Source: Candidatus Saccharimonadota bacterium (GTDB taxonomy: Bacteria; Patescibacteriota; Saccharimonadia; Saccharimonadales; Saccharimonadaceae). From it: DNA of 42,718 bases. Both the position numbers and the translations under genes were made by a program. The stretch is from NCBI GenBank assembly GCA_009787015.1, contig WRGU01000049.1, forward strand, positions 1 to 42,718, in the 5' to 3' direction. Under the pieces are notes generated by a model. It had not been told where the DNA came from and did not search any database. It saw only the letters and a list, made by a program, of their open reading frames with translations. This document shows, piece after piece, positions 1 through 42,718 of the stretch (position 1 is the stretch's first letter; each line of letters starts with the position of its first letter).

Positions 1-546
1 CTCGGCATCGATCCAAAATCCGGCGAGCCGGTGTTCGCGCGAGTGGGTCGATTCGGTCCGATGCTGCAAATCGGACGCGGCGACGGCGACGAAAAACCGA
101 AATTTGGCGTTTTTCCGCGCAACGCCCGTCTCGAAACGATTACTCTGGAACAGGCACTAAAAATGTTTGATCTGCCGCGCGTCGTCGGCACCACCGCCGA
201 TGGTCAGGAAATCACCGCTAATATCGGACGTTTCGGACCATATATCAAAATCAGCGAAACTTTTGTCAGTATTAAACCCGCGTCGCCGTTTGAAATTACC
301 GAAACCGAGGCGCGCGACCTCTATAGCGCCAAACTCACCGCCGATGCGGAAAAAAACATCGCGGATTTCGGCGATATTAAAGTCCTCAAAGGACGTTTCG
401 GACCATATATCACCGATGGCAAGAAAAACGCCAAAATCCCGAAAGATACCGATCCAAAATCAATTACAGAGTCCGAAGCCCGCAAACTCCTCTCCGCCGC
501 CCCCGACAAACCGAAACGCAGCCGCTTCTCGCGTCGCGCAAAATAG
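1..546 (+). CDS. topA: DNA topoisomerase I, C-terminal part (5' truncated by window)
   Basis: Frame open from base 1; three GRFGP(Y/M) C-terminal repeats (RVGRFGPMLQIG, NIGRFGPYIKI, KGRFGPYITDG) and basic tail. Confidence 0.85.
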   Translation, partial: LGIDPKSGEPVFARVGRFGPMLQIGRGDGDEKPKFGVFPRNARLETITLEQALKMFDLPRVVGTTADGQEITANIGRFGPYIKISETFVSIKPASPFEITETEARDLYSAKLTADAEKNIADFGDIKVLKGRFGPYITDGKKNAKIPKDTDPKSITESEARKLLSAAPDKPKRSRFSRRAK

Positions 547-679
547 GGTGCAACAGATACGGAGCATTAACATTATGTTGACATTTTTAATATCCTTATA
601 AAAAAATGTTGCGTTAAAATAAAACTTGTAGTATAATCGTAGCAACGTGGGAAAACTTTAAGTAACATAGGAGATAATT

Positions 680-1726
680 ATGACTGAGACCCAGAGCGAA
701 AAACATCGATTCGAAACCGTCACGGAGAAGATTTTAATATCAATCGACCGACCGCGCGAAAAAGAAATCATCGAACGACGTTTTGGCATTAACGGACATA
801 AAGAAACTCTGGAATCAGTCGGCGAAACTATGGGCATCACTCGCGAACGGGTGCGCCAAATCGAAAAAGCCACCTTACTGCGCATGCGGCTCGGACTCGA
901 TAACGGCAAAAATCCGGAATTCGACGCCGTTGAAATGGAACTCGTCAAAGTCCTGCACGAACTCGGGCGCGCCGCGAGAACCGAAACTTTGGCAAACGAA
1001 ATTTTCGGCAACCGCACGCAACGATCGCGTGGCATTATCACCCTGATCGCGGAACTGTCGGAAAAAACCGTCGCCACCACCGAAAATGATCAGTATTTCC
1101 CATCGGTAGTTTTGACCACCGAGCTGAGCGAAAAGGACATCAAGAAAAACGTCGACATCGTCGTGAATACCATCAAGGACCACGGCGAACCCGTCACTGC
1201 TGACGAATTATTGGCATTGGTTGGCGGCAAATACGAACATCCGTCCGAAGTTACTGCCATCGCCAGCATCAGCAAGCACGTCTTCAACCTCGACAATAAA
1301 TGGGGTCTGGGCAAATGGCCGACCGTCAATCCGCGCAACATTCGCGACAAAATCTACATCGTCCTGTCCCACAACAACCAAAAACCGATGCATTTTTCCG
1401 ACATCGCCGCCGGTGTTAAATCACGCGATTTCAAACGCAACAACATCACCGACCAAGCGGTTCACAACGAATTGATCAAGGACGATCGTTTCGTGCTCGT
1501 CGGTCGCGGCATTTACGCGCTGTCCGAATGGGGCTATGAAAAAGGTTCGATCATCGACGTCATCAGAAAAGTTTTGGAAAAGGAAAGTCCGCTCCATCGC
1601 GACGAAATCGTCCGCCGCGTCCTCAAAGTCCGCCAAGTCCGCGAAGCCACCATTCTCCTCAACCTCCAATCAAAAACCGACTTCAAACGCATCAATAAGG
1701 GCGAATACACGTTGGTGAAAAAATAG
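680..1726 (+). CDS. Sigma-70 region 4-like / HARE-HTH domain protein
   Basis: N-terminal ESVGETMGITRERVRQIEKATLLRMR resembles sigma region 4.2; later winged-helix HARE-like stretch (HFSDIAAGV...); RBS-like aggag upstream of ATG. Confidence 0.75.
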   Translation: MTETQSEKHRFETVTEKILISIDRPREKEIIERRFGINGHKETLESVGETMGITRERVRQIEKATLLRMRLGLDNGKNPEFDAVEMELVKVLHELGRAARTETLANEIFGNRTQRSRGIITLIAELSEKTVATTENDQYFPSVVLTTELSEKDIKKNVDIVVNTIKDHGEPVTADELLALVGGKYEHPSEVTAIASISKHVFNLDNKWGLGKWPTVNPRNIRDKIYIVLSHNNQKPMHFSDIAAGVKSRDFKRNNITDQAVHNELIKDDRFVLVGRGIYALSEWGYEKGSIIDVIRKVLEKESPLHRDEIVRRVLKVRQVREATILLNLQSKTDFKRINKGEYTLVKK

Positions 1727-1765
1727 TGTTGTTGTATACACATGCTTTTATGTTACAATATAAGC

Positions 1766-2086
1766 ATGTGTATTTTCACTAGAAAAAAATCAGGTCGAAA
1801 TGGTGCCGAGAATGGTGCTGACCGACCTCTGTTAAAACGCCCAAAAAGTGGTGCCGAGAATGACGCCGAGATCGTGCCGTTAAATGAAACTGAAATCGCG
1901 GTTTTGCGGGAAATTTCGCGAAATCCATACATTAAAATCGCAAAAATCACAGCTGAAACTGGTCGCTCCCGCAGTGCCATTCAACGCGCCCTCGCCGAGC
2001 TAAAACAACGCGGCATCATCACCCGCATCGGTGGCGCATTCCGCGGACGTTGGAAAATCAGCGAGGTAAAAAAGTATGAAAAATAA
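1766..2086 (+). CDS. Winged helix-turn-helix transcriptional regulator-like protein
   Basis: LNETEIAVLREISRNPYIKIAKITAETGRSRSAIQRALAELKQRGIITRIGG wHTH pattern; ATG at 1766 lies 6 nt after TACAAT. Confidence 0.6.
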   Translation: MCIFTRKKSGRNGAENGADRPLLKRPKSGAENDAEIVPLNETEIAVLREISRNPYIKIAKITAETGRSRSAIQRALAELKQRGIITRIGGAFRGRWKISEVKKYEK

Positions 2087-2310
2087 CGTCAAGAAAACAG
2101 GTTTTAAGAAAAAATACTTTTTGCCGTATGTGGAATTATCGTGTTGGGCGCAATTTGTATCGTATGGCAGGCGCCAGTAGAGTGTATTGTGAAGCAGCTG
2201 ATGGCAATATTTACAGATTTTATGTAGAAGACGCGGGATTTGAAAAGGTATATAATCGCGAGCGTAATGACTACTCGAGCAGCCTAGATATAAGAGGTAT
2301 TCTGCAATAA
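2076..2310 (+). pseudogene. Possible frameshifted small membrane protein
   Basis: ATG at 2076 (MKNNVKKTGFKKK), then a TM-like segment ILFAVCGIIVLGAICIVWQAPVE in a second frame and ADGNIYRFYVEDAGFEKVYN in a third. Confidence 0.3.
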
Positions 2311-2381
2311 ATTGTAATACTGGCATAATACTGACATAACCAATATACATTTACCCTAAAAAATGGTACAATAGCAAGCAG

Positions 2382-4988
2382 ATGGATTGGATTATTCAAT
2401 TTCTGGCGCAATGGTATTTATGGATTCCAATGATTGGGATTTTGGGGTTTTTGACGTGGCGCCAGTACAAGAAAGCGCAGACGATTGAGGGTTATGATTA
2501 TGTGCTGTTGATGCTCGATTTGCCACGGCATAACGATCGGTCGGAAAAATCCGCCGAACAGATGTTTATCGCGCTGCACAGCATTTTGCGCGATCGGCAC
2601 GAATTGCGCGCCAGCAACGGGATTCAGGAATATCTGAGTTTCGAGATGGCGAGCGTCGAGGGCAAAATTAATTTCTTCATCCGCACACCGAAGCATTTGC
2701 AAAATTTCGTGGAAACACAAATCATGGCGCAGTATCCCGCGGTCAAGATTCACGAAACGACCGATTATGCCAAAACCAGCAATTTTCCCGCCAGTGCGGT
2801 GGCGGAATTTGCGTTGACGGACGAAGAATATATCCCGATTAAGACCTATAACGCGTCGGAAATCGATGCGTTGACGGCAATCGTCGCCGCGATGACGGTG
2901 AATCAGGAGAGCGATACGCGCGTGCAGATTCTGGCGCGTCCGATTAGCGACAGTTGGCATGGTACGGTGACGAAATATATCGAGCGCGCCAAATCCGGGC
3001 TGGGTGTCAAAAAACCGATGGATTTTATGTGGTTCGTCGAGGCTCTCGCGGCGTTGTGGCGGCCGCCGACGGTTAAGGATACGACGAAAGTGGTGACTTT
3101 ATCGGAATCGGAACAAACGCGGGTCGATGGAGCAATGCGCAAAATGCAGATCAACGCGTTTCGCGTCAAAATTCGCGTGATCGGGTCGGGTGTCAACCAA
3201 GAATCAGCGCATTCGCGGATTTATGCGGTGCTGAATGCGTTCAAACAACTTTATGCGGCCAATTTGAATAATTTTCGCGTGGTCAAAAAACCTTCGTCGA
3301 ATCATGAGGAACTGCAAAAATATGTGTCGCGCTATTTCGCGGATAATGATGGTTTTATTCTGAATGCCGAGGAACTGGCGACGATTTTTCACCTGCCAAT
3401 CGGTCAGATCCAGGAAGAAATTGCGCCGGCTGATCCGGAGAAAATTGTCGAAACTGATGTAATGTTGCCATTGTTGAACGGCGATCCGGAACACGACCGT
3501 TTGATTTCGGCGTTCGGGCTGACGAATATTAATGGTCTGGATCGTCAATTTGGAATGTATCGGGTCGATCGATCGCGTCATGTGTATATTATTGGACAGA
3601 CTGGAACGGGGAAAACGGCGCTGTTGGAGCTGTTGGCATTGTCGGATATTTATCATAATCAGGGCTATGCGATTATTGATCCGCATGGGGATTTTGCGAC
3701 GAGTAATTTGCAATTTGTGCCGCCGAATCGGATTCAGGATGTGGTCTATTTCAATCCTGCGGACACGGCGTTTCCGCTCGGTTTTAATCCGATGGAGGTT
3801 TACGATCCGTCGCAGCGCAATAACATTTCGTCGGAAATTATCGGCGTCCTTAAACGCATGTTCGGGCAGAGTTGGGGTCCGCGACTCGAATATATTTTGC
3901 GTTATACGATTTTGGCGTTGCTCGAATATCCAAACACGACATTGCTCGACATTACACGCATGCTGACCGACAAGAAGTTCCGCGACAAGGTGTTGATGCG
4001 CGTGACTGATATTGTGGTGCAGCAATTTTGGCGCGTGGAGTTCGGGTCGTGGGGGGAGAAAGAAACGAATTTGGCGGTGGCGCCGATTTTGAATAAGGTC
4101 GGAACTTTCGTCGCGAACCCGATTATTCGCAATATTATCGGACAACCGAAATCGACTTTCAATGTGCGCGAAATCATGGATCAGGGGAAAATTCTGGTTG
4201 TGAATTTGAGCAAGGGTTTGATCGGCGAGGATAATTCGGCGATTTTGGGCGCGCTCCTGATTACGAAAATTCAACTCGCGGCGATTTCGCGTTCCGACAC
4301 GCCCGAGGAGCAACGCAAACCGTTTTTCCTGTACGTTGATGAGTTTCAAAATTTCGCGACGGATTCTTTCGCGATTATTTTGTCCGAAGCGCGCAAATAT
4401 GGTCTGAATTTAGTGGTGGCGAATCAGTATATTTCGCAGATGTCCGATACGATTCGCAACGCGGTTTTTGGCAACGTCGGCACGATTATCTCGATGCGCG
4501 TCAGTCCCGAGGACGCGGCGCTCCTGACCCCGCAATTCGCGCCGTATTTTGACGTTAGCGACATTATGTCAATGAGCAATCGCCAATTTATCGTGCGCAT
4601 GATTGTGGGCGGACAAATTATTCCGCCAGTGATGGCGATCACATTGAAATTGCCGCCATCGCAGGTCGATTATTTGTCGCATATTATTGAAAACACCCGC
4701 CAAAATTTCGCCAAAGCACGCGAAATTGTCGAACGCAATATTGCGCAAACCATGCGTATCCCCCAAGTAATCATTCCGAAATTCAATCCCGTATCCTCGG
4801 AAGTTGTCGGCTCGCAAGCACTCGGCGAAATTTTCCCGAAAGCCGCCGAAGCACCGGTCGTGCCAACTGTTCCGACGGTCGATCGCGATGATATCACAAA
4901 ACGCACTCGCACCCGCGGACGCCGCCACAAAAACCCCGTCGACCCGCCGAATATTCCACCACCGCCGACGTTTGTGGTGAACCATTAG
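2382..4988 (+). CDS. VirD4/TraM-recognition/HerA-like type IV secretion ATPase, membrane anchored
   Basis: N-terminal TM; Walker A IIGQTGTGKTALLE; Walker B-like FFLYVDEFQNF; DPHGDFA motif. Confidence 0.8.
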   Translation: MDWIIQFLAQWYLWIPMIGILGFLTWRQYKKAQTIEGYDYVLLMLDLPRHNDRSEKSAEQMFIALHSILRDRHELRASNGIQEYLSFEMASVEGKINFFIRTPKHLQNFVETQIMAQYPAVKIHETTDYAKTSNFPASAVAEFALTDEEYIPIKTYNASEIDALTAIVAAMTVNQESDTRVQILARPISDSWHGTVTKYIERAKSGLGVKKPMDFMWFVEALAALWRPPTVKDTTKVVTLSESEQTRVDGAMRKMQINAFRVKIRVIGSGVNQESAHSRIYAVLNAFKQLYAANLNNFRVVKKPSSNHEELQKYVSRYFADNDGFILNAEELATIFHLPIGQIQEEIAPADPEKIVETDVMLPLLNGDPEHDRLISAFGLTNINGLDRQFGMYRVDRSRHVYIIGQTGTGKTALLELLALSDIYHNQGYAIIDPHGDFATSNLQFVPPNRIQDVVYFNPADTAFPLGFNPMEVYDPSQRNNISSEIIGVLKRMFGQSWGPRLEYILRYTILALLEYPNTTLLDITRMLTDKKFRDKVLMRVTDIVVQQFWRVEFGSWGEKETNLAVAPILNKVGTFVANPIIRNIIGQPKSTFNVREIMDQGKILVVNLSKGLIGEDNSAILGALLITKIQLAAISRSDTPEEQRKPFFLYVDEFQNFATDSFAIILSEARKYGLNLVVANQYISQMSDTIRNAVFGNVGTIISMRVSPEDAALLTPQFAPYFDVSDIMSMSNRQFIVRMIVGGQIIPPVMAITLKLPPSQVDYLSHIIENTRQNFAKAREIVERNIAQTMRIPQVIIPKFNPVSSEVVGSQALGEIFPKAAEAPVVPTVPTVDRDDITKRTRTRGRRHKNPVDPPNIPPPPTFVVNH

Positions 4989-5078
4989 CCCGCTCCTTCT
5001 CACCGTTTCGTCCCGCCTCGCTCCGGACGTAGAGGGGTTTAAAGAGGTCGGCGGAACGAAAACGGTTCGCGTCGCTCA

Positions 5079-5471
5079 TTATGATTCGATAATTTCAAAG
5101 ATTTTCTTGTCTAAAACATAGAGTTTTTGCGTGCGGTTTTCGAGACGGTAGTAGTAGCGGATGTAGAAAATTTCCAAAGTTGTGATAATTACGGTCAATA
5201 TGATCGCGGGGAGGGAGAGGGAATCGATGGAAATGCCGCCCGTAGCGACGGTGAACGACCAACCGCAAAATGCCCATGAACCGATCATGAGGAGAGCGAA
5301 AAACAGCATGACGAAGAGGTGGATTTGGCGTTCGTGTTGGAAATTGCGCGTCATTTCGGTATGATAGCGCGCTAAATCGCGGGCTTTTTCCTTGTCTTTT
5401 CCGTCTTTTCCGTGCAATTTGGCGATTTTGTCTTCGATAAAACCTTTGTGAGTGAGAATATCCTTGTCCAT
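5079..5471 (-). CDS. Small membrane protein with two predicted TM segments
   Basis: ORF with two hydrophobic stretches; promoter TAAAAT 6 nt before ATG. Confidence 0.6.
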   Translation of the reverse strand: MDKDILTHKGFIEDKIAKLHGKDGKDKEKARDLARYHTEMTRNFQHERQIHLFVMLFFALLMIGSWAFCGWSFTVATGGISIDSLSLPAIILTVIITTLEIFYIRYYYRLENRTQKLYVLDKKIFEIIES

Positions 5472-5498
5472 ATTACTATTTTAGCATACAATGTTTAT

Positions 5499-6605
5499 AT
5501 GTTTAGAAAATTGTTTCAAAAAAGTTATGATACGGTAAATGTGATCGAGGTCGATAGCGAACGATTACTGAAAAATATCAATTTTTTCGCAGAAAAATCA
5601 GGACAAGAGGTTTGTCCGGTGCTAAAATCAAATGCGTATGGTCACGGGATTGAACAAGTGGCGTCGATTATCGATGGATATGTTAATTTGGCGGCGGTCG
5701 ATGGCTATTTCGAGGCGAATCGCATTATCAAAAATACACGGGGAGTGCATGTAATATGTATGGGATACGTCAAACCGGAAAATTTTCGGCATGTAGATAC
5801 GCGGCGTGTGTCGTTCGTTGTGCAAAGTGTTGATGATTTGCGTGCAATCGCGAAATGCACGGGGCGAAATCTCAAAATTCATTTGGAAATCAATACGGGT
5901 ATGAATCGTATGGGTCTGAAACCGGATGAAATTGATGATTATTTGCGCGAGTTGGCGTGTCATGATAATTTCGAGTTGGAGGGCATAATGACGCATCTCG
6001 CGGACGCGGATAATGCCGATCCGACTTTCACAGATCGACAAGTAGAGATTTTCGACGAGTGTGTTGATAAAATTTTGGATCAGGGTTTTGCGCCCAAATA
6101 CTTTCACATCGCCGCGAGTGCGGGCGCGCTGAAAGTCAAAAGTCGATTTGCGAATTTGATTCGGCTCGGTATCGGAACGTATGGAATCAACCCGTTAACA
6201 GAGGGCGATCCATTATATGATATATTGCAACAAAATCTGCGTCCGACCCTGACACTCAAAAGCACAATCATCAAAACGATTGATTTGAAAGAGGGTGATA
6301 GTGTGAGTTATGGTTGCACTTTCACCGCGGAACGTCCGATGCGGGTGGCAGTATTGCCGCTCGGTTATTACGAAGCGATTCCGCGCGAATTATCCGGCGT
6401 ATCGCCGATTGTGGGACGGGTATGCATGAATCACACTATCATCGATATTACCGATAAAAATCTAAAAACTGGTAGTGTTGTGACGGTGGTTAGCAATAAT
6501 CCGAATGATTTTAATTCGGTGAATCGATTGTGGCGGGATCACGAAATCTTTCCGTGGGATTTCTTGTGTAAATTATCGTCGGATATTCGGCGTCGGGTGG
6601 TATAG
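5499..6605 (+). CDS. alr: Alanine racemase
   Basis: VCPVLKSNAYGHG PLP-lysine motif, GRVCMNHTIIDIT; ATG at 5499 preferred over upstream 5412 because TACAAT is 6 nt upstream. Confidence 0.88.
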   Translation: MFRKLFQKSYDTVNVIEVDSERLLKNINFFAEKSGQEVCPVLKSNAYGHGIEQVASIIDGYVNLAAVDGYFEANRIIKNTRGVHVICMGYVKPENFRHVDTRRVSFVVQSVDDLRAIAKCTGRNLKIHLEINTGMNRMGLKPDEIDDYLRELACHDNFELEGIMTHLADADNADPTFTDRQVEIFDECVDKILDQGFAPKYFHIAASAGALKVKSRFANLIRLGIGTYGINPLTEGDPLYDILQQNLRPTLTLKSTIIKTIDLKEGDSVSYGCTFTAERPMRVAVLPLGYYEAIPRELSGVSPIVGRVCMNHTIIDITDKNLKTGSVVTVVSNNPNDFNSVNRLWRDHEIFPWDFLCKLSSDIRRRVV

Positions 6606-6608
6606 GAA

Positions 6609-7232
6609 TTACAAAATTTTGCCGAAATGGATTTTGCGGTATTCCACACCTGCTTTGTCGCAGGCTTGCTGGAGCCAGTTGTCGTAAACCCCTAAACCAG
6701 TGTTCGAACAGAGTGCGTCATGGCGTGGAATGACGGCAATTTTTGGTCGATTGCCGACGATAAAATCCATCGCTTCCTCGGTTTTTAGCCATGGCGCGGA
6801 CACTGGTACGGTTAGAAAATCAGGTTGAGGGGCGGTGGATTCTAACGAATCGCCGGCATTCGCGAAAACATTATCGACCATTACAGCGAGATTTTGACAG
6901 GGAACTACATCGCGGACTATACAAGCATGAAAATTGCTGCCGTAAAATTGCAGTTCGAAAACGCTGGCTTGAATCTTCTCGGGTGCCCACGTAACTCTCG
7001 CACCGTCGATCGGATTATCTTCGGTCGCGAAAACCTGTGCATTGGGATTTCTTGCGCGAATCTTACTCAACACTTCCGGTTGATAATGATCGCCATGTTT
7101 GTGGGTGATGATAATCACATCAATATTATCAAATTCCGGTAATTTCGTGTTGAATTCGACCGGATCAAACAACAATCCGCGTCCGTCCTTTTCGAGATAA
7201 AAACATGAATGTTCAAATTTAGTGATTTGCAT
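6609..7232 (-). CDS. Metallo-beta-lactamase fold hydrolase (UlaG-like)
   Basis: IIITHKHGDHY motif; AAAAGGAGG RBS immediately upstream of ATG at 7232. Confidence 0.78.
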   Translation of the reverse strand: MQITKFEHSCFYLEKDGRGLLFDPVEFNTKLPEFDNIDVIIITHKHGDHYQPEVLSKIRARNPNAQVFATEDNPIDGARVTWAPEKIQASVFELQFYGSNFHACIVRDVVPCQNLAVMVDNVFANAGDSLESTAPQPDFLTVPVSAPWLKTEEAMDFIVGNRPKIAVIPRHDALCSNTGLGVYDNWLQQACDKAGVEYRKIHFGKIL

Positions 7233-7289
7233 AAATCCTCCTTTTTTACACTTATATTTTAGCATACTGTGTGGTAAAATAGTCGTATT

Positions 7290-8552
7290 ATGATGGATAT
7301 TAAATTTATTCGCGAAAATGCTGACGCGGTTCAGCAAAACAATATTAACAAGGGTTATACGGATCTGGACGTTGCCGAATTATTGGAAATCGATAATGAA
7401 CGACGCGATTTGCAAACACAGGTCGACACTCTGCGCGAGCAGAAAAATCAGATTGCAGCGCAAATGAAAAATGGCAAACCGAATCAGGAATTAATCGATC
7501 AGGGCAAGCAGATCAAAATTCAGTTGATGGAGCGGGAAGAATATTTGCGCGCGACCGAAGCAAAGGTCGACGCGATTTTAAGCCGCATTCCCAACATGAT
7601 TTTCGATGATGTGCCGCTCGGCGGTGAAGAAAAGTCGGTCGAAGTGAAAACATGGGGCGAAAAACGCGTGGATGCAAAAATCGATCATCTCGATTACATG
7701 ATTCAGCGCGATTGGGTGGATTTCGAGCGCGGCGCGAAGGTTGCGGGTACGAAATTCTATTATTTGAAAAACGAAGCGGTTTTATTGGAACAGGCGCTCA
7801 TCAATTACGCACAGAATAAACTGTTTAATCGTGAGATTGGCGGTAAAAGATTCACGCTCATGACCACGCCGGACATGGTTAATGAAAAGATTTTACAGGG
7901 CGTCGGTTTCGCTCCGCGCAGCGAGAAAGAAGACAACGATTATTTCGTCGAGGGTGCGGATTTGTCGTTAATTGCGACGGCGGAAATTCCGTTGACCGGT
8001 TACCATGCCGGCGAAATTTTGGATGAAAAGGATTTACCGATTCTTTATGCCGGTTTTAGTCCCTGTTTCCGTCGCGAGGCCGGCGCGGCAGGCAAGCACG
8101 GACGCGGTCTCTTCCGCGTGCATCAATTTAATAAGGTCGAAATGTACTGTTTTTCCTTGCCCGAAGATTCGCGTGCCATTCACGACGAAATCCTCGCGAT
8201 AGAGGAAGAAATTTGGCAAGAATTAGGTATCCCGTACCACATTATCAACATCGCATCTGGTGATTTGGGCGCACCTGCGGCGAAAAAATTCGACTTGGAA
8301 TATTGGTCGCCGATTGATGAAAAATATCGTGAATTGACGTCGTGTTCAAACTGTACCACGTTCCAAGCAAATTCGTTAAATATCCGCGTCCGCCGCGGTG
8401 ATGGTCGAATCGAAACTGTCCACACATTGAACGGCACAGCGATCTCGCTGGCGCGCGCCCTCATCACCATCATCGAAAACTACGCGCAGCCCGACGGGAA
8501 ATTCATCGTTCCGGAAGTTTTGCGCAAGTTTTTGGGCAAAGAAGTCTTATAG
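7290..8552 (+). CDS. serS: Seryl-tRNA synthetase
   Basis: N-terminal coiled coil, class II motifs (PCFRREAGAAGKHGRGLFRVHQFNKVEMY). Confidence 0.95.
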   Translation: MMDIKFIRENADAVQQNNINKGYTDLDVAELLEIDNERRDLQTQVDTLREQKNQIAAQMKNGKPNQELIDQGKQIKIQLMEREEYLRATEAKVDAILSRIPNMIFDDVPLGGEEKSVEVKTWGEKRVDAKIDHLDYMIQRDWVDFERGAKVAGTKFYYLKNEAVLLEQALINYAQNKLFNREIGGKRFTLMTTPDMVNEKILQGVGFAPRSEKEDNDYFVEGADLSLIATAEIPLTGYHAGEILDEKDLPILYAGFSPCFRREAGAAGKHGRGLFRVHQFNKVEMYCFSLPEDSRAIHDEILAIEEEIWQELGIPYHIINIASGDLGAPAAKKFDLEYWSPIDEKYRELTSCSNCTTFQANSLNIRVRRGDGRIETVHTLNGTAISLARALITIIENYAQPDGKFIVPEVLRKFLGKEVL

Positions 8553-8650
8553 TCACCCCGAGCATAGTGAGACATGTCATCCTGGGCATAATACTCATTT
8601 CGTGTCCACGCCGCTTATTCGCCACTGTCTTTGACTCTGTTCTGTCATAA

Positions 8651-10000
8651 TTATGCTCCTTCTTCTTCACGCTCATTATACATATTCATACGTGCTTCTT
8701 CGAGTTCTCCAAATTCAGACATCACCTGCTGTAAATCAATTCTGTCAGCAGGGAGCCGCGACTTATAAAAATCCGCAAATCGAGCCAATCCCGCCATCGT
8801 AATCTCATACTGTTCCGGTGTGACTGATTTTTTGTATTCACTTTTAGCCTTTTCATATTCATAATGTTCGTGTCTTCTGTGCTGTATTTCTTCGTGCCAT
8901 TCTTCGGTCATTACATCGGGTATCCTCAACGCTGCATTTAATTTCTGCAAAGTTTCTATTCCGCTACCCTCGAGACCTTGGTATTCCACCACCTCGCTAC
9001 CATCGGCACCATAGGGTTGGGATCTACAAATTTTACAGACCAGTTTTGCAAGAATATTTTTAACAATAGTAGGTGTCCCATCCCATTTGTCAACTGACGG
9101 TGTATTTTCGTATATAGTGGTGGTGATGCTACGATCATGCTCGTTATGATAGGAATCGAAGCGATGACCGCCCTTTACCGCATCCTCTAACATATTCATT
9201 CCAATGTCGCACGTGCGTGCATTTTTGTCGTAGTATTTACATTCACGGCATAAAGGTTCAAAAACACAATATGATAGTTCGTGTCGACGAAATCTACTAT
9301 GTTTCTCCTCGTTCGTCACATACCAGCCCAAACTCCTGTACGATTTTTTCAACCGAAGTCCATCTGCTAATATCTCTGGATCAGGCGGGTCCTTATCAAT
9401 TTCAAATTCATCGTTATCTTCCTCGCCCTCGTCCTCTTCGCGTGTCAAAAAAGTATATGGTACTAGTTCCGGATCCGAATGATAAGGAAGTTCGGGGCAC
9501 CACAGTCCCTTCTCTGTCGAGAATCTTTTATATTCTTCCTCTACCGCTAGCGCTTCCTCGACCCTGATATTATGTATATCGGATCCTGGCGTTTTCCATA
9601 ATCGGTCGAGGTCTTCTTTGGCTTCCATTGAACTACCTTTGATGCCATGATACACCTCTACATGATCGTCCGGATCAACCGAAGCATAAGAAGTACACCC
9701 CAACGCAGCAAGTGAATGTTCTGCGATATAATAACCATCTTCCGTGGGCGTGCCCTTTGGGAGTATCGCGGTATAAATACGTTCATCTCCGTCCTCATCT
9801 TCAAAATCATCGCTTATAAAATCATGTCCGCCATCGGTTGCTGTTCTGAGCATATATTTTCCCAATGCACATCCACCAATTTTAATATGAAATTTACATC
9901 CCGAACAAATTTCTTCGCTGCTATAATACGAAGGTTTATTTAATGGTTTTTTGTCGCTGCACTTGCCATCTGCTGTAAAATATCCACTTTCTGCTAACAT
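8651..10000 (-). CDS. Uncharacterised Cys-rich protein with two CCCH modules (paralog of 10007..11629)
   Basis: CSGCKFHIKIGGCALGKYMLRTATDGGH and CRECKYYDKNARTCDIGMNMLEDAVKGGH; only 6 bp from the upstream paralog. Confidence 0.75.
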   Translation of the reverse strand: MLAESGYFTADGKCSDKKPLNKPSYYSSEEICSGCKFHIKIGGCALGKYMLRTATDGGHDFISDDFEDEDGDERIYTAILPKGTPTEDGYYIAEHSLAALGCTSYASVDPDDHVEVYHGIKGSSMEAKEDLDRLWKTPGSDIHNIRVEEALAVEEEYKRFSTEKGLWCPELPYHSDPELVPYTFLTREEDEGEEDNDEFEIDKDPPDPEILADGLRLKKSYRSLGWYVTNEEKHSRFRRHELSYCVFEPLCRECKYYDKNARTCDIGMNMLEDAVKGGHRFDSYHNEHDRSITTTIYENTPSVDKWDGTPTIVKNILAKLVCKICRSQPYGADGSEVVEYQGLEGSGIETLQKLNAALRIPDVMTEEWHEEIQHRRHEHYEYEKAKSEYKKSVTPEQYEITMAGLARFADFYKSRLPADRIDLQQVMSEFGELEEARMNMYNEREEEGA

Positions 10001-10006
10001 AAGGTG

Positions 10007-11629
10007 TTAAACTCCTTCTTCTGGCAAAACCTTAAACTGGCACTCTTCTTCTTCGCCATCAATCCGCGGTGCGAAATAAGCCAGGAGTTGATCTCGCTCT
10101 CTCCTATCTATATCTCCGTATATCATGCTGGCGGTGGCGCAACTATCTACGCCATCTCCTCCTCGATAGCGCGCACAGCCCTCGCAGACTTTCGGCTTGT
10201 TAGGATCTTCCGTTGTTTTCTCGTTTCCTCCGTTGCTGAGTTTTTTCTGCAATTCTGCGCGTTTTGCGATAATTTTTTCCTTCCAATCAGGATCATCTTT
10301 CAAGGTTTGGAGGTAATCCATCAATACTTGTCCCATCTGGGTCAATGTTATTTGCTCTTCTCCTGTGTCTTCCTCTCCCTTATCTTCCTCGCCTTCTTCA
10401 CCGAGTGCCGCCAGTTCCTCAGCCAACATGTTCGTTAGTCTTTCCGCAGATTCGATCGCGCGTGTCACTCTCAAACTCGCTTCGTCCAACTGCGCGTTAT
10501 GCCACTCTTTGCTCATCACGTCCGGTATGCGCCAAGCAGCGTTCAGTTTTTGCAAAGTTTCCACGCCGCTGCCGTCGGGACCTCGATATTCTTTGACATA
10601 ACTGCCGTCGGCGCCGTCGGGTCGCGAATCACACCGATATCCGCATGCCAACCTCGAGAGGACTTTTTTGTCGCCCCATTTGTCAACCGGCGCTTCGTTG
10701 TCATATACAGTGGCATAAATCATGCTATCCTCAAACTCTCGACCCTTATCAAAACCGCTGTTAATTTCATGATCGCCCTCAGCCGCGTCCTCGAGCATCA
10801 TTCTGCCAATCTCGCATGCGTGTTCAGGTTTATTATAATACTTACACCCGTCGCACATGTACTTATCGACATAATACGACAGTACGCGTCGGCGAAAATG
10901 ACTGCGCGCCCCGTCCGTGCCAACATACCAACCGCCGTCCGAATACGAATCCCTGAACCGCCACTCTTCCTTTAGTATCTCCGGATCAGGCTTATCTTTG
11001 TCTATCTCAAATCCTTCGTCGTCCAACATACCCTCGTCCTCGTCGCGCGTGAAAAAATGCCACGGCACTAGTTCTGATTCTGACGTAGCGGGCGACCAAC
11101 CAAATCCGTTTTCTTCGCTCCACTCCCTGTGTTTTTCCGCGCACGCCAACGCTTCCTCGACCCTGATATCATGCAGTGCCGATCCGGGCGTTTTCCACGC
11201 TCGATCGAGGTCTTCTTTGGTTTTCATTGAGCTACCCTCAAAACCCATAAAGTGCACATTTTTGTCAGTGAGACTGCCTGGCGTGTAGTTTAGGGCGCGT
11301 TTACATTTCAACAAGGCGATACAATTTTCCACGCTCGGATTCTCGAAAAAAGTACCTTGCTTTAGTATCATCGTAAGAATCTCCCCGTCCCTGTAACCGC
11401 CGACATCGTCACACAGCGAACCATTGTCATCAAAATAATCGCTAAAAAGAGTGCGATGCTCGTCGTGCACCGTTCTGAGCATATATTTTCCAAGCGCGCA
11501 CCCGCCGATCCGCAGGTGATATTGGCAACCGAAACAATGCCGCTCCTCGCTGCAATACGACGCCTCGTTTTTCGGTCGTTCGTCGCTACATTTTCCGTCC
11601 AGCGTGAAATATCCACTTTCTGTCAACAT
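10007..11629 (-). CDS. Uncharacterised Cys-rich protein with two CCCH modules and extra C-terminal Cys domain
   Basis: CFGCQYHLRIGGCALGKYMLRTVHDEH and CDGCKYYNKPEHACEIGRMMLEDAAEGDH; start MLTESGYF aligned to paralog. Confidence 0.75.
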   Translation of the reverse strand: MLTESGYFTLDGKCSDERPKNEASYCSEERHCFGCQYHLRIGGCALGKYMLRTVHDEHRTLFSDYFDDNGSLCDDVGGYRDGEILTMILKQGTFFENPSVENCIALLKCKRALNYTPGSLTDKNVHFMGFEGSSMKTKEDLDRAWKTPGSALHDIRVEEALACAEKHREWSEENGFGWSPATSESELVPWHFFTRDEDEGMLDDEGFEIDKDKPDPEILKEEWRFRDSYSDGGWYVGTDGARSHFRRRVLSYYVDKYMCDGCKYYNKPEHACEIGRMMLEDAAEGDHEINSGFDKGREFEDSMIYATVYDNEAPVDKWGDKKVLSRLACGYRCDSRPDGADGSYVKEYRGPDGSGVETLQKLNAAWRIPDVMSKEWHNAQLDEASLRVTRAIESAERLTNMLAEELAALGEEGEEDKGEEDTGEEQITLTQMGQVLMDYLQTLKDDPDWKEKIIAKRAELQKKLSNGGNEKTTEDPNKPKVCEGCARYRGGDGVDSCATASMIYGDIDRRERDQLLAYFAPRIDGEEEECQFKVLPEEGV

Positions 11630-11638
11630 AATGATCCT

Positions 11639-11668
11639 ATAATACACCCCCCCCCATTAATTTGTCAA
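11639..11668 (-). promoter_or_regulatory. Promoter with G9 tract in the spacer
   Basis: Minus strand TTGACA-18 bp (contains GGGGGGGGG)-TATTAT, upstream of ATG at 11629. Confidence 0.65.
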
Positions 11669-11746
11669 GCATAAGCATTTATTTTATAATAAATTTTGAC
11701 CTGGAGACAGGGAAGTGGTACAATATTCGTGCCAAAGGAGGGCAAA

Positions 11747-12124
11747 ATGGGTAAAACTTTACAGATCGATATCAGCGGGATACATTACGACATTGACGAA
11801 AAAACCGAAAGTTACGCCAAAAAGAAAGTGGCGAAGTTGGTCGATTACATTCCGCGCCAGGCTCGCCCAAGTGCGTTTGCCAACATTAAAATCACACAGG
11901 TTAATCAAAAAAACAACAATAAATATGAATGTGAAATCGTACTAACGTTGCCGGAAAAGGTTTTGGTCGCGAAAGATTACGCGCCAAACGCCTTGGCGGC
12001 GATTGATGTCGTCGAATCGAAATTGCGCGGTCAAATTCGCCGTTACAAAACCGAACGCCGCGCCGACGGTGTCCGCACCGGCGGTATCATCGCGAAACTG
12101 AAAAAATCATTGCGTCGAAAATAG
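11747..12124 (+). CDS. hpf: Ribosome hibernation promoting factor / RaiA family
   Basis: MGKTLQIDISGIHYDIDEKTESYAKKKVAKL, typical length and beta-alpha pattern; RBS aaaggaggg. Confidence 0.82.
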   Translation: MGKTLQIDISGIHYDIDEKTESYAKKKVAKLVDYIPRQARPSAFANIKITQVNQKNNNKYECEIVLTLPEKVLVAKDYAPNALAAIDVVESKLRGQIRRYKTERRADGVRTGGIIAKLKKSLRRK

Positions 12125-12160
12125 TTTCTGCGGGAAGACTGTCTTTGCAGCAAAAGCGGG

Positions 12161-13738
12161 TTAGATTTTTTGCCGCATGATTACGGATAGGGCGTCTTTA
12201 GTTGTGCCGAATTTTACGCCAGAGTTTAAAACATTAAACGGATCGAAGATTTTTTTGACGTCGCTAAATAATTCCGCCATTTTGCCATTGTATTGGTCGA
12301 CGGCGAACGGAGCGTTCAGACGACCTTCGCCGATTTCGCCGGCGATCGAACCGTCCAAATCCAACACTGCGTCACGCAACTCGTTCATGAAACGAAACAC
12401 TGTTTGGCGCTGACCGAGATTTTCCAGGTTAATTAACGGTCGAACTGTGATTATTCCTGAACCCAAATTACCCCAGATCCCACCCTCGATATGATTGCGA
12501 TTCATGATTTCTTTGACGCGCGGGATAAATTCCGGAATACGTTTCGGATTGACGTAAATACTGTCCGCGAGCGGCAATGCCGCCGTACCGCGTTCGGTGA
12601 AATTTGTGATTTCGCGCACAATATCGTAAACCGAACGGATTTTTTCCTGATCCTCCCAAGTTTCGGCGGTTTTAACTTTCGCGGTCACCAACATTTTCGT
12701 CAGTTTCTTCATGCGTTTGGCGCGATGTTTGTCATCAAATTCGACCACCAACATTTTGTCGGGAACCGTATCAAACAACCGTTTCCAACTATTATTCGCG
12801 GTTTTTTTCTGGATCAGTTTTAATGTTTCGCCATCAATAAACCTAAATTCCGACGGTTCGAGTTCCAAAATTTGCGCCGTCAACGCGTTCAGATCCGTTT
12901 CAGTGGTCGTACCAATCGCGAGCAGCGATGAATCCTCGGGCGCGGGCAATAGTTTGAGAATCGCCTGCGTGATGATACCCAGTGTGCCTTGCGATCCGGC
13001 AAATAGCGGCGTCAGATCGAACGCACCTTTGTCGTCCTTAACCAAATGAAGCGGAAAACCGACGGCGTTCGGAATATTTTTTTGCGCAAAATCGCTAACT
13101 AAATCCGCATTGTTGTCGATGAGCGCGTCAAGCGCGCGATAAATCTCGCCCTCCATACTCTGCAAACCCTTTTTGCGATTGAGTTCGCGTTTATTCAACC
13201 GACCGGTGTGAATCACTTCGCCATTCGCGAGAACCACGTCCAAACAATCCACGGATTCTAATATCGGACCATATTTGATCGATTTCGTACCTGAAACATT
13301 GTGTGCGATTATGCCGCCGATGGTCGCCGTTGGATTATTGGGCTGAACTGGCAAAAACAATCCGTATGCCGCCATGACTTCCTGTAGGGTCGAATACCCG
13401 ATCCCGGATTGCACGCACACCATTTGTGATTTCGCATCAAATTTCAAAATGCGCGACATATGTTCCGGAAATGACAGAATCGCGCCTGCGCCAATCGCAC
13501 CGCCAGTCGTATCGCCGCCGAAACCACGCGCCGTAATCGGCAATCTCTGCCCGCGTTCCGCGAGCCGCCACACGAAACGTGCGACCTTTTTAATGTCGTT
13601 AATCGTTCGCGGATAAATAACTAAATCGGGAGTAATTCGAAAAATGCTCCCGTCCGTCGAAAACTTTTCGCGCACCAATGCGCTGGTTGTTACCTCGCCG
13701 TCCAACCTCTCCCCCAAATAGTCCGTGATCTTACTCAT
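12161..13738 (-). CDS. FAD-binding (PCMH-type) oxidoreductase, GlcD/D-lactate dehydrogenase-like
   Basis: ITARGFGGDTTGGAIGAGAILSF, NPTATIGGIIAHNVSG, AGSQGTLGIITQAILKL. Confidence 0.82.
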   Translation of the reverse strand: MSKITDYLGERLDGEVTTSALVREKFSTDGSIFRITPDLVIYPRTINDIKKVARFVWRLAERGQRLPITARGFGGDTTGGAIGAGAILSFPEHMSRILKFDAKSQMVCVQSGIGYSTLQEVMAAYGLFLPVQPNNPTATIGGIIAHNVSGTKSIKYGPILESVDCLDVVLANGEVIHTGRLNKRELNRKKGLQSMEGEIYRALDALIDNNADLVSDFAQKNIPNAVGFPLHLVKDDKGAFDLTPLFAGSQGTLGIITQAILKLLPAPEDSSLLAIGTTTETDLNALTAQILELEPSEFRFIDGETLKLIQKKTANNSWKRLFDTVPDKMLVVEFDDKHRAKRMKKLTKMLVTAKVKTAETWEDQEKIRSVYDIVREITNFTERGTAALPLADSIYVNPKRIPEFIPRVKEIMNRNHIEGGIWGNLGSGIITVRPLINLENLGQRQTVFRFMNELRDAVLDLDGSIAGEIGEGRLNAPFAVDQYNGKMAELFSDVKKIFDPFNVLNSGVKFGTTKDALSVIMRQKI

Positions 13739-13773
13739 AATACTAATATTTTAACACAACTTGTTTGCGATTT

Positions 13774-14151
13774 CTACTGTTCGTTTTGAAAAGATTCCAA
13801 CCTAAAACCACCCTCGATTCGACTTTCGAATGATTGCACTTTGCTTCCGTCGGCTTGCACTTCGCCGCCGCAATCGAGGGAAGTACTGGTTTCCAATCCG
13901 CCTTCAACGATATGGGCGTAAGTTTTATTTTTCGAAAGAGCATGACCGCCGTCAAACAATCGACAATGCGGGTTTTCATCCGTATATTTAAGCATAGCTA
14001 ATTTTAGTGCGCATTCACCAGTTTCCTGGTTATAATGCTTGCACTTGCCGCATATTTCGGGATCAGTATAATACGACTTTTCACCCTCTTGTTCGCTAAA
14101 ACTGTAATACGGTGCGAACTCGCTGCTTTTTCCGTCCTTTGTCACATACAT
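13774..14151 (-). CDS. Uncharacterised single-module CCCH protein
   Basis: CGKCKHYNQETGECALKLAMLKYTDENPH plus conserved downstream ADGSKVQSF...GG segment; RBS aaggag. Confidence 0.72.
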   Translation of the reverse strand: MYVTKDGKSSEFAPYYSFSEQEGEKSYYTDPEICGKCKHYNQETGECALKLAMLKYTDENPHCRLFDGGHALSKNKTYAHIVEGGLETSTSLDCGGEVQADGSKVQSFESRIEGGFRLESFQNEQ

Positions 14152-14210
14152 AGTTAAAGCTCCTTATTAAAAATGCTAAACCATAAACCTCACATTTCAT
14201 CAACACCCTA

Positions 14211-14238
14211 ATTATAGCACCCCCCCCCAGAAAGTCAA
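14211..14238 (-). promoter_or_regulatory. Promoter with G9 tract in the spacer
   Basis: Minus strand TTGACT-16 bp (contains GGGGGGGGG)-TATAAT upstream of ATG 14151. Confidence 0.75.
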
Positions 14239-14269
14239 CAGCGAAATAATATGTGTTAAAATATTCGTT

Positions 14270-14824
14270 ATGACACGTTTAAGAATCATCGGCGGCAAAT
14301 TCGGCGGGCGGTATATTTCGGCGAATACGGGGAGCGCAACGCACCCGATGGGGGATCGCGTGCGTACGGCAATGTTCAATATGTTGGAATCGCGCGACGT
14401 TTTGCGCGGGACGGAAATTTTGGATGCTTTCGCCGGCACAGGCGCGATTGGTTTGGAATGTTTGAGCCGCGGCGCGAAATCCGCGACCTTTATCGAACGC
14501 GATCATACCGCGCAAAAGGTAATTGTTGACAATATTACAACACTTAATATTTCCGATTGTACAAAATTAATAAAAACCAGTGTTGGTGCTTGGCTGACCT
14601 CTGGAAATACGACAAAATTCGATCTGATTTTTGTTGATCCGCCGTACGATAATCCACAGTTTTCCACAGTTTTGGAACTTTTGGGGTCTTTACGCGACAA
14701 TGGGCTTATGATATTATCGATACCAGGTAGAGAGATTATACCTGAACCTAATGGAGTTGTTGTGGTGGACAAACGTAGTTACGGAGAAGCGAATTTAGTT
14801 ATTTACCGTAAGATTGATAATTAA
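14270..14824 (+). CDS. rsmD: 16S rRNA (guanine(966)-N(2))-methyltransferase
   Basis: LRIIGGKFGGR, DRVRTAMFNML, LDAFAGTGAIGLECLSRGA, DPPY motif. Confidence 0.9.
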   Translation: MTRLRIIGGKFGGRYISANTGSATHPMGDRVRTAMFNMLESRDVLRGTEILDAFAGTGAIGLECLSRGAKSATFIERDHTAQKVIVDNITTLNISDCTKLIKTSVGAWLTSGNTTKFDLIFVDPPYDNPQFSTVLELLGSLRDNGLMILSIPGREIIPEPNGVVVVDKRSYGEANLVIYRKIDN

Positions 14825-14893
14825 ACTCGAAATGCAGGTAAAAATCTCTCTGCTTTTTATTTGGCGAGATTTTTGTGATACAATATTTAGTAT

Positions 14894-14977
14894 GCGCGAG
14901 TGGTGAAATGGTAGACACGCTAGCCTTAGGAGCTAGTCCTGAAAGGGGTGGAAGTTCGAATCTTCTCTCGCGCACCA
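14894..14977 (+). tRNA. tRNA-Leu, anticodon UAG, encoded CCA
   Basis: Acceptor GCGCGAG/CTCGCGC, anticodon arm CTAGC-CTTAGGA-GCTAG, T arm GGAAG-TTCGAAT-CTTCT, variable arm, ACCA end. Confidence 0.93.
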
Positions 14978-15062
14978 GAAAAACTAAGAAAGGAGTTTGC
15001 CTGTCATAACCATTATTGCGTGTCCTGTAAATCAACTAATTTTTAATAAAAGGAGCAACTAA

Positions 15063-15512
15063 ATGACCGAAGCAAACAAAACACACGAAGCGAGCGACGC
15101 AAAAGCGAAAACGAAGGAGATCGAAGAAGGCAAAGCAATGGCAATTTTGTCTTACATCGGTATTCTCGCGTTGATCTCGTATTTCGCGGGCGACAAGAAG
15201 AATAAATTCTTACGCTATCACGCGATACAGGGTATAAATTTGATGCTCATTGGCATCGCATACTGCGTCGTTGCGGGGATTATCAACGGCATCATCTGGG
15301 CTATCGCACTCAGCGGCTGCAATAATGTCGGTTCAATTTTAGCGGGCGGTTGCAGCTATGGTAATTTCGGCTGGGCTAGCATCGTTTCCTTTATTGTCTG
15401 GATTCCTATGATCATTCTCGGTATCCTCGAAATCATCGGCATCGTCAACGCCGTCAACGGCAAGGAAAAAGAAGTGCCGATCCTAGGCAAATTCAAATTC
15501 ATCAAACAGTAA
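15063..15512 (+). CDS. DUF4870-like integral membrane protein
   Basis: KAMAILSYIGILALISYF...KFLRYHAIQGINL pattern with TM segments. Confidence 0.72.
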   Translation: MTEANKTHEASDAKAKTKEIEEGKAMAILSYIGILALISYFAGDKKNKFLRYHAIQGINLMLIGIAYCVVAGIINGIIWAIALSGCNNVGSILAGGCSYGNFGWASIVSFIVWIPMIILGILEIIGIVNAVNGKEKEVPILGKFKFIKQ

Positions 15513-15557
15513 TTTCGCGGATTTTTCCGCTTTTAACGCTGATTTTATAATTGTTTG

Positions 15558-15618
15558 AACCAGCTTTTGTTTTTGTACTCTATCGCAAAAACGGGGCTGG
15601 TTGTTTTGGTTTTTTGTC
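15558..15618 (+). terminator. Rho-independent terminator-like hairpin
   Basis: AACCAGC...GCTGGTT with inner GTTTTTG/CAAAAAC, followed by T-rich tail. Confidence 0.65.
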
Positions 15619-15655
15619 TTATTTCCTTATTATTTCGCGATTTTTGATTAAACAT

Positions 15656-15684
15656 TTGCATTTTTAATAAAAGTGTGCTATAAT
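15656..15684 (+). promoter_or_regulatory. Sigma-70-type promoter of the leader/attenuator
   Basis: TTGCAT-17-TATAAT; leader ATG starts exactly 6 nt after the -10. Confidence 0.8.
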
Positions 15685-15690
15685 GGATAT

Positions 15691-15744
15691 ATGAGCATGT
15701 TTTATCAACTCCACGCCCATATGTTGCCGAGTAGACTGGCGTGA
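15691..15744 (+). CDS. Putative regulatory leader peptide MSMFYQLHAHMLPSRLA
   Basis: ATG at predicted TSS, His codons CAC/CAT in segment 1 of an attenuator, stop overlapping segment 2. Confidence 0.55.
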   Translation: MSMFYQLHAHMLPSRLA

Positions 15745-15765
15745 TTTGATATCCTCTTGAAAAAT

Positions 15766-15789
15766 AAACGCCGGTCGCTCGGCGTTTTT
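15766..15789 (+). terminator. Attenuator terminator hairpin
   Basis: AAACGCCG-GTCGCT-CGGCGTTT followed by TT, 87 nt upstream of the next gene. Confidence 0.75.
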
Positions 15790-15876
15790 CAGTTCCTGGG
15801 ACAAAAATTAGGAACGAACGTCAACAAAACCATACCAGAGTGGACGATAATGAATCTAATTTTAAGGAGAATTTTA

Positions 15877-16767
15877 ATGGAAAAATATGTAATTTCGGCG
15901 GAACTTGATCTGCCGAATAATAGAAGCGGAATTGTAGTAAATCCCGCGCAAATCGATAATTTTCGCGCGGATTTAACACAGAATTTACGCGAAATTGGCA
16001 AGGATCCGTTATGGGTCGAATCGCAAATTTTACAGCAAGGAATGGAATCTGCTATCGGTAAAACCGCATTATCGGTCGTAAGTTTAGATAACCGATATGT
16101 GCGCAATGCCGCCGATTATTTGGGAATTTCGCGTGCAGTTTACAACGAAAAACAAGAGGGTATTGACTATTACGCCAATCGCACGGGTTTTGAAAATATA
16201 TCCGAACAGTTTGACCGAATTGCGCGTCAATTTCGCAAGATTGTTTTGGCTGACGACGTGATTTTTAGCGGTGAAAATATGCGCTATGTAATTCAGGAAC
16301 TCGCTCGTCGTGGCGTTGATGTTCAGGGTATAATCGCCGGCATTACAATCGACGCGGGCGCGCAAAAACTCGCGGAAACAGGTATACCCATCGAATCGAT
16401 CGCAACATTCGACACGGTCGACGACGAGATTTGCGAACGCGACTTTGCATTTGTACCGGATTCAGGTCGAATTGGGAGCGATTATCGGTGCAACGACTCT
16501 TACGGAGTGTTGTATTTCGATGACCTGTTCGGCGCGCCGACCAAATATGCGTCTATTCCGCGTGATGCGAAAGCGGATTTTTGTCAAAGAAGCTTGGTGC
16601 GCAATATCCAATTATTGCGAGCAGATGCACAATACAACAGGCAAGTTTACGGTCGCAGATTCGCGGGTTATAATGGTTATGGCAACCAAACCGCCATAGA
16701 CGCGTTAAAGGAACGAATTGAGTTCAGTAAAAGAACAGAGGCGTTAAGAAGCAAAAAGGAGAGTTAG
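15877..16767 (+). CDS. Phosphoribosyltransferase-like protein
   Basis: IVLADDVIFSGENMRYVIQELARRG resembles PRPP-binding motif; RBS aaggag before ATG. Confidence 0.6.
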   Translation: MEKYVISAELDLPNNRSGIVVNPAQIDNFRADLTQNLREIGKDPLWVESQILQQGMESAIGKTALSVVSLDNRYVRNAADYLGISRAVYNEKQEGIDYYANRTGFENISEQFDRIARQFRKIVLADDVIFSGENMRYVIQELARRGVDVQGIIAGITIDAGAQKLAETGIPIESIATFDTVDDEICERDFAFVPDSGRIGSDYRCNDSYGVLYFDDLFGAPTKYASIPRDAKADFCQRSLVRNIQLLRADAQYNRQVYGRRFAGYNGYGNQTAIDALKERIEFSKRTEALRSKKES

Positions 16768-17289
16768 ATGAGAAAATTGCAGATTGGTGTTATCGGTTCG
16801 GTCAGCGATCTGAACTATGGCAAAGATGCGGAAAAATTTGCCGAAGAATTGGGAAAATTGATCGCAAAAAACGATTATGTGTTGATCTTTGGCGCAGAAA
16901 AAGACGCCGATTCATTGCCGACGGTCGCCGCAGCGTCAGCACAACGGGCGGGCGGTTTAACAATTGGTGTGACGTATGGGAAGGGGTTGAAAATTTTCAA
17001 CCCCTCCGCCGCGTCGGTCGTCATCGCCACTGGCTTGGAACGCGGCGGTGGACGCGAAACTTCGTTGATGCTAAGTTGCGACGGCGTGATTGCGCTTGCC
17101 GGCGGATCGGGAACGCTGAACGAAATTTGCGTCGCGTACCAGGCAAATATTCCGGTCGTCGTGGTGGACAAATTCGGCGGTTGGTCGGCAAAATTGGCAA
17201 ACGAATTTTTGGACGAACGGAAACGTTATAAATTTGAAATCGCTAAAATGCCGGATGAGGCATTAAAAAAACTAATAAATAAGATATAA
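16768..17289 (+). CDS. LOG / TIGR00725-like Rossmann nucleotide-binding protein
   Basis: GLERGGGRETSLMLSCDGVIALAGGSGTLNEI (GGxGTxxE motif); ATG abuts the upstream stop codon. Confidence 0.78.
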   Translation: MRKLQIGVIGSVSDLNYGKDAEKFAEELGKLIAKNDYVLIFGAEKDADSLPTVAAASAQRAGGLTIGVTYGKGLKIFNPSAASVVIATGLERGGGRETSLMLSCDGVIALAGGSGTLNEICVAYQANIPVVVVDKFGGWSAKLANEFLDERKRYKFEIAKMPDEALKKLINKI

Positions 17290-17309
17290 TGGAATAAAGG
17301 AGAAAAATA

Positions 17310-18617
17310 ATGTTAAGTTTACAAAGTTACAAAGGTACGCGCGACATTTATCCCGAGGATATGCGGTTAAGGAATTATATTTTCGGGAAGTGGCGCAAGG
17401 TGATCGAGAGTTTCGGGTACGAGGAATACGATGCGCCGCTGCTTGAGCCAATCGAGATTTACGCGGCGAAATCGGGGACGGAGATCGTTAACGATCAAAC
17501 CTATACATTCACCGATCGCGGGGATCGGACGGTGGCGATTCGTCCGGAAATGACGCCGAGCGTGTCGCGCATGGTCGCCGCCCGTCGTCAGGAAATGCCG
17601 ATGCCGGCGCGGCTCTATTCGATTTCGAATTTCATGCGTTACGAACGCCCGCAGAAAGGTCGCGAACGCGAGTTTTGGCAACTCAATTTTGATTTGTTTG
17701 GCGTGGACGGTATCGCCGCGGACGCGGAAATCATCACGATTGCCGATAAAATCTTGCGCGAGTTTGGCGCGAATGAATCAATGTTCACGATTCGCATAAA
17801 CGACCGCCGGTTAACGAACTATATCATGCGCGAATATTTGGGATTAGACGAAAATCAAACGAATTTAATGATTAAGCTGTTCGATCGACGTGAAAAAATG
17901 CCCGAAAAAGATTTTCTGGAACAGGCGGCGGAAATCGTGCAAAATGAGTCCAAGAATGACACCACAAATGTCACCACTCTGCTTATCAAAGTCAGGCAGA
18001 TAACAGAGATGAGAGATTTGGACGAGCTTGTGCAGAATGTCACCACAAATGTCACCAAGAATGAGACTATTTGCGACCTCAAAAACTTATTCGAAATCCT
18101 CAAGAATCGCGGCATCAAGTCAGCAAAATTTGATCCGACATTAATGCGCGGATTTGATTATTATACCGGCACAGTATTTGAAGTTTTCGACGAGTCGCCC
18201 GAAAATCGACGTGGTATGTTCGGTGGCGGACGTTACGATGGGTTGATCGGTTTGTTCGGCGTCGAACCCTTGCCGGTCGTCGGCGTCGCGCCGGGCGAAA
18301 CTACAATGATCGAGTTCTTGAAAGCGCATAACTTGTTGCCGGAACTGAAACCCTCGACCAAAATCGTGGTCATTCCGATGGGCGAGGTCGATGCGGGATC
18401 GGTTGCGGACGAATTGCGCGTACGAAATATCAACGTGAGCGTCGATTTTAGCGATCGAAAAACTGATAAAAAAATCAAGGGCGCGGTCAAATCGGGCGTT
18501 CAATATGCGTTGTTCGTCGGGGAAGACGAGATTGCGAATAAAAAATTTTCGCTAAAAAATGTTGCGACAGGGGAACAACAAATTCTAACTATTGACAAAA
18601 TCGCACAGATCCTGTAA
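17310..18617 (+). CDS. hisS: Histidyl-tRNA synthetase
   Basis: KGTRDIYPED, FMRYERPQKGREREFWQLNFDLFG, GFDYYTGTVFE, GGGRYDGLIGLFG. Confidence 0.94.
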   Translation: MLSLQSYKGTRDIYPEDMRLRNYIFGKWRKVIESFGYEEYDAPLLEPIEIYAAKSGTEIVNDQTYTFTDRGDRTVAIRPEMTPSVSRMVAARRQEMPMPARLYSISNFMRYERPQKGREREFWQLNFDLFGVDGIAADAEIITIADKILREFGANESMFTIRINDRRLTNYIMREYLGLDENQTNLMIKLFDRREKMPEKDFLEQAAEIVQNESKNDTTNVTTLLIKVRQITEMRDLDELVQNVTTNVTKNETICDLKNLFEILKNRGIKSAKFDPTLMRGFDYYTGTVFEVFDESPENRRGMFGGGRYDGLIGLFGVEPLPVVGVAPGETTMIEFLKAHNLLPELKPSTKIVVIPMGEVDAGSVADELRVRNINVSVDFSDRKTDKKIKGAVKSGVQYALFVGEDEIANKKFSLKNVATGEQQILTIDKIAQIL

Positions 18618-18620
18618 GAT
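18592..18620 (+). promoter_or_regulatory. Promoter in hisS 3' end
   Basis: TTGACA-17-TAAGAT with ATG (18627) 6 nt downstream. Confidence 0.75.
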
Positions 18621-18626
18621 TTTCGC

Positions 18627-18986
18627 ATGACAGTAGAAAAATCGGTGCGTATTATCGATAAATATTACAAGGGCGGCATGGAGCAATACGCTCAATTTAC
18701 CGCCAATGTTTTAGATAAGCCTTCAACGACTCATAGATTAGCGGGGGATCAACGGACGGCGCGCGATATTCTCGAAAGTCTACCCCCCTCCGATAAAATG
18801 TCGCCCGAAACATTCCGCAATTCAATGAACGCTATGATGAGCATTGCGAGGGGTGCGATTTGCGAGTCAATGGGCATGCGAGGTAGTCCGTCGGATATTT
18901 ATCCATACATCAACGAAAATTGCGCGAATGTGGCGGGAATTGCTTATACTGCACTTAATAATTGTCGTCCGGATTTAGGCGCGTAG
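18627..18986 (+). CDS. Uncharacterised protein ending at an in-frame TAG
   Basis: ORF with good promoter; same frame remains open after TAG (see next feature). Confidence 0.55.
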   Translation: MTVEKSVRIIDKYYKGGMEQYAQFTANVLDKPSTTHRLAGDQRTARDILESLPPSDKMSPETFRNSMNAMMSIARGAICESMGMRGSPSDIYPYINENCANVAGIAYTALNNCRPDLGA

Positions 18987-19187
18987 TTGTTCGTTGGAGC
19001 GGCGCGCGGCAACCAAACGCGTCGTCTTCACCAGCATTTTTGGGTGCGAACGGAAAATGGTTTGCTTTACGACAACAGCGACTTACAATCCAAAAATAAA
19101 TACACCCATCATCATGCGTTGTTAGTTTGCGAGGGCGCACTTACTGACGAATATTTTTGGCGCAGAGCGCGACGTAGCGAGAGATAG
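18987..19187 (+). other. Coding-like in-frame continuation after TAG (readthrough product or pseudogene 3' half)
   Basis: LFVGAARGNQTRRLHQHFWVRTENGLLYDNSDLQ... directly in frame with 18627 ORF. Confidence 0.5.
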
Positions 19188-19916
19188 TTAGTTTTGCAAA
19201 TACCAAGCATTCAAGTCGAGGGTGGTGGGGTTGGCCGCGCGGACGATTTTTGCCGCTATACGACCCATTTCATGCATAAATGGAGCGTGTTTGGTGGTCA
19301 TGCCGTCGAGATCGATGTCGTCCTTGCTGGATTCTTCGTATAGCTCAAAGACAGAGAAGGTGAGAACTTTCGATCCAGCGGCGGTTGCGACATCGATGGC
19401 GGCGGCGGTCGTGTTTCCGTCGTGAAAATATTCGTCGACAACCACGGAATTTTTGCCGGCGAGAAATGGGGTGAGGCGCGCAGTTTCCTGATCCATATCA
19501 GCTTTTTTCTTGCAATTCCAGGAATTGATAAATGCTGGCAATAACATGGGGTGGGTCTCACCAATTTCGTCGTGGAATCCGCGAAAGGCATCCGCGAGGG
19601 CAATCGCCGACATCGCGTTCAGTAGAACCGCGTCCACATTTTCGCCACGCTGTAAAATCGCATGGTATTCTCGCATAAATCGCACGAAATCGCCGTCGCG
19701 TTTTTGCCTCTCTGTCCACTTTTGCGTCAAATCGGGCTTTGTGCGAGCGATATTATTCATGATATACGCCGCACGTTCGTAATCTTCTTCACCACAAAGC
19801 ACGCCAGGGTTAGCCAGCGGGTGAAAACAGAAATCTAACGAGGAAACAGGGTATGCATCGGAAACCACTACCTTATACACTTCCTCAAATGCTGATTTAT
19901 CGCAAAATATAGACAT
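19188..19916 (-). CDS. Phosphoribosyltransferase-like hypothetical protein
   Basis: NSVVVDEYFHDGNTTAAAIDVATAAGSKV resembles PRPP loop; promoter TTGACA-17-TATAAT upstream. Confidence 0.6.
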   Translation of the reverse strand: MSIFCDKSAFEEVYKVVVSDAYPVSSLDFCFHPLANPGVLCGEEDYERAAYIMNNIARTKPDLTQKWTERQKRDGDFVRFMREYHAILQRGENVDAVLLNAMSAIALADAFRGFHDEIGETHPMLLPAFINSWNCKKKADMDQETARLTPFLAGKNSVVVDEYFHDGNTTAAAIDVATAAGSKVLTFSVFELYEESSKDDIDLDGMTTKHAPFMHEMGRIAAKIVRAANPTTLDLNAWYLQN

Positions 19917-19994
19917 CTATCTTACCATTATACCACACTTTCTTTTTCGTGTCAAGTTGCATTGATGAGTTATATCTGTTAAAATGGTTGAATT

Positions 19995-21284
19995 ATGAAA
20001 CATACCATCAAGAATTTATCGGATAGCAAAGTTGAAGTGCATGTGGAATTGACGCAGGAAGAAATCGCCGAACACCACGCGGCGGCGGTTAAAAAAATGG
20101 CGCGCGACGTTAAAGTTTCCGGATTTCGCAAAGGACATGTGCCGCTAAATGTCGCGGAAAAACATCTCGATCCCGTCAAGGTCGCCGACGAGGCGGTCAA
20201 TAATGCGATCAATGCCGTATTGAACGAAATTATCCGCGGTGAAAAAATCCGCATTTTGGACCAGCCCACGATCACGGTCACGAAATTCGTACCGGCGCAA
20301 GTTTTGGAATTCACAGCTGGAATCGAAGTCATGCCCACGATAAAATTGTCCGGCATCGATAAGTTGAAGACTAAAAAGGGTTTAGTTAAGATTGAAGCAA
20401 AAGATGTTGACGACGTGTTAGGGCGTTTACAAAAATCGAGCATGACGAAAGAAGAAGTTTCGGACCGCGCCGCGAAACTCGGTGACGAGGTCGACATTGA
20501 TTTCGTCGGCACAAAGGATGGTGTGGAATTCCCGGGTGGCAGTGCAAAAAATTACGCGTTGGAGCTCGGATCAAATTCATTTATTCCAGGGTTCGAGGAC
20601 GGCGTGGTTGGGCATAAAATCGGTGACGAGTTCGATATTCCGCTGACTTTTCCAAGGGATTACGGCGCAAAAGATTTGGCGGGTGCGAAAGTTAATTTTC
20701 ATGTTACATTAAACAAGATCCGCGAAATTAAATCGCCTGAACTGAACGATGAATTTGCCGTGAAATTATCGCCGGAATTCAAAAAACTGGATGATTTGAA
20801 GAACGATATTAAACGCGAAGTTACCGCGCGCGCCGAATTCGAGGCACAGCGGCGATTTGAGGACGCATTGGTCGAAGAACTGGCAGATAAAGCTGATTTT
20901 GATGTGCCGGGAATTTTGGTTGAAGATCAGTTGGTCGCAGCGGAACGGAATTTCACGCAAAACTTGCTGTACCAAGGCATGACGGTTGAACAGTATCTGG
21001 AACAAAATAAGTTCAAGGATCGCGAGGATTGGATTGCACGCGAACTGCGCCCAGTATGCGAAAAAACCGTGCGTAAATCGTTGGTTTTGGCGCAGTTGGT
21101 CGAAGATTGGAATATTTCCGTCACAGAGGAAGAAATCGCCGCGAAGCAAGCGCAAATCATCGCGCAGTACAATGACCCGAAGCTAAAAGACCGTTTCAAC
21201 AGCCCCGAAGCCAAACGGCAAATCGCCCAACAAATCATTTCGGATAAAACTTTGCAAAAATTGGCGGGATTGAATACGAAATAA
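19995..21284 (+). CDS. tig: Trigger factor
   Basis: VSGFRKGHVPLNV, FKBP-like GDEVDIDFVGTKDGVEFPGGSAKNYALELGSNSFIPGFEDGVVG. Confidence 0.93.
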   Translation: MKHTIKNLSDSKVEVHVELTQEEIAEHHAAAVKKMARDVKVSGFRKGHVPLNVAEKHLDPVKVADEAVNNAINAVLNEIIRGEKIRILDQPTITVTKFVPAQVLEFTAGIEVMPTIKLSGIDKLKTKKGLVKIEAKDVDDVLGRLQKSSMTKEEVSDRAAKLGDEVDIDFVGTKDGVEFPGGSAKNYALELGSNSFIPGFEDGVVGHKIGDEFDIPLTFPRDYGAKDLAGAKVNFHVTLNKIREIKSPELNDEFAVKLSPEFKKLDDLKNDIKREVTARAEFEAQRRFEDALVEELADKADFDVPGILVEDQLVAAERNFTQNLLYQGMTVEQYLEQNKFKDREDWIARELRPVCEKTVRKSLVLAQLVEDWNISVTEEEIAAKQAQIIAQYNDPKLKDRFNSPEAKRQIAQQIISDKTLQKLAGLNTK

Positions 21285-21287
21285 ACT

Positions 21288-21316
21288 TTTGCCCCGAAGA
21301 CTGTCTTCGGGGCAAA
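21288..21316. terminator. Strong hairpin between convergent genes
   Basis: TTTGCCCCGAAGA-CTG-TCTTCGGGGCAAA, 13 bp perfect inverted repeat. Confidence 0.6.
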
Positions 21317-21335
21317 GTGCGAGAATGCGGGTTAA

Positions 21336-22181
21336 TTAATTCAACGCTTTATCTAGCATATCGCGAATGTTGGTGGTAAAAACTCGGTTAACTTGTTCGC
21401 CGTCGATAAACCAGGCCGGCGTGCCGGAAACCCCGGATTCGATTCCGAGATCTTTGTCGCGGGTAATCTTGTTTTGTATGCCGTTTGTTTTATAATTTTC
21501 TATGGCGTCGTTAAACTCGACCATGTCGAGTCCGATTTTTTTGGAATAAGTTAAGAGCAGCGACCTGGCGTCTTCGTATTCGATCGAGCCAGTCCAATCG
21601 TTTGTCGACCATAAAAGTTTAGACATCTCCCAATATGCATCCTCGCCGCCGACCAGATAGGCGGCTTCTGCGGCGCGTTGGCTGAGATCTGATCCCGGAT
21701 AGCCAAGGTTAAAATTGCGGTAGATGAATAATACTCTGTCGCCGTAATCTTTGTGGATTTTTTCGGCGTCGGCGCTAAATTGATTGCAATGGCTGCAGGC
21801 GAAGTCGCCATATTCGATAACGACGATTTTAGTATCCGGGTTACCGACATAGTGGTCGGGGATTTCGTTTTGTTTGACATCGGATTTAGTTATTAAATTC
21901 CACGGCGACAGAGTCGTTTCGTCGTCGGGTTCATTATCGCAATCCTCAAAATCACCTTTGCAATCCGGCGGGTCGCTTGGTTTGTGGATTGTGGTGTTGG
22001 TTGCGTCGTCCTTGTCGGGAGCTTTGGATGAACGCGTTACCAAAACTATAATGAGTAGAGTAATAAAAATTAAAAATAGCACGCCAACAATGATGCTCGC
22101 GATAATCAAGATTTTCTTATCGTTATTATTTTGATTTTGCGCCGGCGGCGTTGTTTGACTAAAGTTCGGTGTTTGATCCAT
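21336..22181 (-). CDS. Membrane-anchored DsbA-like thioredoxin-fold protein
   Basis: TM segment, DFACSHCNQFSADAEKIHKDYGDRVLFIYRNF, GVSGTPAWFIDGE. Confidence 0.85.
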   Translation of the reverse strand: MDQTPNFSQTTPPAQNQNNNDKKILIIASIIVGVLFLIFITLLIIVLVTRSSKAPDKDDATNTTIHKPSDPPDCKGDFEDCDNEPDDETTLSPWNLITKSDVKQNEIPDHYVGNPDTKIVVIEYGDFACSHCNQFSADAEKIHKDYGDRVLFIYRNFNLGYPGSDLSQRAAEAAYLVGGEDAYWEMSKLLWSTNDWTGSIEYEDARSLLLTYSKKIGLDMVEFNDAIENYKTNGIQNKITRDKDLGIESGVSGTPAWFIDGEQVNRVFTTNIRDMLDKALN

Positions 22182-22350
22182 GATAGAAATTATTATAGCA
22201 TAAAGACAATATGACACCAAGTTTTTGACCAGAAGACTGTCTTCGGGGCAGGGTGAATTACCGCACGGTATGAGCGGTTTGGTAACGTAGAAAGGCGGCT
22301 CGATACAATCGAGCGTGCCATGGATCATCTAGTGGGTCAATATGATGTGA

Positions 22351-23535
22351 TTATCTTTTAATTTTTCCACTCAAATAGCGTGAGAAATCTTTGAAATTGT
22401 CGGCGAATTTTTTGATGTGACCGTTTTGCAGGTCTTTATATCCGGTTCCTAGAATTTTCTTGGACAGGCCAAAAACTTGAGCGTAGGCGAGGTATTCTTG
22501 CCATAATAATACGTTTTCCAGAGTGTCGTAATTAAACATCGTGTCAAATCGGTTGAGAAAGTTATAGAATAATAACCATTCCCGCAAGTGCTGGTCGCCA
22601 AGATGCGTTCGTACGTACGAAAGTTTGTTTTTCTTTGCTATCGCGACGAGAAAGGTGAGTGCCGGAGGAAAACAAAGTACAAGTATCAACTGGTCTTCCT
22701 GTGTGATATATCGTCCGCTCGCCTGTCGCCACCATACGTTAGCCATCCAGCCCAAGTAAGCCGCGACGGCAGTGAGGGCAATAAGTCCAATCGTTGCAAG
22801 TATGAGTAATAACAAAAATTTGATCGCCGATAGTACAGAAGGCTTACCGGAGAGAAAACTTTCTTTTTCCTTGCGTGAACGACGAATATTCGCGAGAAAA
22901 ATACGCCAAGGTTTGTTCGCCTTTACGTCCGCCGTATCGGCAATGAGCCCTAGTCCCAATGCGACTTCCTTCGCATAATACGACCACACGTGATATTCGA
23001 TTGGTGCGTTTTTCGCGAGGCAATTCATGATATATTGGTCATCCCAGGACAGATCGCGAGAGTCTTTTGTGTGATTAATCCTTAACTGATACACACCCGA
23101 AAAATTTATCATGTGCAGGTAACCCCGACCACATAGAGATAATATTGCGGCGACAATATCCTTTTTGAATTCGACATTATAGTCCATCAAAACAGTCAGA
23201 ACTCCGACCGAATAGCCATGCGGTGCGTTTTGAGCGTAATCTGTATGTTTAGCAGTTTTCGCGATCTTCTTGAATTGGTGTTTTATTCGACGTGCCACAA
23301 TCATATTGCCGCCGATACTGCCCAAAAAAGTCATCAGATCGATCACCCAGCCATTCAAGTTTCTCGAATCGTAACATATAATCACACTTATTATAAGGAA
23401 CAACGCAATAAACAACAGGAACGGGTTCGGATTCCAGGGAATATAACCTCCACCTCCAAGACCCGCAAAAAGGATTGTTATTAAAAATGCGATAAGAAGC
23501 GGTAAAAGAAAATGTTTGCTGTTGTCATTTTGCAT
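22351..23535 (-). CDS. DUF2207-like membrane protein
   Basis: Multiple TM segments; HLREWLLFYNFLNRFDTMFNYDTLENVLLWQEYLAYAQVFGLSKKI. Confidence 0.65.
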   Translation of the reverse strand: MQNDNSKHFLLPLLIAFLITILFAGLGGGGYIPWNPNPFLLFIALFLIISVIICYDSRNLNGWVIDLMTFLGSIGGNMIVARRIKHQFKKIAKTAKHTDYAQNAPHGYSVGVLTVLMDYNVEFKKDIVAAILSLCGRGYLHMINFSGVYQLRINHTKDSRDLSWDDQYIMNCLAKNAPIEYHVWSYYAKEVALGLGLIADTADVKANKPWRIFLANIRRSRKEKESFLSGKPSVLSAIKFLLLLILATIGLIALTAVAAYLGWMANVWWRQASGRYITQEDQLILVLCFPPALTFLVAIAKKNKLSYVRTHLGDQHLREWLLFYNFLNRFDTMFNYDTLENVLLWQEYLAYAQVFGLSKKILGTGYKDLQNGHIKKFADNFKDFSRYLSGKIKR

Positions 23536-23596
23536 AATAACAACTATTATAGCATAAACAAAACGACATGACAAAATTACTGTTCGTCAAGTAGTA

Positions 23597-23661
23597 GATC
23601 CCTCGACTTCGCTCGGGATGACGACAGGGCATGGATTGCCGGGATAAGCCCGGCAATGACA
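23597..23661. repeat. Dispersed palindromic repeats
   Basis: GATCCCTCGACTTCGCTCGGGATGAC and TTGCCGGGATAAGCCCGGCAATGACA. Confidence 0.6.
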
Positions 23662-23673
23662 AGTAGTGAAATC

Positions 23674-26600
23674 CTATTCCGCGAGGTCGATTTGGTTTTC
23701 GATGTCCATGACATCGTATTGTTCTTCGACGAAGTCGGATTCCGAGAGAGCACCGGTGCCGACCGGAATTTTGCGTCCGATGATGACATTCTCCTTTAGA
23801 CCGTACAGGCGATCGATGCGACCCGAGGTTGCGGCACTAATCAGAACTCGCGTGGTATCTTGGAATGAAGCTGCCGACAGGAACGAATCGCTATAGATCG
23901 AAGTTTTCGTGATACCGAGCAGTAGTTGCGTGAACTGCGCCGGTTCTTTGCCTTCGGCTTCGAGTTGCTTGTTGGTGTGGACCGCCAAAGCTTTCGAGAC
24001 GATGTCGCCAGCGATGAACGGGCTGTCGCCGGATTCGTCGATCTGAACGCGGCTGAACATTTGGCGCACGATGACTTCGAGGTGTTTCGGCGAAATTGCC
24101 TGACCCTGCGCGGCATAAATGCGCAAAACTTCGTTGATGATGTAACGTTCAGTTTCCGCCACACCGCGCAGATTCATTGAATGTTGCAGATTGAGCGAAC
24201 CCGTCGTCAAACGGTCGCCAGCATTGATATGATCGCCATTTTCAACCGCCAGGTGGCGATAATTCGGAATGTCGTCATAACGTTTAGCGGGGATGGTTTG
24301 ATCGTCGCTGGTTTTATCGGGGGTGACAGTAATGATGTATTTTTCATTTTTTTCCTCGATTGAAACCGTACCGCCGATTTCCGATAGGAGCGCTTCGCCT
24401 TTTGGCGTGCGGGCTTCGAGCAACTCGTCCACGCGGGCGAGACCTTGGCTCGTGCCAACGCCGCCGGCAACTTGGTGTTTGGTGTCGAGGGTTAACTGCG
24501 TGCCAGGTTCACCGACGGATTGCGCCGCGATGACGCCAACCGGTTCAGCAGCACCGACCAAGAAGCCGGTCGCCATGTCGATACCATAGGATTTTTGCGG
24601 AATACCGTTGAGTTCCGGCGTCGACAGGACGGACATGATCTTGACAGATTCAATGCTTTCGTCGTTTTGAATTGCATCGGCAATCGCCAGGTTGATCAGT
24701 TCGCCCTTCTTGACGTAATTTGCGACGTCTTCGGCAGCATAACGACCAGCGATGCGATCCGAGAACATAATCATCGTTTCTTCGGATTCGCGGCGATAGA
24801 TTGTGAAGCCGAGATCTTCAGCAGTCGCGTCTTCATCGGAAACTGTGAAGACATCCTGTGCAACGTCGACCAAACGACGGGTCAGATAACCCGAATCCGC
24901 CGTTTTCAAAGCTTTCGAAACTTCCGAGAAACGTGAACCGCGGGTCACCACGAAAGCTTCGAGCGACGTCATGCCGCGTTTGAAGCTGTGGCGCACCGGT
25001 AACTCGATAGCGTGACCGGATACATCGACCTGGATGCCAATCATGGCAGCAGCCTGTTTGATGTTGTCGATTGAACCGCGTGCGCCGGAATCGGTCAAGA
25101 TTGCTGTTGCCGAATTGGAATCGACCATGCTTTCCTTGACTTTATCAGTGACGCGAGCGTCAACGTTGCGCCATGCCTTGATGGTCAAGTTATAGCGTTC
25201 TTCTTCTGTCAATAAACCTTGTTCGAATTCATCGGCGATTTGCGCAACACGATCGTCGCCCTCGCTCAAGATTTCGCCCAGGTTGCTGATTTCAGAATAG
25301 TCGTTCATACCAGTCGACAACGCCGAGCGCGTCGCGTATTCGAACGCCAAATCCTTGATCGCGTCCGCCGTGGTGGCGGTGATGTCCGGACCATAGTTGT
25401 TGAAAACGCGCGCCAATACACGGTTGATGACTTTCTTGGTCAGAGGTTCGTTGATGAACGGGAAATCTTCGGGCAGGAGTTCGTTAAACACGACGCGCCC
25501 GAGGGTGCTTTCCTGAATTTTACCGCGGAACTTGATGACAATTGGGGTTTGATATTTGATTATACCCGCATCCAACGCCAGGTTGGCTTCCGCCACATCG
25601 GCAAAAGCGCGTGGTTTTTCGCCCTTTTTGAGTTGAGTATCAGGATTGTTGTAGGTCATATAGTAACAACCAAGAACGATATCCTGATAAATCGACAGAA
25701 TCGGCGAACCGTCCGCTGGTTTCAGGAGGTTGTTCGTCGCGGACATCAGATCACGCGCTTCGGCTTGCGCCTGTTCAGACAGCGGCAAATGAACCGCCAT
25801 CTGGTCGCCGTCAAAGTCAGCGTTGAAACCGGTGGTCACGAGAGGTGATAACTGGATAGCGCGGCCCTCGATCAATTTCGGTTGGAATGCCTGGATCGAC
25901 AAACGGTGCAGGGTAGGTGCACGGTTGAGCAACACATATTTACCCTTAATGACTTCGTCGAGCGCGTCCCAAATCACCGCGTCGCCGGCCTCGATCATAC
26001 GCGAGGCGGTGCGAATATTATGTGCCTGCTCCCATTCGAGAAGCTTGCTGATCACAAATGGTTTGAACAGTTCGAGCGCCATGGTTTTCGGCAGACCGCA
26101 TTCGTTCAATTTCAGTTCCGGACCAACGACGATGACCGAACGACCAGAATAGTCGACGCGTTTACCGAGCAGGTTCTGACGGAAACGACCTTGTTTGCCC
26201 TTCAAAAGATCCGACAACGATTTCAGACGTCGGCGATTGCCGGTCGATTGCGCCGCGCTCGTACCGCGGGTCGCGCTGTTGTCAATCAGAGCATCGACCG
26301 CTTCCTGCAGCATGCGCATTTCGTTGCGAGCAATGACTTCTGGCGCATTTAATTCCGCCAATTTTTTTAAACGGTTGTTGCGGTTGATCACGCGACGATA
26401 CAGATCATTCAGATCCGACGTTGCGAAACGACCGCCCGTTAATTGCACCATCGGGCGCAGATCGGGCGGGATCACCGGCAAAATTGTCAAACACATCGCT
26501 TCCGGTTTAACGCCGGCAGCTTGCATGCCCTCCAACATCTTGAGGCGTTTTTGAATCTTCTTTTTCGCCTGACCCTTACGACTCTCGGCTTCTCCGGATA

Positions 26601-27384
26601 ATTCGGCGATTAACTGCGACAGATCGATTTCCGACAACAAACGGTGCAGGGCTTCGCCGCCCATACCGACCTCAACCAATTCTTCGTATTCTTCCGGCAG
26701 ATTGCGATAGGCGTTTTCGCTCATGAGCGCGCCCTTATTCAAACTTTCGAGAGTGGATTTCTTTTGGTTGTAATTTTCAGTTAATTCTTCCAGTTCACGC
26801 GTCATCTGTTCGGATAATGCACGCACATCGACAGTATTGTCGCCCTCAGTGTCCGCACCAGCCGCTTCGTTATAGCGAATACGAATCGCCGCACGACCGG
26901 CCTCAAATTCAGCTTCGTTATCAGCGAGCAGTTGTTCAATGCGTTCGTTGTCGGTCGACAAAATCACGTAGCTTTGGAAATACGCGATGCGTTCGAGATT
27001 TTTCACCGCCATATTCAGGAGCAATGACATCGCGCTCGGAACACCGCGCATAAACCAGATGTGCGCCACCGGAGCAGCGAGTTTAATATGACCCATGCGC
27101 TCGCGGCGCGCCGAACTTTTAGTGACTAAATCGCCATTTTTGTCAACGGCAGCTTCGCGGGAACGCACGCCCTTTAATTTTGCATCGTGCGGATTGATAT
27201 CCTTGATTGGTCCGAAAATCTTTTCACAGAACAAACCATCGCGTTCCGGTTTTTGCGTGCGATAGTTGATGGTTTCCGGTTTCAAAACTTCGCCGTATGA
27301 CCACGACAAAATGTCGCTATCCGACGCCACCGCCAAACGCACCGCGTCAAAATCGGCGATTGCCTTGTCTTCGTACTTTGCCAT
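23674..27384 (-). CDS. rpoC: RNA polymerase beta' subunit
   Basis: GKRVDYSGRSVIVVGPEL, NADFDGDQMAVHLPLS, AAQSVGEPGTQLTLDTKH. Confidence 0.98.
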   Translation of the reverse strand: MAKYEDKAIADFDAVRLAVASDSDILSWSYGEVLKPETINYRTQKPERDGLFCEKIFGPIKDINPHDAKLKGVRSREAAVDKNGDLVTKSSARRERMGHIKLAAPVAHIWFMRGVPSAMSLLLNMAVKNLERIAYFQSYVILSTDNERIEQLLADNEAEFEAGRAAIRIRYNEAAGADTEGDNTVDVRALSEQMTRELEELTENYNQKKSTLESLNKGALMSENAYRNLPEEYEELVEVGMGGEALHRLLSEIDLSQLIAELSGEAESRKGQAKKKIQKRLKMLEGMQAAGVKPEAMCLTILPVIPPDLRPMVQLTGGRFATSDLNDLYRRVINRNNRLKKLAELNAPEVIARNEMRMLQEAVDALIDNSATRGTSAAQSTGNRRRLKSLSDLLKGKQGRFRQNLLGKRVDYSGRSVIVVGPELKLNECGLPKTMALELFKPFVISKLLEWEQAHNIRTASRMIEAGDAVIWDALDEVIKGKYVLLNRAPTLHRLSIQAFQPKLIEGRAIQLSPLVTTGFNADFDGDQMAVHLPLSEQAQAEARDLMSATNNLLKPADGSPILSIYQDIVLGCYYMTYNNPDTQLKKGEKPRAFADVAEANLALDAGIIKYQTPIVIKFRGKIQESTLGRVVFNELLPEDFPFINEPLTKKVINRVLARVFNNYGPDITATTADAIKDLAFEYATRSALSTGMNDYSEISNLGEILSEGDDRVAQIADEFEQGLLTEEERYNLTIKAWRNVDARVTDKVKESMVDSNSATAILTDSGARGSIDNIKQAAAMIGIQVDVSGHAIELPVRHSFKRGMTSLEAFVVTRGSRFSEVSKALKTADSGYLTRRLVDVAQDVFTVSDEDATAEDLGFTIYRRESEETMIMFSDRIAGRYAAEDVANYVKKGELINLAIADAIQNDESIESVKIMSVLSTPELNGIPQKSYGIDMATGFLVGAAEPVGVIAAQSVGEPGTQLTLDTKHQVAGGVGTSQGLARVDELLEARTPKGEALLSEIGGTVSIEEKNEKYIITVTPDKTSDDQTIPAKRYDDIPNYRHLAVENGDHINAGDRLTTGSLNLQHSMNLRGVAETERYIINEVLRIYAAQGQAISPKHLEVIVRQMFSRVQIDESGDSPFIAGDIVSKALAVHTNKQLEAEGKEPAQFTQLLLGITKTSIYSDSFLSAASFQDTTRVLISAATSGRIDRLYGLKENVIIGRKIPVGTGALSESDFVEEQYDVMDIENQIDLAE

Positions 27385-30300
27385 TTACGCCTCCTCCTCT
27401 TCGTCGTTAAATTCTTCGCTTATTTCTTCTTCGATGCCGCCACCCGGTTCTGGGTCGGGTTCAGTTTTCTCCGCATCAGTAGCCTCTTCGACAAAACCGC
27501 TATCGTCAGTTTCCGCGATATGCGCACTGTCGCCCAGATCGATCGATCCGCCCTCGTCGGCTTCGTCGCCCACCAATTCGTCGGCGAGTTCGGCGATTTC
27601 TTCGTCCAAATCTAAATCGTCGGGGATATCGCTGATGGAAATCTTGCCGCCAGTGCCTTTTTCGACTACGACCGCTTCGGCATCCTCGATTTCGTTGTTG
27701 TCAACCAGATCGACACGCAGACCGAGACCTTGCAGTTCCTTAACCAAAACTTTGAAACCTTCCGGCACGTCCGGACCTTCGATTTCGGTGTTTTTGATAA
27801 TCGATTCGTAAGCCTTGCCGCGACCCCTGACATCGTCGGATTTAATCGTGAGCATTTCCTGCAAAGTGGTCGCCGCGCCATAAGCTTCGAGCGCCCAAAC
27901 TTCCATTTCGCCGAAACGCTGACCACCATTTTGCGCCTTACCGCCCAATGGTTGTTGCGTAACCATGGTGTATGGTCCGGTTGATCGAGCATGGATTTTA
28001 TCCTGAACCATGTGGTGCAGTTTCAAGATATACATCATGCCGACCGTGGTTTTTTCCTGGAATGCTTCGCCGGTGCGACCGTCGTACAATTGAACCTTAC
28101 CGTCGCGCGACAAACCAGCTTTTTCGAGCTCGTCCGCGATTGTATCAATCGGCACACCGTTAAATGATTCGGACGCGACCTTGTAACCGAGTTCGCGCGC
28201 CGCCATACCGATGTGTACTTCGAACAACTGTCCGAGGTTCATGCGCGATGGCACGCCGAGCGGGTTCAAAATCATATCCACAGGAGTTCCGTCCGCCATG
28301 AAAGGCATATCTTCGACCGGCAAAACGCGAGCGACGACACCCTTGTTGCCGTAACGACCCGCCAATTTATCACCGACGGAGATTTTGCGACTCTGGGCGA
28401 TAAAGATTTCGATTTGCTGCAGAACGCCTGCCTTTAATTCGTAACCCGATTCGCGATCGAACACTTTGACGGCGATAACTTTACCGCCCTCGGATCGACC
28501 GACGCGGTGCGAAGTGTCGCGAACATCCTTGGCTTTTTCGCCAAAGATCGCGCGCAACAAGCGCTCTTCCGAACTTAATTCTTGTTCGCCCTTTGGCGTG
28601 ATTTTACCAACCAAAACATCACCAGCTTTGACTTCTGATCCGACGGTCACGATGCCGCGTTCGTCGAGATGCTGCAGGGCTTCTTCGCTGACATTCGGGA
28701 TGTCGCGTGTGACGATTTCCGGTCCGAGTTTCGTATCGCGGATTTCAACGGTCGACGAGGTGATATTAATCGATGTTAACTCGTCATCCTCGACCAAACG
28801 GCGCGAAATAATGATGGCGTCGTCCATATTATATCCTTTCCAGGACATATAGGCGACCAACATATCGCGTCCGAGCGCCAATTCGCCATCAGCGATCGAT
28901 GCGCCTTCGATGATCGGCTGACCCTTGGCGACTTTCTGACCGCGCGAAACGACCACGCGCTGGTTGAACGAACGATCTTCGTTGGATTTCACAAAATGTT
29001 TCAGCGGATAGGATTTAATATCGGTCGCACCGTATTTAACTTGAACTTCGTTAGCGTCGGCTTTGACGACCTCGCCGTCCTTTTCCGCCATGACCAGTTC
29101 CGAAGTATTTTTCGCGATGTCGTGTTCGACGCCCGTGCCCACGATTGGCGCGCTGGTTTTGATCAGCGGCACGGCCTGACGTTGCATGTTCGCACCCATG
29201 AGGTTGCGGTCGATGCGGTTCTTTTCCAGGAACGGAATCATCGAAGCAGTCACGCCAATAACCTGGGCATTGTCCGCGTCGATATAGGTAACTTCGCTGG
29301 CATCGACGATTTCCGGTTTCAGATCGCGCCGCGCTGAAACGCGACTATCCGCGAATGCACCGGTTTTATCCAACTTGTTCGAATTTTCAGCAATTACTTC
29401 CTTGGTTTCCGCCAAAGAATCGAGATAGACGATTTCGTCGGTAACTTTGCCTTTTATAACTTTGCGATAGGGAACTTCGATGAAACCGTATTCATTGATG
29501 CGCGCGTATGATGCAAGATTAAGCACCAGACCCACGTTCGCGCCTTCCGGCGTTTCGACGATACAGGCGCGTGAATAGTGCGTCGGATGAATATCGCGAA
29601 CCTCAATACCCGCACGCTCGCGCGTTAAACCGCCGGGACCCATCGAACTTAAACGTCGTTTATGGGACAATTCCGAGATCGGATTTGCCTGATCCATGAA
29701 TTGCGACAACTGCGACGAAGCAAAAAATTCATGCACCGCCGCCACAATCGGACGCGCGTTGATGAGCGACGCCGGCGTGACACTTTCGAGATCCGCCACC
29801 GACATGCGATCGCGAATATTGCGATCCAAACGCAACATACCGACGCGGAATTGACGCGCCACCAATTCGCCGACCAATTTAACACGACGATTATAAAAGG
29901 CGTCGATATCATCGGGCGCCTCTTGCGTGTTGTTGAGTCGGATAATTTCGCGAATAATCGCAACCAAATCATCCAAACGGAGTACGCGATTTTCGGGGAT
30001 ATTTTCAATGTCAGGAGTGTTCAAACGCTGGTTCATTTTGTAACGACCAACGCGCGAAACATCGAAACGTTTGAAATCAAAAAACATGCGCTCGACCATA
30101 GTCTTGGCGTTATCGACTGTCGCTAAATCGCCGGGGCGAATCTTGCGAAAAACTTCGATTAAGGCTTCGTTCGTGCCGCGGGCAGCGTCCTTTTCGATCG
30201 TGGCATTGATATATTTCACATCGCCCGTATCGACGTCGGCGAACAAATCTTTTAATGCTGTGTTCGTGCCGTAACCCAACGCACGCAACAGTGTTGTGAC

Positions 30301-30897
30301 CGCGATTTTGCGGCGACGATCGATCTTGACATAAATCGCGCCGTTGGTGGAAGTTTCAAATTCCAACCACGCACCGCGACCCGGGATCAATTTCGCACCG
30401 TAATAGTTTCGATCATTAACCTGTTCAGCAATAAAAAATACGCCTGCAGAGCGTATTAATTGCGACACCACGACACGCTCCGATCCGTTAATAACGAATG
30501 TTCCGCGATTTGTCATCCACGGATAATCACCCAAATACAGTTCTGTTTCTTTGACTTCGCCGGTAACTTTATTCGTTAGTTCCACATTCGCATATAATGC
30601 CGCTTCGAAACTAGTATTGTCGTCCAGCGCCTGACGATCGGAAATTTTCGGTTCGTCGAAACGATAATCCTTGAACCGTAAACTGAGTTTCTGACCCGTA
30701 TAATCGTCAATCGGGTTAAGTTCCGCGAAAATCTCACCGAGATCATCGCCCACGAATCGTTGCCAGGATTTTTTGAGATGCTCCGTCAAATCCGGCAAGC
30801 CCAAAATTTTGTTTTGTGGGGCGAAATATGTACGTTTCGTAACCCCATTGACCTTCGTCGCCGAATTATCGGCAACCACCGTCGCTGCTTTTGCCAC
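27385..30897 (-). CDS. rpoB: RNA polymerase beta subunit (GTG start)
   Basis: RRLSSMGPGGLTRERAGIEVRDIHPTHYSRACIVETPEGANVGLV, GDKLAGRYGNKGVVARV. Confidence 0.98.
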   Translation of the reverse strand: MAKAATVVADNSATKVNGVTKRTYFAPQNKILGLPDLTEHLKKSWQRFVGDDLGEIFAELNPIDDYTGQKLSLRFKDYRFDEPKISDRQALDDNTSFEAALYANVELTNKVTGEVKETELYLGDYPWMTNRGTFVINGSERVVVSQLIRSAGVFFIAEQVNDRNYYGAKLIPGRGAWLEFETSTNGAIYVKIDRRRKIAVTTLLRALGYGTNTALKDLFADVDTGDVKYINATIEKDAARGTNEALIEVFRKIRPGDLATVDNAKTMVERMFFDFKRFDVSRVGRYKMNQRLNTPDIENIPENRVLRLDDLVAIIREIIRLNNTQEAPDDIDAFYNRRVKLVGELVARQFRVGMLRLDRNIRDRMSVADLESVTPASLINARPIVAAVHEFFASSQLSQFMDQANPISELSHKRRLSSMGPGGLTRERAGIEVRDIHPTHYSRACIVETPEGANVGLVLNLASYARINEYGFIEVPYRKVIKGKVTDEIVYLDSLAETKEVIAENSNKLDKTGAFADSRVSARRDLKPEIVDASEVTYIDADNAQVIGVTASMIPFLEKNRIDRNLMGANMQRQAVPLIKTSAPIVGTGVEHDIAKNTSELVMAEKDGEVVKADANEVQVKYGATDIKSYPLKHFVKSNEDRSFNQRVVVSRGQKVAKGQPIIEGASIADGELALGRDMLVAYMSWKGYNMDDAIIISRRLVEDDELTSINITSSTVEIRDTKLGPEIVTRDIPNVSEEALQHLDERGIVTVGSEVKAGDVLVGKITPKGEQELSSEERLLRAIFGEKAKDVRDTSHRVGRSEGGKVIAVKVFDRESGYELKAGVLQQIEIFIAQSRKISVGDKLAGRYGNKGVVARVLPVEDMPFMADGTPVDMILNPLGVPSRMNLGQLFEVHIGMAARELGYKVASESFNGVPIDTIADELEKAGLSRDGKVQLYDGRTGEAFQEKTTVGMMYILKLHHMVQDKIHARSTGPYTMVTQQPLGGKAQNGGQRFGEMEVWALEAYGAATTLQEMLTIKSDDVRGRGKAYESIIKNTEIEGPDVPEGFKVLVKELQGLGLRVDLVDNNEIEDAEAVVVEKGTGGKISISDIPDDLDLDEEIAELADELVGDEADEGGSIDLGDSAHIAETDDSGFVEEATDAEKTEPDPEPGGGIEEEISEEFNDEEEEA

Positions 30898-31225
30898 GCT
30901 TGCTCCTTATAGTTAATTGATTGTCTGGCGCGAAGGAACTAATTCTGCTTTTTTGGACAGAATTTTTGACGGTAGTGTGTCGCCAAAAGTTCAATCCAAG
31001 ACAACTCGCCAGCCACGGCGAGTCACCAAAAACAGATTTACACTACTTCATTACTGAACAGTATATCGCAAAAAATGCGGCGTGTCAACACTTTTTTCGG
31101 GTTTTTGTGCTCATTGCCATCCTGAACTTGTAATATATCATCCTGAACTTTACCCCTATTGTCAAATTCATTTCTCAATTTAACAACATTTTTGCCTGGG
31201 GATCTGTTATTTTTGTGGAAAAAGT

Positions 31226-31672
31226 TTAACTCTCCTTGCGACGCAGTAATTCGCGCCGTATAGTATTGACGGCGAAAGCGGCGCGGGGGAGGATTTCGAC
31301 GCGTTCGTTGTCGATAGGGGGTTCGGTGTGATATTCAAATACTTCCGCGCCCTCGGTCATATTGACGATGATTTTGTGTAAGGTCGCTTCGCTATTCGCA
31401 TTGACAGGAGTAGAAGTGCTAAATTCATGTATACCACCGCCGTTATCGTATGATGACGACGCGTCCTGATATGGTTTGATGTCATGATCCGCGGCGATTA
31501 CCACACAACTCGATAGCATGTGGCGCAGGCAATCCGCGACTTTATCTGGGGTCAAAATGTGCCGATTATCCCCGATAAAGCGATCTGCGACTCCGTTATT
31601 ATTACCCGATATGGCGACCAAAATATCGCTAAATCTAGCAACCTGATCTGATGATATTTCCGATTTTCTCAT
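31226..31672 (-). CDS. Hypothetical protein
   Basis: 148-aa ORF with no overlapping competitor; no family recognised. Confidence 0.45.
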   Translation of the reverse strand: MRKSEISSDQVARFSDILVAISGNNNGVADRFIGDNRHILTPDKVADCLRHMLSSCVVIAADHDIKPYQDASSSYDNGGGIHEFSTSTPVNANSEATLHKIIVNMTEGAEVFEYHTEPPIDNERVEILPRAAFAVNTIRRELLRRKES

Positions 31673-31750
31673 AAATTATAATGCTTAAGCTAAAAGACTA
31701 AACGATTATAGCATATTTTTATTTTGAAAATATCGCCGCCTCATAGTATT

Positions 31751-31806
31751 GGATCCTGAAACAAGTTCAGGATGACGGGGGTGGGGTTCGGGATGACGGG
31801 GGTGGG
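31751..31806. repeat. GATCCTGAA...TTCAGGATGAC inverted repeat plus GGGATGACGGGGGTGGGG direct repeats
   Basis: Read directly in intergenic sequence. Confidence 0.5.
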
Positions 31807-31876
31807 GAGGATTTGGGGCGATAAGGGGTAATCATGCTATTGACTTTTTTATCGAAGTGTGCTACAATGGTAGGAT

Positions 31877-34318
31877 ATGGAATTCAATACGACGAATAAC
31901 AGCCAAATACGCACCAGTCTCCTGCAAAGGATAGCCGACATACGGGCTGTTACCACAGAGATAAAACCGAATATAGAGCATATTGATGCTTGTCGGAAAA
32001 TGCCGTTTAAGATAGGAAATATTTTTACTTCTGCAGCGTCTATCTTTGGTGATAAGGATATACTGCTTGATTGTCTCGATAGCGCCATGATGCTTTACAC
32101 TAATGATCACTCGGAAATTACTGATGAACATAGAGAAAAGTATAAGCTAGATGTCGTTAGCAAGCTATTGCGTTCCACCAGGACAGAATGCGAGGATGGC
32201 AGTATAATCGAGAGACGTGCCGATACAAAAGAGGCGTTGAGGCGATTTTATGATTCCGCTCGCTTGTCGACCGAAGTGTCTAATGAAACGTATCTGGCGG
32301 CTATCACCGAGGGTCAGTTTGATGATCTGTCACAGGATCAACTCGTCGATCTGCATTTTCTTCTTGAACGCCTCCGATCGCTCAATGTCGCGATTAGGGG
32401 AGCACGGCTCGCAAGCGATATGTATTTTTTGTCCAAAAAAGCCGGTCGTCTCGCTTCGAATTGGATGAAGAGCGAACTAGGGCAGGGTATTTTCAGCGGT
32501 GTCGCGTCCATCGAACAGGCGGCTGTCGATGATTTAATCGCACGCACTACGTACATGTGCCGAGTCGAAGACGACGAGCTACTCAAGGGTCTGTTCGCGG
32601 TTTTTTCAGTCGATGGGGATGATCTCTTGGGTGACACTATAACCGATTTCACCGCCGCCAGCGCCCACGTTCGATCGCTCATGACCCCCGAAACAATCGA
32701 GACCGAAGAAGTCGACTCTATCGCTGGAGAAATGTATCAGGATTTTCTGGACAAATTACCCTTTAGGGTCGGCGAACCGTTTATTGATGCCAGTGAAGCC
32801 CTCGATTTAAGGGAGTCGGTTGGTCGAAGATTGTATGGTTCGGTCATGTCAGTCCATCAAGGCAAAATGATCGACTTGGACGACGAAGAACGCGATTTTC
32901 GCCGTCATTCCGGTGCCGCCAGCCGCATCATAGAGGGTGTATCCCTCCTCGAAAGGTACCCGCATCCACCGCTGACCGGCGGGGAAGAAAAGGTGCGATA
33001 CGACAATTTCGACGACATTCTCACTGGCATCGTCAGAGAAGCTACTACGCAAGATGATCCAGACGCGTTCCTCGAATCACAGGGCAAAACTATTCATGAC
33101 TTTGCGGTCGTTTATTCGACCGTCGAAGCCGCTATGACCGCGAGTGCGATAGCTGCCGCTTCGACGAAAGGCGCACGTTACGCCAAAAACTGGTTGGAGA
33201 GCGTAAAAGGTCGCGGGGTTTTCAGCGGTATAGCCGAACAACACGCCGCCAGTATCGAGGATTTGAGGAAAAAAGCAGGGAACGCGTTAAAAGACGAGAA
33301 GAATCCCGACGCCAGAATGATTCTCGAAACAGTTATCACAGATTTGGATGCTTTTTCGTCGGATCTTGCCGGTTTTTGTAAAGTCAGTCGCGAGATTTCA
33401 AAACTCCTGGACGAAAAACACGCCGCGGAAGCCGCGGAGAGAGAAACAGCCAATCCGATTCCGGTCAATCCGGTTGCGGATCCGATTCCAACTGAACCCG
33501 AACTGATCGAAATTCCGACTGAACCCGGGGATTTAGTACCCAACCCCCCCCCAGCGTCCGATGAATCCACTGAAAATCCACCGGTCATGGAGGTTGAGGA
33601 AAGTGGTGAAACTGCTGACGATAGAGAAGTCCTTATCCCCGAAGGTTTTGAGGAGATTGAAATCGCTCGTCATTATTCCGAACGAGGCGCTACTGAGGTC
33701 GAGACGACGGCACTCTTGGCGCGTCTCGCTAGCGAGGCTACTGGGGTGATTCTGCCTGAGGGTGCTCGTTCTGAACCAGATAGCGAAAAGCCAGTGACGA
33801 TTAAAAGACCGCGAACAGCGAATGATGTTATTTTGGACGATCGCGAGGAATGGCTCGCGAAGCGAAAAACCACCGCCAATTTGGCGTGGAATAAGGGTTG
33901 GCAGACCCTCGCTGACCTCGCCGCGTTGATTGTTGATGAATCGGATGGAAGACTTTATAAATCCCGACTCGGCGATGAATCTCATCCCATACAATCATTT
34001 CGTGGTCAAGACAAGAGAAAACAACAGCGCAAACACCCCTATTACGCATTCGAATTTCCCGCTGGTTTTGATGGGGAATATACCGCGGTTATCGCCGAAT
34101 GCGCCGAACCAAATAACGCTACGTACATTTGGGTAGGCAAAACTGCTCTGAAAGAAACTTGGCAATCACTCTTTGAATTATCAAAACGAGAAGCTAAAGA
34201 GGGCGGCGTTCGAGCGATCAATCACCGCAACGACAAAGTTCCGCATTGGGAACGCGCCATGAACGAAGTCGACCGCCAGGTTGAAGAGCTCGATCGGGCG
34301 ATTTTAGAGGAAGAATAA
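31877..34318 (+). CDS. Large uncharacterised helical protein with internal duplication and Pro-rich linker
   Basis: Long ORF with TTGACT-17-TACAAT promoter; repeated GxRxAxNW...GxGxFSGxA unit; C9 tract in linker. Confidence 0.7.
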   Translation: MEFNTTNNSQIRTSLLQRIADIRAVTTEIKPNIEHIDACRKMPFKIGNIFTSAASIFGDKDILLDCLDSAMMLYTNDHSEITDEHREKYKLDVVSKLLRSTRTECEDGSIIERRADTKEALRRFYDSARLSTEVSNETYLAAITEGQFDDLSQDQLVDLHFLLERLRSLNVAIRGARLASDMYFLSKKAGRLASNWMKSELGQGIFSGVASIEQAAVDDLIARTTYMCRVEDDELLKGLFAVFSVDGDDLLGDTITDFTAASAHVRSLMTPETIETEEVDSIAGEMYQDFLDKLPFRVGEPFIDASEALDLRESVGRRLYGSVMSVHQGKMIDLDDEERDFRRHSGAASRIIEGVSLLERYPHPPLTGGEEKVRYDNFDDILTGIVREATTQDDPDAFLESQGKTIHDFAVVYSTVEAAMTASAIAAASTKGARYAKNWLESVKGRGVFSGIAEQHAASIEDLRKKAGNALKDEKNPDARMILETVITDLDAFSSDLAGFCKVSREISKLLDEKHAAEAAERETANPIPVNPVADPIPTEPELIEIPTEPGDLVPNPPPASDESTENPPVMEVEESGETADDREVLIPEGFEEIEIARHYSERGATEVETTALLARLASEATGVILPEGARSEPDSEKPVTIKRPRTANDVILDDREEWLAKRKTTANLAWNKGWQTLADLAALIVDESDGRLYKSRLGDESHPIQSFRGQDKRKQQRKHPYYAFEFPAGFDGEYTAVIAECAEPNNATYIWVGKTALKETWQSLFELSKREAKEGGVRAINHRNDKVPHWERAMNEVDRQVEELDRAILEEE

Positions 34319-34372
34319 GTAGAATAACTGTCATTTCGAGCGCAGCCGAGAAATCTTTGTGATAACGGTTAA

Positions 34373-34398
34373 GATCCCTCGACTACGCTCGGGATGAC
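34373..34398. repeat. Dispersed repeat GATCCCTCGACTACGCTCGGGATGAC
   Basis: Near-identical to copies at 23597 and 35038. Confidence 0.6.
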
Positions 34399-34988
34399 AA
34401 AGGGGATTTCTTCACTAAAACTTCGTCGATCAAACCGTATTTTTTGGCGTCCTCGGCGGAGAGCCAGTAATCGCGTTCCATGTCGTCGCGGATTTTGGCG
34501 AGTTTCTGACCGGTGTTTGATGCTAAAATCGTTGCCAACTTTTCCTTGAGATCCAAACTTTCGCGCAGGTCGATTTCCATGTCGGTGACTTTGCCGCGCG
34601 TGCCGGACGATGGTTGATGGATCATGGTTTTGGCGTTGGGGAGCATAAAACGTTTGCCTTTCGCGCCGCTCGACAACAAAAACGCGCCCATCGAAGCCTG
34701 TAATCCAATCCCGAACGTCGCCACGTCGGGAGCAACGAAATTCATTGTGTCGTAAATCGCCAATCCGTCGTATACTGATCCGCCGGGCGAATTTATGTAC
34801 AAATTGATGTCGGCTTTTGGATCTTCGCTCGCCAAAAACAACATCTGCGCGATGACCAAATTCGCGGTAGTTTCGTTAACCTCGTCGCCGAGGAAAATAA
34901 TCCGATCCTTGAGCAACCGCGAATAAATATCGAACGCGCGTTCGCCATCGTAAGTTTTTTCCACCACCGTTGGGACTAGATAACTCAT
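34383..34988 (-). CDS. clpP: ATP-dependent Clp protease proteolytic subunit
   Basis: [37 protein letters not shown]. Confidence 0.95.
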
Positions 34989-35037
34989 ACTATTACTGTA
35001 ACACAATATTTATGTTGGGTCAATGAATTGTCAATAA

Positions 35038-35063
35038 GATCCCTCGGCTTCGCTCGGGGTGAC
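35038..35063. repeat. Dispersed repeat GATCCCTCGGCTTCGCTCGGGGTGAC
   Basis: Same family as 34373. Confidence 0.55.
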
Positions 35064-35209
35064 AAGGAGAGGAACGCTCGGGGTGATATGACGCATATGG
35101 TTATTCTACAATATACTTGCAAAAGAATACAATGTGTGATACTATGGAATTAAACAGAGGCGCGTAATCTGTCATAAACCGTCGAAAGTCGGAGCAAGGT
35201 GAGTGGATT

Positions 35210-35527
35210 ATGAGAGAAGAACCAGCAAATGTTAGCAGCGAGCCAGACAACGAGAAGGACAAAAGAAAAATTTTAATATTTATTTTAGCGCCGTTACTTG
35301 CGCTGATACTGACATTACTAATATTATTCTCGTTCGGAAATTACGGATCATACGACATCAATAAAAACCCGCGTGTAAACATAGATGAGATAAATCATAT
35401 TGCCAAATCCGCCACAAGCATCAAATCCATGGACTTGAATGCTCCGTCTTACCAAACCGGAAATACCGTGTATAATAGACTTATGCAATATGGTAATTCA
35501 GTAGCTAATTTCACAGACACAAAATAG
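35210..35527 (+). CDS. Single-TM membrane protein ending at in-frame TAG
   Basis: KILIFILAPLLALILTLLILFSFG TM; same frame continues open after TAG. Confidence 0.5.
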   Translation: MREEPANVSSEPDNEKDKRKILIFILAPLLALILTLLILFSFGNYGSYDINKNPRVNIDEINHIAKSATSIKSMDLNAPSYQTGNTVYNRLMQYGNSVANFTDTK

Positions 35528-35683
35528 GCAGGTAAAGTCGTCAACGTCGATTCTTCCACCGAGCGTATCCTCGAACTAGTAATACCCAAAAACTCCGCAG
35601 GGGCACAGTTGCTCCAGGTTGATAGAGCAAAGACAGATTTGTTGAAGCAGGGTGTAAAATTAATATATTATATGGTTGATTAA
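35528..35683 (+). other. Coding-like in-frame continuation after TAG
   Basis: AGKVVNVDSSTERILELVIPKNSAGAQLLQVDRAKTDLLKQGVKLIYYMVD then TAA. Confidence 0.5.
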
Positions 35684-35697
35684 GGAGAGGAGATTTT

Positions 35698-36207
35698 ATG
35701 AAAATAACATTTGCATGCGTGTCTCTATATATCGACAGGGACGAAACCATCTATGCGATACCTTGTGGATGGGATAGAGTTACTCAAAAAACTGTTGTGG
35801 GCGTATCAGATGTTGATCTACTGTTTATACTCAAACAACCATACACAGATGACGATATTGAAGCCTTTTTGCATAATGCTATAGAAAACTGCTATAAAAA
35901 AGAAAGAGAACCAGGACCAGGGGCGCTAGAAAAACATTTTGGATTTAAGAGTTGGGTTAGGGCGACGAGGGGTTTGAAATATATTTATTTTTCTTTTGTA
36001 AAAAAAGAGGGTTATCGTCTTAGAGCGTCGGTTAAAACACCGCATCGTGGGTATACTATGCCACAGAATAATTGGATATACATGGATCTTAATCCCCAAA
36101 AAGGCGAGCTTGCAGTAGCGTTTCGCAAAGCGCTTGCGGAATCGAAATTGGATGAACCTATACCTAATCCGAACCCTAGCGAAAGGAGTAAACCGAAATC
36201 AAAGTAG
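35698..36207 (+). CDS. Hypothetical protein
   Basis: 169-aa ORF with aaggagaggag RBS. Confidence 0.6.
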   Translation: MKITFACVSLYIDRDETIYAIPCGWDRVTQKTVVGVSDVDLLFILKQPYTDDDIEAFLHNAIENCYKKEREPGPGALEKHFGFKSWVRATRGLKYIYFSFVKKEGYRLRASVKTPHRGYTMPQNNWIYMDLNPQKGELAVAFRKALAESKLDEPIPNPNPSERSKPKSK

Positions 36208-36365
36208 AGAACTATCAGCAATAATACCCCCAACAACATTAGGCGACAAACAATCGCGGCGACTAAGCCAAGAAGCGCCTTAACAACCGTAAATCGCCTA
36301 AAAGCGAGTTTGTTCCGTTTTTTATCTCATTTACTTAGGATTATACATAGTTTCATTATATCACA

Positions 36366-36397
36366 CTTGCGCCAAACTTGCGCCACTTCTTGCGCCA
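36366..36397. repeat. Three direct repeats CTTGCGCCA
   Basis: Copies at 36366, 36377, 36389 upstream of a TATAAT promoter. Confidence 0.7.
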
Positions 36398-36469
36398 CAA
36401 TTTTATTTAAACTGCGCTTAAATTGTGCTATAATCTACGCGTTAACTTAACTTAAAGGAAGGGTTAGAT

Positions 36470-37357
36470 ATGGAAAAAAAGTCAAATGCTGCACCGAACG
36501 CGGTCGCGCCCGCGTCAACCGATAAACCGAAAAAATCCATGAAGGGTTTATTGATCGCATTGATCTGCGGTGGAATTTTAGTGATTGGCGCAGCGGTTGC
36601 GGTAACCCTGTTGCTAGTCTCAAACAGCGGCATAACGCGCAAAGATTACCGCGAGGCGCAGGAGCAAGTTCAATCATTGGCAAACGGGATTGTTAAAGAT
36701 TATGAAGCCTTTATCGGAAGAATGCCGCAGAGTCTTGGCGATGCAAAAGAAAAAATGCATTTTGACGAATATGATTCGTTCTCTGATTTTTTTGATAACT
36801 ATTACACAAAAGAAGTCAAGAAAATGCAGTCGAAGATCAACAACAAGTTAACAGAGATCGGCAAATTGAAAGCAATCAAGGGAGACGAAGAAGCCGCCGC
36901 GAAATTCGCAAGATTACAGAGAGCGGTAAAGGAGTTTAATAAGGAAATTGAAACCGCACTCAATTTGACAAACGTGTTTATCGGCAAAGTTGGTCCGTTG
37001 ATGGACGAGTATTTAGCGGCAGCAAATGACGGCGACATCGACACGATGGTGGCGAGATTGCTCGAAGTTGCAGATATTTTTGAAACGACCGAAATTGGCG
37101 ATATGAGAGGCGAAAAATTGTTCGGCGATATGGCGAATTTGTTTCGTGAACTCGCCACGAACTTAACGAATTACGCCAATGGCACGATGTCGGATGAGGA
37201 TATCGTGGCGTTTATGACAGAATACGAACGCAAATACAATAAGCTAATCGCAGAGCTATCAGAATTGCAAACAACAGGTTCCAGAAGTAATCCGTTATCA
37301 AAGGCGATCAATAGTTTAGATAAATATCTGACCAGCAAAGCGCGCGGGGCAAGATAG
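36470..37357 (+). CDS. Membrane-anchored, helix-rich hypothetical protein
   Basis: N-terminal cytosolic tail, TM GLLIALICGGILVIGAAVAVTLLLV, long helical exterior region; RBS aaggaaggg. Confidence 0.7.
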   Translation: MEKKSNAAPNAVAPASTDKPKKSMKGLLIALICGGILVIGAAVAVTLLLVSNSGITRKDYREAQEQVQSLANGIVKDYEAFIGRMPQSLGDAKEKMHFDEYDSFSDFFDNYYTKEVKKMQSKINNKLTEIGKLKAIKGDEEAAAKFARLQRAVKEFNKEIETALNLTNVFIGKVGPLMDEYLAAANDGDIDTMVARLLEVADIFETTEIGDMRGEKLFGDMANLFRELATNLTNYANGTMSDEDIVAFMTEYERKYNKLIAELSELQTTGSRSNPLSKAINSLDKYLTSKARGAR

Positions 37358-37445
37358 TCACAAATCCACCGCATCAATTGTCAGATCATGCCGGTTTGAC
37401 TTCTAATTATATTCGTGATATAATTATAATAGAAGAGGTTTATTC

Positions 37446-38210
37446 ATGTCAGAAAAATTACAGTACGGTAGGGAACACTGCACGCTCACGAGAGTGCGCA
37501 AGGGGCAAGAGGCGCGGGATGCCGGCGTTGTTGCCATAACCGCCGCTACGCGCGCCGCTGTTGTCGAAATGTTGGGGGTGCAACGAGAGGAGGCCCTGGC
37601 GCACAATCGCGACGTTATCACGTCCGATCCGACGGATTACATCGATACGGAATTGGCGAAAGTCCAGAATCGTCAAAAAACTCTGTACGAACATGGTATT
37701 ATTTTGCCGAATCCTGGTATTTTTTATAACTTCAACGAAGCCGACCTATCGATTAGTGCGCTGATAGACGTAATACAGAGGCAAAACTTGTTGTATGACA
37801 GAGAGGAAATGTTCGGTTTCGTCAATAATCTGGCGCGGCGACAAAATAGCATGCCGACCGGTGGCACGCTGTTGATAGATAAAATTCCCAGCGTATATCA
37901 AATCAAAACGCAACCTGATATGGCGGCGCGAATCGGCATTATGGGTCGAAAAATCACCGCCGCAACGAATGATTTTACCGCCATGCAACTCGGTGTCGTC
38001 CCCAGTTTGCACGTGTACAACCAACAATACAATTCTTTCCCCCACGTAACGCGCAATCACGGCGTTTTCACGCCCGACATCACCGCCGATGGCAACGTCG
38101 CATGCGTCGGCGATTGGCATTCCAGCGGTCGAGTGCATCTCTGCGCCTTTCACGAAAATTCCGCTATTTCGCGAACCGGCGCGCATATCGCGGTGGTGGA
38201 AAAATCTTAA
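37446..38210 (+). CDS. Hypothetical protein
   Basis: 254-aa ORF with promoter/RBS region upstream. Confidence 0.6.
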   Translation: MSEKLQYGREHCTLTRVRKGQEARDAGVVAITAATRAAVVEMLGVQREEALAHNRDVITSDPTDYIDTELAKVQNRQKTLYEHGIILPNPGIFYNFNEADLSISALIDVIQRQNLLYDREEMFGFVNNLARRQNSMPTGGTLLIDKIPSVYQIKTQPDMAARIGIMGRKITAATNDFTAMQLGVVPSLHVYNQQYNSFPHVTRNHGVFTPDITADGNVACVGDWHSSGRVHLCAFHENSAISRTGAHIAVVEKS

Positions 38211-38291
38211 TTATTCAAATTTGCTGAAATTTCGTGTATATGTTAAGATGATTACGTCATAGAAATTAAATAGTAGATAATAGGAGTAATT

Positions 38292-39251
38292 ATGAAAAAA
38301 GTGACGATTTTAGGGGCGGGGGCGTATTCAATTGCCTTGTCTAGGATATTAAACGGCAACGGCGTCGATGTGACGTTGTACACGAAATTCACCGAGGAAA
38401 AGGAATTATTGGAGCGCGAGCGCGGGAATGAAAAATTGCTGCCTGGGGTCAAGTTGGGGGATAAAACCGACGTTAGCGACAACATCGCGGTCGTGGATGA
38501 CAGCGAACTCATCGTGTCGTGCGTGCCATCCGACGCGACGCGGTCGGTGATTGGCGACCTAAAACCGCATTACAATGGTCAAGTTATTTGCATCGCCACC
38601 AAGGGCGTCGAGAAAGAAACCGGCTATTTCATGGACCAGATCATAACCGATGAATTGCCGGACGCCAAGGTTTGCGCGCTGTCGGGACCGAGTTTCGCGG
38701 CGGAAATCGCCCGATTTTTGCCGACCGCGGTAACTGTCGCCGGACCGAAAGAGTTGACGGGTATCGTCAGTTCGTACTTTTCAAACGATAAATTCGAAAT
38801 CGAGGAAACTACCGACGTGCGCGGGGCGTTGATTTGCGGAGCATTCAACAACATTTTAGCGGTGGGCGCGGGAATTTTGGTCGCCGAGAACGCCGGTGAC
38901 AACGCTTTGGCAACCTTGACGGTCAACGGATTACACGAAATTGGCATTATTTGTAAAGATTCGGGCGGGGAAAACGCCACCGCCTATATGTCATGCGGTT
39001 TGGGCGAAGCGGCGATGAAATGCGTCGGCTCGATGAGCCGCAACAAACGTTTCGGCATGTTAATCGGCGAAGGACATCCGCTGGACGCCGTATTGGCGGA
39101 TTGCGGCACAGTCGAGGGTTACAGGGCGCTCAAAGGCGCGAAAAAACTAATCGTCGCCGACAATTTGAAAGCACCCGTCATCTCCACCATTTGCGACATC
39201 GTCCTCGACGGCGCAAATCCGGATCTACTGATCACGGCGATTTGCAAGTAA
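38292..39251 (+). CDS. gpsA: NAD(P)-dependent glycerol-3-phosphate dehydrogenase-like
   Basis: VTILGAGAYSIAL, CIATKGVE, LSGPSFAAEIA, C-terminal SMSRNKRFG. Confidence 0.82.
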   Translation: MKKVTILGAGAYSIALSRILNGNGVDVTLYTKFTEEKELLERERGNEKLLPGVKLGDKTDVSDNIAVVDDSELIVSCVPSDATRSVIGDLKPHYNGQVICIATKGVEKETGYFMDQIITDELPDAKVCALSGPSFAAEIARFLPTAVTVAGPKELTGIVSSYFSNDKFEIEETTDVRGALICGAFNNILAVGAGILVAENAGDNALATLTVNGLHEIGIICKDSGGENATAYMSCGLGEAAMKCVGSMSRNKRFGMLIGEGHPLDAVLADCGTVEGYRALKGAKKLIVADNLKAPVISTICDIVLDGANPDLLITAICK

Positions 39252-39255
39252 AAAC

Positions 39256-39326
39256 GTCATTGCGAGGGTGTGCCCGAAGCAATCTACACCCATAGTTCAA
39301 GATTGCTTCGCTACGCTCGCAATGAC
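39256..39326. repeat. Dispersed inverted repeat GTCATTGCGAG...GAAGCAATCT...GATTGCTTC...CTCGCAATGAC
   Basis: Related copy at 41388. Confidence 0.7.
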
Positions 39327-39438
39327 CACTATAACATCATCAGCAGCGCCGCACCGCCGGCGAACAACGCCAAGCGCTTCAACCACTTCTTGCGGTTTTC
39401 TTTCTCAGGATTCGGGGTGAGTTCTGCCATATATCCAA

Positions 39439-39849
39439 TTATTCCCATTGATCAATTCTTTTGTCAACAACGACCTTGCCGGCCGCAAAATCCTGGATAA
39501 ACCATTCTTCGTGCAACGCCGGCATAGCTTCGTCTAGGATAACTTCCAAACCATCTGCTATAGAATCAGCTTTGCCTATAACCGCAGAATCTGTCTGCCC
39601 TAGCTCTAATCTGACGTCATCATTTTCTATAATAGCACTTATCGCGTTGTCTAAAAGAGCATGACAAATGGCGCGATGTCCGCACCCTTCGCATAACAAC
39701 CTTGCCCTATCTTCGTCCAATGGGTCATATTCGGTATTTTGCAGCGGGCAATCTTGATAGCGAACGGATTTATTGTAATGATCATTACCGCAATCATAAC
39801 TTTCGGCGTTTAATCCGATTACTCTGCGTGGTGAATTATCTATACTCAT
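39439..39849 (-). CDS. Small Cys-rich hypothetical protein
   Basis: CEGCGHRAICHALL cluster; promoter TTGACA-17-TATAAT and RBS. Confidence 0.6.
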   Translation of the reverse strand: MSIDNSPRRVIGLNAESYDCGNDHYNKSVRYQDCPLQNTEYDPLDEDRARLLCEGCGHRAICHALLDNAISAIIENDDVRLELGQTDSAVIGKADSIADGLEVILDEAMPALHEEWFIQDFAAGKVVVDKRIDQWE

Positions 39850-39971
39850 AAAAATATCTCCTTCTCTTACCATTATATCACACTTATGCTCCCGTGTCAA
39901 GTGTTTTTTTGTCAATTTTGACAAATTAGGGTATTTATGTCTTATTTTTTGTCAAAAACAGCAACTGATCA

Positions 39972-40286
39972 TCATTTCTCTGGCTGTTCTTCTTCGGGCG
40001 GCACATTCGCACCTGCCATGTGATAGCACATCAAATCGGAATCTTTCATATCCACCACCTCTCGGGGCAACCAACCGCGTTTTTTGGGAAACTTTAGAAT
40101 AGTGGCATCAACAGCCGCCCCCCGAAACTCCTCTCTCGTACCCAGAGCAGCCGAAGCCATAGCGAATTTACAGCCTATTTCACCAAACCTCGTAATATTT
40201 CTGGATTGACATCCTTCCATTCTGTCGCACCTAACATCGAACCGTCCAACACCTTTTGCGTTGATATATCGTTCTCCTGCTGCCAT
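39972..40286 (-). CDS. Small Cys-rich hypothetical protein
   Basis: RCDRMEGCQSRNITRFGEIGCKFAMASAALG; RBS aaaggagcg; TTGACA-17-TATACT upstream. Confidence 0.6.
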   Translation of the reverse strand: MAAGERYINAKGVGRFDVRCDRMEGCQSRNITRFGEIGCKFAMASAALGTREEFRGAAVDATILKFPKKRGWLPREVVDMKDSDLMCYHMAGANVPPEEEQPEK

Positions 40287-40481
40287 AACTCGCTCCTTTA
40301 CCTTAATTATATGATTAAGTATATCACATATCAGATAGCGTGTCAAGATTTTGCGAAAAACTATTGCGTTTCGTGTAAAGTTTTGCTAAAATATCCCGTG
40401 AGTTTCAAAGTTTTTCAGAGTGCTGTCTGATGAACTATGTTTGTGGTGTTACCGACCACTGATAATTTAAGAAGGAGTAAA

Positions 40482-40895
40482 ATGCCAACAATTAATCAAT
40501 TGGTGCGCAAACCGCGCGTACGGGCTGTCAAGAAGTCCAAAGCGCCAGCGCTACTAACGATTCAAAACACGCTCAAAACGCGTGTTTACAACCAGGACGC
40601 GCCGTTAAAGCGCGGTGTTTGCTTGAAAGTCACCACCAAAACCCCGAAAAAACCAAACTCGGCGATGCGTAAAGTTGCGCGCGTGCGCTTGACCAACGGT
40701 CAGGAGGTTTGGGCATATATCGGCGGCGAAAAACATAATTTACAGGAGCACGCTGTCGTGTTGGTGCGCGGCGGACGCGTGCCTGATCTGCCGGGTGTGC
40801 GTTATCACATCGTGCGCGGTGCACTCGATTTACAGGGTGTGCAAAATCGCAAACAAGGTCGCAGCCTCTATGGCACGAAGAAAGGGGACAAGTAA
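40482..40895 (+). CDS. rpsL: 30S ribosomal protein S12
   Basis: [51 protein letters not shown]. Confidence 0.97.
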
Positions 40896-40897
40896 TC

Positions 40898-41377
40898 ATG
40901 CCACGAAAAGTTACTAAATCTCTGATCCGAAAAATTGCCGCGGATCGTAAATATAATTCGGTTTTAGTTCAGAAACTAATCAATAAATCGATGTTGAACG
41001 GTAAAAAATTAGCCGCCGAAAAGATGGTTTACGGCGCGCTCGAAACGGCCGCAAAAAAACTGAAGAGCGAAGATCCGCTCGAAGTTTTTGAAACCGCATT
41101 GCGCAATATTTCGCCGAATTTCGAAGTGAAATCGCGTCGCGTCGGCGGAGCGAACTATCAAATTCCGTTCCCAATCCAGGGTCACCGCCAGGAACACTTT
41201 GCGTTCATGTGGTTAGTCCAATGCGCCCGCGCGCGCAAAGGCATGCCGTATGAACAGCGCCTCGCGGCAGAAATCGTCGACGCCGTCAACCAAACCGGCA
41301 ACGCGTTCAAGAAAAAGGAAGACACCCATCGCATGGCGGAAGCCAACCGCGCCTTCGCGCATTTCGCGAGAAGTTAA
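40898..41377 (+). CDS. rpsG: 30S ribosomal protein S7
   Basis: MPRKVTK, ALRNISPNFEVKSRRVGGANYQIP. Confidence 0.97.
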   Translation: MPRKVTKSLIRKIAADRKYNSVLVQKLINKSMLNGKKLAAEKMVYGALETAAKKLKSEDPLEVFETALRNISPNFEVKSRRVGGANYQIPFPIQGHRQEHFAFMWLVQCARARKGMPYEQRLAAEIVDAVNQTGNAFKKKEDTHRMAEANRAFAHFARS

Positions 41378-41387
41378 ATTTTGCAAT

Positions 41388-41456
41388 GTCATTGCGAGTC
41401 GCGTAGCGACGAAGCAATCTAGATTGCCACGCCGAACAAGTTCGGCTCGCAATGAC
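41388..41456. repeat. Dispersed inverted repeat GTCATTGCGAG...CTCGCAATGAC
   Basis: Related copy at 39256. Confidence 0.7.
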
Positions 41457-41460
41457 GATC

Positions 41461-41487
41461 AATCGCCAGTCCCAACTGGCGATTTTT
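41461..41487 (+). terminator. Rho-independent terminator
   Basis: AATCGCCAGT-CCCA-ACTGGCGATT then TTT. Confidence 0.8.
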
Positions 41488-41488
41488 G

Positions 41489-41516
41489 TTGACATTGAAC
41501 ATTCATGTAGTATAAT
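41489..41516 (+). promoter_or_regulatory. Promoter of the secreted protein gene
   Basis: TTGACA-16-TATAAT. Confidence 0.75.
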
Positions 41517-41549
41517 GTTCGTGTATAGTAAAAGAAAAGGAAAGTAAAA

Positions 41550-42572
41550 ATGAAAACAAAAAGAATTCTGATCAGCGTTTTGTCGATCGCGTTTATATTG
41601 TGTTCGATTATCATACAACCACTCACAACGTTCGCTGTAAAAACCGTCGCCGGAGTGACATTGAGCGAAGAAATAATAGACACCTCGAGTTGCGAACCAG
41701 GAGAGTTCTTGTTATGCGCAAAATACTATAAAGAATTTTCAAACGGAATATGGACTGTCGAAGTTGATGATGGTTTCAGAGATGTATTGGAAGTTTCAGA
41801 TGGATACATTTTAGTCGGCACCTACACTCCGCATTGTTGTGGAATGATGTTTCATAAAACTATGATTGCGAAATATTCGAAAACGAACGGTGAAGAGTTA
41901 TGGAATAGATCTTTTAACTCGACGATATTTGGTAGTGGCGGATACATAACCGCCGCGACACACGGCGATTTAATCTACACGATCGGCACTGTAAGAGAAT
42001 TAAGTATGGGTCCACTTGGTAATTACTTTGTTGCATCTGGCGATTATGAACACGATGACGAAGACGCAATCAACGTAAATGTCATACCCAACGGGTGCGG
42101 ATCGTCCCACGCGGGCGAAGGCGGCCCAATAGGTGATCCGTTACCTTGTGAATATAATGAATATCTGCTTATAAAATTCAATTCCGCCAACGGCGGCATT
42201 GAAATGGTCAAAAACTATAGCATCGAAAACTTTCCATACTTCGACCCAAATACGTTTCCCGTACCAACCGGCAATGAAGTTTTCGAAATAATGATTGGTG
42301 ATTGCATGCCGACTGTTTTACTGATTGGCAACAGGCTCTATGATCTAAATGGCAACGAATTAATCCCGACCGACTTGGCTGACGGTTGCGTCGTACCACC
42401 CGACCCAGATCCGCAGCCTAAACCTAAATGTAAAAATCCCGGGCCAAATGGCGAATGCGCTCCCGACACTGGAACATTTTCTATTGCCACCAGTGGTTGC
42501 ATCGGGGCGATTGCGCTCGGTTTGACTGCAACAATAATCCTGCCCAAGAAAAAACACGCTGGTCGACGATAG
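41550..42572 (+). CDS. Secreted protein with C-terminal sortase-like sorting signal
   Basis: Signal peptide ILISVLSIAFILCSIIIQPLTTFA; C-term CAPDTG-hydrophobic-KKKHAGRR. Confidence 0.7.
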   Translation: MKTKRILISVLSIAFILCSIIIQPLTTFAVKTVAGVTLSEEIIDTSSCEPGEFLLCAKYYKEFSNGIWTVEVDDGFRDVLEVSDGYILVGTYTPHCCGMMFHKTMIAKYSKTNGEELWNRSFNSTIFGSGGYITAATHGDLIYTIGTVRELSMGPLGNYFVASGDYEHDDEDAINVNVIPNGCGSSHAGEGGPIGDPLPCEYNEYLLIKFNSANGGIEMVKNYSIENFPYFDPNTFPVPTGNEVFEIMIGDCMPTVLLIGNRLYDLNGNELIPTDLADGCVVPPDPDPQPKPKCKNPGPNGECAPDTGTFSIATSGCIGAIALGLTATIILPKKKHAGRR

Positions 42573-42577
42573 GCAAT

Positions 42578-42605
42578 TTGCATTTTATTCCGATTCGTGT
42601 ATAAT
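42578..42605 (+). promoter_or_regulatory. Promoter of second leader
   Basis: TTGCAT-16-TATAAT. Confidence 0.65.
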
Positions 42606-42615
42606 TGTCGGAATT

Positions 42616-42690
42616 ATGCGAAGTTTTGATGCTATTGTCGTCATTATTGGCTCGCCATGTGGCGGGTTGCTTCGTGTTTTTGAACAATAA
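42616..42690 (+). CDS. Putative leader peptide MRSFDAIVVIIGSPCGGLLRVFEQ
   Basis: Short ORF with IVVII run followed by alternative hairpin segments. Confidence 0.4.
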   Translation: MRSFDAIVVIIGSPCGGLLRVFEQ

Positions 42691-42718
42691 AGAATCAAAG
42701 ATACCAATCAGCCCGCCA

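Follow-up and report, generated by a model that had tools for sequence, protein, structure and literature searches.

Which domain is repeated in the minus-strand proteins P0001, P0002, and P0003, and how are the genes that carry it positioned and expressed? Within the window, i.e., the whole stretch of DNA analyzed (42.7 kb), the first-pass annotation had placed five copies of an unrecognized CCCH module in these three proteins. The three open reading frames, all on the minus strand, and the five peptides were indeed found there (Table 1).

Extent and homology of the module

The homologous unit spans approximately 135–140 amino acids and is thus wider than the CCCH stretch. Hidden Markov models (profile of about 140 residues) were built with one or more copies left out and were searched against six-frame translations of the window and of other stretches of the source genome. 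The model derived from the other four copies recovered the copy in P0003 at an E value of 1.4e-7. A model of P0003 plus the two N-terminal copies detected the C-terminal copies at 8.5e-13 and 3.9e-10, and a model of P0003 plus the C-terminal copies detected the N-terminal copies at 2.7e-12 and 4.8e-7. Over all five copies, the values ranged from 4.8e-7 to 8.5e-13 with most of the profile covered. Judged by these profiles, the five copies are homologous beyond chance. A second conserved block (ADGS), also described in the first-pass annotation, was clear in three copies but had diverged in both N-terminal ones. A possible sixth module at residues 482–530 of P0002 (CxxC-x11-C...C) looked alike by eye and was rejected at a domain i-E value of about 330.

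Table 1. Positions of the module proteins, modules, insertions, and promoters within the window.
Feature	Position	Strand	Description
P0001	8651..10000	-	449 aa, pI 4.8 (acidic), two modules, operon gene 2
P0002	10007..11629	-	540 aa, pI 4.7 (acidic), two modules, operon gene 1
P0003	13774..14151	-	125 aa, one module
P0001 C-terminal module	8912..9328	-	leave-out HMM
P0001 N-terminal module	9584..9988	-	leave-out HMM
P0002 C-terminal module	10517..10933	-	leave-out HMM
P0002 N-terminal module	11183..11617	-	leave-out HMM
Insertion with P0002-P0001	8553..11740		between serS and hpf
Insertion with P0003	13739..14269		between FAD-linked oxidase gene and rsmD
P0002-P0001 promoter	11639..11668	-	TTGACA, 18-nt spacer, TATTAT; G9 at 11647-11655; 11/12 consensus
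P0003 promoter	14211..14238	-	TTGACT-N16-TATAAT; G9 at 14220-14228; 11/12 consensus

P0002 and P0001 are 48% identical overall, and only 6 nt separate the end of P0002 from the start of P0001, which is preceded by the Shine-Dalgarno-like sequence AAGAAGGAG. Between the two genes, 76–78% of the synonymous sites differ, which amounts to saturation, compared to 31–35% of the nonsynonymous sites. As synonymous differences far exceed nonsynonymous ones, both are real genes under purifying selection, and by this measure of divergence they are old tandem paralogues. By inspection, none of the three acidic proteins has a signal peptide, in which they differ from about half of the genes found behind G-tract promoters (see below). 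They are apparently cytosolic, and lacking signal peptides they are unlikely to act directly at the surface.

No supported match to Pfam or NCBIfam was obtained with either the proteins or the modules, in line with the first-pass annotation, which recognized no known family in the module. For the module proteins, PHROGs and PADLOC yielded no supported family (two PHROGs matches at E values of 0.03 and 0.12 were unsupported), and the PDB held no credible match. The sole PDB match of low E value, the designed WD40 propeller Tako8, was discarded, as it arose from summed repeats of 5–10 bits each with per-domain i-E values of at least 9. Likewise, Foldseek with a weak model of P0003 gave no match at E <0.5. 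A comparison with Pfam/InterPro and proteomes of the candidate phyla radiation (CPR) had been proposed as a check; there was no Pfam match, and the same-phylum genomes sampled were devoid of a relative. In numbers, the module profile found no relative in 247 genomes of the same family, 348 of the same order, and 341 of the same phylum, with the genus being covered by one further genome that is 70% complete. Weak profile matches in six genomes (G001, G009, G013, G015, G191, and G262) turned out, when read in frame, to be UvrD-like, penicillin-binding-protein-like, or short chance open reading frames. Phage and plasmid records contained no module match, nor did GTDB and viral contigs when searched with back-translated patterns from alignments of the paralogue pair. 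The module is therefore a domain that is new by sequence and restricted to the source genome as far as sampled. Such an orphan family is of interest, yet with no homologues it offers little to work with, and we consider the promoters of its genes to matter more.

Conserved cysteines and the candidate metal site

Under all five MAFFT settings, the three cysteines, an M-L pair, and a downstream L-x-C were, among other positions, invariant in the five copies, which represent one genome and about three independent lineages. The spacing C-x2-C-x8/9-C is kept in every copy. The cysteine of the L-x-C, overlooked in the first-pass annotation, is the fourth invariant one and corresponds to C94 in P0003, C102 and C322 in P0001, and C109 and C329 in P0002. 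In contrast, the histidine was invariant under none of the five settings; in the N-terminal copy of P0002 it comes one residue earlier, so that the five histidines never line up. Of the proposed CCCH signature, the three cysteines thus hold, while the histidine is not positionally conserved and the downstream cysteine is. A loss of conserved cysteine or histidine had been named in advance as evidence against a module of this kind; in the five copies compared, conservation applies to the cysteines and not to the histidine.

The four conserved cysteines expected of a C4 metal-binding domain are present in all five copies, whereas the combination expected of a C3H zinc site, three cysteines and one histidine at conserved positions, was not found. 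As the fourth cysteine is conserved and the histidine is not, C4 is the likelier ligand set on the basis of the alignments. A true C3H site, in which the three cysteines and the nearby histidine bind zinc and the downstream cysteine is structural or incidental, appears unlikely. If an indel of one residue is allowed, a histidine does occur 14–15 residues past the third cysteine in all five copies, but the downstream cysteine occupies one column under every setting while the histidine never does. Furthermore, in the P0003 model residues 48–59 form a helix that would set the histidine far from the third cysteine. This model is of low confidence: AlphaFold, provided with two to five input sequences, reached a mean pLDDT of 49 for the small protein and of 31 for the large protein, too low for a metal site to be read from the models.

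A second alternative is that the cysteines do not make up a structural zinc site but hold an Fe-S cluster or serve as a thiol-based redox switch. Four invariant cysteines would suit such a role, and a gene for an FAD-linked oxidase adjoins P0003 on the same strand. However, this oxidase is kept in all 26 genomes searched, none of which has the module, and separate start signals seem to serve the gene both in the source genome and in G001, the further genome of the genus. A partnership is unlikely since the oxidase is a core gene with apparent start signals of its own and the module is not part of the core; P0003 was accordingly rejected as a partner of the oxidase, and we regard an Fe-S or redox function of the module as rather improbable.

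We infer metal binding by a C4 site, with zinc as a candidate. The domain would probably fold around a metal ion held by the C-x2-C-x8/9-C motif and the downstream L-x-C, with a knuckle followed by a helix and then strands. It resembles small C4 zinc-knuckle or treble-clef-like domains in having a C-x2-C, a third cysteine that opens a predicted helix, and a later cysteine. It differs from these domains in that no credible Pfam, NCBIfam, or PDB match exists and in that the third and fourth cysteines are set far apart, at a distance that varies from 46 residues in P0003 to 56–64 in the other copies.

Two further orphans of the window contain cysteines. A 161-aa protein at 39439-39924 (-) displays C...C-x2-C-x5-C, by eye a WhiB-like cluster spacing, with no match to the Pfam WhiB family. 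Adjoining it at 39972-40346 (-) is a 124-aa protein with five cysteines that is unrelated to the modules by HMM.

Genomic position and promoters of the module operons

In the same-genus genome G001 and in three others (G003, G005, and G006), serS and hpf are directly adjacent. In the source genome, this pair is split by the P0002-P0001 operon, which lies on the opposite strand. Similarly, rsmD and the gene for the FAD-linked oxidase are divergent neighbors in G001 with about 60 bp between them. From this comparison of gene order, both module operons are inserted into core gene pairs, and the genes of the three module proteins are accessory ones gained via insertion into core loci. The P0003 segment is surrounded by imperfect inverted repeats of 25 nt (13742-13766 and 14244-14268). 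As they overlap the start regions of both neighboring genes, they may just be two similar promoters.

Each operon is preceded by a sigma70-type promoter, and these two are the best matches of the region. The P0003 promoter has an extended -10 element, TGCTATAAT, with TG ahead of the -10 hexamer. Upstream of P0002, the ATG at 11629 follows the -10 element so closely that the transcript is probably leaderless. In both promoters, a run of nine G residues lies between the -35 and -10 elements, and both spacers (16 nt for P0003 and 18 nt for P0002) are a small tract change away from the optimum.

G tracts in promoters and proposed phase variation

The window contains three G/C runs of at least eight bases, and two of them are those in the spacers of the module operons. 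In 163 kb of the source genome, runs of 6, 7, 8, and 9 bases occurred 9, 2, 1, and 12 times, compared to expected counts of 21, 4.7, 0.95, and 0.25. The stretches of the source genome that were examined harbor about 50 distinct runs of at least eight, mostly of exactly nine bases; some sit at contig ends, and one is 26 bases long. The contig ends L024, L037, and L043 carry the same gene sequence with G11 and G9, representing paralogues or strain variants. The third run of the window is a C9 (33544-33552) located in frame within an 813-aa orphan open reading frame (31877-34318, plus strand) that has a leaderless-type promoter just upstream; slippage at this run would truncate the protein. A pair of orphan paralogues, at 37446-38210 (+) of the window and 600-1343 (-) of stretch L067, shares 29% identity (E value of 5e-16), and the L067 copy is located behind a G tract.

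Relatives were searched with the pattern TTGAC-N3-10-G8-N1-8-TANNAT, using the reversed pattern as a control. In 31 of the 247 family genomes the pattern occurred at about 80 sites, compared to a single site for the control. Ten of the 341 phylum genomes were positive, among them two of this family (the source genome itself and G010), and the control gave none. The spacers of 77 such promoters peaked at 15–16 and 18–19 nt; only five measured 17 nt, as did none of the 30 with a perfect TATAAT. Ordinary TTGAC/TANNAT sites of the source genome, on the other hand, peak at 17 nt (16 of 37). As spacers with G tracts avoid 17 nt, their assembled state is usually one or two bases off the apparent optimum. 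We read this as G-tract loci being stored mostly in a weak state, although selection against strong G-tract promoters would look alike. That G9 runs are sequencing artefacts or neutral mutational products with no regulatory meaning is highly improbable: assembly artefacts are plausible at the contig ends, including the 26-base run, but the tracts are bordered by unique sequence on either side, they share a single orientation within promoters, they recur in many genomes with about 80-fold enrichment over the reversed pattern and a spacer deficit at 17 nt, and the run at 33544-33552 holds an 813-aa frame open.

In the source genome, the genes behind G-tract promoters encode RCC1-repeat proteins whose N-termini are hydrophobic, membrane proteins, one protein with PQQ-like repeats, and cytosolic proteins specific to the lineage. 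In relatives, they encode many proteins with N-terminal hydrophobic segments and three type IV pilins, which carry the N-methylation motif. The pilin genes belong to three genomes from a single genus of the family and start at most 6–7 nt past the promoters.

Replication slippage by one G would shift the spacer of P0003 from 16 to 17 nt and that of P0002 from 18 to 17 nt, or away from it, 17 nt being the spacer favored by promoters of the source genome. Cells of one population would then differ, as slippage moves the spacer to or from this length. Expression of the module operons is thus probably phase-variable, which we infer from promoter architecture. The operons would share a contingency gene set with the RCC1-repeat surface proteins encoded in the source genome and with the type IV pilins that relatives possess, and this set would most likely tune the interaction with a host cell or phage. 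Our main reading, at a probability of about 0.6, combines a lineage-restricted metal-binding domain, accessory genes inserted into core loci, phase-variable G9 promoters, and a role toward host or phage. We give even odds to the broader proposal that a small-genome family, probably Saccharibacteria judging by the genome size and gene content of the source genome, has a genome-wide poly-G phase-variable set with spacers 1–2 bases off 17 nt, by which epibiont cells differ toward their host. The set would cover surface proteins and type IV pilins as well as cytosolic proteins specific to the lineage, those with the cysteine domain among them.

Literature text searches, in which subscription papers are thinly covered, did not turn up any account of Saccharibacteria that undergo phase variation. 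Type IV pili have an effect on host binding in one cultured Saccharibacterium (PMC12206443). If the promoters switch, ultrasmall bacteria with reduced genomes would keep a large phase-variable set that includes pilins, the proteins that mediate host binding in this cultured relative, and cell-to-cell differences in host attachment would be explained.

The closest known counterpart is porA of N. meningitidis, where a poly-G run in the -35/-10 spacer, as in the module operons, allows changes of one nucleotide to alter transcription (PMC3899988). In contrast to porA, dozens of tracts occur here in one genome of 0.86 Mb and recur across a small-genome family, the two operons encode apparently cytosolic proteins, and switching is predicted from sequence. 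Repeat-based variation in a CPR bacterium has a parallel in Gracilibacterium BD1-5, for which slipped-strand mispairing was discussed for a hypervariable repeat gene (PMC6851277); there, however, the repeat is coding and confined to one gene, whereas here homopolymers lie in promoter spacers.
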